DNA of 53,979 nucleotides, taken from the NCBI RefSeq assembly GCF_900099925.1, contig NZ_FNDE01000022.1, forward strand, positions 1 through 53,979, written 5' to 3'. Positions 1-53,979 of the stretch are shown piece after piece (positions within the stretch are counted from its first letter, which is position 1; every line of letters begins with the position of its first letter). This DNA comes from Aneurinibacillus thermoaerophilus. Lineage in GTDB: Bacteria; Bacillota; Bacilli; Aneurinibacillales; Aneurinibacillaceae. Below the pieces are notes generated by a model. It was not told the origin of the DNA and ran no database searches. It worked only from the letters and a program-made list of their open reading frames with translations. A program made the translations under genes and the position numbers.

Positions 1-214
1 AAGGGCTTTTCGTGAAAAAATGGCTCAGTGTCGTTCGATGGTTGGGATGAAAGCTCTCATGATGCAGATCGGTCAAGGTTCCCACAAATCCTTTCGTTGT
101 CAGCGCATCGATAATATGAACGAGATGCTTCATGACCGGCTTAGAGAAATAAAGGGCCAGCCCCAACATTGCGAAAAACTTGTCGATTCCTTGGTGATGT
201 GGTAGTCTATTCAT
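1..214 (-). CDS. Transposase, N-terminal part (runs off window edge)
   Basis: The first 71 codons of a DDE-type transposase are present; the rest lies beyond the left edge. The start MNRLPHHQGIDKFF and the later FSKPVMKHLVHIIDAL and HHESFHPNHRTTLSHFFTKSP stretches look like the N-terminus of IS4/IS701-superfamily transposases that I know from Bacillales; this family assignment is from memory of the pattern. The start is the ATG at 214, 10 bases after an AAGGAGG ribosome-binding site at 231-225. No catalytic residues are in the visible part. An inverted repeat covers the ribosome-binding site (see separate entry). Confidence 0.72.
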   Translation of the reverse strand, partial: MNRLPHHQGIDKFFAMLGLALYFSKPVMKHLVHIIDALTTKGFVGTLTDLHHESFHPNHRTTLSHFFTKSP

Positions 215-284
215 GAGACATGAACCTCCTTGAGAATGGTTTGGTGACACATCTATTCTAATCAAGGAATCGGGTTCATGTCTC
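215..284 (-). promoter_or_regulatory. Inverted repeat over transposase ribosome-binding site
   Basis: A perfect 12-base inverted repeat, gagacatgaacc (215-226) and ggttcatgtctc (273-284), flanks 46 bases. In RNA made on the minus strand the second arm overlaps the end of the AAGGAGG site and abuts the ATG. A transcript entering from outside the element would fold both arms, whereas one started between them would lack the first arm. Such occlusion of readthrough transcripts is known for other insertion sequences (IS10, IS50); here it is inference. The element end is probably close to position 285. Confidence 0.55.
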
Positions 285-454
285 CTTTTTTGTTCGGATG
301 TAAATTTATGTTAGTGAATTTGCTCATCTACAGTAAATGTAGCAAAAGAAAACGAACGAACAAAGTCACCTGAAGAATTTTTCTCCATAGCAAATGATTT
401 ATTCCTCTATTCGTTATAAAATAATAAAAGAGCTTTGAGGAAAGGAAGAAGCCA

Positions 455-937
455 ATGTCCGATTTATTATCCAATTTTCCGCTTTGGTCCGCCCTGCTTG
501 CCATTGGCATCGCGCAGGGAATCAAAGTGCCGATTACCTACTTTGCTATCCGCAAATGGGATTGGAAACTATTGTTTAGCACAGGGGGAATGCCCAGTTC
601 CCATTCGGCGGCCGTCACCGCGCTCACAACCGCCGTAGGATTAATCGAAGGGTTCGGCTCTACATTATTTGCGATTTCTGTTATTTTTTCCATCATTATC
701 ATGTTCGATGCAGCTGGCGTGCGCCGACACGCAGGCACCCATGCCGCCGTTCTCAATATTCTGGTCGAGGATTTCAACCAGTTGATCGAGGAACTAAAAA
801 CCATGCGTGTGAAGCCCCGCCGCGAACGCGCAAAAAAATTAAAAGAGCTGCTGGGTCATCAACCAAGCGAAGTGCTGGTAGGAGGCTGGCTCGGTATTGT
901 GCAATCTACCCTTTTGTATTACTTGCTTGACTTGTAG
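455..937 (+). CDS. yuiD: YuiD-type divergent PAP2 membrane protein
   Basis: A 160-residue integral membrane protein of the DUF212 / divergent PAP2 family (B. subtilis YuiD). The phosphatase-like signature is visible as GGMPSSHSA near residues 46-54 and RRHAGTHAAV near 90-99, which correspond to the conserved SxxH and RxxxxxH elements of the PAP2 superfamily. Hydrophobic segments lie at about residues 8-25, 50-70 and 140-158. The substrate is not known; a lipid phosphate is an inference from the superfamily. The start ATG follows GAGGAAAGGAAG. It is convergent with the yuiC-like gene and shares a terminator region with it, the same neighbourhood as in B. subtilis. Confidence 0.9.
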   Translation: MSDLLSNFPLWSALLAIGIAQGIKVPITYFAIRKWDWKLLFSTGGMPSSHSAAVTALTTAVGLIEGFGSTLFAISVIFSIIIMFDAAGVRRHAGTHAAVLNILVEDFNQLIEELKTMRVKPRRERAKKLKELLGHQPSEVLVGGWLGIVQSTLLYYLLDL

Positions 938-969
938 CGCGGCCTTCTAAGACCATGTATAACACGAAA

Positions 970-997
970 GACAGGCCGCGCTTGGCCTGTCCTTTTT
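970..997. terminator. Intrinsic terminator with a competing upstream arm
   Basis: GACAGGCC (970-977) and GGCCTGTC (984-991) form an 8-base-pair hairpin followed by CTTTTTA. A second, mutually exclusive pairing exists: agcgcggcct (936-945), starting at the last codon of yuiD, is the perfect complement of aggccgcgct (973-982). The terminator serves yuiD and could act in both directions. Confidence 0.75.
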
Positions 998-1021
998 ATG
1001 GTATAGGTAAAGATGTTTTTC

Positions 1022-1681
1022 TCATTGTTTTTTCGCTTCATTTTTGCTCATTTGATTGAGCCTCGCAAACACTTCCTCATCCACTTTGCCGTTTCCACGC
1101 TCGATTACATATACGTCCAGTTGCTTTTTCCCCCACTTTTTATATACATCTTCTTTGCTGTCAAAATACAGATCAATTTTGTTTCCTTTAATGGCGGAGC
1201 CAATATCCGCAACTACACCGTAGCCATAGCCCGGTATATAAAGGATCGTTCCGAGCGGAAATACGTTTAAATCAGCAGCAATCGTTGAGAATATGTCGCG
1301 CCGTGCTTTTACGCCGGAATATGTAATCCCATACGCAGGATGGCCAACATCCTTACCGGTCGATTCAGGGCCGGGAGAATATCCGGTTGCTACTACATTA
1401 ACCTTCGGGTACTTTGAAAGCATAGCCAGCGTTTCGACCGTTTCCCCCCGATGCACGAACGGAAAACGTTCAACTTCCTGCGGCTTCTCTGCGCGTTTCT
1501 CCAAGGATGTGTTTTGCTTCAGCGGTGCTGCTTCTTGATGCGCCTTTGTTCCTTCCACGGCCGGAACAACAGGTTTCGGCTCTGTTTCTCCCAGCAAAAT
1601 GTACAGGCCGAGAATGATACAAACAAGCGCGATGAAAAGGTAGGTTAGAGAGCCTTTCACGCTTTTAACGATAATATCCAT
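1022..1681 (-). CDS. yuiC: YuiC-type membrane-anchored 3D-domain protein
   Basis: A 219-residue protein with an N-terminal membrane anchor at about residues 10-32, a charged linker, and a C-terminal 3D domain named after its conserved aspartates. Visible are [17 protein letters not shown] (about 94-110), [22 protein letters not shown] with the first and second Asp region, and NKIDLYFDS (about 166-174). The 3D fold is shared with lytic transglycosylases such as MltA and with stationary-phase muralytic factors, so a role in peptidoglycan cleavage outside the membrane is likely. The ATG at 1681 follows GAGGAGGCTAG. The gene is monocistronic and ends against the terminator shared with yuiD. Confidence 0.9.
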
Positions 1682-1810
1682 GAATTACTAGCCTCCTCTT
1701 CTACTCATCATCTCCCGACCATCCCCGACTTATACATCCAGACAAGAACAAACAGAGCTTGAATTTTCCTGCTAAAATTCGGGAAAACCTTCGTTCTTCA
1801 CATAAGAAAA

Positions 1811-1836
1811 ACCGGGCATGCGCCCGGTCCTTTTTA
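1811..1836. terminator. Orphan bidirectional terminator
   Basis: ACCGGGC (1811-1817) and GCCCGGT (1822-1828) with a four-base loop are followed by CCTTTTT on the plus strand and, read the other way, by GGTTTTTCTT. No gene ends next to it on either strand: the yuiC-like gene starts at 1681 going left and the next gene starts at 2059 going right. It may end a small untranslated RNA or be left from a lost gene. Confidence 0.6.
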
Positions 1837-1938
1837 CTTCTTAACATCTTCAAGCCTATAAAAATGTCTAAATAGGTATGTAAATTTTTTTAACAAATAC
1901 CGATATATAACATGTATATATTTTACAATAAACAAAAG

Positions 1939-2397
1939 AAAGGAGTTAAATAACTCTAATAAAGACGAAATCAGTGACTGGATGAAAAAATAATTAAAGA
2001 ATTAACCAATACTTTAATCAAAAAAATAGAGGAAAATAAAAAGAAGAAGGAGGAATCTATGTCTATTAGTATTGGAGAAAATCGAGCAGCATTTGCTGCC
2101 TATACGAAGTTAACACTTGTTTCTCGCTTCCAGAACCAAATAAACGGCATTCAGCCTAACACTCAGTCCAAAACATCTATGGGATTCCCTGAGTTTATGG
2201 AGCGTCTACGAAAGAATGAAGTCGTTAACGAAAAATATGCTCGTACAATCCTTAATAAACAGCGAGAAGATAGTCTTATTAATAGTCGTTATAACGGGAA
2301 TCCCCAATTCGAAAGCGAAAAATTATCCTTTATTGAGAAAGCCTATAATTTAGGTATTGTAGATGAATACGGTACTTTAATCAATACAAGGTTATAA
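1939..2397 (+). CDS. Small hypothetical protein, probably frameshifted at its 5' end
   Basis: From the ATG at 2059 (after GAAGGAGGAATCT) a 112-residue charged protein of unknown family can be read, beginning MSISIGENRAAF. Upstream reading also looks coding: codons from about 1949 spell SNKDEISDWMKK, then a TAA; after adding one A to the A6 run at 1985-1990 the frame continues IIKELTNTLIKKIEENKKKKEES straight into the ATG at 2059. An AAAGGAG site lies at 1939-1945 but no start codon follows it in frame. Either the 112-residue form is the product, or the gene has lost its start and frame. I do not recognise a domain. Confidence 0.55.
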
Positions 2398-2412
2398 AAA
2401 TGATGCATTAAG

Positions 2413-2446
2413 AAAAAGCGAGTGCGAACGCGGCACTCGCTTTTTC
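2413..2446 (+). terminator. Intrinsic terminator
   Basis: GCGAGTGC (2418-2425) and GCACTCGC (2433-2440) are flanked by A5 and T5, giving a strong hairpin just after the hypothetical gene that ends at 2397. The following 150 bases to the next gene hold nothing I recognise. Confidence 0.85.
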
Positions 2447-2598
2447 CCTAGACCCTTCATGCGTTCCAGCTCCACGGCGCGTCCGCACCTTTCGGAACAG
2501 CCAGAAGCCTGCGGGTTAGAAGTACAAACGAGTACCAGGGAAACAGAACTTCTATGAAGGAGTCAAAGCTACAGGGGGAGAAAGAGTTTCCCTTTCTC

Positions 2599-2868
2599 TC
2601 AGAACATGCGGTATCCTTTCATCCGCAGCGTTTTAATCGTCCAGCCGCTGGCAATAGCACCTACTAGTCCAGAAGTCAACATCACATAGTCTACCATATG
2701 CGGGGTGCGATCATTCATAATCAAATACACCAGCACGCCGATTGCAATGCCCGAATAAAGAAATGCTGGCATCCATGTAGTCTTTATCAGCATGTTTAAA
2801 ATAAACCCTATTCCAAAAAGCAATACGATAAAAAGTGGTATCCCAATAATAAATTGTGCAATATTCAT
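2599..2868 (-). CDS. yuiB: YuiB-type small membrane protein
   Basis: An 89-residue protein with three hydrophobic segments (about residues 4-26, 34-51 and 60-78), matching YuiB of Bacillus in length, topology and neighbourhood. The function is not known. It lies downstream of the yuiA-like gene on the same strand, as in B. subtilis where both sit beside the type II NADH dehydrogenase gene. The start follows a GGGGTGAG site. Confidence 0.82.
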   Translation of the reverse strand: MNIAQFIIGIPLFIVLLFGIGFILNMLIKTTWMPAFLYSGIAIGVLVYLIMNDRTPHMVDYVMLTSGLVGAIASGWTIKTLRMKGYRMF

Positions 2869-2960
2869 CCAATCTCACCCCTATCCTTGTTCCTGGATTT
2901 AAGTGTACTTGATTCGGACAAGGAGGGTCAATCTTCTGTCACGCTTCATTACATCTGATT

Positions 2961-3119
2961 TTATTTTGTCTTTGTTGCCACTCTGGCCTGAGGTTCTCTT
3001 GTTTCTCTCCATTTCCCTCCGCCACATGCTGGACAATCAATTGTACCGCCTGTAGCCAATTGAAAGTATCCGACTCCTTCACAATATATACAATGCTCCT
3101 GGCATACTTTTTTGCTCAT
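2961..3119 (-). CDS. yuiA: YuiA-type small zinc-finger-like protein
   Basis: A 52-residue protein, MSKKVCQEHCIYCEGVGYFQ onwards, with cysteines at 6, 10, 13, 29 and 32. The pairs CIYC (10-13) and CPAC (29-32), each followed by a Gly-rich turn, form a DnaJ-like zinc-binding knuckle. Length, motif and position agree with B. subtilis YuiA. The ATG at 3119 follows TTGGAGGAATATGC. The role is unknown; it may bind zinc. It is probably co-transcribed with the yuiB-like gene 92 bases downstream. Confidence 0.85.
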   Translation of the reverse strand: MSKKVCQEHCIYCEGVGYFQLATGGTIDCPACGGGKWRETREPQARVATKTK

Positions 3120-3193
3120 GCATATTCCTCCAAACACATATTTTCTAAATATCTATATTTTCGGAATATTATAACCAAACTCTTCTCTTCTGT

Positions 3194-3223
3194 AAAGAAA
3201 AAAAGCCTTCATAACGAAGGCTT
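3194..3223 (-). terminator. Intrinsic terminator
   Basis: AAGCCTTC (3203-3210) and GAAGGCTT (3216-3223) form a hairpin whose minus-strand product ends in a run of seven T. It terminates the operon that ends with the gene at 3237. Confidence 0.85.
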
Positions 3224-3236
3224 CCCAGTTCTCATC

Positions 3237-3491
3237 CTACAGCTGTTCTTCATCATTTTTGGCACGCGTCACAATCGGATCGAGATATTCTCGGTTACCG
3301 CGCTGACGTCCTTTTTCCTGAAGCCGCTCAATAGCGGGCTCAATCAGAATTTCCAGCTCGCGCTGAATCGTGTAAGCTAAGTCGTGCCGATTTTGCGATT
3401 CAAGGTATTTGCCCACTTCGAATAATTTTTCATAGCGCAAACGTTCTTCTTCCGTCAGCAACGCGCGCACCTGCACGCTTGCGTGTCTCAC
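3237..3491 (-). CDS. Conserved hypothetical charged helical protein
   Basis: An 84-residue, highly charged protein without a signal peptide or membrane segment, beginning MRHASVQVRALLTEEERLRY. Predicted as almost entirely helical. I do not recognise its family. It starts 13 bases after the dehydrogenase-like gene stop (3505) on the same strand and is followed by a terminator, so the two form a two-gene operon; a role linked to the dehydrogenase is only a guess from position. Confidence 0.7.
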   Translation of the reverse strand: MRHASVQVRALLTEEERLRYEKLFEVGKYLESQNRHDLAYTIQRELEILIEPAIERLQEKGRQRGNREYLDPIVTRAKNDEEQL

Positions 3492-3504
3492 GGTCGCACA
3501 CCTC

Positions 3505-4704
3505 TTACAGTTTCACTTTCTTTAGCACAAGCGATAATCCACCCAGAATGTAGAGAGAGCGGTTGTCAATAATTTTCTTCATTAGCGCAGCTGTGCTGCC
3601 ATACAATTTCTTATCCCCTACAAGTCCGATAGCTTCGCCTTTACCAAGGGAAGCAACTGTACCTTTAATATGCGGCACGAATGGTTTCATTTGACCACCG
3701 CGTACAAGGGCCAGCAGGTTTTGTGCCAAGTTCTCCCCTTGCTGAATCGCGATTTGTGCAGTCGGTGGATACGGACGGTTCGTTTCTTCGTTAATAATTA
3801 AAGCTCCGTCTCCCACGATGAATACTTCGTCATGTCCCGGCGCACGGAGATACGGATCGACTTTTACGCGGCCACGCATCGTTTCGAACCCTGCTTTTTC
3901 AATGATGGAATTACCGCGTACACCACCTGTCCATACAACCGTACTTGACTTAATCTCTTCTCCGTCAGCAAGCACAACACCTTCCGGAGTACATTCTTTA
4001 ATCGGTGTATTGATTTTGAATGTAACACCTTTACGAGACAGCACTTCCATCGCATAATTTACCAGTTCAGGATCAAAACCTGGAAGCACAGTCGGTGCCG
4101 CTTCAATGTTGTAAATTTTAACAAGCGACGGATCTACGTCGAATTCTTTGCACAGTTCAGGGACGCGGTCGGACAATTCACCAACGAACTCAATGCCTGT
4201 AAAACCCGCACCGCCGACGATGAATGTCAGCAATTCTGGACGTTTTTCCATTTTGTATTTCGCAAAACAATATTCAATATGTTCGCGAATCTGGCGCACG
4301 CTATTAATGCTGCGAATGCTGAACGCGTGCTCTTTTAACCCTTGGATGCCAAACGTTTCCGGTTCGCTTCCTAAGCCAATAACGAGATAATCATAAGCCA
4401 GTTCTTCCCCGGACTCGAGCAGAACTTTCTTTTCGTCCTTTTTAATCTCAGTCACGGTGCCTTTTTTGAATCGAACTTTACGAGTATCAAGCAAATCTTC
4501 GATGCCTATGCGGCATTGATCCGGATCTTTCGTTCCGGCTGCCGGCTCATGAAGCCATGTGGTAAAATAGTGATAGTCATGCTTATTCACCAGCAAAACG
4601 TCAGCTTCGTTGTAATTCATTTGCTTTTGCAGACGAACGGCCGTCATTAACCCGCCATATCCTGCGCCCAGAATTAAAATTTTTGGTGTGCTCATTTTTT
4701 TCAC
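3505..4704 (-). CDS. Type II NADH dehydrogenase-like FAD oxidoreductase (YumB/Ndh family)
   Basis: A roughly 399-residue FAD/NAD(P)-dependent oxidoreductase. The N-terminal FAD-binding Rossmann motif reads [10 protein letters not shown] (about residues 12-21), the second NAD-binding motif reads [17 protein letters not shown], and the late FAD motif reads [10 protein letters not shown]. This is the layout of single-subunit, non-proton-pumping NADH:menaquinone oxidoreductases on the inner membrane face. Length and neighbours (yuiA, yuiB, yumC) fit B. subtilis YumB. The start is uncertain: GTG at 4704 (eight bases after AAGGA) or ATG at 4695. It leads an operon with the small gene at 3237. Confidence 0.88.
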
Positions 4705-4964
4705 TTCCACTTTCCTTATTAGTAGTTATACTCCATAAAACATTGTGCTTTTTTTCACTATATTGCCCTATAAAAAAGGGCACATGCGTGTCATTCGCCA
4801 TCTTAATTTTATTCACATTTTTATCATAAATCGGTTTTTACCTTTTTTCAAGTGAAAATATGCACAATAGGTGCTTGCTTACGTTTTTCATTTTAAAACG
4901 AATATTTACACTTAATCAACCATAAATTATTCGTATTTTTTACTTTGCGTCAGCATTCTTTTTC

Positions 4965-4993
4965 TTTTCATTATTTTCTGTCGCCGTTATAAT
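4965..4993 (+). promoter_or_regulatory. Likely sigma-A promoter of yumC
   Basis: TTTTCA (4965-4970), a 17-base spacer and a perfect TATAAT (4988-4993) lie 45 bases before the yumC start. The -35 box is weak. The 330-base divergent spacer between the two redox genes is AT-rich and holds no other feature I can support. Confidence 0.55.
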
Positions 4994-5038
4994 AGAGAAG
5001 AATTTATATGGCTTCTAAAATTTCCGGAGGTGTAGAAA

Positions 5039-6034
5039 ATGGGTCTCACAAGGGATGAAAAGGTATACGATATTACAGTGGTTGGCGGGGGGCCAGCAGG
5101 CTTGTTTACGGCTTTTTATGCAGGCATGCGGCAGTGCAGCTGCAAAATCATCGAAAGCATGCCTCAGTTAGGCGGGCAACTTTCCGCTCTATATCCCGAA
5201 AAATTCATCTATGACGTAGCCGGCTTCCCTAAAATCCGGGCTCAGGAATTAATTGATCGCTTGAAAGAGCAGGTAGCACATTTCGAAACAGAAGTTTGCC
5301 TTGAAGAAAAAGTAATCAATGTAGAGAAGAAAGAAAACATCTTTGAAATTACGACTGAAAAAGGTCTTCACTATTCGCGCACCGTAATTATTACCGCAGG
5401 CGTCGGCGCGTTCGAACCGCGCAAATTAGAACTTCCAAACGCAGATAAATTTGAAAAAGCGAACCTTCATTACTTTGTCGACGATTTAAATAAATTCGCC
5501 GGGCAAAACGTAATTGTGTTCGGCGGTGGAGACTCCGCCGTAGACTGGGCGCTCATGCTTGAGCCAATCGCCAAAAAAGTAACGATTGTCCACCGCCGTG
5601 ATAAGTTCCGCGCCCACGAACACAGCGTGGAAAATCTAATGAAATCGAAAGTGAATGTCATGACCCCTTATGAGCCGTACGCGCTCGAAGGCGAAGACAA
5701 GATCGAAAAAGTTGTGCTCCGTAATAACCAAACAGAAGAGCTGATTACGGAAGAAGTGGACGCTGTTATCGTGAATTTCGGTTTCATCTCTTCGCTCGGC
5801 CCAATTAAAAATTGGGGACTGGAATTGGACAGAGGCTCCATCGTCGTTAACTCTAAAATGGAAACAAATATTCCCGGCATTTATGCGGCAGGGGATGTTA
5901 CAACATACCCAGGTAAAATTAAACTGATTGCCGTGGGCTTCGGCGAAGCACCAACCGCGGTAAACAACGCAAAATCATACATGGATCCGGACGCGAAAGT
6001 ACAGCCGATGCACAGTTCCAGCATGAAAATGTAA
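5039..6034 (+). CDS. yumC: Ferredoxin/flavodoxin-NADP reductase, thioredoxin reductase-like (YumC)
   Basis: A 331-residue homodimeric flavoprotein of the thioredoxin-reductase-like ferredoxin-NADP+ reductase family. The FAD motif [16 protein letters not shown] is at about residues 14-29, the NADPH motif [13 protein letters not shown] at about 160-172, followed by [10 protein letters not shown] for NADPH phosphate contact, and the C-terminal FAD element GIYAAGDV at about 280-287. The CxxC pair of true thioredoxin reductases is absent, as expected. It passes electrons between NADPH and ferredoxin or flavodoxin in the cytoplasm. The ATG follows CCGGAGGTGTAG. It is divergent from the NADH dehydrogenase-like gene, a conserved arrangement. 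Confidence 0.95.
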
Positions 6035-6058
6035 TGTATCATTCATCATGACCATGAG

Positions 6059-6136
6059 AAAAACTCGCAGGCGTTGCCGCTTATCCTTTTCCCACACAGA
6101 AAAAGGAAATCTTTGGCACACACTTCGCGAGTTTTT
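6059..6136 (+). terminator. Long composite terminator
   Basis: AAAAACTCGC (6059-6068) pairs with GCGAGTTTTT (6127-6136); the large loop carries a second hairpin, CCTTTT with AAAAGG. It follows yumC and ends in TTTTTCGTCTT. Confidence 0.6.
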
Positions 6137-6210
6137 CGTCTTATTGACTCCTTTTTCTATGCATAGATAGCCACACACCCGTAAAACTTAATCAAAAAAG
6201 GGATGTGAGC

Positions 6211-6396
6211 ATGATGACGCGCAGTGCCATTTATACGGTTTATATGTTGCTGCTTATCGCTGTTACCATCGGAATTCCTTTTATGCTGTATTACGGAAGC
6301 AACGACCCCATAGCCGGGTTCATCGCCGCCATCCTTTCATTTGGCGTCTTAGCCAGTTACGCTATTTACGGTCACTTGCTCAACCGCAGAAACTAG
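6211..6396 (+). CDS. Small two-helix membrane protein
   Basis: A protein of about 61 residues with two hydrophobic segments (about 8-26 and 32-52) and a basic C-terminus HLLNRRN, so both ends are likely cytoplasmic. No family recognised. The start is ATG 6211 or 6214, spaced from AAAAAAGGGATG; an in-frame GTG at 6205 is too close to that site. Its stop is 18 bases before the next gene, and the two are probably co-transcribed and translationally coupled. Confidence 0.65.
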   Translation: MMTRSAIYTVYMLLLIAVTIGIPFMLYYGSNDPIAGFIAAILSFGVLASYAIYGHLLNRRN

Positions 6397-6401
6397 CAAA
6401 A

Positions 6402-6414
6402 GGAGGAAGCCTCC
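6402..6414 (+). promoter_or_regulatory. Hairpin holding the ribosome-binding site of the zinc-ribbon gene
   Basis: The ribosome-binding site GGAGG (6402-6406) and CCTCC (6410-6414) form a five-base-pair stem with a three-base loop immediately before the ATG at 6415. A ribosome ending translation of the upstream gene at 6396 would cover and melt it, so the arrangement suggests translational coupling. Confidence 0.5.
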
Positions 6415-6666
6415 ATGTCTATGTGTCCAATTTGCAACGGAATGGAACACCCGCAATATTCCTGTCCTTCCTGTGACCATCAAATGGAGGACGCGGGTAA
6501 GCTTGAATCATTCTACGGCCCATACAGCCCTTACCAAGAGTGGGGAGATGTGGCGATGACGAACGGCTACCTGGATCAAATGGCGGAAGAATGTATGCAT
6601 ATTTTTAGCTGTTCGCATTGCGGCTTACAAACCACAAAAGCGATCAAGGAAATTGCACCCCTCTGA
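6415..6666 (+). CDS. Small protein with two or three CxxC zinc-ribbon knuckles
   Basis: An 83-residue soluble protein with CPIC (4-7), CPSC (17-20) and CSHC (about 65-68). The first two pairs can form one zinc knuckle, the last is followed by GLQTTK as in zinc ribbons. The middle, rich in Tyr, Pro and acidic residues, matches nothing I know. Function unknown. It is the second gene of a two-gene unit and ends before a bidirectional terminator. Confidence 0.75.
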   Translation: MSMCPICNGMEHPQYSCPSCDHQMEDAGKLESFYGPYSPYQEWGDVAMTNGYLDQMAEECMHIFSCSHCGLQTTKAIKEIAPL

Positions 6667-6746
6667 CACTTCTGGCCTCAGTACGTTGACAATCTCACCT
6701 TTTCTTTACACTTCCGTTAATTTTGTATCCAAGAGCTGCGGTCGTA

Positions 6747-6788
6747 AAGCATAAGCCCGGATATATCTTCCAGGCTTATGCTTCTTTC
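6747..6788. terminator. Bidirectional terminator
   Basis: AAGCATAAGCC (6747-6757) and GGCTTATGCTT (6773-6783) form an 11-base-pair stem between the convergent zinc-ribbon and superoxide dismutase genes. T-rich DNA follows on the plus side. Confidence 0.78.
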
Positions 6789-6789
6789 C

Positions 6790-7518
6790 CTATTTTTTTA
6801 CCGCCTCTTTATATCGCTTGCTTACATCATCCCAATTTACAACATTCCACCAGGCTTTGATATATTCCGCTCGCTTATTGTTATACTTTAGATAGTATGC
6901 GTGCTCCCATACATCCAACACGAGCAGCGGAATCACGCCTTGCTGGGTTAAATTTTGATGTTTTTCCGCCTGCAAAATTTCGAGCCTTCCAGCCTCTGGG
7001 CTCCATACCAGCAGGGCCCAGCCGGAACCTTCCACCTTTTCTGCGGCTGCCGAAAAATGAGCCTTAAATTTTTCAAAACTACCGAATGTCTTATTTATCT
7101 CTTCCGCCAACTCCCCTTTTGGCACCCCACCCCCCTTTGGCTTCATATTGTTCCAAAAGATCGTATGAAGATAATGACCTGAGCCGTTGAATGCAGCTTC
7201 GCGCTCCCAATGTTTAATAAGCGCGTAGTCTCCTGTCTCACGCGCTTTCTGCATTTCTTTTTCCGCCTTGTTTAGCCCGTCCACATACGATTTATGGTGG
7301 ATGTCATGGTGCAGCCGCATCGTTTTTTCGTCAATATACGGTTCCAGTGCATTGTATGCGTAGGGAAGCGGCGGCAGCTTATGTTCACCGATAGGCACCG
7401 TTTTTGTTGCCATTTGCTCAGACACCGGCACAGTCGACGATTGGGCATTTGTGGTCGCATACGCGATTCCGGTGAGAAGTACCGCCCCGGCGACTGTACC
7501 ATATAAAATTTTTCGCAT
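6790..7518 (-). CDS. Exported Mn/Fe superoxide dismutase
   Basis: A 242-residue protein of the Mn/Fe superoxide dismutase family with an added N-terminal signal or anchor segment (residues 1-26, hydrophobic VAGAVLLTGIAYA). The enzyme part starts at LPPLPYAYNALEPYI. Metal ligands are recognisable: the first His in MRLHHDIHH, the second in HYLHTIFW, and Asp and His in LDVWEHAYYLKY. It converts superoxide to oxygen and hydrogen peroxide, here probably outside the membrane. The start is the ATG at 7518 after GGAGGGATAAAG; a longer reading from 7560 lacks a site. Cytosolic family members have about 200 residues and no such leader. An Ala-rich spacer (ATTNAQSS) follows the hydrophobic part. Confidence 0.9.
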   Translation of the reverse strand: MRKILYGTVAGAVLLTGIAYATTNAQSSTVPVSEQMATKTVPIGEHKLPPLPYAYNALEPYIDEKTMRLHHDIHHKSYVDGLNKAEKEMQKARETGDYALIKHWEREAAFNGSGHYLHTIFWNNMKPKGGGVPKGELAEEINKTFGSFEKFKAHFSAAAEKVEGSGWALLVWSPEAGRLEILQAEKHQNLTQQGVIPLLVLDVWEHAYYLKYNNKRAEYIKAWWNVVNWDDVSKRYKEAVKK

Positions 7519-8014
7519 GATTGCTTTATCCCTCCAATCTTGCTTGTCCATTCTCTTCAATCTGCTTTTGTATATGCAGTCCTTGATATTTCGACAGCCA
7601 TTCTACGATGCGAAAATAAAAGTCATTATAGTATGTCAATATATCAAGTAAGATATATATAGTATGGGTATGGCGTAAAAAGTTATACGCCAAAATTTCT
7701 ATAAAATATAAATCACAACTTGATATATATATTGTTTCGTTATCCCTTTTTTCCTTTCCATTATATACAAAAATATCCATAAAGAAGACGTTTGCGAATT
7801 TATTATACAGAATATTTAGATAACTATACATATAATCATGGTAGTAAAAGTGCAGGAGGGAGAAAACACATAAGAAAAACGCCCCCAACATACCCGAAAA
7901 TACGTCAAGAGGCGCCATATATATACGTCTTTTATTCTAATATAGAGGTAAGTACGTAACCTCCACGCCATAAATAAACGTGCATCGTCTGACTGGCTAA
8001 CGTGCCGAAAAGCA
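7519..8014. other. AT-rich gene-free stretch between sod and yutM
   Basis: About 500 bases without a convincing gene. They hold the promoter region of the superoxide dismutase, a 7-base inverted repeat TGGCGTA (7671-7677) / TACGCCA (7686-7692), several runs of alternating TA, and a possible minus-strand terminator of yutM in which CGCCCC (7880-7885) pairs with GAGGCG (7909-7914) beside a T5 run. Reading frames here overlap yutM out of frame or lack ribosome-binding sites. Confidence 0.5.
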
Positions 8015-8368
8015 TTAACATTCGCTTGGGCTTCCCGCTTCGTCTCGCGTGCGGAACGAAGAACCGCAACCGCAGGAAGCAACCGCATTCGGGTTATCGA
8101 TCGTGAACCCGCCGCCCATCATCGATTCTTTGTAGTCAATCGTCACACCATCCAAGAAACGAAGATTGTCTTTGTTCACAACAACTTTTACACCATGTGC
8201 TTCAAAGAATACATCGCCTTCCTGCTCTTCATCATCGAGACCCATACCATAAGAAAAACCGCTACAGCCACCGGGCCTTACACCGAGGCGCAGAAACAGT
8301 TTATCGTTATTTTCATCAGCAATCATTTCTTTAATTTTTCTGCCTGCATTTTCCGTAAGGTTAATCAT
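8015..8368 (-). CDS. yutM: Iron-sulfur cluster assembly protein, HesB/IscA/SufA type (YutM)
   Basis: A 117-residue A-type Fe-S carrier/scaffold. The three conserved cysteines are visible: one in RPGGCSGFSYG (about residue 35) and two in ASCGCGSSF (about 98-100). Such proteins hold a [2Fe-2S] or [4Fe-4S] cluster and pass it to apoproteins in the cytoplasm. The start ATG follows AAGGAGGGATCATA. The C-terminal tail after CGCGSSF (about 15 residues) is a little longer than in most relatives. Other Fe-S users and makers lie nearby: mqnE, yutI, lipA. Confidence 0.93.
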   Translation of the reverse strand: MINLTENAGRKIKEMIADENNDKLFLRLGVRPGGCSGFSYGMGLDDEEQEGDVFFEAHGVKVVVNKDNLRFLDGVTIDYKESMMGGGFTIDNPNAVASCGCGSSFRTRDEAGSPSEC

Positions 8369-8518
8369 TATGATCCCTCCTTATGGGTATCGTAGCGTAT
8401 CGCATCATACCCTCTGTATTTACAGTATACTAGAAATTACCGCTTGGCTCAAGGATAGTAACATTATTATATAAAAATGTTTACTAACCTAAAATAAGTT
8501 CTCTGGAACCCTCTTATC

Positions 8519-8547
8519 TTGTTCAATTACCGAATCCGCTCTATAAT
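8519..8547 (+). promoter_or_regulatory. Likely sigma-A promoter of mqnE with a long leader
   Basis: TTGTTC (8519-8524), a 17-base spacer and TATAAT (8542-8547) precede mqnE by about 180 bases. The leader carries a hairpin GGCCGA (8596-8601) / TCGGCC (8609-8614). No known riboswitch pattern was recognised in it; a second promoter closer to the gene (TACACT and TATTAT near 8674-8685) is possible. Confidence 0.5.
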
Positions 8548-8729
8548 GAAAGAATGGTTTTGGATTAACATGCTTATGAAGAACATCATTCACGCGGCCG
8601 ATTCCACTTCGGCCCACATGACGCCTTTATCAATATGAATGAAGAAGATAGGCCGTATTCCAGTAAAACATGATACACTGTATTATGTTTCGCACGTGTT
8701 TGATTAGTTTTACCTGAGGGGGAAAAATT

Positions 8730-9836
8730 ATGACTATACTTACAAAAAACTTCGTCCAGGATGAAGCACTGCTGCCGATTATGGAAAAAGTGGAAGCAGG
8801 AGAACGGCTGACGCTTGAAGACGGAATGACGTTGTATCGTTCCAACGATTTGCTGACCATCGGACAGATGGCCAATCAGGTAAATCTTCGCAAAAATGAC
8901 AATAAAGTATATTTTATCGAAAACATGTACATCAACCCGACTAACGTTTGTGAAGCGCACTGTAAATTCTGTGCCTTTCGTCGGGATCCGGGCGAAGAAG
9001 GCGCCTACACAATGAACGAGGAAGAACTGCTTGCATACGTAGAAAAACGTTACACACCTACAATGCGCGAATTCCATATCGTCGGCGGACACAATCACAC
9101 CGTACCGTTCGAGTATTATTTGGACACGGTTCGTACGCTGAAAAAACATTATCCGAACGTGACCATCAAAGCATACACGGCAGCGGAAATTGTATTTTTT
9201 GCAAAAATCTCAGGTCTAACAGAAGAAGAAGTGCTAAAAGAGCTCATGAAAGCCGGATTGGATACGATGCCAGGCGGCGGTGCAGAAATCCTCACAGAAG
9301 AATACCGACTAAAAATGAGTCCGGAAAAAGCAAGTACCGACGAATGGTTAAATGTGCACCGCATCGCGCACAACCTGGGACTAAAAACGCATGCTACCAT
9401 GCTGTACGGTTCTATCGAGAAATTGGAGGAACGCCTTATTCATATGATTCGCGTGCGCGAACTACAGGATGAAACAAAAGGATTCATGGTATTCATCCCA
9501 TTGGCCGTGCAACCGAAAAAAGCGACCGCTTCTATCAAGCGCCGCACGTCCGCATTTGACGATATGAAAACGATGGCTATCAGCCGCCTGATGCTGGACA
9601 ATTTTCCGCATATTAAAGCTTATTTCATTAACATTGGAACCCAATTAACCCAGATGGCACTAAACTTCGGCTCTTCCGATGTTCACGGCACGCTTGTGGA
9701 GGAACGCATCAGCCATGCAGCTGGCGCATTGACACAAACAGGATTGACGCGCGATGAATTGATTTGGCTCGTTAAAGGCGCAGGCAAGCAGCCGGTTGAA
9801 CGCGATACGTTTTACAATATTATTAAGGAGTATTAA
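8730..9836 (+). CDS. mqnE: Aminofutalosine synthase MqnE (radical SAM)
   Basis: A 368-residue radical SAM enzyme of the futalosine route to menaquinone. It joins the chorismate-derived enolpyruvyl benzoate to the S-adenosylmethionine-derived adenosyl radical, giving aminofutalosine. The cluster motif is C74-x3-C78-x2-C81 within NVCEAHCKFCAF, and the GGG of PGGGAEIL and the C-terminal SSDVHGTLVEE are typical of the MqnE/MqnC/CofH group. The ATG follows CTGAGGGGGAAAA. The presence of mqnE argues that this organism makes menaquinone by the futalosine pathway, unlike B. subtilis. No other mqn gene is in the window. Confidence 0.92.
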   Translation: MTILTKNFVQDEALLPIMEKVEAGERLTLEDGMTLYRSNDLLTIGQMANQVNLRKNDNKVYFIENMYINPTNVCEAHCKFCAFRRDPGEEGAYTMNEEELLAYVEKRYTPTMREFHIVGGHNHTVPFEYYLDTVRTLKKHYPNVTIKAYTAAEIVFFAKISGLTEEEVLKELMKAGLDTMPGGGAEILTEEYRLKMSPEKASTDEWLNVHRIAHNLGLKTHATMLYGSIEKLEERLIHMIRVRELQDETKGFMVFIPLAVQPKKATASIKRRTSAFDDMKTMAISRLMLDNFPHIKAYFINIGTQLTQMALNFGSSDVHGTLVEERISHAAGALTQTGLTRDELIWLVKGAGKQPVERDTFYNIIKEY

Positions 9837-9842
9837 GCATAA

Positions 9843-9884
9843 GAAAAACACCAGCAAATCTGAAATAGTTGCTGGTGTTTTTTT
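9843..9884. terminator. Bidirectional terminator
   Basis: AACACCAGCAA (9847-9857) and TTGCTGGTGTT (9869-9879) with A5 before and T7 after lie between the convergent mqnE and DoxX genes. Confidence 0.9.
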
Positions 9885-9924
9885 GGAACTCATTCTCTCT
9901 CCCGTATCAAACATTCTGCTATTA

Positions 9925-10443
9925 TTAAAATTTATCTATTCTATCTTTATAAGACGCCAATTGTTGTTCTCTGCCCATCCATCTATCCAACAACGGCAAT
10001 ACGTAAGTATCTAAACCGTAGTGGCCTGCATTCCGCCCGGCTACCAGGATAAATGTAGTAAAAAGAACCATTTGCGGATTAATGCTAGTTGTGCCGCTGA
10101 ACAAAAACGCAAAGTTCATAATGATTCCCATCAGTCCGGCGAAAGTAGTAAACAACCCAAGCAGTAAAGCAACACCTACAAGAAATTCCCCCCAGGGAAT
10201 AAGGAAGTCGAACAGCCCAGAATTCGGTAAAGCAACCGATTTGATAAAACTTGCCCACCATCCTTGCACCGCAGGATGCTCACCCGTTGCTTTAGCAACA
10301 GCCCCCTTCAAAAAGCCTGCGCTCTGAAAGCCTCCGGTAATTTTCTCCCAGCCGCTCACCAGCCATGTATAACCTAACCATATGCGCAGTAACAGCATCG
10401 CGCCTGCCGCAACTCTACTTTCCCTAAGCCATTGGACTACCAT
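9925..10443 (-). CDS. DoxX-family membrane protein
   Basis: A 172-residue membrane protein of the DoxX family (four predicted helices). Typical elements are RIWLGYTWLVSGWEKI near the N-terminus, LIPWGEFLVGVALLLGLF in the middle and NPQMVLFTTFILVAGRNAGHYGLD near the end, where the GRNAGHYGLD element matches the family C-terminal signature. DoxX members have been connected to terminal quinol oxidases or thiosulfate/quinone redox chemistry, but the specific role here cannot be told. The ATG follows AAAGGAGAGAG. It is monocistronic. Confidence 0.88.
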   Translation of the reverse strand: MVVQWLRESRVAAGAMLLLRIWLGYTWLVSGWEKITGGFQSAGFLKGAVAKATGEHPAVQGWWASFIKSVALPNSGLFDFLIPWGEFLVGVALLLGLFTTFAGLMGIIMNFAFLFSGTTSINPQMVLFTTFILVAGRNAGHYGLDTYVLPLLDRWMGREQQLASYKDRIDKF

Positions 10444-10600
10444 AACTTTCTCTCTCCTTTTCGGTATGGCCTAATGTGTATATTTTTTCAATGTCTCTGT
10501 TTAGTTCATTTTTATTATACATAATTTACTATCTCTATGCACCTTTATTATGTAAAATTTCATATTTATGTCATAAAAAAGTATGACTTTCTTAACTAAT

Positions 10601-10643
10601 AAAAAAGACTGAATATAACAAAAGTCCTTTTTGTCATATTCAG
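10601..10643 (-). terminator. Terminator of the mccA-mccB-yuzD-yuzB operon
   Basis: An imperfect stem CTGAATAT...ATATTCAG (10609-10643) with an inner ACAAAA/TTTTGT extension ends, on the minus strand, in a run of six T. Confidence 0.75.
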
Positions 10644-10652
10644 CCTTAGCAA

Positions 10653-10916
10653 TTAAAATCCAAGTTTTTTCCAGGCTTCGTCTTCTTCCTGCAACTTCTT
10701 AATATGGTCTTTAATCGCCGCAAGCAATTCCTGTGCGTCTTTGCCTGCAATCAATTTTCCATTTACAAGCGCATACGGCTGGACAAAGCACTGGCCACAG
10801 TTACCGAGACAGCCATATTCCAACACATCCACTTCATTTTCCTCTTCCAGAACTTTTTTCACCGTCTCAGAACCAAGGGATAAATTGCTTACGCAAAACT
10901 CGACCATAGGTCTCAT
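10653..10916 (-). CDS. yuzB: YuzB, DUF1450 thioredoxin-like Cys protein
   Basis: An 87-residue protein of the DUF1450/YuzB family. Cysteines occur at FCVSN (residue 8) and in YGCLGNCGQC (about 34-41, CxxxCxxC), a pattern like that of thioredoxin-fold [2Fe-2S] ferredoxins; cluster binding is an inference. Its ATG lies only 6 bases after the yuzD stop, and both are placed behind mccA-mccB, so all four are one transcript. Confidence 0.87.
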   Translation of the reverse strand: MRPMVEFCVSNLSLGSETVKKVLEEENEVDVLEYGCLGNCGQCFVQPYALVNGKLIAGKDAQELLAAIKDHIKKLQEEDEAWKKLGF

Positions 10917-10922
10917 GATGAA

Positions 10923-11222
10923 TCATCCTACCTTCATATTTTCAATGGCCTGTTGAATATCTTTTAACTTTGGATTCCCTTCACCTATGACTTTACCGTT
11001 CAATACAACGAGCGGATACCAAAATTCTTCAGCATGAATACGCGCGGCAAACTCCGCTTCCATCCCTTCCAGCGGCTGGTCGATATCGACATAACGCACT
11101 CTGACTTCGTTCCCGTATTTGCGTTCAAGGGCGGCCTGCAACCACTCAGCCGTATCTTTCGCCGAAGGCAAATTCACACAACTGGCACACAACTGCTCCG
11201 CTCCAAAAACAAGAATTTCCAT
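10923..11222 (-). CDS. yuzD: YuzD, thioredoxin-like protein (DUF1462)
   Basis: A 99-residue protein of the YuzD family with a thioredoxin-like fold. The N-terminal strand MEILVFGAEQLCASC carries a CxxC pair at residues 12-15, and WYPLVVLNGKVIGEG (about 68-82) contains the cis-Pro region. The partner is unknown. It sits 10 bases behind mccB and 6 bases before yuzB, which suggests a part in sulfur or redox handling. The start follows GGAGAAGCTT. Confidence 0.87.
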   Translation of the reverse strand: MEILVFGAEQLCASCVNLPSAKDTAEWLQAALERKYGNEVRVRYVDIDQPLEGMEAEFAARIHAEEFWYPLVVLNGKVIGEGNPKLKDIQQAIENMKVG

Positions 11223-11232
11223 AAGCTTCTCC

Positions 11233-12366
11233 TTACGCTAGGGCGTGTTCTAGATCTTCAATTAAGTCTTCCACATCTTCGATACCGACGGAAATGCGGA
11301 TTAAGCCGTCCGTAATGCCAAGTTCAGCGCGACGCTCCGCTGGAATGGAAGCGTGCGTCATTTGTGCGGGTACAGAAATTAGACTTTCCACTGCACCAAG
11401 ACTTTCTGCCAGCGTAAAGATTTTCACCCGAGACAATACCTGGTTGGCGCGTTCCAAACTGCCTACATCAAATGACATCATGCCGCCGAAGCCGCGCGCC
11501 TGCTTCACTGCGATATCATGGCCTGGATGATCTTTTAAACCCGGATAGTACACTTTTTTGATGTCTCCACGCTGAGTCAGCCATTCTGCAATGCGTCTTG
11601 CGTTCGCTTCATGTTCTTCCATACGCACGCCCAGCGTTTTCATGCCACGCAACAAAATATAAGAATCCTGAGGCCCAAGCACGGCACCGACAGAATTTTG
11701 TACAAAATGCAGACGTTCACCTAATTTTTCGTCTTTCACAACCGCAAGACCTGCGACAACGTCGCTATGTCCGCCAAGATATTTTGTCGCACTGTGGAAT
11801 ACAATATCCGCGCCAAGTGCAAGCGGATTCTGCCAATACGGTGTCATGAACGTGTTATCCACGATCAAAAGCAACCCGTTTTCTTTTGTGATTTCGGCTA
11901 CCGCCGCGATATCGGTTACTTTCAGAAGCGGGTTGCTTGGCGATTCTAGCATGACCGCTCTCGTATTCGGCTTTATCGCCGCTTTCACGGCTTCCACATC
12001 GCTTGTATCCACAAATGTGGTCTCTACACCAAAGCGGTTAAACACTTTGCTTAGTACGCGATACGTTCCACCGTATACGTCATCTCCTACAATGAAATGA
12101 TCGCCCGCGTCAAACAACATCACAATCGAAGAAAGTGTCGCCATGCCGGAAGCAAACGCGAAGCCGCGTACACCGCCTTCAATATCGGCAATATACTTCT
12201 CCACCGCATAGCGGGTTGGATTGCCTGTACGCGAATATTCATATCCTTTGTGTTTGCCGACACCTTCCTGTTTATACGTACTAACCTGGTAAATCGGAAC
12301 GTTAACTGCCCCGGTTAAAGGATCGCCGTCTACGCCGCCGTGGATCAACTTTGTTTTCATTCTCAT
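11233..12366 (-). CDS. mccB: Cystathionine gamma-lyase / homocysteine gamma-lyase (MccB)
   Basis: A 377-residue PLP enzyme of the Cys/Met metabolism family. Visible are YEYSRTGNPTR (about 43-53), FASGMATLS, DNTFMTPYWQNPL, and the PLP lysine in FHSATKYLGGHSD (K near 195), as well as SLGAVESLISVPAQMTH near the end. Adjacent mccA favours MccB, which cleaves cystathionine to cysteine in the reverse transsulfuration route from methionine, over a cystathionine synthase; this is inference from context. The ATG lies 3 bases after the mccA stop, within GGAGGGATGTAGACG, so translation is coupled. Confidence 0.9.
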   Translation of the reverse strand: MRMKTKLIHGGVDGDPLTGAVNVPIYQVSTYKQEGVGKHKGYEYSRTGNPTRYAVEKYIADIEGGVRGFAFASGMATLSSIVMLFDAGDHFIVGDDVYGGTYRVLSKVFNRFGVETTFVDTSDVEAVKAAIKPNTRAVMLESPSNPLLKVTDIAAVAEITKENGLLLIVDNTFMTPYWQNPLALGADIVFHSATKYLGGHSDVVAGLAVVKDEKLGERLHFVQNSVGAVLGPQDSYILLRGMKTLGVRMEEHEANARRIAEWLTQRGDIKKVYYPGLKDHPGHDIAVKQARGFGGMMSFDVGSLERANQVLSRVKIFTLAESLGAVESLISVPAQMTHASIPAERRAELGITDGLIRISVGIEDVEDLIEDLEHALA

Positions 12367-12369
12367 CGT

Positions 12370-13293
12370 CTACATCCCTCCCTGATAAATCTTCTGACTC
12401 AAATAACGCTCACTGCTGTCAGCAAAAATGGTAACAATGTTTGTTCCCGGTTTCGCCTGCTCCGCTTCTTTCAGGGCAGCATGCATCGCTGCTCCTGCCG
12501 AACTGCCCACGAGCATTCCCTCTTTTGCGGCCAATTCTTTAACCCGACGGAATGCATCTACATCGTCAACCGTGTGAATAGCATCAAAATAACTTGTGTC
12601 CATAAACTCCGGCAAAAATTCCATACCGATTCCTTCCGTCTTGTGCGGTCCCGGCTTGCCGCCGTTTAGAATCGAGCCTTCCGGTTCCACAATCACCGTC
12701 TTAATATCCGGATTTTTTTCTTTCAAATAACGGGCCGTTCCCATAAACGTACCACCGGAACCAGCTCCCGCCACAAAGACATTCACCTTGCCATCCATCT
12801 GGCGCCAAATTTCCGGCCCGGTTGTTTTATAGTGAGCTGCGGGATTAGCGGGATTGCCAAACTGTTGCGGACAGAAAGCGCCCGCAATTTCCTGCTCAAG
12901 CTGCTTCGCTTTTTCGATTGCACCCTTCATTCCTTTTTCTGTTGGTGTATTGATCACTTCTGCACCGAGAGCCCGCATCAGTTCCTGCTTCTCCAAAGAA
13001 AATTTTTCCGGCACAACAAAAATCACGCGGTAGCCTGTACCTACTGCGGCCAGCGCCAGACCAATCCCCGTATTGCCGGCCGTCGGCTCGATAATCGTGC
13101 CGCCTGGTTTCAGTGCGCCTCGCTCTTCCGCGTCACGGATTAATTCAACGCCAAGCCGGTCTTTTACGCTGCCACCGGGATTGAAGTACTCCAGCTTCGC
13201 GAATAGGCGCACACCTTCCGGCAAATCAAACGAAGTAATTTCCACAATCGGAGTGTTACCGATAAGTTCTTTTATATTACGGTAAACCTGCAT
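12370..13293 (-). CDS. mccA: Cysteine synthase-fold cystathionine beta-synthase (MccA)
   Basis: A 307-residue PLP enzyme of the cysteine synthase/cystathionine beta-synthase family, starting MQVYRNIKELIGNTP at 13293 after GAAAGGAAGAAAC. The PLP lysine is in NPGGSVKDR (about residue 42), the substrate loop is PTAGNTGIGLA, the phosphate-binding loop GAGSGGTFMG and the C-terminal VGSSAGAAMHAAL. Coupling to mccB indicates the O-acetylserine plus homocysteine to cystathionine reaction. A longer reading from 13341 has no ribosome-binding site. The 200 bases upstream hold a TATAAT near 13345 and a TATAG/CTATA repeat near 13362; I cannot assign a regulator. Confidence 0.88.
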   Translation of the reverse strand: MQVYRNIKELIGNTPIVEITSFDLPEGVRLFAKLEYFNPGGSVKDRLGVELIRDAEERGALKPGGTIIEPTAGNTGIGLALAAVGTGYRVIFVVPEKFSLEKQELMRALGAEVINTPTEKGMKGAIEKAKQLEQEIAGAFCPQQFGNPANPAAHYKTTGPEIWRQMDGKVNVFVAGAGSGGTFMGTARYLKEKNPDIKTVIVEPEGSILNGGKPGPHKTEGIGMEFLPEFMDTSYFDAIHTVDDVDAFRRVKELAAKEGMLVGSSAGAAMHAALKEAEQAKPGTNIVTIFADSSERYLSQKIYQGGM

Positions 13294-13493
13294 AAGTTTC
13301 TTCCTTTCAAAGCAAAATGATGATGTCTTATAAGCTATCATATTATAACATATTTTATAGGTTCTCTATAACCAAGTAAACAACTATGCTTTATGAATTA
13401 TAAACGGTGATCATACACATCTTGGGAAAAACCATAGATTTCTTAACAAAAGGGTAATATAATATTAATATGTTGGAAAGGAGTGATTGCTTC

Positions 13494-13733
13494 ATGACGG
13501 ATACAAGCAAATTCGAACAAGTTCAAGAAGTTTTAGATAAACTGCGTCCGTTCTTGCAGCGTGACGGCGGTGACTGCGAACTGGTTGATGTAACAGAAGA
13601 CGGCGTAGTTCAGCTTCGTCTGCATGGCGCGTGCGGCAGCTGCCCAAGCTCAACCATCACGCTGAAAGCAGGCATCGAACGTGCGTTGATCGAAGAAGTG
13701 GAAGGGATTACAGAAGTGCAACAAGTATTCTAA
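13494..13733 (+). CDS. yutI: NifU C-terminal domain Fe-S protein (YutI)
   Basis: A 79-residue Nfu-type Fe-S scaffold or carrier. The family signature [16 protein letters not shown] occupies about residues 16-31 and the cluster-binding CGSC lies in [10 protein letters not shown] (about 49-52). It accepts a cluster from the Suf system and delivers it to client enzymes, for which LipA (24.6 kb) is a known type of client. ATG 13494 follows AAAGGAG at a 10-base spacing; an upstream ATG at 13470 would overlap that site. It is divergent from the mcc operon and monocistronic. Confidence 0.93.
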
Positions 13734-13742
13734 TCGTGTAGA

Positions 13743-13772
13743 AACCGGAAGCCAGGCGCTTCCGGTTTTTTA
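13743..13772. terminator. Terminator of yutI
   Basis: AACCGGAAGC (13743-13752) and GCTTCCGGTT (13758-13767) with a five-base loop are followed by T-rich sequence that overlaps the stop codon of the convergent lysR gene. Confidence 0.88.
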
Positions 13773-14645
13773 CGCCTTAATTCGGCTCATAAGAAAAGAC
13801 AAAAACGCCTGATTGGCCTTGGAAAGGTAAGCGTTTTTGTTCCAGGCAATGCCCAGGTTTAAAAATACAGGCGGATCTAGCGAGACCGGCACCAAATGCG
13901 GATCATCAACAATCACCATACGCAAGAATAAAGTAATGCCAAGCTGCTTTGCCACTAAAGACTTGATAAGCGGAATTTGGTTTGTCTCAAACGTTACATT
14001 AAGCGGCGAGCCGGACATCCGGCCAGCCCGAGCAATAATTTCTCGCTGAAAATACCCCTCCTTGAACAAAACGAGCGGTTCATGGGCCAATTCCTCATAC
14101 GTTACGGAAAGCCTGCGAGCAAACGGATGGGAAGCGGGCACGCACGCGACCATCTCCTCCTTTAAGAACGGAAGCACTTCAAGCTCGTCCGCGCTCATAT
14201 CTTCAAGTACCACCCCCATATCTATCTCACCTTGTGTGATCATTTGCTGGATTTTGACCGTTCCTTGTTCATATACCGTAATCTGCAAATCAGGATACTG
14301 TTTTTTAAAATCAATGATCAATCCCGGAAAATAATATGAACCGACCATTGACGGTAGACCGACGCGCACCTCTCCCTTTTTAAGGCCACGCATTTCTTCC
14401 ATTTCTGCTTTTGCGCGCGTCATCTGCTCAAGAATAAGTTCAGCATGCTTTAAAAATGCCTCACCTTCCGCAGTCAGCGATACTTTACGTTCGGCACGGT
14501 TAAACAAAAGCAAACCAAGTTCTTCTTCCAACTTTTTTATGCTTTTGCTTATGGCAGGCTGAGCTACCAGCAATTCTTCCGCCGCTCTCGTAAAACTTCT
14601 ATGCTTTGCTACCTCCACAAAAAATTCCAATTGCCGTATTTCCAT
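13770..14645 (-). CDS. LysR-family transcriptional regulator
   Basis: A 291-residue LysR regulator. The N-terminal winged helix-turn-helix is clear: MEIRQLEFFVEVAKHRSFTR, then AAEELLVAQPAISKSIKKLE (about 18-37). The effector-binding domain follows from about residue 90, with VRVGLPSMVGSYYFPGLI. It is divergent from the MFS transporter at 14761, with a LysR-type T-N11-A site between them, so it probably controls that transporter and itself. The ligand is unknown. Confidence 0.92.
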   Translation of the reverse strand: MEIRQLEFFVEVAKHRSFTRAAEELLVAQPAISKSIKKLEEELGLLLFNRAERKVSLTAEGEAFLKHAELILEQMTRAKAEMEEMRGLKKGEVRVGLPSMVGSYYFPGLIIDFKKQYPDLQITVYEQGTVKIQQMITQGEIDMGVVLEDMSADELEVLPFLKEEMVACVPASHPFARRLSVTYEELAHEPLVLFKEGYFQREIIARAGRMSGSPLNVTFETNQIPLIKSLVAKQLGITLFLRMVIVDDPHLVPVSLDPPVFLNLGIAWNKNAYLSKANQAFLSFLMSRIKA

Positions 14646-14655
14646 GGTTCACTCC

Positions 14656-14670
14656 ATAACTAAAAGTTAT
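14656..14670. promoter_or_regulatory. LysR-type operator
   Basis: ATAACTAAAAGTTAT is a perfect inverted repeat with five-base arms around five bases and contains TAAC...GTTA fitting the T-N11-A rule. It lies 11 bases before the lysR start and about 90 bases before the divergent MFS gene. Confidence 0.6.
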
Positions 14671-14760
14671 CAATATGATAAAAATAATATATTTTATTTA
14701 TTTTTAATCGCATGCTACCATCATGTCAAGAAAACTTTTTGTGAAAGAAGATGATGAACG

Positions 14761-16023
14761 ATGATCAAAGCGGGAACAAAACCATTCTGGCGGGCGTCAG
14801 CAGCGCTCAGCATCGCTTCTTTTCTCGTGTTCGCCAATATTTATTTTCCACAACCTCTTCTCCCGCTATTTACTAAGGAATTTCATATCTCTCCGCTCAT
14901 GTCGAGCCTGTCGGTATCGCTGACGATCTTCGCGCTGGCTATCTCGTTATTGTTCTATGGCCCACTTTCCGACGCAATTGGCAGAAAAAATATTATGTTC
15001 GTTACCATGCTCTGCGTAACGATCATTACGCTGCTCACCGCGTTCATGCCAAACTTTAAAACACTGCTTTGGCTCCGTATACTCCAAGGCTTTTTCCTAG
15101 CGGGACTTCCGGCAATTGCCGTTGCCTACATCGGAGAAGAATTTGATCAAAAAGCGCTCGCCGTCGCCATCGGTATTTACATTAGCGGAAACACCGTGGG
15201 CGGCCTGTCCGGCCGCTTAATCAGCGGTTTTATCACCGACTGGGCCGGGTGGCAATGGGCGTTCATTGTTATGAGTATTATCAGCCTTATCTGCTTGCTT
15301 GCGTTCGGTTGGCTTCTGCCCCGTTCGCAGCATTTTCAACCGAAACCACTCGCCTGGAAAAACGCGCTGCATGATTTGGGCCACCATTTAAAAAACCGCA
15401 TGTTGCGTTACGCATATCTTATCGGTGGCCTGCATTTCCTCATTTTTATGGGGGAATATACTTACATTACCTATCTGCTTAGCGGCGCTCCATATTATTT
15501 GCCCGCCTCCGTTCTCGGCATGTTGTTCCTAACCTATCTCGCGGGCACAGTCAGTTCCACACTATCCGGCAAAGCGGCGCGCATCATTCCACAATCGCTA
15601 TGTATCGGAATCGGGATCACCTGCATGGCGCTCGGCATTGCACTCACACTTCTGCACAGCTTATGGATGATTGCATGCGGACTTCTTTTAAACAGTTTCG
15701 GATTTTTCTTTGCTCACTCGGCGTCCAGTTCCTGGGTAAGCCGCCATGCAACGTTTGCCAAAGCAAGCGCAGCCAGCCTGTATTTGCTAGCATACTATTT
15801 CGGTGGAAGCCTCGGCGGCTTCTATCTCGGCTTTTTCTATAGATGGTTAGGCTGGAGCGGTGTCGTGCTTGGTGCTATTCTGGTTCTGCTGCTTACCGGT
15901 TGGTACATGTGGCAAATGTATCGCATCGAACACCGGAAACAACTGAGGAAGCATATTGTTCATAGGCTATTTTATTTTTGCTTCTCCAAATACGCCCGGC
16001 ACAACGGAAAAATGTTATCCTGA
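14761..16023 (+). CDS. MFS transporter, YnfM-like
   Basis: A 420-residue, 12-helix major facilitator. The loop 2-3 signature reads FYGPLSDAIGRKNIM (about 69-83) and a motif near helix 4 reads LRILQGFFLAGLPAIAVAYIGEE, which is like the E. coli YnfM/arabinose-efflux-like group. The substrate is unknown; export of a small molecule sensed by the divergent LysR regulator is likely. The last 52 bases overlap the convergent NUDIX gene, and the C-terminal tail is basic and cytoplasmic. Confidence 0.88.
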   Translation: MIKAGTKPFWRASAALSIASFLVFANIYFPQPLLPLFTKEFHISPLMSSLSVSLTIFALAISLLFYGPLSDAIGRKNIMFVTMLCVTIITLLTAFMPNFKTLLWLRILQGFFLAGLPAIAVAYIGEEFDQKALAVAIGIYISGNTVGGLSGRLISGFITDWAGWQWAFIVMSIISLICLLAFGWLLPRSQHFQPKPLAWKNALHDLGHHLKNRMLRYAYLIGGLHFLIFMGEYTYITYLLSGAPYYLPASVLGMLFLTYLAGTVSSTLSGKAARIIPQSLCIGIGITCMALGIALTLLHSLWMIACGLLLNSFGFFFAHSASSSWVSRHATFAKASAASLYLLAYYFGGSLGGFYLGFFYRWLGWSGVVLGAILVLLLTGWYMWQMYRIEHRKQLRKHIVHRLFYFCFSKYARHNGKMLS

Positions 16024-16493
16024 ATAAACGGGCTCATATCTTTTTGAAACGGCATCAGCGACAACGGAAACACGGAACGCTCCAACGTTTCGAAGCCTTC
16101 CGGAATTTCGCCCCATTCCTTTACCATGCCTGTGTAAATGTTTTTCACCGCCTTTTTCGCTCCCGGGCCGCTGTCGATTATGTATTGTCCAATCCAATGC
16201 AGACTCTCCGCTTCCACCCCGGTTTCCTCCAATAGCTCACGACGGGCGGCCTCTTCCGGCTTTTCCCCTGGCTCCACTTTTCCTCCCGGCACTTCCCAGC
16301 CGCGGCATTTATGGCGGGTCAATACAATTTCCTGTCTATCCTCACCAGAAAACGCCAAAACAAGCACATGCCCCGCATTCGGCACAAAGCACTCCTGTTC
16401 AAACGTAAGAGAAATAAACTGGCCGCTTCGATCATAAAAATAATACATCATCATCTCCACCACACTTTCCGGCTTTCTACCACTTTCTTTCAT
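15972..16493 (-). CDS. NUDIX hydrolase
   Basis: A NUDIX-family hydrolase of up to 173 residues. The Nudix box is complete: GGKVEPGEKPEEAA followed by RRELLEETGVE (GX5EX7REUXEEXGU), which binds the metal and the diphosphate of the substrate. An N-terminal strand FVPNAGHVLVLAFSG precedes it. The substrate (a nucleoside diphosphate derivative) cannot be told. Two starts are possible: ATG 16493 (after AAGGTTATTA) or the third ATG at 16448 after GGTGGAG. It overlaps the MFS gene tail by 52 bases, tail to tail, without an intervening terminator. Confidence 0.88.
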   Translation of the reverse strand: MKESGRKPESVVEMMMYYFYDRSGQFISLTFEQECFVPNAGHVLVLAFSGEDRQEIVLTRHKCRGWEVPGGKVEPGEKPEEAARRELLEETGVEAESLHWIGQYIIDSGPGAKKAVKNIYTGMVKEWGEIPEGFETLERSVFPLSLMPFQKDMSPFIQDNIFPLCRAYLEKQK

Positions 16494-16558
16494 TAATAAC
16501 CTTAATATACAATGAAATAGAGGCTAATAAAACATTCCAAGCAGGAAGGGATGGTTTT

Positions 16559-17344
16559 TTGAAACGCAATCGTACGGCCCTTATCACTGGAAGCGCTAAA
16601 GGTCTTGGTGTCCGCATCGCCCATGAACTCGCTGCGGAAGGCATGGATATCGCACTTAACTATCGCACAAGTGCAGAAGAGGCAAACAAGCTACGGGAAG
16701 AGCTCATACAACGATACGATGTCAATACGCTGTTAATTCAAGGAGACGTCAGCCGGTCCGAAGATGCTGAGCAAATGGTAAAAACAGTCATAGAAGCATG
16801 GAACCGCCTTGATATTCTCGTTCTCAACGCCGGCCCATACATAAAGGAACGCAAAAAACTCGCCGACTATAAAATCGGAGAATGGGACCAGATGATTCAC
16901 GGAAACCTGTCAAGCGCATTTTATTTATGTCGAGCCGCCATTCCACATATGCGCCGCAACAGGTGGGGACGGATTATCACCATCGGATTTGAAAAAGCGC
17001 AAACCGCTCCGGGCTGGATGTACCGCTCGGCGTTCGCCGCGGCAAAAACCGGGCTCGTATCGCTGACGCGCACGATTGCACTTGAAGAAGCAGAGTACGG
17101 AATTACAGCCAATATGGTATGCCCGGGTGACATCGTGGGCGAAGCCAAAGAAAAATACATCACCGATGTGCGCGGTCTGAGCGATCCAGGCACGCCGGTC
17201 GGACGCCCCGGAACCGGCGAAGACATTGCACGGGCTATCACGTTTTTCTGCAGTGAATATTCCGATTTTATTACTGGAACTGTGCTGGAAGTTACTGGAG
17301 GTAAAGATGTGCTTAATAAATACAAATTGGAGCGGGAAAAGTAA
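16559..17344 (+). CDS. SDR-family protein with altered catalytic residues
   Basis: A 261-residue short-chain dehydrogenase/reductase fold protein starting at TTG 16559 after AGGAAGGGATGG. The cofactor motif TGSAKGLG (10-17) and NAG (90-92) are intact, and the Lys of the active site is present (K163). However, the catalytic Tyr of YxxxK is Phe (F159 in AFAAAK) and the position of the catalytic Ser, 13 residues before, is not Ser (Lys in GFEKAQ). I recall the same RSAFAAAK element in related Bacillus proteins, so the loss seems to be a family trait. It may bind a nucleotide without acting as a normal reductase. Confidence 0.85.
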   Translation: MKRNRTALITGSAKGLGVRIAHELAAEGMDIALNYRTSAEEANKLREELIQRYDVNTLLIQGDVSRSEDAEQMVKTVIEAWNRLDILVLNAGPYIKERKKLADYKIGEWDQMIHGNLSSAFYLCRAAIPHMRRNRWGRIITIGFEKAQTAPGWMYRSAFAAAKTGLVSLTRTIALEEAEYGITANMVCPGDIVGEAKEKYITDVRGLSDPGTPVGRPGTGEDIARAITFFCSEYSDFITGTVLEVTGGKDVLNKYKLEREK

Positions 17345-17392
17345 ATAAGCACCAGTTTTTCAACCAGCCCCCTTAATAAGGATGTGAAGCAA

Positions 17393-17908
17393 ATGAGCAA
17401 TATGGAACATGCCGTTCATGATAAAAAAGTGCGGGAAACTGCCTATCGTTTGCTAAAAGAGCGCGGAGTAACAATGGAGCATCTTGTAGAACTAGTTATG
17501 TTCTTGCAGAAAGACTACTTTTCAGACTTAACAACTGAAATGTGCGAATACAACATTAGGAAAGTGCTAGAAAAACGGGAAATCCAGAACGCGATTATCA
17601 CCGGTATCCAGCTCGACATTCTTGCAGAAAAAGGACTGCTTATGGAACCGCTACAGGAAATGCTCGCCCATGATGAAGGGCTGTACGGCATCGACGAAAT
17701 TCTGGCCCTTTCCATCGTGAATGTTTACGGAAGTATTGGATTTACCAATTATGGGTACGTAGACAAAGTGAAACCCGGCATTCTTAAAAAATTAAACAAA
17801 ACAGAAAAAGAAAAAGGAGAGGTGCATACGTTTCTGGACGATATTGTCGGGGCAATTGCCGCAGCAGCATCCAGTCGACTTGCACACAGCCGCTTCGGCA
17901 CAAAATAA
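17393..17908 (+). CDS. yutG: PgpA-family phosphatidylglycerophosphatase-like protein (YutG)
   Basis: A 171-residue protein of the phosphatidylglycerophosphatase A family in its soluble Bacillus form (YutG). The segment LLMEPLQEMLAHDEGLYGIDEILALSIVNVYGSIGFTNYGYVD is typical, and the C-terminal FLDDIVGAIAAAASSRLAH carries the conserved acidic pair. The ATG at 17393 is eight bases after AAGGATG; an in-frame GTG at 17384 is inside that site. Enzymatic activity on phosphatidylglycerophosphate is possible but has been doubted for the soluble members, so I leave it open. Confidence 0.85.
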   Translation: MSNMEHAVHDKKVRETAYRLLKERGVTMEHLVELVMFLQKDYFSDLTTEMCEYNIRKVLEKREIQNAIITGIQLDILAEKGLLMEPLQEMLAHDEGLYGIDEILALSIVNVYGSIGFTNYGYVDKVKPGILKKLNKTEKEKGEVHTFLDDIVGAIAAAASSRLAHSRFGTK

Positions 17909-17942
17909 AAAAAACTTGCGAGGCATTTGCCTGCAAGCTTTT
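17908..17942 (-). terminator. Terminator of yutF
   Basis: CTTGCGAGGCA and TGCCTGCAAG (about 17917-17939) pair with one bulge; on the minus strand they are followed by a run of eight T. It also lies directly behind yutG. Confidence 0.75.
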
Positions 17943-17948
17943 CTCAAC

Positions 17949-18743
17949 TTATATTATTTTCCAGTCAGCCAGCGTATGCGCTGTATACGTTGGCTTCACT
18001 GCCGCATGCTCTACGTCTACCTCCTGACTGAACCCGCTGTATACAAGCAGCGTGTCGACACCACTTTTCGCTCCAGCGGCGATATCAGTCTCCAGATTAT
18101 CACCTATAAGCAACGCTTCATCCGCGCGTAATCCCAGCTTTTCAAGCGCCAGCCGGATTATCGTCTCTTCCGGTTTGCCAACGTATATCGGCTCTGTCTG
18201 TGTCGCGTACGCAATGGATGCGGTTAACGCTCCATTACCAGGTACAAATCCTTCTTCCGTCGGGATCGCCCGGTCACAGTTGGTGGACAAAAAGCGGGCG
18301 CCGTTATAAATGGCCAACGTAGCCTGCTTCATTTTTTCATAAGTAAACTGCCGGTCGATGCCAACAACAACATATGAAGCAGGAGCTTTCTCTACGATTT
18401 CATAGCCTGCCTCCGCAAGCGCCGTCTTAAGTCCTGTCTCACCGATCGCCAGCACCGTAACGTTTTTTTCTGTTTCGGATTCGCGTGCCATTTGTCTGAT
18501 GATTGCCGCCACCGCCATACTCGAAGTAAAAAAGTCCTCCGGAGAAGCTTCAACCCCCATGTTTTGCAAGCGCTCTGTCAACTGTTCCGGTGTTAGTGAC
18601 GAATTATTCGTTACGTAAAGATAAGGAATCCGTTTTTCTTTTAATGTCCGGATAAAAGAAACAGCTTCAGGAATCACTGTACCGCCCCGATAAACCGTTC
18701 CATCCAAATCAAGCAAATAGCCCTTGTAATTTCGCCTGTTCAT
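17949..18743 (-). CDS. yutF: HAD-superfamily phosphatase, NagD-like (YutF)
   Basis: A 264-residue HAD hydrolase of subclass IIA. Motif I is LLDLDGTVYRG (about 8-18), motif II is YLYVTNNSS (about 41-49), and motifs III/IV lie in YVGKPEETIIRLALEKLG and LLIGDNLETDIAAGAKSG. The cap domain sits between motifs II and III, as in NagD and p-nitrophenyl phosphatases. Start ATG 18743 follows GTGGGGAGAGACAG; the longer reading to 18800 lacks a site. It dephosphorylates small sugar- or nucleotide-phosphates; the precise substrate is unknown. Confidence 0.92.
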   Translation of the reverse strand: MNRRNYKGYLLDLDGTVYRGGTVIPEAVSFIRTLKEKRIPYLYVTNNSSLTPEQLTERLQNMGVEASPEDFFTSSMAVAAIIRQMARESETEKNVTVLAIGETGLKTALAEAGYEIVEKAPASYVVVGIDRQFTYEKMKQATLAIYNGARFLSTNCDRAIPTEEGFVPGNGALTASIAYATQTEPIYVGKPEETIIRLALEKLGLRADEALLIGDNLETDIAAGAKSGVDTLLVYSGFSQEVDVEHAAVKPTYTAHTLADWKII

Positions 18744-19025
18744 CCTGTCTCTCCCCACTTTCTCTTCCTTCGTCAAATGCTTTATCTTTTTATCGATCAT
18801 ATCACAAAACAGGAGCAGAAAAAGCGGGTACCAGATTGTTTATGCTTTTCATCGTTATGCTTCAAGAGAAAAAACAGTTGCACAAATGCTGGTTGAGGAT
18901 ATAATTATTGATATTCATTCATGTCTACTCACATCTGCACTTCCGAGCAGTTACTAGCTCGCGACTTTCGCCGCGAGTCATTGACAGCTGTAAAGGAGAA
19001 AATATTAAGGGGGGAATTGCTTGTC
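18744..19025. promoter_or_regulatory. Divergent yutF-mtnK spacer with hairpin
   Basis: The 282-base spacer holds a hairpin CTCGCG (18958-18963) / CGCGAG (18972-18977) in the mtnK leader, about 50 bases before the start. The S-box (SAM riboswitch) pattern known before mtnK in B. subtilis is not present. Confidence 0.4.
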
Positions 19026-20237
19026 ATGTCTGGCTATCGTACACTTACTGAACAAGAAGCTGTTGAATACGCGCGTAACATCCCGAATTTATTTCCAGAA
19101 GACGCCAGGCTCGTAAGCCGGGAAATCGGCGACGGCAACTTAAACTATGTGTTTCACATCAAAGATGAAAGACCTTCCGGCAAAAGCGTTATTTTCAAAC
19201 AAGCGCTTCCGTATGTTCGGGTTATCGGTGATTCCTGGCCGCTCACGCTCGAACGAGCGCGCATCGAAAGCGAAGCGCTTATTTTGGAAGATCAGCTTTG
19301 CCCGAGTTCCGTGCCAAAAGTATACCATCATGATACCGAACTCGCCCTGATTGTAATGGAAGACCTTTCTGTCTATCAAATCATGCGGAAAGGATTGGTG
19401 GAAAAAAAGCGGTACCCGAACTTTCCGAAGCAAATCGGAACCTTCTTGGCACGTACGCTGTTCCTGACTTCTGACCTGGCGATGTCACCGCTTGAAAAAA
19501 AGCAAAAAGCGGCTTCTTTCACTAACCCCGAACTGTGTAATATCACAGAAAATTTCGTATTTACGTATCCGTTCCATGATCATCCTTCCAATGCCTACAA
19601 TCCGCTGATTGCAAACGTGGTGCAACGCATCTGGAACAACAATGAGCTAAAGCTTGAAATTGCGAAATTAAAAGAAGGATTTATGACGCGCGGACAAGCT
19701 CTCTTGCACGGCGATTTGCATACCGGCAGCATTATGGTAACGGAAGAAGATACCAAGGTCATCGACCCAGAATTCGCCTACTACGGCCCAATGGGCTTCG
19801 ATATCGGCGCGGTAATCGCTAACCTGCTGCTTAACTACGCGGCACATGAGGGTCATACACCGGACCTACAGGAACGTGAATCTTATCAAACGTATCTGCT
19901 GGAGACCATCATGGAGATCTGGAACGTATTTGAAAACGAATTCCGCGCGCTCTGGAATGAGAAAGCACAAGAACCATACGCAAAAGTTCCGGGCTATCAG
20001 GATAGCTACCTGCAAAATATACTGCAAGATACAGCGGGTTACGCGGGATGCAAGATGATGCGCCGCGTGATTGGACTTGCACATGTGTCCGATCTTGAGA
20101 GCATCACCGATCCAAAGCTGCGCGCCAAAGGAGAAACACTGGCGCTTACTATCGGTCAGGAACTCGTACTCCAACGCAAAACAATGACCAGCATCAAAGA
20201 CATAGTAAACGTTGTAGTCGCTGCTACACAGAACTAA
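19026..20237 (+). CDS. mtnK: S-methyl-5-thioribose kinase (MtnK)
   Basis: A 403-residue kinase of methionine salvage that phosphorylates 5-methylthioribose with ATP. Characteristic are LVSREIGDGNLNYVFHI (about 30-46), the metal and catalytic loop LLHGDLHTGSIMV (H-G-D-L-H), and the metal-binding VIDPEFAYYGPMGFDIGAVIAN. The start at 19026 follows AAGGGGGGAATTGC; in-frame upstream codons to 18921 are open but unlike the family. No mtnA or other mtn gene adjoins it. Confidence 0.95.
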   Translation: MSGYRTLTEQEAVEYARNIPNLFPEDARLVSREIGDGNLNYVFHIKDERPSGKSVIFKQALPYVRVIGDSWPLTLERARIESEALILEDQLCPSSVPKVYHHDTELALIVMEDLSVYQIMRKGLVEKKRYPNFPKQIGTFLARTLFLTSDLAMSPLEKKQKAASFTNPELCNITENFVFTYPFHDHPSNAYNPLIANVVQRIWNNNELKLEIAKLKEGFMTRGQALLHGDLHTGSIMVTEEDTKVIDPEFAYYGPMGFDIGAVIANLLLNYAAHEGHTPDLQERESYQTYLLETIMEIWNVFENEFRALWNEKAQEPYAKVPGYQDSYLQNILQDTAGYAGCKMMRRVIGLAHVSDLESITDPKLRAKGETLALTIGQELVLQRKTMTSIKDIVNVVVAATQN

Positions 20238-20242
20238 ATGAA

Positions 20243-20319
20243 AAAGCGAGACGCAAGCCGCCTTCTGTATCGCTCTATCGAAAGGTACAGAAGGCGGCTT
20301 TGTTGTCTCGTATCTTTTT
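20243..20319 (+). terminator. Strong terminator of mtnK
   Basis: AAGCCGCCTTCTGTA (20255-20269) pairs perfectly with TACAGAAGGCGGCTT (20286-20300); outer GCGAGAC and GTCTCG extend the stem, and T5 follows. Confidence 0.85.
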
Positions 20320-20455
20320 GCTTTGGTTGGTGTGGATCATTTCTCTACAAAAAATCAACCAAGCACAATAAAGAAGAGGCGTATCTATTAACAAACTGAG
20401 CAGCTTATATTCAAATGATTACAGAAAAAAATCACAAATAATTATATAACACGTA

Positions 20456-20485
20456 TTGACAATGATTGTTCTGTTATAATACAAT
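20456..20485 (+). promoter_or_regulatory. Promoter overlapping a Fur-family operator-like repeat
   Basis: TTGACA (20456-20461), an 18-base spacer and TACAAT (20480-20485) make a sigma-A promoter; TATAAT also occurs at 20475. The -35 box is part of TGACAAT-G-ATTGTTC (20457-20471), a near match to the 7-1-7 inverted repeat TGATAATnATTATCA of Bacillus Fur-family repressors. Confidence 0.55.
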
Positions 20486-20533
20486 AAAACCAAGAATAAA
20501 TTCAGAATAGAAAAATAAATGGAGGGATAAAAA

Positions 20534-20665
20534 ATGACAAGAGATCTTGAATTTTACAAAAATTTACCGCAAAAACAGTGCCGTGAATGTGGTGAAGTAA
20601 TTGAAGAGCAAGCAGAATCTTACATCTATGAGTGTGAGCGTTGTTTTAGTCATAAACATGAATAA
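20534..20665 (+). CDS. YhfH-type four-cysteine microprotein
   Basis: A 43-residue protein, MTRDLEFYKNLPQKQCRECG onwards, with CREC (16-19) and CERC (34-37), a classic two-knuckle zinc-ribbon spacing. It resembles the YhfH family of Bacillales small proteins, for which no function is known to me. The ATG follows GGAGGGATAAAAA. It stands alone between terminators and has a promoter overlapping a Fur-type repeat, which suggests metal-controlled expression. Confidence 0.82.
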   Translation: MTRDLEFYKNLPQKQCRECGEVIEEQAESYIYECERCFSHKHE

Positions 20666-20696
20666 AAAGGTGATTGAATGGAGCTAGAAGACGTGA

Positions 20697-20737
20697 AATA
20701 CCCTGCTTATTCTTGTTTTCAGAAATAAGCAGGGTAT
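20697..20737. terminator. Bidirectional terminator
   Basis: AATACCCTGCTTATT and AATAAGCAGGGTATT form a 14-15-base-pair stem between the YhfH-type gene and the convergent regulator gene. T-runs on both sides are short. Confidence 0.75.
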
Positions 20738-20747
20738 TGTCGTTCTA

Positions 20748-21401
20748 TTATGATTCAGCTTTGTCTTCTTTTTTGGAAATGATATACACACAATTATCTC
20801 CGCCAGTCGCTATACATTCTTCCTGCTTGACTTCGGCGTTTAGCACATTCTCAAATAACATTTTTTCGCAATTACACGCGTATGTGTACTCCTTGGCAAC
20901 AGATGAAATCGGACAATTCGATTCGACAAAGATGTATTTTCCTGTTTTTTCGTCCTTTTTCAATTCCACCATGTATCCTTTTTCATCCTGCATTTTCGCC
21001 AATGCTTCCAGCTTCTTCTCAAAATCGCTGTCGGAAGGTACGATGTCACGGTACAAATTCTCCTGACGCTGCTGGCGGAGCTTAAATAAAGCCTCAACCA
21101 TTCCCGCACCCTGAAGTTCCTTGATATCATTCAGGAATTCTAGCGCCAAATCCTGATAGTTCTTTGGGAACATGTTATCGGCTTCTTCTGACAGGGAGTA
21201 TACGTTTGTCGGACGTCCCATCGCCTGGCGAAGCAGGCGCGACTCAATCAGGTTATCACGTTCCAACGTATTCAAATGACGGCGCACGGCCATTTCGGTA
21301 ATGCCCAATTCCTGAGCCATATCCCCTACTGTCATCGATCCTTTAATTTTCAACATATGCAAAATCTGGTTGCGGGTAGAAGAGGATTTGTCTTTGTTCA
21401 T
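20748..21401 (-). CDS. Winged-helix regulator with C-terminal Cys cluster, SufR-like (COG2345)
   Basis: A 217-residue regulator. The N-terminal DNA-binding domain reads TRNQILHMLKIKGSMTVGDM, then AQELGITEMAVRRHLNTLE (about 11-48). The C-terminal half contains C-x12-C-x1-C (SNCPISSVAKEYTYACNC), then EECIATGGDNC. Cyanobacterial and mycobacterial SufR proteins of the same COG hold an Fe-S cluster with a comparable first spacing (Cx12C), so cluster sensing is likely but inferred. The ATG follows GGGAGGAAGGTG. No suf operon is in the window; yutM, yutI and lipA nearby are possible targets. Confidence 0.8.
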   Translation of the reverse strand: MNKDKSSSTRNQILHMLKIKGSMTVGDMAQELGITEMAVRRHLNTLERDNLIESRLLRQAMGRPTNVYSLSEEADNMFPKNYQDLALEFLNDIKELQGAGMVEALFKLRQQRQENLYRDIVPSDSDFEKKLEALAKMQDEKGYMVELKKDEKTGKYIFVESNCPISSVAKEYTYACNCEKMLFENVLNAEVKQEECIATGGDNCVYIISKKEDKAES

Positions 21402-21502
21402 ATTCTTTCACCTTCCTCCCCTATATTGTACCCGATTTAATGAAACAAGTAAATTTCTATACAATATAATATAAAAACTATACTAATAATGCTATTAAAC
21501 TA

Positions 21503-21931
21503 TTACAATTCACGTGCCAAGTAATCGCGTACACGCGCCGGAAATTGCTGAAGCTGGGGGGAATGGGTACGCAAAAGGGTGTACACCTCTTGACGATCCA
21601 CTGTCGTATAGTGAGTAATCAACTTCTTGCGCATATTAACCACCGATTTCAACGCAGCCGCCATCTCACTGTCAATCACCTTTTCATCTTCAAGAATGTC
21701 AACAATGTCTTCATAGCTACCGGGATCACGCATGATAAAACCATCGATCAAATAGTTTCCTACGTCAGCTATCGTCTCCAAGGCAACATGAAGCGCACGT
21801 TCCAACGCTAGGTTGGTCAGCATGTCCTCAGCGGCGCTTTCCTCATGCTTGAGCACAGGTATAACTTTTTCAAGAACCCGTTCCAAATAGGATAAATGCT
21901 CCTCGATTTTTTCCACGTTAACCTGGTACAT
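21503..21931 (-). CDS. yutE: HepT-like DUF86 protein (YutE)
   Basis: A 142-residue helical protein of the DUF86/HepT family, matching YutE in length and in the segment NYLIDGFIMRDPGSYEDIVDIL (about 62-83). HepT toxins carry an RX4HXY RNase motif; at the same place this protein has RKKLITHY (about 107-114), with Thr at the His position and His moved by one residue. No MntA nucleotidyltransferase antitoxin gene adjoins. It is therefore probably not a working HepT toxin. It is followed upstream on the same strand by a 36-residue membrane peptide gene. Confidence 0.85.
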   Translation of the reverse strand: MYQVNVEKIEEHLSYLERVLEKVIPVLKHEESAAEDMLTNLALERALHVALETIADVGNYLIDGFIMRDPGSYEDIVDILEDEKVIDSEMAAALKSVVNMRKKLITHYTTVDRQEVYTLLRTHSPQLQQFPARVRDYLAREL

Positions 21932-21947
21932 ATTTATGCTCCACTCC

Positions 21948-22058
21948 TCATTGTTTTTTCTTCTTGTTCTTTATCTTTGAGGTAATAATCGTAATTGCAA
22001 ACGTAAGGACAAGCAGGGTAAAAATGACAACCCCCTGCATGATATTTTCCATTTCCAT
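21948..22058 (-). CDS. 36-residue single-span membrane peptide
   Basis: The product starts MEMENIMQGVVIF, has one hydrophobic helix at about residues 7-26, and ends in the very basic SKIKNKKKKQ. The ATG at 22058 follows AAGAGGTGACAG. The stop is 16 bases before the yutE start, so they are likely co-transcribed. Function unknown; N-out/C-in topology is expected from the basic tail. Confidence 0.7.
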   Translation of the reverse strand: MEMENIMQGVVIFTLLVLTFAITIITSKIKNKKKKQ

Positions 22059-22213
22059 TCCTGTCACCTCTTGCTTCCTCAGCTCTCTTGTTACAGTATA
22101 CCATGACTTAGGAAAGATACACATATGGGGTATGATAAAAAACAAATAGCAAAACAACAAAAGATATGTATATAATATCCAAGAAAGTTTTTATTAAGAT
22201 GGGAGGCAAAAAT

Positions 22214-22489
22214 ATGTCACAACATGGAGATTGGACTTTTCTTTATGACCATAAGGAAGAGACTACGACACGATATGTAAGCTTTATCGGGGAAGAAGGG
22301 CGCTACGATATCGCAATTATTAAAACGAAAAACTTCTACGGCAAAAGCCTGGTATTAAATATTCTTACTCACCGGATGGCCATTCTCGGTCAAAAAGATC
22401 TGGACGAGCCAGGTTATCTGGAAGAAGCCTTCAATATGACAGAAGAGGAAGCCAACGAGCTGCGGGAATTTTTGCGTTTAAGCATCTAA
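22214..22489 (+). CDS. DUF3055 family protein
   Basis: A 91-residue soluble protein, MSQHGDWTFLYDHKEETTTR onwards, with the DUF3055 pattern TRYVSFIGEEGRYDIAII and KSLVLNILTHRMAILGQKD. This family has a small alpha/beta fold and no known function. The start at 22214 follows TGGGAGGCAAAAAT; the in-frame reading to 22166 lacks a site. Confidence 0.85.
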   Translation: MSQHGDWTFLYDHKEETTTRYVSFIGEEGRYDIAIIKTKNFYGKSLVLNILTHRMAILGQKDLDEPGYLEEAFNMTEEEANELREFLRLSI

Positions 22490-22563
22490 TTTTCCTAGAA
22501 TAAATTATGAGACGTTGGCATGATACTACCTTTATCCTTTATTTTATGAAGGAGGGGGTTTTC

Positions 22564-22857
22564 TTGTCTGCCAAAGAACCACTATCTGAGAAAAAAGAAG
22601 AAATGTTTGAACCTCTAAAAACGGAAGCGAGCGTGATCCATACACATTACCCGGAGGAATTCCCGGAAGGATCTTATGGCACCGCCGCGTTCTCCCATCC
22701 TTTCCTCGGTAAAGAATCCTGGGACACCGGCGAAAAAGCTGAATCTGCGTTCACATACGAAAACCGTTCCTTCCACGAAGGCATTCCGCGCCAAGATCCG
22801 GGCGCGCACCCGACGCATGATAATCCGGGCGAGAATGAAGAGCCGATGCTCGAGTAA
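22564..22857 (+). CDS. Small acidic cytosolic protein
   Basis: A 97-residue acidic, Pro- and Gly-rich protein read from a TTG start after GAAGGAGGGGGTTTTC. It contains [20 protein letters not shown] and ends in a low-complexity [19 protein letters not shown]. It appears intrinsically disordered. Similar short proteins in Bacillales are annotated only as cytosolic protein. It may be the second gene of a unit with the DUF3055 gene, and a terminator follows. Confidence 0.7.
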
Positions 22858-22870
22858 AAACAAATAAAAA

Positions 22871-22901
22871 AACTCACGGGCGTTTCCGCCCGTCCTTTTT
22901 T
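22871..22901 (+). terminator. Intrinsic terminator
   Basis: ACGGGCG (22876-22882) and CGCCCGT (22887-22893) with a tetraloop are followed by CCTTTTTT. Confidence 0.85.
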
Positions 22902-22965
22902 GCAACGGAGAAACGGCTAACAAAAAAGCGGAGCGCCGCATCGACGATCCGCTTGTTCCTTATTC

Positions 22966-23436
22966 TTATTGTACTGTCATTTTTTCCTTGCCTTCCTTCA
23001 GTTTGCGGCGAGAGCGCGCACGACGTCTTGCTTCGCGTCGCTTCCCTTCTTTGCCTTTGGTCGTTTTTCCTTCCAGCCTCTCTGCCGATTCTTCCCCTTC
23101 CGGATCATCAATTTCTTCCACTTCTGGCAGATGATCTGCTTGCTTTACTTTTTTCAACAGAAAATACGCGCATCCAAAATTGCAATACTCCATAATATAC
23201 TCGTCGAAAAAGCTAATTCGCGCGTCAAAGGGCGCTTTACGGTTTGTGTCTTCAAAAAAACCTTTCAACCGAAGCTGACCGTATCCCCAGTCGCCCACGA
23301 TATAGTCGAACTTACTTAAAATGTCACTATACCGTTCTCTGAACGCTTCCTGGTTGAACCCGTTTTTATTTTCCTCAATTAGCTCGTAGACCTGATCCTG
23401 GACCCGTATCACTTCAGTTGCCTCCTCTCGGGCCAT
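22966..23436 (-). CDS. yutD: YutD, DUF1027 family protein
   Basis: A 156-residue protein. Residues 1-100 form the DUF1027/YutD domain, with DYIVGDWGYGQLRLKGFFED and EYCNFGCAYFLLKK. The C-terminal part is an acidic stretch followed by a very basic tail (KRREARRRARSRRKLKEGK), longer than I expect for the family and possibly nucleic-acid binding. Function unknown. The gene is divergent from the yutC-like lipoprotein gene. Confidence 0.88.
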   Translation of the reverse strand: MAREEATEVIRVQDQVYELIEENKNGFNQEAFRERYSDILSKFDYIVGDWGYGQLRLKGFFEDTNRKAPFDARISFFDEYIMEYCNFGCAYFLLKKVKQADHLPEVEEIDDPEGEESAERLEGKTTKGKEGKRREARRRARSRRKLKEGKEKMTVQ

Positions 23437-23554
23437 CAGTAATATGCATGGTGGCGCGCGTCTCCTATTTTACCACAATTTTTGGCGTTGCACACAAAAT
23501 TCCCACGAAAACTCCCCAATCCTGCGGGCAACCTACAGGATAGGAGGTGGTACA

Positions 23555-24523
23555 ATGAAAAAAATCTTATCCGTACTTTCTGTAGTAGGTCTTGCTGTTT
23601 CGCTGGCCGCTTGCTCTCCGGCAGCGGATAATACGCGCACAAACCAATACCGCCCACTAAGCGTTGGCCCTAACAACCCGCCCGGTACGATCTACCGTTA
23701 CCACAATGTAGGGGACGGCCGCTACGATACGTACCGTAACGGTATCATTAAAGATCAAACAAATTACCGCCCGGGTGTACTGCGCGATTCAAGGGACAGA
23801 ATGCTTCGCACACAAGGCCTGAATGATATGGGAATTAATAACAATGGGCAGCGCGTATACAGTACGGGTAAATACGGTACGAATACCATTGTAGGTAACA
23901 ATGCATATCCGTATTCCATTTACAGACCAGACACGAAAAACTATAACGTGGGAACCCGTAGCAACCAGCCGACCATCGGCTTCGTCCACCTCGGCGACAA
24001 CCAAGCCGGTAATGGCCGTACGTATAACGGTATGGGCGTGCAAAATTACAACGCACCAAACGGTAATACCTTGTATCAGGGTATACAAGCTAACTATGAT
24101 ACAGCTACACCAAACGTATACGTTGACCGCCAAATGCTGGCTTCCGCCGTCGCCAAGGTCGCCAAACAAATACCCGGTGTAAAGCGAGCGACTGTGCTTA
24201 CGACTGATAACCAAATTTTTGTGGGCTGCGATACATCCGGTCTAAGTCCATCTGCTGCGCAAACAATACTGGAAAAAGTACAAAAAGGTTGCGAAAACGT
24301 ATCTCCACGTTATTATAAAGTGTACACAACGAACGATCAAAACACCATCGACAAAGTATACAAAAACGCGATGCAAATGGGCACAAAAACCGATCAGGAG
24401 TTCGAACAAATGATTGGTCATAAAGCCAATTCCATGCATAACCTCTCCACAAATACCGAAAGCAATAAATCCAGCAGCAGCAAATCTGGAAAACCAATGC
24501 GTACGCATCATATGAAGAAATAA
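23555..24523 (+). CDS. yutC: Sporulation lipoprotein, YhcN/YlaJ family (YutC position)
   Basis: A 322-residue lipoprotein. The signal peptide is MKKILSVLSVVGLAVSLAAC, with the lipobox LAAC and Cys at 20. A central region rich in Asn, Gly and Tyr is followed by the YhcN/YlaJ domain from about residue 190 (DRQMLASAVAKVAKQIPGVK...). The family is made in the forespore and found in spores. It is longer than usual because of the Asn/Gly/Tyr-rich insert. ATG 23555 follows ATAGGAGGTGG. Position next to lipA and the lytH-like gene agrees with yutC. Confidence 0.88.
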   Translation: MKKILSVLSVVGLAVSLAACSPAADNTRTNQYRPLSVGPNNPPGTIYRYHNVGDGRYDTYRNGIIKDQTNYRPGVLRDSRDRMLRTQGLNDMGINNNGQRVYSTGKYGTNTIVGNNAYPYSIYRPDTKNYNVGTRSNQPTIGFVHLGDNQAGNGRTYNGMGVQNYNAPNGNTLYQGIQANYDTATPNVYVDRQMLASAVAKVAKQIPGVKRATVLTTDNQIFVGCDTSGLSPSAAQTILEKVQKGCENVSPRYYKVYTTNDQNTIDKVYKNAMQMGTKTDQEFEQMIGHKANSMHNLSTNTESNKSSSSKSGKPMRTHHMKK

Positions 24524-24530
24524 CGCAACA

Positions 24531-24562
24531 TAAGCCCTTCCGCATCCTGCGGCAGGGCTTGT
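24531..24562. terminator. Hairpin between yutC and lipA
   Basis: AAGCCCT (24532-24538) and AGGGCTT (24554-24560) enclose an inner CCGCA/TGCGG stem. T-runs are short, so termination strength is uncertain. Confidence 0.6.
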
Positions 24563-24577
24563 TACATTGCTTCCGAT

Positions 24578-25444
24578 TCACAATGCTTTAGCAGCCGACT
24601 CTACCTGTTCGTGCGCATGGTATGAACTGCGTACCAATGGGCCGGACTCTACATGCTTGAAACCTCGCTTCATTCCTTCGTCTTTTAACTGTGCAAACTC
24701 GTCCGGATGATAAAACTTCTTCACTGGCAGATGTTTCGGCGTCGGCTGAAGATATTGTCCGATAGTCAATATATCTACATCCACACGTCGCAAATCGTCC
24801 ATCGTTTTCAGAATTTCCTCCATTGTTTCCCCAACACCGATCATAATGCTTGACTTTGTTGGAATATCCGGTTGGAACTCTTTTGCCTTAGCCAGAAGTT
24901 CCAGCGTGCGGTTATATTTCGCTTTCGAGCGAACACGATCTGATAGACGTTCTACCGTTTCAATATTATGGTTTAAAATATCCGGTCTGGCATCCATAAC
25001 AACTTTCAATGCATCCCAATTGCCAAGAAAGTCTGGAATCAACACTTCCACACTGCAGAGTGGCATACGTTTTCGGATCGCTTTAATCGTCTCAGCAAAA
25101 ATAGACGCTCCGCCATCTTTCAAGTCATCGCGGGCTACAGACGTGACGACCACATGTCTCAACCCCATCTGTTCTGTCGCTTCCGCCACGCGTTCCGGCT
25201 CAGCCAAATCAAGCTCCGTCGGAAGCCCCGTTTTTACGGCGCAAAACCGACAAGCACGAGTACACAAATCACCAAGGATCATAAACGTTGCGGTCCGATT
25301 GGCCCAACATTCATATATATTCGGACAGCGCGCTTCTTCACAAACTGTATGCAACGTTTTGCCGCGCATCATTCGTTTGAGCTCTTTGAAGTTTTCACCC
25401 GTATTTAGTTTAATTTTTAGCCATTCTGGCTTTCGTTCTGACAT
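24578..25444 (-). CDS. lipA: Lipoyl synthase (LipA)
   Basis: A 288-residue radical SAM enzyme that inserts two sulfur atoms into octanoyl groups on lipoyl domains. The auxiliary cluster cysteines are C35, C40 and C46 ([14 protein letters not shown]), the SAM cluster cysteines C61, C65 and C68 (CTRACRFC), and the C-terminal RSSYHA supplies the conserved Ser ligand. The auxiliary cluster is consumed as sulfur source and needs Nfu-type repair, which fits yutI in the same window. The gene is monocistronic and divergent from the lytH-like gene, as in B. subtilis (yutB). Confidence 0.96.
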
Positions 25445-25632
25445 GAAGCGCTCATCTCCATTCTCTTATCAAGTTCCTCTTCCCTATTGTAAAAAAGCCC
25501 AAGCACTAAAGCAATCCAAACCTGCTTCCAATGGGTTTTATTGTCATATTCTTCCCGTTCCTCCCGTTATAAAATCAGTGCCTTTGCACACACTAAGGCC
25601 AAGATATAAACACGTTATCACGGGAGGGCCAT

Positions 25633-26658
25633 ATGTGGTGTAAAAGAGCATTTCTACTTATTATCGTCTGCATCCTTTGCCTTATTCCTGCCCCCGTATG
25701 GGCTGCTTCTCACGGTTCTGCGGAGGCAGAAGCACGTGAAAGGCAACTGCTGTTTGAGCATATGCAAGCCATCACCGGCGTGCCTTGGTATTATCTGGCC
25801 GCCGTCGACCAATATGAGCGCAGTATTCACAAACATGTGAAAAAGAAGGGAAAAAATGTCTCACCTGAAGCAAAGCAGCGTAAACTCGGCATCGTTTTTT
25901 CTCCTGAAATCTGGAGCGGTTTTCTGAATCCAAATCCGGAGGATACATCTCCGTCGACCATCTCATTTTTCGGCGGTCTTGGCAAAGACGGAGACGGAGA
26001 TGGCAAAGCAGACCGAAACAATGATCTTGATGTCGCATATACCATGGCCAGTTACCTAACGGAGTTCGGCTTCACAGAGGATGATATTCGCATCGCACTT
26101 TGGCAATATTACACACGCGACAAAAACGTCGAGATCATTTCCAATCTCGCCACTATCTACCAGTACTACAACACACTGCATCTGACCGGCAGCGCTTTTC
26201 CAGTGCCGCTTCATTATAATTACAGCTACCGTAGCACCTGGGGTGATCCGCGCGGTTGGGGCGGACGGCGCATCCACGAAGGAACCGATATTTTCGCTGG
26301 GTACGGTACCCCCGTACGCGCTACCAAGCACGGTATTATCGAAACAATGGGCTGGAATCCATACGGAGGCTGGCGCATAGGAATAAGGGATGTGGACGCC
26401 CTTTACCATTATTACGCCCATCTCAATGGCTTTAACAAAAAATTCAAAGTAGGTGATGTGGTCAAACCGGGAGACGTTATCGGTTATGTCGGCAGTTCAG
26501 GATACGGCAAGCCCGGTACATCCGGCAAGTTCCCGCCGCATTTGCATTACGGTGTCTACCGGGATAATGGCAAAACCGAATATTCTTACGATCCATATCC
26601 AATGCTAAAACGCTGGGAGAAGGAAGAATACAAAAACAAAAAGAAAAAGAAAAAATAA
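25633..26658 (+). CDS. LytH-like M23 metallopeptidase (YunA)
   Basis: A 341-residue exported protein. A signal peptide covers residues 1-24, followed by a domain of about 170 residues that contains an EF-hand-like acidic loop KDGDGDGKADRNNDLD (about 117-132). The C-terminal M23 (LytM) domain shows HEGTDIF (HxxxD, about 215), HYYAHLN and HLHYGVY. Such enzymes cut peptidoglycan cross-bridges; LytH of B. subtilis is an L-Ala-D-Glu endopeptidase of spore cortex synthesis. The tail is extremely Lys-rich. ATG 25633 follows CGGGAGGGCCAT. It precedes an L,D-transpeptidase gene by 21 bases. Confidence 0.88.
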   Translation: MWCKRAFLLIIVCILCLIPAPVWAASHGSAEAEARERQLLFEHMQAITGVPWYYLAAVDQYERSIHKHVKKKGKNVSPEAKQRKLGIVFSPEIWSGFLNPNPEDTSPSTISFFGGLGKDGDGDGKADRNNDLDVAYTMASYLTEFGFTEDDIRIALWQYYTRDKNVEIISNLATIYQYYNTLHLTGSAFPVPLHYNYSYRSTWGDPRGWGGRRIHEGTDIFAGYGTPVRATKHGIIETMGWNPYGGWRIGIRDVDALYHYYAHLNGFNKKFKVGDVVKPGDVIGYVGSSGYGKPGTSGKFPPHLHYGVYRDNGKTEYSYDPYPMLKRWEKEEYKNKKKKKK

Positions 26659-26679
26659 AGGGAAAAGGAGGAAGTGACG

Positions 26680-27156
26680 ATGCGCAAATATTTTCCACTA
26701 TGGTTCCTCTTTTCCCTATTATTTTACACAATCCTTATCTGTCCTGCTTCTGCCTTAGAAGATGAAGTGCATATCGAAATTAACAAAACAACCAACCGCC
26801 TGACCATTTTTCTGAACGATGTACCAGTGTATGTGTTTTCAGTCGCGACGGGCAAAAACAAAAATTTAACACCTGAAGGCGAATTCAAAATCGTGACAAA
26901 AGTAGAAAACCCGTGGTATCTGCCAAAGAACGTGCCTGGCGGCAGTCCACAAAACCCGTTGGGTACAAGATGGCTCGGGCTCAACATACAAAACACCGGC
27001 GGGTATAAATACGGGATTCATGGGACGAATAATCCTGCTAGCATCGGCCATCATGTCAGTCAAGGCTGCATCCGCATGCAAAATAAGGATGTCGAATGGC
27101 TGTACAGCAACATTCCAATCGGAACCCGAGTCATTATCAAAAGTAATACGCCCTAG
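26680..27156 (+). CDS. Secreted L,D-transpeptidase (YkuD domain)
   Basis: A 158-residue exported enzyme: signal peptide at 1-24, then a YkuD domain starting EVHIEINKTTNRLTIFLNDV. The catalytic signature is HGTNNPASIG (about 116) followed by HHVSQGCIRM with the nucleophile Cys near 132. It makes or remodels 3-3 peptidoglycan cross-links or similar. There is no LysM domain, unlike many relatives. The start follows AAAAGGAGGAAG; it is in one operon with the M23 peptidase gene. Confidence 0.9.
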   Translation: MRKYFPLWFLFSLLFYTILICPASALEDEVHIEINKTTNRLTIFLNDVPVYVFSVATGKNKNLTPEGEFKIVTKVENPWYLPKNVPGGSPQNPLGTRWLGLNIQNTGGYKYGIHGTNNPASIGHHVSQGCIRMQNKDVEWLYSNIPIGTRVIIKSNTP

Positions 27157-27165
27157 CCAAACTCC

Positions 27166-27207
27166 GAAAAAAATCTGCCCTGCCAGTAAACGCAGGGCAG
27201 ATTTTTT
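27166..27207 (+). terminator. Strong terminator
   Basis: AAAATCTGCCCTGC and GCAGGGCAGATTTT form a 14-base-pair stem ending in six T, behind the peptidase/transpeptidase operon; it reaches the stop of the convergent methyltransferase gene. Confidence 0.9.
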
Positions 27208-27754
27208 ACTGTTTGTGGCAGAAATATACAAAGGCTGGGAGAAAATTTAATGGTACATATTGAATGGAAATATGATTAAACTTTCGTTTTAAATGCTTTC
27301 GCATCTGCAACGAAAACTGGAACATGATGAAATCGCCGCCTGGCTTTAGATGGCTGTGAACCATATCCAGCAACTGTTCGATTTGTTGAGCCGAAAACCA
27401 AGAAACAGGCAAGGCCGATACAATACAATCAAGGTGCTCTATGTTTCGTTCCTGCATTACTTCAGGAAGATTAAAGGCATCCGTGTATATCCGCAGATGT
27501 GGAAATTGCTCCTGTAAATGCCGATTCAGGTTTTCCTCGTTTTCAAATACGAGCAGCGATTCAATGGACGGACATTTTCCATCCAGCGCCTTTGTCAGCA
27601 CCCCTGTACCCGCGCCTAGTTCTGCAACGATCCGCGGCTTCCTTTCATTAATATAGCTCGTAATATGTTTCACGAGGAACGGGGAACTCGGAATAATGCT
27701 GGCCACTTGGAGAGGGGAGCGCAGAAAGCTTTTAAGAAAAAGAACTTTATCCAT
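27206..27754 (-). CDS. Class I SAM-dependent methyltransferase, PmtA-like
   Basis: A 182-residue methyltransferase resembling COG3963 phospholipid N-methyltransferases. The N-terminal FLKSFLRSPLQVASIIPSS is typical of that group, motif I reads AELGAGTGVLTKAL (about 44-57), and the post-II region reads DCIVSALPVSWFS. The target might be phosphatidylethanolamine or an RNA; sequence alone does not decide, as this fold is close to rRNA adenine dimethylases. The gene is monocistronic. Confidence 0.75.
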   Translation of the reverse strand: MDKVLFLKSFLRSPLQVASIIPSSPFLVKHITSYINERKPRIVAELGAGTGVLTKALDGKCPSIESLLVFENEENLNRHLQEQFPHLRIYTDAFNLPEVMQERNIEHLDCIVSALPVSWFSAQQIEQLLDMVHSHLKPGGDFIMFQFSLQMRKHLKRKFNHISIQYVPLNFLPAFVYFCHKQ

Positions 27755-27821
27755 ATTCTTTCTTCATCCTTTGCCCCAAATTTATTTATATCATAATGTA
27801 ACAAAACGAAAAAAAGTTGAA

Positions 27822-29342
27822 TTATGCAAGCTCATAGACATCTGTATACTTTTTCTCCAAATAAGCGATTAAATAAGTGGCATTGATTCCTTCGCCGGTC
27901 GCTTCTCTGATTATTTTTGCCGGAAGCAACATTTTACCGTGGCGGTGCACTTTCTCCTTCATCCAGCGCGTAATGATGCCAAACTCACCCTGGCGCACTG
28001 CTTCCCTGTAATCTGGAATATCCCGGGAAAGCGCTGCTTCCAATTGTGCCGCGTAAATATTGCCCAGTGAATAGGTAGGAAAATATCCGAAATCTCCCCC
28101 TGACCAGTGTACATCCTGTAGCACGCCTTGTGCGTCATTAGGAGGCGTAATGCCTAGGTAGTCGCTCATTTTTTCCGCCCATGCTCCAGGCAAGTCAGCC
28201 ACCCGTAAATCACCGGTAATCAGCGCCTTCTCCAGTTCATAACGCAGCATAATATGTAAATTGTATGTCAACTCGTCGGCTTCAATCCGTATAAGCGACG
28301 GTTGTACCTGATTGACCGCTCGGTATACCGCATTCACAGAAACGCCGGCGAATGGCCCCGGGAACATGGCGGCCGCTTCCGAATAAAAGCAACTCCAAAA
28401 CGCTTCGCTGCGCCCTATTATATTTTCCCAAAAACGGGATTGCGATTCATGGATACCCATGGATGCACCTTCCCAAAGCAATGTCCCGGCCAATTCAGGC
28501 GCAATGTTCTGCTCGTATATCGCATGTCCGACCTCGTGGATAGAACTATACAACGCCATTTGCAAGTCATGCTCGTAGATCTTCGTCGTGATCCGCACAT
28601 CCCCAAGATTAAGTCCGGTCGAGAATGGATGGGCGCTTTCATCGAGCCGTCCAGCAGTAAAATCGTAACCGATTTTTTGCAATACAAACTTGCTGAACTC
28701 ACGCTGAGCCTGGGCCGGGTAATGCTTCCGCAAGAAGGAAGTATCCGAAGGCTTGCCGTTCGCCTGAATTCTTTCCAACAATTCCACCGATTTTTTTCGC
28801 AAATCAGCAAACAACGGATCGATCATTTCAACTGTAACTCCCGGTTCATAACGATCCAGAAGCGTATTGTACCGATGACCTTCATATCCCCAAATATCAA
28901 TGAATTGGTTTAGATGATCAATGATCTGCTCCAGATACGGCTGAAACGCCACAAAATCGTTGTTTCGCTTTGCTTCTTCCCAGATAGCCTGCGCCTTCGC
29001 CGTCAGCACCGTATACGCTTGAAACAAATCCGCCGGAATGCTTTTATTTTTGTCGTATTCCTTTTTTAGCTCTCGCACCATTGCCTGTGTTACCGGGTCC
29101 AATGCTTCATACGTATCTGTATCGGAAAGGTTATCCAGCATCTCGCCCATTTCCGGAGCAATGCCAAGTTTAAAAAGCTCTGTGGACAGCATCCCGATAA
29201 CTTCCGCCCGTTGTTCTTTACCGCGCACAGGAGCGCACGTCATTACATCCCAACTCAATACTGCGACCGCTTCTTTATAGTCAGCCATCTTTCGCACATA
29301 CGTGCGAAACTTGTTCGTCATCTCCGCCTTGTTCTGCGCCAT
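27822..29342 (-). CDS. Metal-dependent carboxypeptidase, M32 family
   Basis: A 506-residue carboxypeptidase Taq-type enzyme (B. subtilis YpwA is the relative). The zinc site is H269-E270-x2-H273 in SSIHEVGHAIYEQ with third ligand E299 in IHESQSR, and the family elements DVRITTKIYE and GAWAEKMSDYLGITPPNDAQG are present. It removes C-terminal residues other than Pro from cytoplasmic peptides. Full length compared with the family. The start follows GGGAGGAATGGACA. Not linked in an operon. Confidence 0.93.
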   Translation of the reverse strand: MAQNKAEMTNKFRTYVRKMADYKEAVAVLSWDVMTCAPVRGKEQRAEVIGMLSTELFKLGIAPEMGEMLDNLSDTDTYEALDPVTQAMVRELKKEYDKNKSIPADLFQAYTVLTAKAQAIWEEAKRNNDFVAFQPYLEQIIDHLNQFIDIWGYEGHRYNTLLDRYEPGVTVEMIDPLFADLRKKSVELLERIQANGKPSDTSFLRKHYPAQAQREFSKFVLQKIGYDFTAGRLDESAHPFSTGLNLGDVRITTKIYEHDLQMALYSSIHEVGHAIYEQNIAPELAGTLLWEGASMGIHESQSRFWENIIGRSEAFWSCFYSEAAAMFPGPFAGVSVNAVYRAVNQVQPSLIRIEADELTYNLHIMLRYELEKALITGDLRVADLPGAWAEKMSDYLGITPPNDAQGVLQDVHWSGGDFGYFPTYSLGNIYAAQLEAALSRDIPDYREAVRQGEFGIITRWMKEKVHRHGKMLLPAKIIREATGEGINATYLIAYLEKKYTDVYELA

Positions 29343-29429
29343 AGTTGTCCATTCCTCCCTGCCTGTTTTCTACTTATCATTATAGTAGGAAAAAGCCGTC
29401 AATCATATGACTGACGGCGTAAAAAACGG

Positions 29430-31391
29430 CTACAAAATAAATTTGCGAACCAGTCCATGCAATTCATCCGCCATTTTCGCCAATGAAGTAGAAGAAGCAG
29501 AAATCTCCTGCATAAACGCCAGCTGTTCTTCTGTTGCCGCGAACACGGTCTGAATGTCACCAGAGTTTGCGTCAATAATGCGTGACATCATTTCTACCGT
29601 AGCCGCAACCTCTTTGGTGCCGTTCGCCACTTCTTCCACCGCCGCCAGTACTTTCTGAAATTCGGTGGCCGATTCCGCAACAGACTTCTGGATTTGCGCA
29701 AATAATTGGCCAGCTTCATCTACAACCCGCATTCCATGTTCTACTTCTTGAGTGCCGGTGGTCATCGATTGGACAGCAGCTGCTGTTTCCTGTTGGATGG
29801 AATGAATAAGGGATGCAATTTTGCCGGCTGATTCCGTGGACTGCTCAGCCAATTTACGCACTTCATCAGCTACCACCGCAAATCCGCGGCCATGCTCACC
29901 AGCACGCGCCGCTTCAATGGCGGCATTCAACGCAAGCAAATTCGTTTGGTTTGAAAGCGTTGTAATCACTTCTATAATTTTCCCAATTTCTTGTGAACGC
30001 TGACTAAGTCCCTGCACCATTCCGGCTAAGCCCCGTACTGTCGCATCGATGGACTGCATCTGGCCCACTACCTGCTGAATCACCTGATTTCCTTTTATTG
30101 ACATATCGTTTGCCTGAAGCGCCACAGCATTTACCGCTTGCACACGAGAAGCCATTTCCCGGGCATTCACAGACATTTCGTTAATCGTTCGTGCAGTTTT
30201 CTCTATCCCTTCCACCTGACGTTCTGAGCCGGCGGCTACTTCTTGCATCACCGAAGTAATTTGTTCGGTCGCCTGATTTGTCTGATCAGCGCTTGCGTTT
30301 AGTTGTTGGGATGAAGCGGCGAGCTGTTCTGATTTCTCGTGCGCTTCGCGGATCATTGCGGACAACGAATCCGCCATATAATTGAAGCTTTCGCCTAATT
30401 CGCCGAATTCATCGTTTGTATGTACCTGAATCCGTTCACGCAAATCCCCTTCGCTAATCCGATGAGCGATTTCTTTTATACTTCTCAGCGGTACCATAAT
30501 AGAACGAATAACAAAGTAGCTTCGTAAAATTCCGTATAGTAGTGCAGCAATCAACACAATAAGCATAACAACGAAAATTGGGCTCGCTTCACTCTTCGCT
30601 TCATCCACACTTATCACACCGGCAAGTTTCCAACCTGTTAATTGATTCGTCGTAAAAAAGACATGGCTTTCCTGACCTTCCACCTCGTATTCAAAATCCC
30701 CGGAATGTGAAGCAAAAATAGGTTCAACCCCAGCAAAGTCAGCCTTTTCACCCGCTTTGTGTACCGGATGAGAAACAACTTTTTTCGCCTGATCCAGAAT
30801 AAATGCGTAACCCTCTCTACCAATTTTAATCTGTTTAATATTGTCAGATAACGCTTTCAAATTTACATCTAGACCCACTACACCTCCTCCCTGTTGCAAT
30901 GCAACAGAAATAGTGACGACGATATCCTTTGTTCCTGTATCTACATACGGTTCTGTAATAAACACTTTCCCGGGACTGTTCATTGCTTGCTTATACCAAA
31001 TGCTGGTGCGGGGATCATATCCATCTGGAAGATCAAAAGGTGTAACTAGCATTTGTCCGTTTTTTAAGCCTACAAACGTGTGCAACATCTCAGGATGGAG
31101 CGACTGAAATGTGTTAATATTCTGCAACATTTGCGCTTGGTTTTCTCCAGATGTTCTCTCAAGCGTGGCGGCCAGATACTCAGCCTCCTTTATCGCAGGC
31201 TCTATCGTTCGGGTAATAAATTTATCCATTAATTCTATATTTTCTTTTGCACTGCGTACAATTTGTTCATTTACTTTCCGTTCTGCTGTCTTATAAGCGG
31301 TTATGCCAAGGACAAGCGTTGGAAGAAGCAAAAGGACGGCAAAAGCATAGATTAATTTGTTTTTAATTGTTTTTCGCACTTTTTTCATCAC
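29430..31391 (-). CDS. Methyl-accepting chemotaxis protein with dCache sensor
   Basis: A 653-residue chemoreceptor. Helix 1 is at about residues 13-33, an extracellular double-Cache domain at 35-265 (with [12 protein letters not shown] and [16 protein letters not shown]), helix 2 at about 268-292, HAMP at about 293-347, then the signalling domain. The CheA/CheW-binding hairpin is intact (ETL-type region [20 protein letters not shown], then [18 protein letters not shown]). Cache sensors of this kind often bind amino acids or organic acids. The gene stands alone without other che genes. Confidence 0.93.
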
Positions 31392-31507
31392 ACTCTCCCC
31401 TATCTTCTATTTGGTAAATTCGTTTCATAATTTTATTTTTATCTAGGAATTAAGTTATCGGATTTTTTGTCTATAAATTTAGTCTTTTATAAGTTTTTTC
31501 TAACAAA

Positions 31508-31534
31508 GAAAAAAAGCCGCCTAAATAAGGCGGC
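31508..31534 (-). terminator. Terminator of the FAD oxidoreductase gene
   Basis: GCCGCCT (31516-31522) and AGGCGGC (31528-31534) form a stem followed on the minus strand by TTTTTTTC. Confidence 0.85.
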
Positions 31535-31641
31535 AAAGAAAAAGGGGGAGAATATAGGGAGACACTTATTCCTATAACTACTTTTTATTCTTCCCCTTTT
31601 TACCCAGTTATAAACCTACCCCATTACGCTTTTTCGTTTTT

Positions 31642-32955
31642 TCATACGTAAGAATATTTTTGCAAGATGAGTTTGCTCGATTCATACGCACTGTGAAACG
31701 ACAGTTCTGACAATTGCCCTTTGCCTTCGCACCAATCGCCCGCAAAGAATACATTTCGGTAATCCGGCAAATAAAGCGGCATCGGTTTCTGGGTCATCGT
31801 CCACTTAATCTCCTGCGCAGCGGCGCGCTTGGATACGCGTGGCACCACCAGCTGTTCACGCCAGCCGGCGAAGTGTTTATCATAAAGCGCTTCGATTTTT
31901 TCGTGATATTCCTGAATTTTTTCTTTATCTTTCAGATCTTCTTCTGTTAGGTATGCAATAGCCTGTAGTAATTGGCCGCCTTCCGGCACACATGTTTCGT
32001 CATAGTGTGAAATGTCGGTGATAAACATTTTATTCTTCTTATCGTAAATGTACGTGTATGGCACATCGATCCGCTTTGCTAAACCGACATCGTACACATA
32101 TACATAACTCGGCTCATAGCTTGAGTATTGCTTAATAAAATGTTCGATTTTTGTACCTACTACAATTTTCTCCAGCTCTTTCGGCGGAATGCAAAACAGG
32201 AACTCATGGCCTCTGAACATCCCTTGTGTTGTCTGTACAGCTATCACGCGATCATTCTCTGCCTCCACCGCTTCCGCCTTTGCCTTCGTAATAATGGTAC
32301 CACCATTTTCTTCGATAACGCGAACAAACTCATTAATAAGCGCTTGCCAGCCGCCGCCAATGTATGCAACTGGCTTGTTGGTTGTAAACAGGCGCTGATA
32401 ATAATTAAAGAATACATCGGACGGAATTCGTTCCGGTTCCCGGGTAAAGAAGTTAGAGGAAGCAAGAGTTAACATCATATCCTTGACGTCAGGACTAATT
32501 TCTTTTTCCTCCATCCACTTTGCAATGGAGAGGTGCGGATGTCCTTTCTCCATATGCAGCATCGTTTTGAAAATTTCAAACGTGAATTTGATTTTACCCA
32601 TGCTGTTCAATACGCAAGTGCTGAACAAACCTTGAATATTGGCAGGCACATCCGTTAATCTGTCACCGATGTCATATTTCGCCTTGTTGGGCTGAAAATC
32701 TCTCCAGTCGATGTGAATAGCTAACTCTTTCTCAAATTTGCGGAGCACGGAAGTATCGCGGCCATAAATCGCATGTGCACCAAAGTTAAACGCGAAGCCT
32801 TTAATTTTTAGCGTGACGGCCCTTCCACCAAGGTTACCGCGTTCTAATACAACAACTTTCTTTCCCTTCTTGGACAAATAAGCTGCGGCCGATAAGCCGG
32901 CCAATCCACCGCCTACAATAACAGCATCATAGTAGGTTGTTTCATGTGCTTCCAT
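31642..32955 (-). CDS. Phytoene desaturase-like FAD-dependent oxidoreductase
   Basis: A 437-residue amine oxidase/phytoene desaturase-type flavoprotein. The N-terminal FAD motif VIVGGGLAGLSAAAYLSKKG is at about residues 13-32, followed by LERGNLGGRAVT, and the C-terminal FAD element is NVFFAGDWCEG. Genes of carotenoid synthesis do not adjoin, so the substrate is unknown; a ketone/alkene reductant or desaturase role is open. The start at 32955 follows GTGGGAGATG at an 11-base spacing; an upstream in-frame GTG at 32973 has no site. Monocistronic. Confidence 0.82.
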   Translation of the reverse strand: MEAHETTYYDAVIVGGGLAGLSAAAYLSKKGKKVVVLERGNLGGRAVTLKIKGFAFNFGAHAIYGRDTSVLRKFEKELAIHIDWRDFQPNKAKYDIGDRLTDVPANIQGLFSTCVLNSMGKIKFTFEIFKTMLHMEKGHPHLSIAKWMEEKEISPDVKDMMLTLASSNFFTREPERIPSDVFFNYYQRLFTTNKPVAYIGGGWQALINEFVRVIEENGGTIITKAKAEAVEAENDRVIAVQTTQGMFRGHEFLFCIPPKELEKIVVGTKIEHFIKQYSSYEPSYVYVYDVGLAKRIDVPYTYIYDKKNKMFITDISHYDETCVPEGGQLLQAIAYLTEEDLKDKEKIQEYHEKIEALYDKHFAGWREQLVVPRVSKRAAAQEIKWTMTQKPMPLYLPDYRNVFFAGDWCEGKGQLSELSFHSAYESSKLILQKYSYV

Positions 32956-33140
32956 GTTGTTAACATCTCCCACTGTATGAGTTGATTTTACCCTAGATTG
33001 GTGTTGTTTTTATATTACCACCCAAGTACGTCATTTTACCTTCTTCAGATTAATTAGACAATAGCCTTTATATTATCAAATATGCTTTCGATGAAATAAA
33101 AAGCTGGAAATGTAAACACCCCAAAACCCGGTGGGCCCAC

Positions 33141-33176
33141 AAAGAAGTCCTACGGTCTTTCCGCAGGACTTTTCCA
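33141..33176. terminator. Hairpin after pdp
   Basis: AAGTCCT (33145-33151) and AGGACTT (33165-33171); next to a perfect palindrome GTGGGCCCAC at 33131-33140. T-runs are short on both sides. Confidence 0.55.
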
Positions 33177-33181
33177 TATTT

Positions 33182-34486
33182 TTATGCACGGATTTCGTCG
33201 TAAATGAGCGGAGGAGCACTAACTGCATCTGGTGTAATTCTGTACGCATCCTCAATCATTCTCTTTACGTCGGCTATGTCTTCGCGATTGCTGTGAATCG
33301 CCACAAGCGGTTCACCTTTCTGTACGGTGTCGCCAACCTTTTTCCGCAGCACGGCGCCAACCGCCAAATCAATAGCTGAATCTTTGGTTGTACGACCTGC
33401 GCCGAGCAACATTGCTGCTGTGCCGATCCGGTCCGCCTGAATGGAAGCGATATAACCCTCTGCCGGCGCTGCCACTTCGAATACATATTTTGCTGTCGGC
33501 AATCTGGATGGATCATCGATAACTGAAGCATCTCCACCTTGAGCAGACAAAAATGTTTTAAACTTTTCAAGTGCCTGACCGTTCGCGATCGCTTCTTTTA
33601 ATCTCTCTCTCGCTTCTTCCGGGCTTTGCGCTTTTCCTCCAAGATATACCATATAGCTGCCCAGCGTCAGGCAAAGCTCTTCCAAATCTTTTGGTCCATG
33701 GCCACGCAACGTATCAATTGCCTCTTTTACTTCCAGGGCATTGCCCACCGCATAACCTAACGGCTGGCTCATATCCGAAATGATCGCCATCGTCTGACGA
33801 CCCACACGATTCCCGATATCCACCATCGCCCGCGCAAGTTCGCGCGCCTGTTCTAGCTCTTTCATAAGCGCACCGCTACCCGTCTTTACATCAAGGACGA
33901 TAGCATCAGCGCCAGACGCGATTTTTTTGCTCATAATAGAACTTGCGATAAGCGAGAGCGAATTTACCGTCGCGGTAACATCACGCAATGCGTATAATTT
34001 TTTGTCCGCAGGAGTTAAGTTGCCGCTCTGTCCCACAACAGCGACTTTATTTTTGTTGACAAGCTCATTAAACTGTTGATTATCAATTTCTACATGAAAT
34101 CCCGGAACTGATTCCAGCTTATCAATGGTGCCGCCAGTATGACCAAGACCACGCCCGGACATTTTGGCCACCGGCACGCCAAGCGAAGCTACCAGCGGGG
34201 CAAGAACAAGCGTCGTTGTATCCCCTACGCCGCCGGTGCTATGCTTATCCACCTTGATCCCCTCGATCGCTGACAAATCAATCTGATCGCCCGATTCCAC
34301 CATCGCCATTGTTAAATGCGCTCGCTCCTCTTGTGTCATATCACGGAAGAAAATCACCATCGCTAGGGCAGACATCTGGTAATCAGGAATGTCGCCTTTC
34401 GTATAACCTTGAATAATAAAATCAATTTCCGCTTTGCTTAATTCTTTTCCGTCCCGCTTCTTTTCGATTAAATCAACCATCCTCAT
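33182..34486 (-). CDS. pdp: Pyrimidine-nucleoside phosphorylase (Pdp)
   Basis: A 434-residue phosphorylase that splits uridine and thymidine with phosphate. The family signature is [18 protein letters not shown] (about 109-126), phosphate contacts lie in [15 protein letters not shown] (about 79-93), and the C-terminal domain includes [18 protein letters not shown]. The ATG near 34486 lies in CGGAGGTCTG context. It is 25 bases behind nupC, giving a nucleoside uptake and breakdown operon. Confidence 0.95.
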
Positions 34487-34511
34487 ACGACAGACCTCCC
34501 TTTACTTTTCT

Positions 34512-35741
34512 TTACACAAGCATACCAGCCATTGCCGCACTTAACAGTGAAGCGAGCATACCGGCCGCCACGGCCCGCAGCCCGAGACGCGCAATATCCT
34601 GCCTCCGGTTCGGCGCTAGGCTTCCGAGCCCGCCCAAAAGGATCGCCATGGAGGACAGATTGGCAAAGCCGCAGAGCGCAAAACTGACAATCGCTACCGT
34701 TTTCGGTGTAAGATTCTTAATTTGCGGAGCGAAATCAGTATAGGCTACAAACTCGTTTAATACAAGCTTCTCACCAATAAAGCCTCCGGCCATGATCGCC
34801 TCAGACCATGGCACACCGACCGCAAATGCAAGAGGGGCAAAAATAAATCCGAGAATCTTCTGCAAAGATAATCCTTCGTAATGAAACCAGCCACCGATAA
34901 TGCCCAATCCCCCGTTAATGAGAGCGATAAGCGCAATAAAAGCAAGCAGCATAGCTCCAATATTAAGCGCAAGGTGCAAACCGACGCTTGCGCCGCGCGC
35001 AGCAGCGTCAATAACGTTAACCGATTCCGAGTCCTCATCCATTTTGAACTCCAATTTGCTTCCCGGAGCGGTTTCCGGTATTTTCGTCTCCGGCACGAAA
35101 ATTTTTGCAATCACAAGGCCGGCCGGTGCCGCCATAAAGCTGGCTGCCAGTAAATATTCCAATGGCACGCCAAGCAGCGAGTAGCCCACAAGCACAGAAC
35201 CCGCCACCGAGGCCAGTCCACCGGTCATCACCGCAAACAATTCCGAATTGGTCATTGTCGCGATGTAGGGACGAACAACAAGCGGTGCCTCCGTCTGTCC
35301 GACAAAAATGTTTGCGGCAGCGGACATTGATTCCGCTTTACTCGTTCCAAGCAGCCACGACAACGCACCTCCGATAATTCGAATAATCAATTGCATAATG
35401 CCGAGATAATAAAGCACGGAAATCAGAGCGGAAAAAAAGATAACAACGGTTAATACCTGGAATGCAAATACGAAAGTAATTCCGGATTGGGGCGTATATA
35501 AACCGCCAAATAAGAATTTAACTCCTTCATTTGCGTAACCCGTAATTTCTGTAACGATCATCGTTAATTTTTCCAGCCACTTTTTCCCTGTTTCCCATTT
35601 CAGGACGATAAATGCAAATACTAGTTGAATCGCCAAACCACCCAGCACGGGCCTCAGTTTAATCGACTTTTTGTTATTAGAAAATAAGAATGCGATCCCG
35701 AGCACAACAAGAATCCCCAAGAGTCCCCATAACATGTTCAC
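34512..35741 (-). CDS. nupC: Concentrative nucleoside transporter NupC
   Basis: A 409-residue CNT-family nucleoside:cation symporter. The signature GQTEAPLVVRPYI occurs at about residues 148-160 and NIFVG just before it; GFANLSSMAILLGGLGSLAPNRR closes the transport core. About ten membrane segments are visible. The start is probably GTG 35741 (six bases after AGAGGTGG) or the ATG at 35735. First gene of the nupC-pdp operon, supplying pyrimidine nucleosides to Pdp. Confidence 0.93.
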   Translation of the reverse strand: MNMLWGLLGILVVLGIAFLFSNNKKSIKLRPVLGGLAIQLVFAFIVLKWETGKKWLEKLTMIVTEITGYANEGVKFLFGGLYTPQSGITFVFAFQVLTVVIFFSALISVLYYLGIMQLIIRIIGGALSWLLGTSKAESMSAAANIFVGQTEAPLVVRPYIATMTNSELFAVMTGGLASVAGSVLVGYSLLGVPLEYLLAASFMAAPAGLVIAKIFVPETKIPETAPGSKLEFKMDEDSESVNVIDAAARGASVGLHLALNIGAMLLAFIALIALINGGLGIIGGWFHYEGLSLQKILGFIFAPLAFAVGVPWSEAIMAGGFIGEKLVLNEFVAYTDFAPQIKNLTPKTVAIVSFALCGFANLSSMAILLGGLGSLAPNRRQDIARLGLRAVAAGMLASLLSAAMAGMLV

Positions 35742-36015
35742 GCTATCCCACCTCTTCATTTATGTAATTTTATTGAATGAGCATTCATTCTTCTCAACAT
35801 ACTACATATGCTTTCTTTTGCCTAGTTTTCTATGCCAGCCTTGCCGCTTTCTCTTTATCCTTCCTTTTTATGCTGTCTGTTTATTCATCTTCTGTTTCCA
35901 CTCTTACAACCAGCTGTGAAATCGCTTACATCCTTCTTTTCTATTTTACAATATATCACAATACTTTGTTCGATAGAATTATCTTAATTACCCATTTTAT
36001 TCCTAATCATAAAGA

Positions 36016-36052
36016 CAAAAAAAAATCCACTGCCGTTCTTGCAGTGGAAAAA
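36016..36052 (-). terminator. Terminator of yunB
   Basis: CCACTGC (36027-36033) and GCAGTGG (36041-36047); on the minus strand followed by a run of more than eight T. The DNA between this hairpin and nupC (35742-36015) is AT-rich and holds nothing recognisable apart from the nupC promoter region. Confidence 0.85.
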
Positions 36053-36139
36053 TAAGGGGGAGAAAGAGAGAGAGAAAAATTTTTAAAGCTAATAATTATA
36101 TTATTCCCAAAAATGATTTTGGCTAAACCTATGCATCCA

Positions 36140-36883
36140 CTATTTCTGAATTTCTATGCTATTGGTTTGTACAGGAGGCACGATACTGGGTGGTTGTACG
36201 CCCGGAATTTCGCTTCCTGTCGGCCGTCCTTTGCCGTCATAGTAAAATTGGGGCACATTTCCGACGATAAGCGCGTTTGAAACTGGGATTTCCATTTTTA
36301 CAATCGCCGGCTGCGTTGCAAAAGGAATCACAATTTTTACCTTTGTCTGGATAATAATAACAACTGTAATCAATACCATGTTAATGCCTGCTTCTTTCAT
36401 TCTCGGTTCCAATTCGACATGCACGCTTCCGAATGGTACAAGCGTAAGTGGCAAGTCGGGGCCTAGTTGTGCCAACAAATTGCTCTTCAGCGCCTGACCT
36501 AGCGGAAGTGTCTGCGGCACCTCTTCTAAGTTTTTCAACGCATGGGTCACATTTTCCATCGTGTCCAACGCAATACGCGTATATTCATTATGGTTAAAAA
36601 TGGCGGCCTGGATTTTTCCCTCTTTATCTTCCTTTAGCTGCACAAGTTCTTTAAAGTTAACATCTTTAATTATTTTTTGACCGATAGCATCATGAATCAC
36701 TTTGGTCGCTAGTTGCTCCGTCCGGATGCGGGCGATTTCACGAATGGCCGGCTCTATATTTTTCTCTATATAGTAGAATGTTTGAAAAGTAAGACCCAAA
36801 AAAATCAGGAGGGAAATTAAAAACATATATTTCGAAGGGATCGGGGAACGAACGTTTCTTCCGCGCCATCTCTTCCTTCCCAT
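36140..36883 (-). CDS. yunB: Sporulation protein YunB
   Basis: A 247-residue protein with one N-terminal membrane helix (about 21-42) and an outer domain typical of YunB (ARIRTEQLATKVIHDAI, VPFGSVHVELEPRMKEAGIN). YunB is made under sigma-E in the mother cell in B. subtilis and is needed for proper spore formation. The ATG at 36883 follows AAGGGGGTGG. A Pro-rich C-terminal tail (about 25 residues) extends beyond the conserved part. Monocistronic with a good terminator. Confidence 0.9.
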   Translation of the reverse strand: MGRKRWRGRNVRSPIPSKYMFLISLLIFLGLTFQTFYYIEKNIEPAIREIARIRTEQLATKVIHDAIGQKIIKDVNFKELVQLKEDKEGKIQAAIFNHNEYTRIALDTMENVTHALKNLEEVPQTLPLGQALKSNLLAQLGPDLPLTLVPFGSVHVELEPRMKEAGINMVLITVVIIIQTKVKIVIPFATQPAIVKMEIPVSNALIVGNVPQFYYDGKGRPTGSEIPGVQPPSIVPPVQTNSIEIQK

Positions 36884-37011
36884 GTTTCCACCCCCTTGCT
36901 GCAATATATGCCCAAAGCCGGCAGTCTAGGACTAAAAGACATTCTATCCAGCACCGCTTTTACCAAAGTGGAGCGAACAGAATAGCTTCTTTGTGGAAAG
37001 CGGGAGCAAAC

Positions 37012-37039
37012 AAAAAGCCTGAAAGCACCGCTTTCAGGC
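37012..37039 (-). terminator. Terminator of the SLH protein gene
   Basis: GCCTGAAAGC (37017-37026) and GCTTTCAGGC (37030-37039) with a three-base loop, followed on the minus strand by TTTTTG. Confidence 0.82.
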
Positions 37040-37073
37040 CGGAAGAAGTATAACGCCACAAAATATACCAATA

Positions 37074-37694
37074 TTACTTTAGTTTACCATAGAGATATGC
37101 GCGCGCTTGTTCAATCAACACAGCCGCTTCTGCGCGTGTAATATATTTAGCTCCACGGAAGGTGTTATCCGTATATCCTTTCATCACTTTCTTGTCTACC
37201 AGAGCAGAGACGCTGCCGACCGCCCACACCGGTATTTGATTAAAATCATCAAGCTTTTGCGCGGTGTCGACTTTTGTCACATCCAGTTCTAGCAGACGTG
37301 CCATCATAACTGCCGCCTCAAAACGTGTAATGGGCTTATTCGGTGCAAACTTGCCCTGATATCCGGTGACATAACCTGCTTGATAAGCGGAAGCAACTTG
37401 CTGATAGAACCATTGATACTTATGCACATCGCTAAAATCAACAATTGCATTTTCATTGAACTTGCCAAACGCCTTGTTGGCCATTGTTACAAATTCTGCG
37501 CGGGACACTTGTTTGCCTGGTCTAAACGTTCCGTCTTTATAACCGGACACAATCCCTTCTGCTACTAATTTATCCACTGCGGGTTTCGCCCAGTAAAAGT
37601 TGTCGAAGTCTTTGAAGTTGGCCGCGGAAGCTACAGAAACCACACTTAGTGACAAACCCATAGCCAACGCTAGCTTGGTAAATTTTCGTTTCAT
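37074..37694 (-). CDS. Secreted protein made of three SLH domains
   Basis: A 206-residue exported protein: signal peptide MKRKFTKLALAMGLSLSVVS with cleavage near ASA-A, then three S-layer homology domains (about 25-85, 86-145, 146-205). Each has the FxDF...YxW or equivalent start, and the GYKDGTFRPGKQVSRAEF, GYQGKFAPNKPITRFEAAVM and GYTDNTFRGAKYITRAEAAV turns. SLH triplets bind pyruvylated secondary cell-wall polymer. There is no other domain, so it would coat the wall or act as a spacer. The ATG at 37694 follows AAAGGTGGG. Confidence 0.9.
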   Translation of the reverse strand: MKRKFTKLALAMGLSLSVVSVASAANFKDFDNFYWAKPAVDKLVAEGIVSGYKDGTFRPGKQVSRAEFVTMANKAFGKFNENAIVDFSDVHKYQWFYQQVASAYQAGYVTGYQGKFAPNKPITRFEAAVMMARLLELDVTKVDTAQKLDDFNQIPVWAVGSVSALVDKKVMKGYTDNTFRGAKYITRAEAAVLIEQARAYLYGKLK

Positions 37695-37897
37695 GATGAA
37701 AACCCACCTTTCCCTTACTATTTTCATATAAATAAAGCCTGCTTACGCCGCTTTATTTCTACCAGTAATTTTTTATGTTATCACCATCCAATCTAACGTA
37801 TCCTGATGGCCTTCGGAAGTTAGCAAACCAGTAAATATATGGTTCCCACTTAATTATTTTCTTCGAGCTAAATAACGTGTTTATGGGGGGCATCCGT

Positions 37898-37942
37898 AAA
37901 AAATTAAAAAACCCCCAACCGTCCTTATGGCAGTTAGGAGTT
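37898..37942 (-). terminator. Terminator of the NlpC/P60 gene
   Basis: On the minus strand AACTCCTAACTG pairs with CGGTTGGGGGTT over 12 pairs including G-U pairs, then TTTTTTAATTTTT follows. Confidence 0.8.
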
Positions 37943-37974
37943 AATAGCAAGATGTATGTAAATAAATACTCCGC

Positions 37975-38439
37975 TTATTTCAAGATGCGCTTCGCGCCTA
38001 CATAACGTTTTCCCCAGTAATATTTATCATTAATATCATTAATAGCAACACCACGGCCGCTGGAAGAATGAATAAATTTCCCGTCTCCAATATACATACC
38101 CGCATGTGTTACAGGAGCACGACGGGACGTCTTGAAAAATACCAAATCACCCGTACGTAACTGAGAACGAGAAACCGGTGTTCCTCTCTGATACATAGCA
38201 GCTGCCGTACGCGGCAAAGAAATCTTTTCTCTTTTGAAGAGATAATTCAAAAATCCGGAACAGTCAAAACCACTTTTGGTGGTTCCCCCCCACTTATAAG
38301 GCGTTCCTATTAAACTTTTTGCTATCTCCACAAGAGAATTTTCGGCTGCGGAAGCTGTACGGGTACCTATAGGCGCAAACAAAGCGCTAAGAGCGATTGT
38401 CCCAGAAATCGCAAATATCATAATTTTCTTTTTTTTCAT
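37975..38439 (-). CDS. NlpC/P60 cell-wall endopeptidase
   Basis: A 154-residue exported enzyme: signal peptide at about 1-31 (ending ASAAE), then one NlpC/P60 domain. The catalytic Cys is in KSGFDCSGFLNYLF (about residue 60), the His in VTHAGMYIGDG (about 111) and the third polar residue in KFIHSSS. These enzymes cut between D-Glu and the diamino acid of stem peptides. It lacks LysM or SH3 binding domains. Its 5' leader is a c-di-AMP riboswitch, as often seen for nlpC/p60 genes. The best ribosome-binding site, GGGAG, lies 12 bases from the ATG, an unusually long spacing. Confidence 0.93.
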   Translation of the reverse strand: MKKKKIMIFAISGTIALSALFAPIGTRTASAAENSLVEIAKSLIGTPYKWGGTTKSGFDCSGFLNYLFKREKISLPRTAAAMYQRGTPVSRSQLRTGDLVFFKTSRRAPVTHAGMYIGDGKFIHSSSGRGVAINDINDKYYWGKRYVGAKRILK

Positions 38440-38459
38440 AGCCTAGTTTTACTCCCTTC

Positions 38460-38573
38460 ATGCCTACGAGGTTAGTTGACGGGTTAAGAGGAGAAGGTCT
38501 CTTTCCGCTTGCACGGATCCACCCCAAAAATAAATTGTCCCCCGTTCCACGTTACTGTGGATTCGGCAAGTAA
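38460..38573 (-). ncRNA. Cyclic di-AMP riboswitch (ydaO-yuaA type)
   Basis: The minus strand carries the conserved ydaO-yuaA blocks in the right order: GCCGAATCC, ACGGGGGAC, TTGGGGTGGATCC, AACCCGTCAACTAACCTCG and closing TAGGCA. The closing strand (GGCATG) pairs back to CTTGCC at the start. This class binds c-di-AMP and usually turns genes off. Only 21 bases separate its 3' end from the NlpC/P60 ATG, too few for a separate terminator, and the ribosome-binding site starts about two bases after the closing stem. Confidence 0.93.
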
Positions 38574-39062
38574 AATTTTCTATATAATAGGCCACCTCTT
38601 ATAATTAAGGAAATCTTTTTCTTTCTATCTCTTTCCACTAACAACGTTTACAGTTTATCGAATTATATCGAAAAAGAGAAGAATTAGAAGAAAAAGTTCA
38701 CAATTTAGACACATTTTGTTGAATTTTTTTGCAACCTATCGAAATATATCTGTATATTAAGCTGATGTTTACTCGATATGAAAGGAAACGGGGCAAGCAA
38801 CACGCTGCCACGGTCTATCCGGTATGCCTATCATGTTTGCGCCGTCTCTAGCATAGCAAAATGCGAAGGCTTTCTCTTCATGTTTTCCCCTCCCTTTCCC
38901 TCTCGCTCCTGCTCTTTCGATTCACTTTACGCAAACAAAAACCCCTGCTTCCTCTTGGTTAGAAGACACGTTTTCTGACAAAACCATATATATAATGAAA
39001 GGACATTCTATCGAGATTATCGTAAAATTACGGTAAAGCATTCTCAAAAAGGAGATGAGCAT
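38574..39062. other. AT-rich divergent spacer without genes
   Basis: About 490 bases containing promoters of the riboswitch-controlled gene and of the MFS gene. Repeated TATCGAA-like words occur near 38658 and 38738, and a short inverted repeat CGTAA-AA-TTACG lies at 39021-39032 before the MFS gene. A 66-codon plus-strand frame at 38778 lacks a convincing start and composition and is not called. Confidence 0.4.
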
Positions 39063-40256
39063 ATGAAAGCTCCCTCGCGAACTGACGTTTCTCCCGCCCT
39101 TTGGACCCGGGATTTTATATTGACAACCGTATCGAACCTATTTCTGTTTACCAGCTTTCAAATGTTAATCCCAACGCTTCCTGTATATGTGGAGCAAAGC
39201 GGTGGCAACGAATTCTCTATTGGGCTTGTTATCGGGATTTTTACCGTATTCGCTCTGCTTGCTCGCCCGTTCGCCGGAAAAGCACTTGACACGCTCGGCA
39301 GGAGAAAAGTAATGGCTATCGGTCTGCTTATTTTCATTCTTTCGGTGGCAGGTTACTACTGGACAACAACCGTATTTCTTATTTTAAGTCTGCGAGTCAT
39401 TCATGGCATCGGATGGGGAATTGCTACCACCTCCTTCGGAACGGTCGTCTCTGACATTATTCCGGCGCAACGACGTGGAGAAGGCATGGGATACTATGGC
39501 CTTTCTTCTACGCTGGCGATGGCGCTTGCACCGCTGTTTGGCATCTGGCTTGTAGAAAAAACCGGCTTCGGAATGCTGTTTTTTGTTTCTACATTGCTTG
39601 CTGTGATAAGCTTTCTGCTTTCCCAGATCATTCGCTATCCAGATGTTTCTGTTTTCGTTCCTTCTCCGGAGCCAAAACATCGTAACCGACTCGATGAATG
39701 GTTAGAGGTAAAGGCGCTATTTCCTTCATTTCTTGCAATAATGCTCGGGCTTACATATGGCGGGATTGTTACCTTTATTACGCTGTTCGGCAAAGAAGCA
39801 GGAATTACAAACGTAGGATGGTTCTTTCTGACTCACGCTCTCATGGTTATGATCGTCCGTCCTGTGGCGGGCAAACTGTTTGATCGGCGTGGACACGTAT
39901 GGATCCTGCTGCCAGGGGCATTCTTCACAGCTGTAGGATTGCTGTTTTTATCTTATTCCAATAATTTGTTGTCACTTATTCTTGCTTCTGTATTCTACGG
40001 CATCGGGTTTGGCGCTATTCAGCCGACCTTACAGGCGTGGACGATTAACAGGGTGGCACCCAACCGGCGTGGCGCCGCCAACGGCACGTTCTTCTCCGGA
40101 TTTGATCTGGGAATCGGCGCGGGTGCTATGCTGCTCGGCACCATAGCAACGGCAACCAGCTACGCGGTCATGTATCGTATTTCGATTGTATTCATGGGAC
40201 TGTATCTTATAACATATTCGCTTTATCTGGCTAAGAGTGCAAAAAAAAGCGCCTAG
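39063..40256 (+). CDS. MFS transporter
   Basis: A 397-residue, 12-helix major facilitator. The loop 2-3 motif is FAGKALDTLGRRKVM (about 71-85) and motif C-like residues occur in ALAPLFGIWL, so export is likely. The charged GKLFDRRGHVW in the second half repeats the loop motif. It resembles the drug or lipid efflux branch (YfmO/YitG-like) more than sugar importers; the substrate is unknown. The ATG follows AAAAGGAGATGAGC. Monocistronic, no adjacent regulator. Confidence 0.85.
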   Translation: MKAPSRTDVSPALWTRDFILTTVSNLFLFTSFQMLIPTLPVYVEQSGGNEFSIGLVIGIFTVFALLARPFAGKALDTLGRRKVMAIGLLIFILSVAGYYWTTTVFLILSLRVIHGIGWGIATTSFGTVVSDIIPAQRRGEGMGYYGLSSTLAMALAPLFGIWLVEKTGFGMLFFVSTLLAVISFLLSQIIRYPDVSVFVPSPEPKHRNRLDEWLEVKALFPSFLAIMLGLTYGGIVTFITLFGKEAGITNVGWFFLTHALMVMIVRPVAGKLFDRRGHVWILLPGAFFTAVGLLFLSYSNNLLSLILASVFYGIGFGAIQPTLQAWTINRVAPNRRGAANGTFFSGFDLGIGAGAMLLGTIATATSYAVMYRISIVFMGLYLITYSLYLAKSAKKSA

Positions 40257-40374
40257 GTTCTCATGTTAAGCAACTTATCCATTCACCTCTTCTTCCCGGG
40301 CTTGATTGATTTTTTGCGCGATTTTTCCTTTTGTACTGCAACAAAGCCGTTAAAAAGTGGAAAAGAGCACACAA

Positions 40375-40424
40375 CTATCTTGTGTCTTAAGCGACCAAGA
40401 TGTTTTGTGTGCTCCGCTTAGAGA
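40375..40424 (-). terminator. Long hairpin behind the ThyX-like gene
   Basis: GAGCACACAA (40375-40384) and TTGTGTGCTC (40415-40424), with an inner ATCTT/AAGAT pairing; on the minus strand T-rich sequence TTTTCCACTTTTT follows. It lies 110 bases past the ThyX-like stop. Confidence 0.6.
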
Positions 40425-40533
40425 ACAGCTTTGCGATCGAGTTTACTTTTTAAGCAATTAAGCAACAGAAAGAAGGGAAAGTTCGTGAATAGCGAACGGA
40501 CAAAACATGTAGCCCAACGCCCTAAGCGCTTTT

Positions 40534-41931
40534 TTATTTCTTCAAATGCCGATCCATCTCAAATCCAGGCAAAGAATGTTCCATATCATGGAAAATACGT
40601 TCAAGTTGAAAGGCCACGCTGCGAATTTCATCCTGTGCGTATTCTTCCTTACGCAGCGTCACGAAATGGGCCAGTCCGTACATGTTTGCATAAAACGGCA
40701 ATCGGCGCGCGTTAGCGTTCAAGACAACATATGGCGCGATGCCAATTAAGCCGTTCTCCACCAATTCATTGTACAATCGGTGCGACTCTGCCCGCATAGT
40801 CAGCAATGTATTGATGATGCGCTCCGCTTCTGGCGTGCCGGATGCTTCCACTGCTTCTTGTGGAAGAATCAAGCCGTAACGCGTATCCGGAAGTTGAAGT
40901 GAAAAGTCGAACGCACGATGCCGGATAATCTGGTGATGACAGCCTTCGGAGCATGTCACCGCCACACGCTTACCAAATGCGCGCATGATGGCGGGAAGTT
41001 CGCTGAATCGGTTCATCTTTGCCAGATCGCCCAGCACCATATCATCCGAGCGTGTAAACGCAAGCGCTGCGGCGTCTTTCGTCACTTCCACAAACGGGCC
41101 GTTATACACCGGCAATGTTTCCGGTTCCTGCACACGACGCTGATAAAACTCTGCCATATAAGAGCAAAGATACGGCGTCGCTTCCGTATGGCTGATAAGC
41201 GAAGGCAGCACTTCGGTCGTATGCTTGCGAATTTTCTGCGCTATCTCCACCACTTCGCTGCTATACCCTTCATGTGATAGCATTTCCGCAATCGCGTCGG
41301 AAATGGCACGAGCATTGCCGGTGACAGCTACGTTTGATTTAGTGGCCAGAGGCAGCACATTGCGCGCATTTTCATACGCAAGCTTTTCTACAGCACTGTC
41401 TTTCATGCCAGGGTGTTTTGCTTTAAGCAAGGCAAAGAAAAGCGGAACAAGCTCTTCATATTTCCGAAAGCATTCTTTGCCAAAGGTGATATAGTGTTCC
41501 TTTAATTCTGGATGCTGATCCAATTCCCGCGGAACAACGAAGTCCTGCGGCTTCTGGTAGCGAAGGCTAAATTCCGTAAAAGATAGCCATTTCGCCGCCT
41601 GCACCGTTTCTAGAATTTCTGTAAACCAGCGAGATACACCTTCAATGCAGAATTGGGCAAAAGCATGCTCTTTAATGCTGGAATGACCGTAATCAACCCC
41701 CCACTTCTTCATGAAACCACCAGCATGTGCCGCCGATTCTTTAAACATCGAAATCATGTCAACATCCGGCAAATGCAGCATATCTTCTTTAATTAAATCG
41801 TACAAATTATCACGGAAGCTGCGCGGACTGCGGCTTACTTTCGCAAAAACAGTGCCGACAACTTCGGTCGGCACATTCTTAATCGCGTATACGTTATCTT
41901 CCGTACTTGTGACATAGTTCTCTAACTTCAT
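40534..41931 (-). CDS. Tandem (two-domain) ThyX-like protein
   Basis: A 465-469-residue protein made of two ThyX-like halves; normal FAD-dependent thymidylate synthases have about 220-250 residues. Using numbering from the GTG at 41943: half 1 (about 20-225) has YGHSSIKEHAFAQF and EGVSR, and at the signature site AAK-x7-S126-LRY instead of RHR-x7-S; its end shows ENARNVLPL and TGNARAI. Half 2 (about 245-460) has RHR (341-343), but Leu351 replaces the Ser; its end has NANARRLPF, HFVTLRK and AQDEIRSV. So each half keeps a different part of the signature. Whether it makes dTMP is unknown. The likely start is ATG 41931 after GAGGTG. Confidence 0.82.
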   Translation of the reverse strand: MKLENYVTSTEDNVYAIKNVPTEVVGTVFAKVSRSPRSFRDNLYDLIKEDMLHLPDVDMISMFKESAAHAGGFMKKWGVDYGHSSIKEHAFAQFCIEGVSRWFTEILETVQAAKWLSFTEFSLRYQKPQDFVVPRELDQHPELKEHYITFGKECFRKYEELVPLFFALLKAKHPGMKDSAVEKLAYENARNVLPLATKSNVAVTGNARAISDAIAEMLSHEGYSSEVVEIAQKIRKHTTEVLPSLISHTEATPYLCSYMAEFYQRRVQEPETLPVYNGPFVEVTKDAAALAFTRSDDMVLGDLAKMNRFSELPAIMRAFGKRVAVTCSEGCHHQIIRHRAFDFSLQLPDTRYGLILPQEAVEASGTPEAERIINTLLTMRAESHRLYNELVENGLIGIAPYVVLNANARRLPFYANMYGLAHFVTLRKEEYAQDEIRSVAFQLERIFHDMEHSLPGFEMDRHLKK

Positions 41932-41955
41932 ATTTTGTTTCACCTCATCCTATAG

Positions 41956-43047
41956 CTACAAAATTGTATCACATTGCACAATCATCAGCGTTGATTCCCT
42001 AGCAAGATCAATCTCGTAGTATGGCTCCGCGCTGCTTCCATCCGGATTTTTAAGAATTCGTACAACCGGACGCCCCGGCAAATCCCGGTTATAATCTACC
42101 ACAACGCCTGTAGCTCCGTTGCTCAGCGTCACTGCAAGCCCAACTGGGTAAATCGCTACTGTTTTGTGGAATGCTTCAACAACCTTCTTCTCGAACTGGG
42201 TTCCAGAACCTGTGTAAATTATCTCCATAGCCTTATGAGGAAGCATCGCACTGCGGTAGACTCTGTTGGCTGTCAAAGCGTCAAACACATCACATACGGC
42301 CAACAAGCGGGCATATTTATGAATGTTGTCCCCTTTTAACCCGCGCGGATAGCCTGTTCCATCCATCCGCTCATGATGCTGGTACGCGCAATGCGCGCTC
42401 AATAGCGGAATTCCCTGCTGATGGCGCAAATATTCAAATCCATATTCCGCATGTTTTTTCACCTGAAAAAATTCCTGATCCGTAAGCTTACCCGGTTTAT
42501 ACAAAATTTCGCGCGGAACCATTAGCTTTCCGATATCATGCAGCATTGCTCCCATACCGAGTTCGAGTAATTCTTTATCATTATAACCTAATTCTAACCC
42601 AACAGCAGTAGCGTAAATGGTTACATTTAAAGAATGGGCATAAACATAATGATCCTGTATGTACATATGACTCAAAAGTCCCATCGCCCTATGGTTATGC
42701 TTCAAATCACTAAGAATCGCTTCAAATGCGGTACGAAATGCGGCAAGTGTGCCGGGGGACAGGCGTGCCTTCCACTTCTGTTCCGCATGAATAATCTCAT
42801 TAAATCCGCGATAAATCATTTTCGCCGCTATTTGCCTCGTTTCAGCCGAAACCGCTTCGTTCCTTTCAACATCCGCAGTTGCTTCATCGTGTATGTATAA
42901 TGCATAAATTCCTTTTTGTTCTAACCTTTGAATCATACTGCCTGTCAGTATCATGTCGGTATTGAGCAATATAGTTCCCTGATCTGTGCAAATCGGCTGC
43001 GCCAATCTCATGCCTGGCCGGCAATGACGAATCGAGATTAATCTCAT
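41956..43047 (-). CDS. HD-GYP domain c-di-GMP phosphodiesterase-like protein
   Basis: A 363-residue protein. Residues 1-110 form an N-terminal domain (MRLISIRHCRPGMRLAQPIC onwards) common in Bacillales HD-GYP proteins (DUF3391-like). The HD-GYP domain spans about 130-300 with HSLNVTIYA, MLHDIGKLMVP (HD pair), QHHERMDGTGYP (HH...GTGYP, the GYP element) and DVFDALTANRVYR. Thus hydrolysis of c-di-GMP is likely. A small C-terminal beta domain follows. ATG 43047 follows AGGGAGTTAAG. It starts 25 bases from the ThyX-like gene and may share its transcript. Confidence 0.9.
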   Translation of the reverse strand: MRLISIRHCRPGMRLAQPICTDQGTILLNTDMILTGSMIQRLEQKGIYALYIHDEATADVERNEAVSAETRQIAAKMIYRGFNEIIHAEQKWKARLSPGTLAAFRTAFEAILSDLKHNHRAMGLLSHMYIQDHYVYAHSLNVTIYATAVGLELGYNDKELLELGMGAMLHDIGKLMVPREILYKPGKLTDQEFFQVKKHAEYGFEYLRHQQGIPLLSAHCAYQHHERMDGTGYPRGLKGDNIHKYARLLAVCDVFDALTANRVYRSAMLPHKAMEIIYTGSGTQFEKKVVEAFHKTVAIYPVGLAVTLSNGATGVVVDYNRDLPGRPVVRILKNPDGSSAEPYYEIDLARESTLMIVQCDTIL

Positions 43048-43130
43048 ACTTCTTAACTCCCTATTACTATCTAGTCTCTTTTTCTCATTATACCTATCCA
43101 AAGGTAGGAAATATATTGTATAAATGACCT

Positions 43131-43154
43131 AAAAAAAACTTTCCTATAGGAAAG
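43131..43154 (-). terminator. Terminator of yunC
   Basis: CTTTCCTATAGGAAAG (43139-43154) is a perfect palindrome followed on the minus strand by TTTTTTTAGG. Confidence 0.8.
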
Positions 43155-43159
43155 CTTTT

Positions 43160-43462
43160 TTACATCATTGCAAGTATCGCGTCTTTTCCTTTCATTCCCG
43201 GAACAATTCCCTGTTCAGCCGCCGCCGTAGTCACCGATTCAAGGGGCGCCTCTAACAATTGCTCAATAGTCCTCACGTCCAGCGCGCGGCCCGCAATAAT
43301 TCCCCTGCTTGCCAGTCGTTCATTCAACAGGGCAATATCAAGTGCGCCACACATAATATATCCTTTTTCTGTCGTTATGATTAACAAATTCGTTTTCGGA
43401 AGCTGGACGGAGACCGCTGTGACCTGATGGCCATTCAACAGCAAAGGCCTCATCTCAATCAT
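43160..43462 (-). CDS. yunC: YunC, DUF1805 family protein
   Basis: A 100-residue protein of the DUF1805 family, MIEMRPLLLNGHQVTAVSVQ onwards, with the typical LLIITTEKGYIMCGALDIALLNERLASRGIIAGRALDV pattern. The fold is known from related structures but not the function. It lies in the same place as in B. subtilis, near yunD and yunE. The start follows AAGGAGGAAAAAAATGT. Confidence 0.9.
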   Translation of the reverse strand: MIEMRPLLLNGHQVTAVSVQLPKTNLLIITTEKGYIMCGALDIALLNERLASRGIIAGRALDVRTIEQLLEAPLESVTTAAAEQGIVPGMKGKDAILAMM

Positions 43463-43535
43463 AACATTTTTTTCCTCCTTGTGCCTTTTCCTTTCCCTTA
43501 ATACAATATGTCATCAGCCCAAGGAGAGTGACTCA

Positions 43536-43793
43536 TTAATGATATCTTTGCTGTCTCAACGGTTCTGGACGAACGTCTCCTACACCTTCCTCGGCCATTT
43601 TCATTCGCAGCATTTCCATTAAATAAAGGCCAAGCATCTGATAAATTTCTGTTTCCTGCATCTCCTGAATCCACTGCAACAATTCTTCTTTGCTCTGCCC
43701 GTGAAGAAGACTCATTACAATAGCCGGAACGTCTTCTTCCTCTCCTACCAGTTTGTCGCGATAAAGGTTGTAGATATTATCGACTAACTTCAT
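43536..43793 (-). CDS. Small helical hypothetical protein
   Basis: An 85-residue acidic protein, MKLVDNIYNLYRDKLVGEEE onwards, mostly helical, without signal or membrane segments. It resembles short Bacillales proteins annotated as DUF6154, an assignment from memory. The gene is between yunD and yunC on the same strand; the ATG follows GGAAAGGGGTAG. Function unknown. Confidence 0.7.
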   Translation of the reverse strand: MKLVDNIYNLYRDKLVGEEEDVPAIVMSLLHGQSKEELLQWIQEMQETEIYQMLGLYLMEMLRMKMAEEGVGDVRPEPLRQQRYH

Positions 43794-43949
43794 GAATGAA
43801 ACTACCCCTTTCCTATCTGTCCGCCGGTACAGGCAGTTCTTTTTCTATATGCACATGACTTCGTACTTGATAAACTGATACACTTTTGCCGTTCATTGTC
43901 GTAGTATAAATATGGAAACATCAAACAAGATGTATATAGTATTCCCTGT

Positions 43950-45392
43950 TTACTCAGCATACCAATGCCTGTTCAACGATTTTTCCAGCGCTTCTTTCGT
44001 ACGTAATTGCTTCTCCAGAACATCGCGCAAAAACTCAGGGAGATAAAATTTCGTTCCCAATCCTTTTTGGAAAGTAGGAAAAACAATCCCAAAAGTAAAC
44101 ATATCAATTGTTCCAACAGAATACAACTGTTTTTTCCGTAACGGGCGTCCTTGTACCTCTACTCGAACGATTCTTCGGCCTACCGGTGCCAAAGGATTGT
44201 AGTAAATATCGGCCCCATCCACACACAAACATCCAAGCACTTTGCCTCGGAATCCAAATCCCTGGATTTGTTTTTTTATAATTTCCTCATTTAGGGACTC
44301 TTCCAATATGTCCAGCAATTGCTCGCCTGTCAGTTTCATCCGGCAAGGATTAATCGGATGCGGACAAAGTGAAAGAATATCCTTACGGGTTATATTTCCC
44401 TTCTCAAGGGAAAACAAAAGTGTACCTGAATTGACAATTCCGATTTCTGCATCGACCCAAGAACGCAGTCCAGCCGCAAGCAAATTCCCCAGCGGTGATT
44501 CTTCTTCCCATGATACAGGAAGATCGTATTCTAAACGAGCAACGACCTCTCCCATAACCTGCTCAGCATGCCTTCTGTGCCTATCAACAATCCGTTCCAC
44601 TTTCCCATCCGGTTTGTATAGGTGAGTGGGTAAACAACGGGCCTCAAGTTTACAAATCGTTTTTTTTAGCTTGTCATATGTAATCGTGACATGTCCTATA
44701 TTCTGCCCGAACTTACCTGTCTGGCAAACAAGCGTATGGTTTATCCGTTCCCCTTCTGCAAGGTACGTATGTGTGTGGGCGCCCAGAATAACATCGATTC
44801 CATCAATATTACGGGCCATTTCCACGTCCCATTGATAGCCGACATGAGACAGCACAATAATGATATCAACATAAGGCCGAATGCTAGCCACCTGTTCGGC
44901 GACGACACGCGTGGGATCAAGCGTGATAAATCCTAATAGCTTATACACTTCGGGAAAAGAAGCGGTAACTCCAATCCAGCCAACCGTAAAATCACCGTAC
45001 TTTGTAATCGTATAGGATCGTAAAAAAGGTGGAGGCTGTTTCGTTTTTGCATCCAGCAGGTTAGCACAGATGACAGAAAAAGCCGCGTTCCGATACAATT
45101 CATTAAACTTCGGTCTCGGAAATGTAAGTCCTTCATTGTTGCCGATGGTAACAAAATCATACCTGGTCTCATTCAATACGTCCACATTGACCTGTCCCCA
45201 GGTGGCTTCTGTTTGTAGCCGCATCCTGTCCATGTGGTCGCCCAAATCTACCGTAACGACGGGGTACCCTTGCTTTTGTAGTTCAAGCCGGAGCTGTTTC
45301 AAGCCTGTTGCGATGCGTGCCATCTCTTCAAAATGGCTGTGCAAATCATTCGTGTGCAATATATGCAAGGTGTTTTTTTTGTTTAGCCCCAT
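43950..45392 (-). CDS. yunD: 5'-nucleotidase-type metallophosphoesterase (YunD)
   Basis: A 480-residue enzyme with an N-terminal calcineurin-like metallophosphatase domain (LHILHTNDLHSHF at about 9-21, VDLGDHMD, TIGNNEG, VLSHVGYQWD, ILGAHTHT) and a C-terminal 5'-nucleotidase substrate domain from about 290 (FSLEKGNITRKDILSLCPHPIN). No signal peptide is visible, so it acts in the cytoplasm, unlike the exported UshA-type enzymes. Substrates are probably nucleotides or UDP-sugars. ATG 45392 follows AGGGGGAAGTGT. It is 11 bases behind yunE in one operon. Confidence 0.92.
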   Translation of the reverse strand: MGLNKKNTLHILHTNDLHSHFEEMARIATGLKQLRLELQKQGYPVVTVDLGDHMDRMRLQTEATWGQVNVDVLNETRYDFVTIGNNEGLTFPRPKFNELYRNAAFSVICANLLDAKTKQPPPFLRSYTITKYGDFTVGWIGVTASFPEVYKLLGFITLDPTRVVAEQVASIRPYVDIIIVLSHVGYQWDVEMARNIDGIDVILGAHTHTYLAEGERINHTLVCQTGKFGQNIGHVTITYDKLKKTICKLEARCLPTHLYKPDGKVERIVDRHRRHAEQVMGEVVARLEYDLPVSWEEESPLGNLLAAGLRSWVDAEIGIVNSGTLLFSLEKGNITRKDILSLCPHPINPCRMKLTGEQLLDILEESLNEEIIKKQIQGFGFRGKVLGCLCVDGADIYYNPLAPVGRRIVRVEVQGRPLRKKQLYSVGTIDMFTFGIVFPTFQKGLGTKFYLPEFLRDVLEKQLRTKEALEKSLNRHWYAE

Positions 45393-45403
45393 ACACTTCC
45401 CCC

Positions 45404-46219
45404 TTACACCAGTCCTTGCCAAAGCATGCGAACAGCGATCAGCAACAATACAAAACGAAGAATACGCTCAAGCCATTTTCCAGAAAGCTTGCGCGACAAG
45501 CGGCTTCCGAGATTTCCGCCAAGCCAGGCGCCAGGTGCGGTGGCAATAACTGCGCTCCATACAATATGTCCAAGCGTAATATGCGTTACGCTACCTACAA
45601 GCGAAGAAAGCAAAATGACAAACATGGATGTCGCCGCAGCCACATGAGGCGGAAAACGGAACAGCACAAGTAAAAACGGCACAAGCAATGCTCCCCCACC
45701 AATGCCAAATACACTGGATAGAATGCCGACCAAAAAAGCGATACCGATAGCAAGAGGTTTAGAATATCCATATGTATATACATGACCACTTATATCCGTG
45801 TATGTTCTTGTTGTTTTCCAGTGCCCATTTTTGGGCCGCAGTTTCGAACGGTACGTTAAGATGAACAACATCAACAACATGAACAGTCCATAATATATGT
45901 TAAAAGATTCTTTATCAAAAAAAGCGGATAACCAGGCTCCAATAACAGCGCCAGGCGCGCTTCCGAAAAAAAACAAAAGAGCGCTTGAAAAATCAATCAG
46001 CTTCTGTTTAGCGTAGCTGATGCTGGAAGATAAAGCTGTAATAATAATTAGTATCAGCGAAGTGCCGATCGCTAGTTGCGGCGTAATCTCGGGTGCCCCC
46101 GGAACAAGTTTCGACAAATAAAACAATGCCGGTACAAGAATAATTCCTCCGCCAAGCCCAAGCAAACTTCCGAACGTACCCGCTACCACCCCGACTAGCG
46201 TCAAGACTAACCATCCCAT
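45404..46219 (-). CDS. yunE: TauE/SafE-family membrane transporter (YunE)
   Basis: A 271-residue protein with about eight membrane helices and two repeats of the TauE/SafE signature: GSLLGLGGGIILVPAL (about 17-32) and SSVFGIGGGALLVPFLL (about 168-184). Members export sulfite, sulfoacetate or related organic sulfur anions; the substrate here is not known. The start is the ATG at 46219. It forms an operon with yunD. Confidence 0.92.
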   Translation of the reverse strand: MGWLVLTLVGVVAGTFGSLLGLGGGIILVPALFYLSKLVPGAPEITPQLAIGTSLILIIITALSSSISYAKQKLIDFSSALLFFFGSAPGAVIGAWLSAFFDKESFNIYYGLFMLLMLFILTYRSKLRPKNGHWKTTRTYTDISGHVYTYGYSKPLAIGIAFLVGILSSVFGIGGGALLVPFLLVLFRFPPHVAAATSMFVILLSSLVGSVTHITLGHIVWSAVIATAPGAWLGGNLGSRLSRKLSGKWLERILRFVLLLIAVRMLWQGLV

Positions 46220-46283
46220 TTCTCAATCCACTCCACTCTTCATTACCTTCTTCTACGTCTGTGCTTTTTATTATCATATCACA

Positions 46284-46319
46284 TAAAAAACTCCCAAACG
46301 AATCGTTTGGGAGTTTTTC
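46284..46319. terminator. Bidirectional terminator
   Basis: CTCCCAAACG (46291-46300) and CGTTTGGGAG (46304-46313), flanked by A6 and T5, lie just upstream of yunE. On the minus strand it would close a unit formerly read from the remnant at 46.34-46.55 kb. Confidence 0.8.
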
Positions 46320-46324
46320 TTCAC

Positions 46325-46545
46325 AACACTCACGCCGATTAACCGATCGAGCCTTCCATTTCGAATGGGATGCCACAAACCCGTATACTTCCGCTCCTGG
46401 AATCCCTTCTTTCAACGCATGAGCGGCTGCCTCCTGTCATCATAACGCATTCAGTTTCAATAATAAACTAACCGACACGCAGCCAGGCATCGCTGTTTCA
46501 AGGAACTATTTGCTCTAACATTTCATGTAATACACACGCTTCCCT
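46325..46545 (-). pseudogene. Probable decayed gene remnant, family unknown
   Basis: Minus-strand readings look coding but are broken: VLHEMLEQIVP, stop, NSDAWLRVG, stop, FIIETECVMM, then in another frame EAAAHALKEGIPGAEVYG and FVASHSKWKARSVNR. The base composition is that of the housekeeping part, and a terminator (46284-46319) lies just downstream. I cannot name the family. Confidence 0.35.
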
Positions 46546-46604
46546 TTTGTTACATATTAACATGTAGCAAGGATGGTAAAAAATATTTCTATTTCATTAA
46601 GAAA

Positions 46605-46996
46605 TCACATTTTATAGAATCTATAACCAGGAAGTTTGGTATCCTTAGTATGGTAGACATAATCGGGGTTAACTTCAATGGTAAAACCTTCTCTCAAACT
46701 GCCTGTAATTGTTCCCTCAGTGATATATTTACCGATTGACCCTCCCGATTGTGGATATCCTGAAACTACAATCCAATCGCCACAATTTTTGCATTTAAAG
46801 AATGTACCTGTGAATATATAGTCTCCAGTATTCTCATCTTTAACAACTGCTGTTCCTTTGGCTGCCATTCTATGAATACCATCACCATATGGGCAATCTC
46901 CCTCCTCAGCATGAGCATGATAACCTTGCCCTAACAAAAACACAGAAAATATCACAGAAAAAACAAAGGTAGACAATAGAATTTTTTCAATTTCAT
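46605..46996 (-). pseudogene. Secreted CxxC protein gene with a frameshift after the start
   Basis: The long open frame (to 47030) begins without a ribosome-binding site. A proper start exists in another frame: ATG 46996 behind AAGGAAAGTGG reads MKLKK. Adding one A to the A6 run (plus-strand T6 at 46982-46987) joins it as MKLKKILLSTFVFSVIF and continues SVFLLGQGYHAHAEEG, a perfect signal peptide. The mature part of about 100 residues includes CPYGDGIHR and a KCKNCGDW knuckle. No family recognised. Either a real inactivating deletion or a one-base sequence error. Confidence 0.7.
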
Positions 46997-47047
46997 AATT
47001 ACCACTTTCCTTCCTTTGAATTTTTAACATATAACTAATGGAAAGCT

Positions 47048-47278
47048 ACGTAGCTATTCAATCTTAAATCAGGTACCTATCTATAAATTTAATATATTAA
47101 GAAAATAAGATCAAATATATTTTTACATATGATACAAAAAATGATAAATTTATAATAAATTGTAAATCTTTTATGTAAATACTATAAAAAAATCCACGTC
47201 ACCCAAACAAACAGCAAGGTTCATAGCTATTTGCATGCTATTGTTTGTTTCCAGCTTCTTTTCTTTCAGATAAATAAA
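47048..47278. other. AT-rich gene-free stretch
   Basis: No gene seen. AAACAAAC and GTTTGTTT near 47206-47250 can pair as an 8-base stem around a long loop that contains GCATGC-like sequence. Otherwise only A/T runs. Confidence 0.35.
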
Positions 47279-47307
47279 AAACCTCCCGGATTTTCCGAGA
47301 GGCTTAT
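47279..47307 (-). terminator. Terminator of the SASP remnant
   Basis: CCTCcCGG and CCGaGAGG pair with one mismatch; the minus strand continues TTTTTTATTTATC. Confidence 0.65.
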
Positions 47308-47387
47308 GACAAGTCCCAATACCTTGCGTATCACATACTATGCAATGTGGAGAGTTTTATTGTAGGTTTCTTCCATTTCATTGTTGC

Positions 47388-47563
47388 TCTGCCATTTGTA
47401 CAAGACGCTTCGTAATCTCCCCACCTACAGAACCGTTTTGATGTGATGTTGTATCCGTCCCTAATACCACACCAAATTCAGCAGCGATTCATATTTCATT
47501 TGGTCTAGGGCGGCTCTTGCCTGTGGAGCCAGTAATTGTACGTGATGATTAAAAACGACGCAT
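47388..47563 (-). pseudogene. Alpha/beta-type small acid-soluble spore protein, two frameshifts
   Basis: Reading across frames gives [26 protein letters not shown], then [20 protein letters not shown] and [15 protein letters not shown], the unmistakable alpha/beta SASP sequence that coats spore DNA. One extra T in the run near 47551-47555 shifts the start frame, and one base is missing near 47485-47490, in the GPR-protease cleavage region between MKYE and AAEFG. Length (58 codons) is slightly below the usual 60-70. The gene is therefore dead unless both changes are sequence errors. Confidence 0.85.
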
Positions 47564-47780
47564 TAGCGCTGATGATTTCAATTTATCAAACACGATCATT
47601 AACGCTCAAACCACTCATAGAATATGACAATTACACATTTCATTCATCAAATAAAATCATAGAAAGTCAGTTCATTTAGGCACAAATTAGGCATAAGACT
47701 TCTTTGAAATCTAATTGTTTAAGTTAACGTTTTCTTATTTTAACTATCCAACTTAGTGTAGCCTATCCACCAATCTGTAT
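47564..47780. other. AT-rich spacer
   Basis: No gene, repeat or regulatory site that I can support in these 217 bases. Confidence 0.4.
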
Positions 47781-47816
47781 TTTAAAAAAGAAAGAGGCTT
47801 TTAAAGAGACTCTTCC
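47781..47816 (-). terminator. Weak terminator of the membrane-protein gene
   Basis: On the minus strand GAAGAG pairs with CTCTTTC around a 13-base loop and is followed by TTTTTT. Confidence 0.5.
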
Positions 47817-47850
47817 TTTTTCTAAGAACGTCGAAGGCATTTATATTTTT

Positions 47851-48146
47851 TTAAACCATAGTCGGAAAAATATTCTTAAATGCAAAAAATACAATTAATG
47901 TAACTGCTACCTGTCCCATAATAAGAGTTGCATACATTGCTCTTTTTTTCTTATCACTATTTTTTCTTTATTTTCAAAATACTTTGTTAATAAATATTCA
48001 GTTGCAAAACAAGTAAAGTTAGCTATAAATAAAAATAATAAAGTAATATATAAACTATTTTCGTAATTTTTAAAAGAAGTTGAAAATAGTATAATAGTTA
48101 TCCCCAAAAACACATAAGAAAAAGAAAATTTTTTAAAGAAATTCAC
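47851..48146 (-). pseudogene. Three-span membrane protein gene with a frameshift (possible immunity gene)
   Basis: A GTG start at 48146, behind AAAGGAGTGG, opens MNFFKKFSFSYVFLGITIIL with helices at about 9-24 and 30-50. The frame stops at 47907, but adding one A to an A6 run (plus-strand T6, 47960-47965) continues it as KNSDKKKRAMYATLIMGQVA, then VTLIVFFAFKNIFPTMV with a stop at 47851. The result is a protein of about 98 residues with three membrane segments. It starts 15 bases after the secreted-precursor gene and is probably co-transcribed; this arrangement resembles bacteriocin immunity genes. No family recognised. Confidence 0.65.
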
Positions 48147-48161
48147 TATACCACTCCTTTA

Positions 48162-48731
48162 TTAACAGAGTAAACTTGCTAAGTAATATACAGTAGCAAT
48201 AATGAACGGGATACCAGCAGATAATCCGCCACTAATACCAAGTAAAGCATCTGTAGCTGCATAAGCTGCATAAGAGCCACTGTAAATTAATCCAATAGCA
48301 CCTAATACATCACTACAAGAAATTGCTTTAGTTGATATTACATTTGGATCAGGATATTTTCCAGATTGTATATCTTCATATTGACCTTTCACTTCATTTT
48401 AAAAATCATTCATTACACCTTCGTCATTCTCATTAACCATTATATCATTATAGTTATCAATATTTTTCTGAAATTCATCAATATCCAATGGATAGTCCAA
48501 TTCTTTAAGACCTTTATCTAACTTTTCAGGAGCAACTATTTCCATTAGTATATTACCGTTTTCATCTTCATCAGTTTTCAAGTAATCAATCGCGAGTACA
48601 GCCACTTGAAAATCTTTTTCATTCCATAATTCACCTACTTCTTTTGCGTGGACAGATACTTGTCCATTAATAGAAAGTGTGAAAACGAAAGCCATTAATA
48701 ATAATCCAATTTTCTTAAAGTATTTTATCAT
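48162..48731 (-). pseudogene. Secreted precursor with hydrophobic C-terminal peptide, in-frame stop (possible antimicrobial)
   Basis: The start at 48731 gives a signal peptide MIKYFKKIGLLLMAFVFTLS to about residue 29 (ending VHAKE), then an acidic region (about 30-110). At codon 111 (48401-48399) a TAA interrupts, after which the same frame continues NEVKGQYEDIQSGKYPDPN and a hydrophobic Gly/Ala-rich stretch of about 55 residues, from AISCSDVLGAIGLIYSGS to YLASLLC, with one Cys at each end. The second part has no ribosome-binding site of its own. The architecture (about 189 residues: signal, acidic spacer, Cys-bounded hydrophobic peptide) resembles SdpC-like toxin precursors. Function inferred only. 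Confidence 0.6.
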
Positions 48732-48929
48732 GTTCTGATTCTCTTTTTTTCGTATTGTCCCTTGTCAAAATAATTGAACAAACTAAAAATCAAATTCAAA
48801 ACTTTTAAAATATCTTATAAGAAGCACTTCTTGAATAGAAGATAGCATACAATTTTTGGATAGTCTATATAAAATCTATAAAAAATTTAATTTTATTAAA
48901 AATTATTAATATTAAATTTTAAATGTTAA
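48732..48929. other. Very AT-rich spacer
   Basis: A TTGACA lies about 30 bases before the precursor gene on the minus strand but without a matching -10 box. A small palindrome AAGAAG-CA-CTTCTT occurs near 48819. Nothing else is seen. Confidence 0.35.
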
Positions 48930-49434
48930 TTTTAAAGTTGTATCCATTCCCTAATTTATCTACCAATTTTTGCAGGAAGATAGGATGGATGCAATCCTAG
49001 TAGATACTGAATACAATGGAAAATACTTGCAAAAATTTGAATTATTTTCAGAAAGTTATTATGCAGTGTTTCCTTTGAATCACAGATTTAATAATCAAAA
49101 AACAGTGAGGCTTGAAGAACTATGTAAAGAGCCACTCATTATTCATCAAAGTCCTTGTGACACGAGGAAACATATTATTAAACAAATGGATTCCTTAGGT
49201 CAAAAACCAAACATTTTAAATGAATTAGATTTCAGTGACTTTATTCTCGGGTCTGTTTCATCTGGAATGGGGGTAACCATAGTACCTGAACTAATTGCCA
49301 ACAATATCGGACATTTGAATTTATCAGCTTTACCAATCACTAATTTTGGGAGAAACAGAACTATATCACTACTTTCTAAAAATAAACGATTAGGTTTAAA
49401 GTTGCATCAAACCTTAACTAAAAATTACAATTAA
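48930..49434 (+). pseudogene. LysR regulator remnant, DNA-binding half missing
   Basis: The frame from 48970 encodes about 150 residues of a LysR effector-binding domain: LQEDRMDAILVDTEY, then FPLNHRF, EELCKEPLIIHQSP and GSVSSGMGVTIVPELIANN. A full LysR protein has about 300 residues; the N-terminal helix-turn-helix and linker are absent. Just upstream, in another frame, LKLYPFPNLS looks like the preceding YPNLS-type segment, so there is also a frameshift near 48955. Without a DNA-binding domain it cannot act as a regulator. Confidence 0.8.
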
Positions 49435-49443
49435 GAACAAGAA

Positions 49444-49480
49444 AAGGGTTATATGGCTTTTTAACGGCACAGCATAACCC
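49444..49480. terminator. Hairpin between LysR remnant and MFS gene
   Basis: AGGGTTAT (49444-49451) and ATAACCCT (49473-49480); the minus strand then reads TTTTC. Probably ends the marR-MFS operon. Confidence 0.55.
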
Positions 49481-49540
49481 TCATATTATTATTTATTTGT
49501 GAGCGATTATAATTCATCCTACATATACAAATCCTATTGT

Positions 49541-50737
49541 CTATTCAGAACCTTCTTTAATTTTAACATTTTGGTTTTGATTAAGCACTAGTGAAAATGC
49601 TAAAAATAGGATTCCAAGAACAATGAATAAAGAAGTTGAATTTAGGAAATTAACTCCTACAATACCAGCCCCTATTGCCATGCCACAATATCGAACGAAA
49701 TTAAATAAACCTAACGCTAATCCTCTTTCGTTTGTATATTGATTACTAATCATAGTTGAAAATAATGGTGATGAAAATCCTAATAAAACTCCATAAATAA
49801 ATAAAACGATACTAAGTATAATGATATTTTTTTCAAGAATAATACCAAATAAAATAATAAGAATTGGCATTAGAAACAAAGTTACATGATATAATTTTTC
49901 TAAATCGAATTTTCTCTGTAACTTTTTAAATAGAACACTACCTAAGATCATACTTACCGTTAAAGGTAAATATAATAATCCAATAATCTGTAAAGAGACT
50001 TGATAATGGTCATGCAATAAAACAGGTAAATATGTCAGTATTGAAAAATAAATCAGGAAAGTCAAAAAACCAACTCCAATGACATTCATTCCTTTTTTAT
50101 TTGACCACAAAATTTTATATCTTTGATACATATGACGTTCTTTTCTATCATCAACTGTTTGTTGACCATTCAGTGTTGGAAGTTGATACCCCAGAAAAAT
50201 CAATAATATCATCGAAATAATGAATAAAAATAAGAATACACCCGAGTAACCATAGTATTGCCCGATGAAACCTCCTAATATTGGTGCAAGTGCTGGGGCT
50301 AACGTTAATAGGATTTGGTATGTTCCCATTGCATCCCCTCGTTCTTCCCCTTCAAATAAAATCGCAATCACATTCACTGCGATTAACGGGATCATCGCTG
50401 TACCAATCGCTTGAAACATTCGTGCGATAAAAAATACAACGAAATTTGTTGTGAATGCACAGAATAAAATAGAGATACTTGTTAATATGAGACTAAACAC
50501 TAGTAGTTTCTTCTGGTTTTTTGTATCAATGAACGTTCCTAAAATTACTTGCATGATTGCAGTAATAAAAATAAAACCACTAACCGTTAAATTCACCCAA
50601 AAAATTGTAGTTTCGAAAGTGTCTCGGATGAGAGGTATCATGGGTGAATAAATGTTTTGGTTTAAGGAAGCAAAAAAAGCAGAGATACTTAATAAAAGAA
50701 GAATAATTTTATTTTTTCGTTGATTACTCTCACTCAA
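49541..50737 (-). CDS. MFS drug-efflux-type transporter
   Basis: A 398-residue, 12-helix transporter of the drug:H+ antiporter kind. Visible are FASLNQNIYSPMIPLIRDTF in helix 1, the loop motif LGTFIDTKNQKKLLV, FFIARMFQAIGTAMIPL in helix 4 and TLAPALAPILGGFIGQYYG as motif C in helix 5. Very AT-rich codon use unlike the genes before 46 kb suggests recent transfer. It is second in an operon with a MarR repressor gene (14-base gap), so it is probably induced by its substrate through MarR. Confidence 0.9.
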   Translation of the reverse strand: MSESNQRKNKIILLLLSISAFFASLNQNIYSPMIPLIRDTFETTIFWVNLTVSGFIFITAIMQVILGTFIDTKNQKKLLVFSLILTSISILFCAFTTNFVVFFIARMFQAIGTAMIPLIAVNVIAILFEGEERGDAMGTYQILLTLAPALAPILGGFIGQYYGYSGVFLFLFIISMILLIFLGYQLPTLNGQQTVDDRKERHMYQRYKILWSNKKGMNVIGVGFLTFLIYFSILTYLPVLLHDHYQVSLQIIGLLYLPLTVSMILGSVLFKKLQRKFDLEKLYHVTLFLMPILIILFGIILEKNIIILSIVLFIYGVLLGFSSPLFSTMISNQYTNERGLALGLFNFVRYCGMAIGAGIVGVNFLNSTSLFIVLGILFLAFSLVLNQNQNVKIKEGSE

Positions 50738-50751
50738 TTTCCTCTCTCCTC

Positions 50752-51216
50752 CTACTTAAGAACTTCATCTTTCAAATGACTTGTAAGAGTATTTAAAAAG
50801 ATAATAATTGTCTCAAGTTGTTCTTTCGTAAAAGAATTTAGAAGCGACAAGTATTGATCTTCAGCTTCTTTATGCAATCTATCATGAATTGAAGCCATTA
50901 TTTCTCCTTTTTCAGTTAAAACATAAAAAATTTCCTTTTTGTTTCCCTCATTTTGTCTTTCATCAATAATACGATGCTCCAATAGTTTTTTGATTGCCTT
51001 AGTAACCGCTGGTTTAGATACATTAAGTTCCTTAGCCAAATTTGTATTATTCATTCCGTGTTCTTTAAGAAGTGCAACGATATGAAATTGCGTGAGTGTC
51101 CAAGAAACGCCAAACAATACATTTCTCTTATTGCTTGATTCAGCCTTTCTAATAGATTCCCTTGTAGTGATTAATTCTTGTAATGCTTTTAAAACTTTCT
51201 TTTTAGTACTTTCCAT
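50752..51216 (-). CDS. MarR-family transcriptional repressor
   Basis: A 154-residue MarR regulator. The winged helix-turn-helix reads HIVALLKEHGMNNTNLAKEL, then NVSKPAVTKAIKKLLEHRII (about 46-85), with the wing DERQNEGNKKEIFYVLTEKG (about 86-105); flanking helices make the dimer. The ATG at 51216 follows GGAGAGATG. A perfect palindrome overlaps its promoter region, giving an autoregulated marR-efflux operon. Composition is AT-rich like its partner. Confidence 0.93.
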   Translation of the reverse strand: MESTKKKVLKALQELITTRESIRKAESSNKRNVLFGVSWTLTQFHIVALLKEHGMNNTNLAKELNVSKPAVTKAIKKLLEHRIIDERQNEGNKKEIFYVLTEKGEIMASIHDRLHKEAEDQYLSLLNSFTKEQLETIIIFLNTLTSHLKDEVLK

Positions 51217-51231
51217 TTATACATCTCTCCT

Positions 51232-51249
51232 TTGTTAACTGGTTAACAA
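51232..51249. promoter_or_regulatory. MarR operator palindrome
   Basis: TTGTTAAC (51232-51239), TG, GTTAACAA (51242-51249): a perfect inverted repeat 15 bases upstream of the marR start, the usual kind of MarR-family binding site. Confidence 0.8.
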
Positions 51250-51284
51250 TATCATAAAGGAGTTTTTTATTGATGTCAAGAAAT

Positions 51285-51324
51285 CTAAAAAGGCTTCTGT
51301 ATTATTCAGTTTTTATAATACAGA
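51285..51324 (-). terminator. Likely terminator
   Basis: TCTGTATTAT (51296-51305) and ATAATACAGA (51315-51324) with a nine-base loop; on the minus strand AAGCC then TTTTTAG follows. It lies behind the minus-strand genes that end at 51518. The 190 bases between (51325-51517) hold nothing recognised. Confidence 0.6.
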
Positions 51325-51517
51325 TACTAATTTGACTATACCGAAGCATAAATCAGACAAAAAAATTGTCACAAAAGTTGTTGTGACAAGGATGTAAGTC
51401 AATTATCGGATTTAACCTCCTACTTCTAGTTGATACACTATATAAAAAAACTATAAAGCTTCGTAAATACAAGTAAATTAGATACTGTAACAATTAAGCA
51501 AGAGAGCAAGGTATATT

Positions 51518-51919
51518 TTACTCGCTTTCTTGCTTGAGTTCTTTTTTCAACAAAACTAATTCTGATAAATGACCTTTTAACTTTTCTTCAAAAAAAATAG
51601 CTTTATACAAATCTCCGCCATTTTTGATTTTTGATATTCCTTCAATAACTTCTTCTATTACTTCCATAACACCTTGCAACTCAAATTCTCGTTCTGAATA
51701 TACATCAAATACCGACAGACTTGTATCAATATAATCATCTATCGTTAAATTCTTTTCACCTTTACGATCTGCTCCCCAACCCATACGCTGATATTCCGTA
51801 CCACCATCTACAAAAATTGCACCGCATTGACAACTTTTAAAATCATGCGTATATTTTGATGAAATCACATCGTCACATATTTTTCAGCGAATTCGATTGA
51901 CGATTACTTTAGCTACCAT
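51518..51919 (-). pseudogene. Zinc-knuckle hypothetical gene with an in-frame TGA
   Basis: ATG 51919 behind GGAGGGAAAGAA opens MVAKVIVNRIR, then TGA at 51886-51884, and the same frame goes on KICDDVISSKYTHDFKSCQC, then GAIFVDGGTEYQRMGWG and a helical acidic tail to 51518 (133 codons in all). The TGA stands where the first Cys of a C-K-x-C...C-x-C zinc knuckle is expected, so it is probably a TGC/TGT to TGA change. Translation from the GTG at 51868 is possible but has no site. The family is common near phage-like genes; the role is unknown. Confidence 0.65.
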
Positions 51920-51930
51920 TTCTTTCCCTC

Positions 51931-52464
51931 CTACATCTCATGATTATATCCTTCTAACATTCTATCAAACTCTGCAATATGACGCTCATTTTGATAGTCA
52001 TGATATGTCTTTCGCATTGTCTTGTTTAAAAGAAACATTGCTTGTCGTAGCTCACTCCCTTTTGTAAGTGGATTAAAATAATAATAATACTTTCCATTTC
52101 TGATTCCACTTGTTCTTTTTTTAGGACGCTCCACTTCTTTTTGATACTCTCTCATTTGTGTAAGCACTGCATTTCCCATACGCTCATAAAGTTCATCCAG
52201 CTTATTTTCTTTATAGGAAGAATCACTACCTTCGCCGTATAAACGCTTATTTACTGCTACTTGTTCGTCTAATAATGTTTCTAGTTCCTCCATCTCTTCC
52301 GCATGATATGTTTCCAAATACAGTGTAGAGAGTTGGTCAATATAAGGATGTGCCTTATTGACGGACTGGTAGCCATAAAACCATTCTTTCCTATCATTTG
52401 GCAATTTATCTATCGCTTTTAAAAATAAGTCTTGCATTTGTTTATGTTGACGTAAATCAAACAC
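51931..52464 (-). CDS. Hypothetical protein, 5' end perhaps cut by the IS110 element
   Basis: A 177-residue charged helical protein, no family recognised. Read from GTG 52464, which has an AAAGG site at an eight-base spacing. The frame stays open upstream with coding-like text (FKKIDGLIRDNAKELK) until close to the IS110 end, so the gene may have begun further upstream before insertion. The next gene starts 12 bases after its stop. AT-rich like the whole stretch. Confidence 0.55.
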   Translation of the reverse strand: MFDLRQHKQMQDLFLKAIDKLPNDRKEWFYGYQSVNKAHPYIDQLSTLYLETYHAEEMEELETLLDEQVAVNKRLYGEGSDSSYKENKLDELYERMGNAVLTQMREYQKEVERPKKRTSGIRNGKYYYYFNPLTKGSELRQAMFLLNKTMRKTYHDYQNERHIAEFDRMLEGYNHEM

Positions 52465-52555
52465 TTTTAATTCCTTTGCATTATCACGAATTAGTCCGTC
52501 AATCTTTTTAAAAGAAGCATTCCTGTAATGAATGAAAATGCGCTTGGATAAAAAA

Positions 52556-52618
52556 AGTACCTCCTGTTAACATACAGAGTGTCACCGGCCGTGACCTCGA
52601 AATAGCAGAGGAGGTACT
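52556..52618 (+). promoter_or_regulatory. Structured leader hiding the IS110 transposase ribosome-binding site
   Basis: AGTACCTCCT (52556-52565) and AGGAGGTACT (52609-52618) are a perfect 10-base inverted repeat, and the second arm is the transposase ribosome-binding site. Inside lies GTCAC-CGGCC-GTGAC (52581-52595), and CCTC/GAGG near 52594-52610. RNA reading in from outside would bury the site; it may also be part of the bridge RNA. Confidence 0.6.
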
Positions 52619-52622
52619 CATC

Positions 52623-53912
52623 ATGAATTATAGCCAAAACCAACGCATTTCTCAAATTACAGAATCGACCTTGATTGTAGGCGTAGATATCGCGAAGCAC
52701 AAACACGTAGCACGCGCACAAAATGACCGTGGGCTTATGTACGGGAAAGCTTTTTCCTTTTTAAGCACGCGCCAGGGATTTGAAGCATTTTGTCACTGGA
52801 TGAAAAGCTTGATGACAGAACACGAAAAAACAGAGGTCATTGTGGGAATGGAGCCAACGGGACATTATTGGATGACCTTAGCGGCTTTCTTACGAAGCCG
52901 CAGGATTCCGGTTGTGGTCGTCAATCCGATGCATGTGAAAAAGTCAAAAGAGCTGGATGATAATTCACCGACCAAGAACGATCCAAAAGATGCACGCGTG
53001 ATTGCACAGCTCGTCAAAGATGGACGGTACTCTGCACCTTATTTCCCGACCGGTGTCTATGCCGAGCTACGGGAAGCTGTCAAAATACGAGACCACCTCT
53101 CAAACGAGCTTCAACGTATTCAAGCCAAGGTGCATAACTGGCTGGATCGCTATTTTCCAGAATTCTTAACGGTGTTTACAAGCTGGGAAGGCAAAGCGGC
53201 ATTGGAGACGCTCAAACGTTTTCCACTGCCTCAAGATATCATCCAGATAGGCACATCCGGCATTTTGACCACATGGCAGGAAAGCATCGCAAGAGGCTTA
53301 CGCCCGAGACGAGCCCACGAGCTTGTAGAACAGGCGAGACATTCTGTTGGCCTGCGTGAAGGCACAAAGATGGCAAGGCTCGAACTGCGAACATTGCTTA
53401 CAACCTACGAAGTAACGCAACAACAGCTTGAACAAGTGATGAAGGAAATCGAAGATTTACTAAACGACATTCCCGGTGTACAGCACATTCTTACGATTCC
53501 GGGTATGGGAATCGCCACGGTTGCCGGCTTTTTCGCAGAGGTTGGCGACTTGTCCAGATACCAGCACCCTCGTCAACTTCAAAAGCTGGCTGGTCTGAAC
53601 CTTAAAGAAAACCGCTCAGGAAAGCACCGAGGGAAAACCCGAATTACCAAACGAGGACGACCACAGCTTCGCGCACTTCTCTACAAAGTGATCCGACCCT
53701 TGGTCGCCAAAAACCAGGCATTCAAGGCGCTGCATGTGTATGATACGACCCGACAGCAGAATCCGCTCCGCAAGCAGCAGTCGTTGATTGCCCTGTGCTG
53801 TCGTCTGCTTCGGATTATGTTTGTGCTGGCACGTAAAGAAGTCGATTTTGACATGAACAAGATGATGAAAGCTACGCCTTTATGTAGTCAGATCTTGCCT
53901 CTCACTGCATAA
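52623..53912 (+). CDS. IS110-family transposase (DEDD recombinase)
   Basis: A 429-residue IS110 transposase. The RuvC-like catalytic domain shows LIVGVDIAKHKHVA (first Asp, about residue 21), VGMEPTGHYW (Glu) and NDPKDARVIAQ (the two Asp), and the C-terminal Tnp domain includes IPGVQHILTIPGMGIATVAG followed by SGKHRGKTRITKRGRPQLR with the conserved Ser. The gene is full length and without stops, so it could be active. The ATG follows AGAGGAGGTACTC. Base composition is less AT-rich than the genes to its left. Confidence 0.95.
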   Translation: MNYSQNQRISQITESTLIVGVDIAKHKHVARAQNDRGLMYGKAFSFLSTRQGFEAFCHWMKSLMTEHEKTEVIVGMEPTGHYWMTLAAFLRSRRIPVVVVNPMHVKKSKELDDNSPTKNDPKDARVIAQLVKDGRYSAPYFPTGVYAELREAVKIRDHLSNELQRIQAKVHNWLDRYFPEFLTVFTSWEGKAALETLKRFPLPQDIIQIGTSGILTTWQESIARGLRPRRAHELVEQARHSVGLREGTKMARLELRTLLTTYEVTQQQLEQVMKEIEDLLNDIPGVQHILTIPGMGIATVAGFFAEVGDLSRYQHPRQLQKLAGLNLKENRSGKHRGKTRITKRGRPQLRALLYKVIRPLVAKNQAFKALHVYDTTRQQNPLRKQQSLIALCCRLLRIMFVLARKEVDFDMNKMMKATPLCSQILPLTA

Positions 53913-53979
53913 ATCTTTTAGTTGTTTCTTTTTGGCATACGTTCTTATTCGATACCTTGATTAAAAACGAAGCACGGAG

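Follow-up and report, generated by a model that had tools for sequence, protein, structure and literature searches.

Can a protein that contains two ThyX folds, but the contiguous signature of a flavin-dependent thymidylate synthase in neither of them, still make thymidylate? The question is raised by an open reading frame on the minus strand of a 53,979-nucleotide stretch of DNA from Aneurinibacillus thermoaerophilus (contig NZ_FNDE01000022.1; the whole stretch is called the window here), which encodes both folds within one chain.

The active site of ordinary ThyX is a composite one. As laid out in section 3.1 of a review (PMC6514825), subunit A of the M. tuberculosis enzyme gives the RHR triplet (residues 95-97) and R199, subunit B supplies S71 and R190 to FAD, and subunit C supplies R87, S105, R107 and the lid residue Y108 to dUMP. 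T. maritima H53 (M. tuberculosis H69) has been described as lying on 'monomer-3' (PMC11940539), and we assigned it to subunit B because of its place beside S71. R174 (M. tuberculosis R199) is reported to activate dUMP, and S88 and Y91 possibly help in the reaction (PMC8316439). The four subunits are arranged with 222 symmetry (PMC3498832).

For the present analysis the residues were grouped into three role sets: A, the RHR triplet and R174; B, the FAD-holding residues; and C, the dUMP and lid residues with S88-x-R90-Y91. T. maritima R147 (M. tuberculosis R172) was added to the C set, where we take it to belong according to its database annotation. In single-domain ThyX, each of the 13 role positions is conserved in 21-24 of 24 rows; for RHR and SxRY this is partly by construction, since a motif pattern had served to select 22 of these rows.

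Gene, start site and fold

The features of the locus are as follows.

40534-41931, minus strand: tandem ThyX gene, 465 amino acids from the ATG at 41931 (469 amino acids with the GTG at 41943, 40534-41943)
41941-41946, minus strand: Shine-Dalgarno-like sequence GAGGTG, 9 nt upstream of the ATG, containing the GTG of the open reading frame list
41173-41898, minus strand: half 1, residues 16-257, ThyX fold (VIA-align Z 14.0 to 3gwc, and residue census)
41557-41598, minus strand: half-1 codons 116-129 (AAKWLSFTEFSLRY), with the lost RHR position and the retained S-x-R-Y lid
40540-41106, minus strand: half 2, residues 280-468, ThyX fold (VIA-align Z 12.5 to 4gtb, and residue census)
40915-40923, minus strand: half-2 RHR codons, residues 341-343 (translation and residue census)

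The ATG at 41931 is the better start, because the GTG sits within the Shine-Dalgarno-like sequence and the first possible start of three orthologues (L004, L005 and L006) falls at the position of the window ATG. Residue numbers of the window protein are given in the GTG numbering.

The Pfam Thy1 profile matches both halves, with 94.8 and 47.3 bits against a cut-off of 24.8, and the whole protein passes NCBIfam TIGR02170 with 91.7 bits against 87.9. The AlphaFold2 model, built from an input alignment of 98 tandem proteins, has a pLDDT of 92.7 and a pTM of 0.91, so that the packing of the two halves is predicted with confidence. When the model was compared with solved structures by VIA-align, residues 16-257 were superposed on M. 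tuberculosis ThyX with an rmsd of 2.7 over 191 aligned residues, and residues 280-468 on T. maritima FDTS with an rmsd of 3.2 over 179. The ThyX chains of solved structure that were matched by sequence are all single-domain proteins of 216-270 residues. Compared by fold alone, the 491-residue ThyX of Microcystis phage LMM01 also matches the window model. The initial annotation had described a tandem ThyX-like protein, and this description holds for both halves by profile and by modelled structure. The kinship of half 1 with ThyX, on which the description had been staked beforehand, is borne out by its alignment to the M. tuberculosis enzyme, which rules out a half 1 unrelated to ThyX.

Elsewhere in the window, a c-di-AMP riboswitch (RF00379, 83.7 bits; 38447-38578, minus strand) lies directly upstream of an open reading frame (37975-38439) that was recognized by eye as having the look of a secreted NlpC/P60 hydrolase.

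Division of the role residues between the halves

Half 1 reads AAK at residues 116-118 and keeps S126-x-R128-Y129 behind it, while half 2 reads RHR at 341-343 and has a Leu at 351. Half 1 retains the B set on the FAD side (H87, S89, N210 and R212) and the C set for dUMP and the lid (R105, S126, R128, Y129 and R194). The A set is gone from it: AAK stands where RHR would be, and Met/Leu at the position of M. tuberculosis R199, the R174 equivalent. Half 2 retains the A set, namely the RHR triplet and R431 as the R174 equivalent. It is without GHxS and without equivalents of S88 and R147, and shows E333, Y422, P404 and a longer loop at the places of the B and C residues. R355-Y356 remain in half 2 behind this loop. 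Counted from RHR to R355-Y356, it exceeds the loop of canonical ThyX by two residues; within the window's own family Y356 is kept in 10/10 proteins and R355 in 6/10.

A contiguous RHRx7S within one subunit is thus absent, the window protein having AAKx7S and RHRx7L, and for this reason the tandem is filed as a variant and not as a canonical ThyX. Over the whole chain, the set of FAD- and dUMP-contacting residues is complete. The two motifs are found exactly where the initial annotation had read them, and the complementary losses that it claimed extend beyond the residues it listed to H87/S89/R212, R105, R194 and R431. Its suggestion of a fused pseudo-dimer with one kind of mixed active site gains support from this role-by-role residue census, in which such a site may be put together from both halves.

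Conservation across tandem homologues

A set of 126 tandem-length proteins was reduced to 106 by removing those 95% alike, and 97 of the 106 were aligned with the window protein. Those left out were L046 (a 714-aa frame), L071 and L111 (cut by a contig end), L148 (weak) and the near relatives L078, L082, L089, L095 and L098. By record title, the aligned rows come from Thermoactinomycetaceae, Alicyclobacillus, Dadabacteria, Deltaproteobacteria, Aenigmatarchaeota, Woesearchaeota, Micrarchaeota, Anaerolineaceae and contigs filed as viral.

The division is no chance arrangement and is seen in 95/98 proteins. RHR occurs at the half-1 position in 0/98 proteins and in half 2 in 98/98. The A set is present in half 2 of 96/98, the B set in half 1 of 98/98 and the C set in half 1 of 95/98. 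The half-1 residues H87, S89, N210 and R212 are all kept in 98/98, and S126, R128, Y129 and R194 together in 95/98. Invariant over the 98 proteins are H87, S89, R194, N210 and R212 of half 1 and R341, H342 and R343 of half 2. The plain pattern RHRx7S matches nowhere in half 1 and in four half-2 sequences (L118, L119, L120 and L129); with S-x-R-Y behind it, it is found in 0/98 in half 2. Plain motif counts gave four RHR-like strings in half 1 (five when the halves are cut one column later) and 14 GHxS-like strings in half 2. Since by column none of these lies at the motif position, column counts were used.

The division is incomplete at a few positions. The equivalent of M. tuberculosis R87 (R105) is replaced by Ile or Met in half 1 of 8/82 non-family rows and of 6/6 large-virus rows. 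Arg is found at the half-2 R165 position in 17/98 proteins, at one of two possible half-1 R174 positions in 7/98, and at the half-2 R147 position in 9/82 non-family rows.

The long ThyX proteins of large phages (L142-L147) have the same division as the window protein, A against B and C (type I). They are 23-24% identical to it, and their half 1 is without the M. tuberculosis R87 equivalent. Tandem thyX genes were located on contigs classed as viral, about 93-529 kb long (L133-L147), and on seven Bacillus/Paenibacillus plasmid records of 200-229 kb (H21-H27), a distribution that points to large phages or phage-plasmids as vehicles of their spread. A search of the phages collection gave 418 matching records, 0 of which covered 80% of the query length.

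The lack of the full motif in either half could also mean that the protein is a repurposed flavoprotein, which has lost thymidylate synthase activity and methylates pyrimidines in some other reaction, or else functions in regulation or redox chemistry. There are precedents: judging from titles of structure entries, Corynebacterium has an atypical ThyX that is not needed for thymidylate, and PolB, a UMP/dUMP methylase according to its entry title, is matched in fold. Such a change of function is hard to reconcile with the retention of all three role sets, for dUMP, FAD and the lid, between the halves of 95/98 proteins. The distribution of other enzymes of thymidylate synthesis bears on it as well.

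Thymidylate synthases and DHFR in carrier genomes

The window genome, which is 99.99% complete and assembled in 103 contigs, gave 0 matches to thyA (PF00303) in a profile search, and the tandem protein was its sole ThyX match. The check for thyA or a normal thyX that had been proposed at the outset thus found neither. A second thymidylate synthase in this genome was ruled out by the lack of such matches, with the proviso that the absence of thyA could be an assembly gap, given the 103 contigs. The genome also carries one DHFR match and a thymidine kinase, by virtue of which thymidine salvage is possible.

Across 250 genomes of the class, thyA is present in 8/40 tandem carriers as compared with 166/210 others (Fisher p 1e-12, kinship ignored), and DHFR above the cut-off in 14/40 as compared with 170/210 (Fisher p 2e-8, kinship ignored). 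For the two DHFR matches that fell short of the family cut-off we took the weakest two on the list, those of G031 and G051. Ten of the 40 carriers belong to the window's own family, 15 others were inspected in the alignment, and G051, G107 and G143 were inspected separately. The remaining 12 (G042, G050, G053, G068, G116, G126, G166, G185, G194, G199, G221 and G230) were counted solely on the basis of two Thy1 matches within a single frame of 460 aa or more. G024 and G176 (frames of 402 and 285 aa) and G117 (two separate genes) were excluded.

Outside the window's own family, thyA was found in a single carrier of 30 (G199) and DHFR in five (G037, G055, G106, G143 and G199), with the weak match of G051 counted as absent. 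For a repurposed flavoprotein, which draws some support from the thyA genes of 7/10 own-family carriers, the absence of thyA from the other 29/30 carriers and the absence of DHFR from 25/30 are difficult to explain. No thyA match was found in any of the 11 genomes that carry a second tandem family (type II, see below), which is likewise unfavorable. The non-catalytic or repurposed protein offered as an alternative in the initial annotation is disfavored by this pattern together with the residue conservation, and we regard it as improbable.

The window's own family

The tandem gene is present in 10/11 genomes of the window's own family (absent from G003) and thyA in 8/11 (absent from the window genome G000, G008 and G009). 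As thyA also occurs in seven of the ten carriers, the tandem is not the sole synthase in these seven. A sequencing or frameshift artefact was rejected, the frame being open in all ten carriers and omega being 0.07 for G004-G006, the one pair with unsaturated synonymous sites.

Changes in the A set or in S126/R128/Y129 are seen in only 3/98 proteins, and all three come from thyA-positive members of this family. G001 has N/Q/N for S/R/Y, G002 has R128H and R431H, and G005 has R105H, S126G, R128C, Y129L and R431H. The tandems of thyA-negative G000, G008 and G009 and of thyA-positive G004, G006, G007 and G010 are intact. Damage is therefore seen in 3/7 thyA-positive and 0/3 thyA-negative carriers, a difference that is not significant (Fisher p 0.475). 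The damaged copies in thyA-positive genomes are consistent with relaxed constraint.

One may ask whether the tandem is a decaying redundant copy, on its way to being lost in a genus where ThyA has taken over. The three damaged proteins and G003, which has thyA and is without the tandem, are what such a course would produce. The window copy, on the other hand, retains every role residue in a genome where thyA is undetectable, and four thyA-positive genomes (G004, G006, G007 and G010) keep intact copies, with the low omega of the G004-G006 pair. Decay is thus an unlikely account of the window gene. It is still less likely, indeed very improbable, that catalysis is confined to one half and the other is a degenerate structural scaffold, a frequent fate of duplicated enzymes that the very divergent own-family half 2 (branch 2.68) might bring to mind, because each half is without some residues that contact FAD or dUMP in ThyX, each has residues invariant over 98 proteins, and one would not expect a scaffold to retain exactly the set that is missing from its partner half.

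Several further observations concern this family. G009 has the tandem and no match to thyA, DHFR or the PF00265 thymidine kinase; the lack of DHFR and PF00265 is in line with a ThyX chemistry that returns THF directly. In a search for the site of a thyA deletion, the gene flanking thyA in G004 had only a 41% identical homologue in G000. In G001-G006 a DHFR gene adjoins thyA (for example L190, 5526-6859), and two DHFR matches each were found in G001, G002, G004, G006 and G010. The own-family half 2 (L003-L012) sits on the long tree branch given above, and its RHR is followed by a fixed FDF[SQ]xQLPDT loop.

A second tandem family with a different division

Type II tandems were found in G051 (L149) and in 10/398 genomes of the phylum (G336, G421, G425, G449, G450, G474, G496, G542, G563 and G564). 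The members (L149 and L159-L168) belong to other Bacillota, and nine full-length ones are 47-55% identical to L149. A viral scan for the type II tandem found none. Both families are complementary tandem ThyX proteins; whereas the window type is divided into A and B+C, type II is divided into A+B and C. Half 1 of type II retains only the C set (R61, S78-Q-R80-Y81 and R143), and half 2 retains A (RHR 306-308 and R394) and B (H281, S283, N383 and R385), with C lost. These role residues hold in 10/10 full-length proteins, except that S283 is Ala in one, and Arg is found in the R147 column of half 2 in 1/10. The AlphaFold2 model of type II, made from 10 sequences, is of low quality, with a pLDDT of 62.2 and a pTM of 0.58.

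In a quick tree, each of the four half-groups falls on one side of a branch with SH-aLRT of 98-100, and the halves of types I and II are separate, which fits one origin for each tandem family. The joins between the half-groups and single ThyX are long branches and were not trusted. Tandem ThyX may have arisen by duplication or by fusion of two different ThyX genes.

Two further features were seen in type II loci. In L189 (G421:C1:173900-178700) a group II intron at about 786-3460, with RF02004 at 848-1037, RF00029 at 3359-3454 and a 614-aa reverse-transcriptase-like open reading frame at 1505-3349, interrupts the tandem thyX; the upstream frame ends in ...GIPIEDAR, at or beside the codon of the R147-equivalent Arg. 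The C-terminus of type II has an invariant Cys cluster (PxCxxGxCxEGKxxCG-like; residues 429, 434 and 441 of L149), a possible metal site that is absent from the type I consensus.

Discussion

The tandem architecture, the modelled folds, the residue partition with its conservation, and the inverse association with thyA and DHFR within one class, all of them seen directly, make it likely that the window gene encodes a working flavin-dependent thymidylate synthase whose composite active site is split between two fused ThyX modules. From them we infer that the protein binds FAD and dUMP and is active, and also its oligomeric state and site geometry. Thymidylate would probably be made only by both halves together.

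How could the two halves share the work? Half 2 would take the part of subunit A, its RHR holding FAD and dUMP and its R174 equivalent polarizing N3 of dUMP. Half 1 would act as B, gripping FAD with the equivalents of H53, S/T55 and R165, and as C too, with the equivalents of S88, R90, Y91 and R147 for dUMP and the lid. As A, B and C belong to separate subunits of the 222 tetramer, a pseudo-tetramer should form from two fused chains. With one half 2 at A, symmetry would place the other at position D. The sites headed by half 2 (A and D) would be complete and those headed by half 1 would be dead, having no RHR. In the predicted pseudo-tetramer two sites would then be complete, each composed of one half 2 together with half 1 from both chains, and the other two would be vestigial. 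Since each complete site would need two half-1 modules from different chains, the same symmetry predicts that the fused chain must still dimerize. The covalent pairing within a chain would be A+B or A+C. The chemistry is expected to be that of ThyX, in which the CH2 of methylene-THF passes to N5 of FAD and on to dUMP and THF is yielded; a reaction of this type would make DHFR dispensable.

Compared with the canonical homotetrameric ThyX/FDTS of T. maritima, M. tuberculosis and H. pylori, the window protein has the same fold in each half, the same FAD/dUMP residue set and probably the same chemistry. It differs in being made of two fused, non-identical halves with a contiguous RHRx7S in neither, and in that four of its ThyX modules are predicted to form two active sites rather than four. 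A 'duplicated ThyX' of Chloroflexi, with a domain duplication that also occurs in a few other species, was noted in 2009 as one that 'has not been characterized' (PMC3224940). It has the same architecture as the window protein, and the description given in that passage speaks neither of a residue division nor of a mechanism. It is probably a member of the same family as the window tandem; an Anaerolineaceae contig (L131) is in our alignment. The ThyX of Chlamydia trachomatis was the subject of a paper by Griffin in 2005. Chlamydia ThyX, which has been studied biochemically, is reportedly unusually long. Among the literature matches listed, all of them open-licence papers, no description of an active-site division was found, which is weak evidence of novelty.

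For a 222 enzyme with three-subunit sites, three splits appear to keep one two-fold axis, and we are inclined to see types I and II as two separate cases of such symmetry breaking. The possible splits would be {A | B+C}, which is type I, {A+B | C}, which is type II, and {A+C | B}, which is predicted. Each division would be irreversible and lead to an obligate complex, a pseudo-heterotetramer in which the number of sites is halved.

If true, the tandem proteins would illustrate how an enzyme that is symmetric and whose subunits share their sites turns asymmetric, each half being free after fusion to lose the residues supplied by its partner. With two separate divisions the evolution of obligate complexes becomes open to test, and a further implication is that screens with the RHRx7S motif would miss such synthases. 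Tandem ThyX is a probable source of DNA precursors in many bacteria and some archaea that have no contiguous synthase signature. ThyX is a studied drug target, and the number of sites and their environment in the tandem forms should differ from those of ordinary ThyX.
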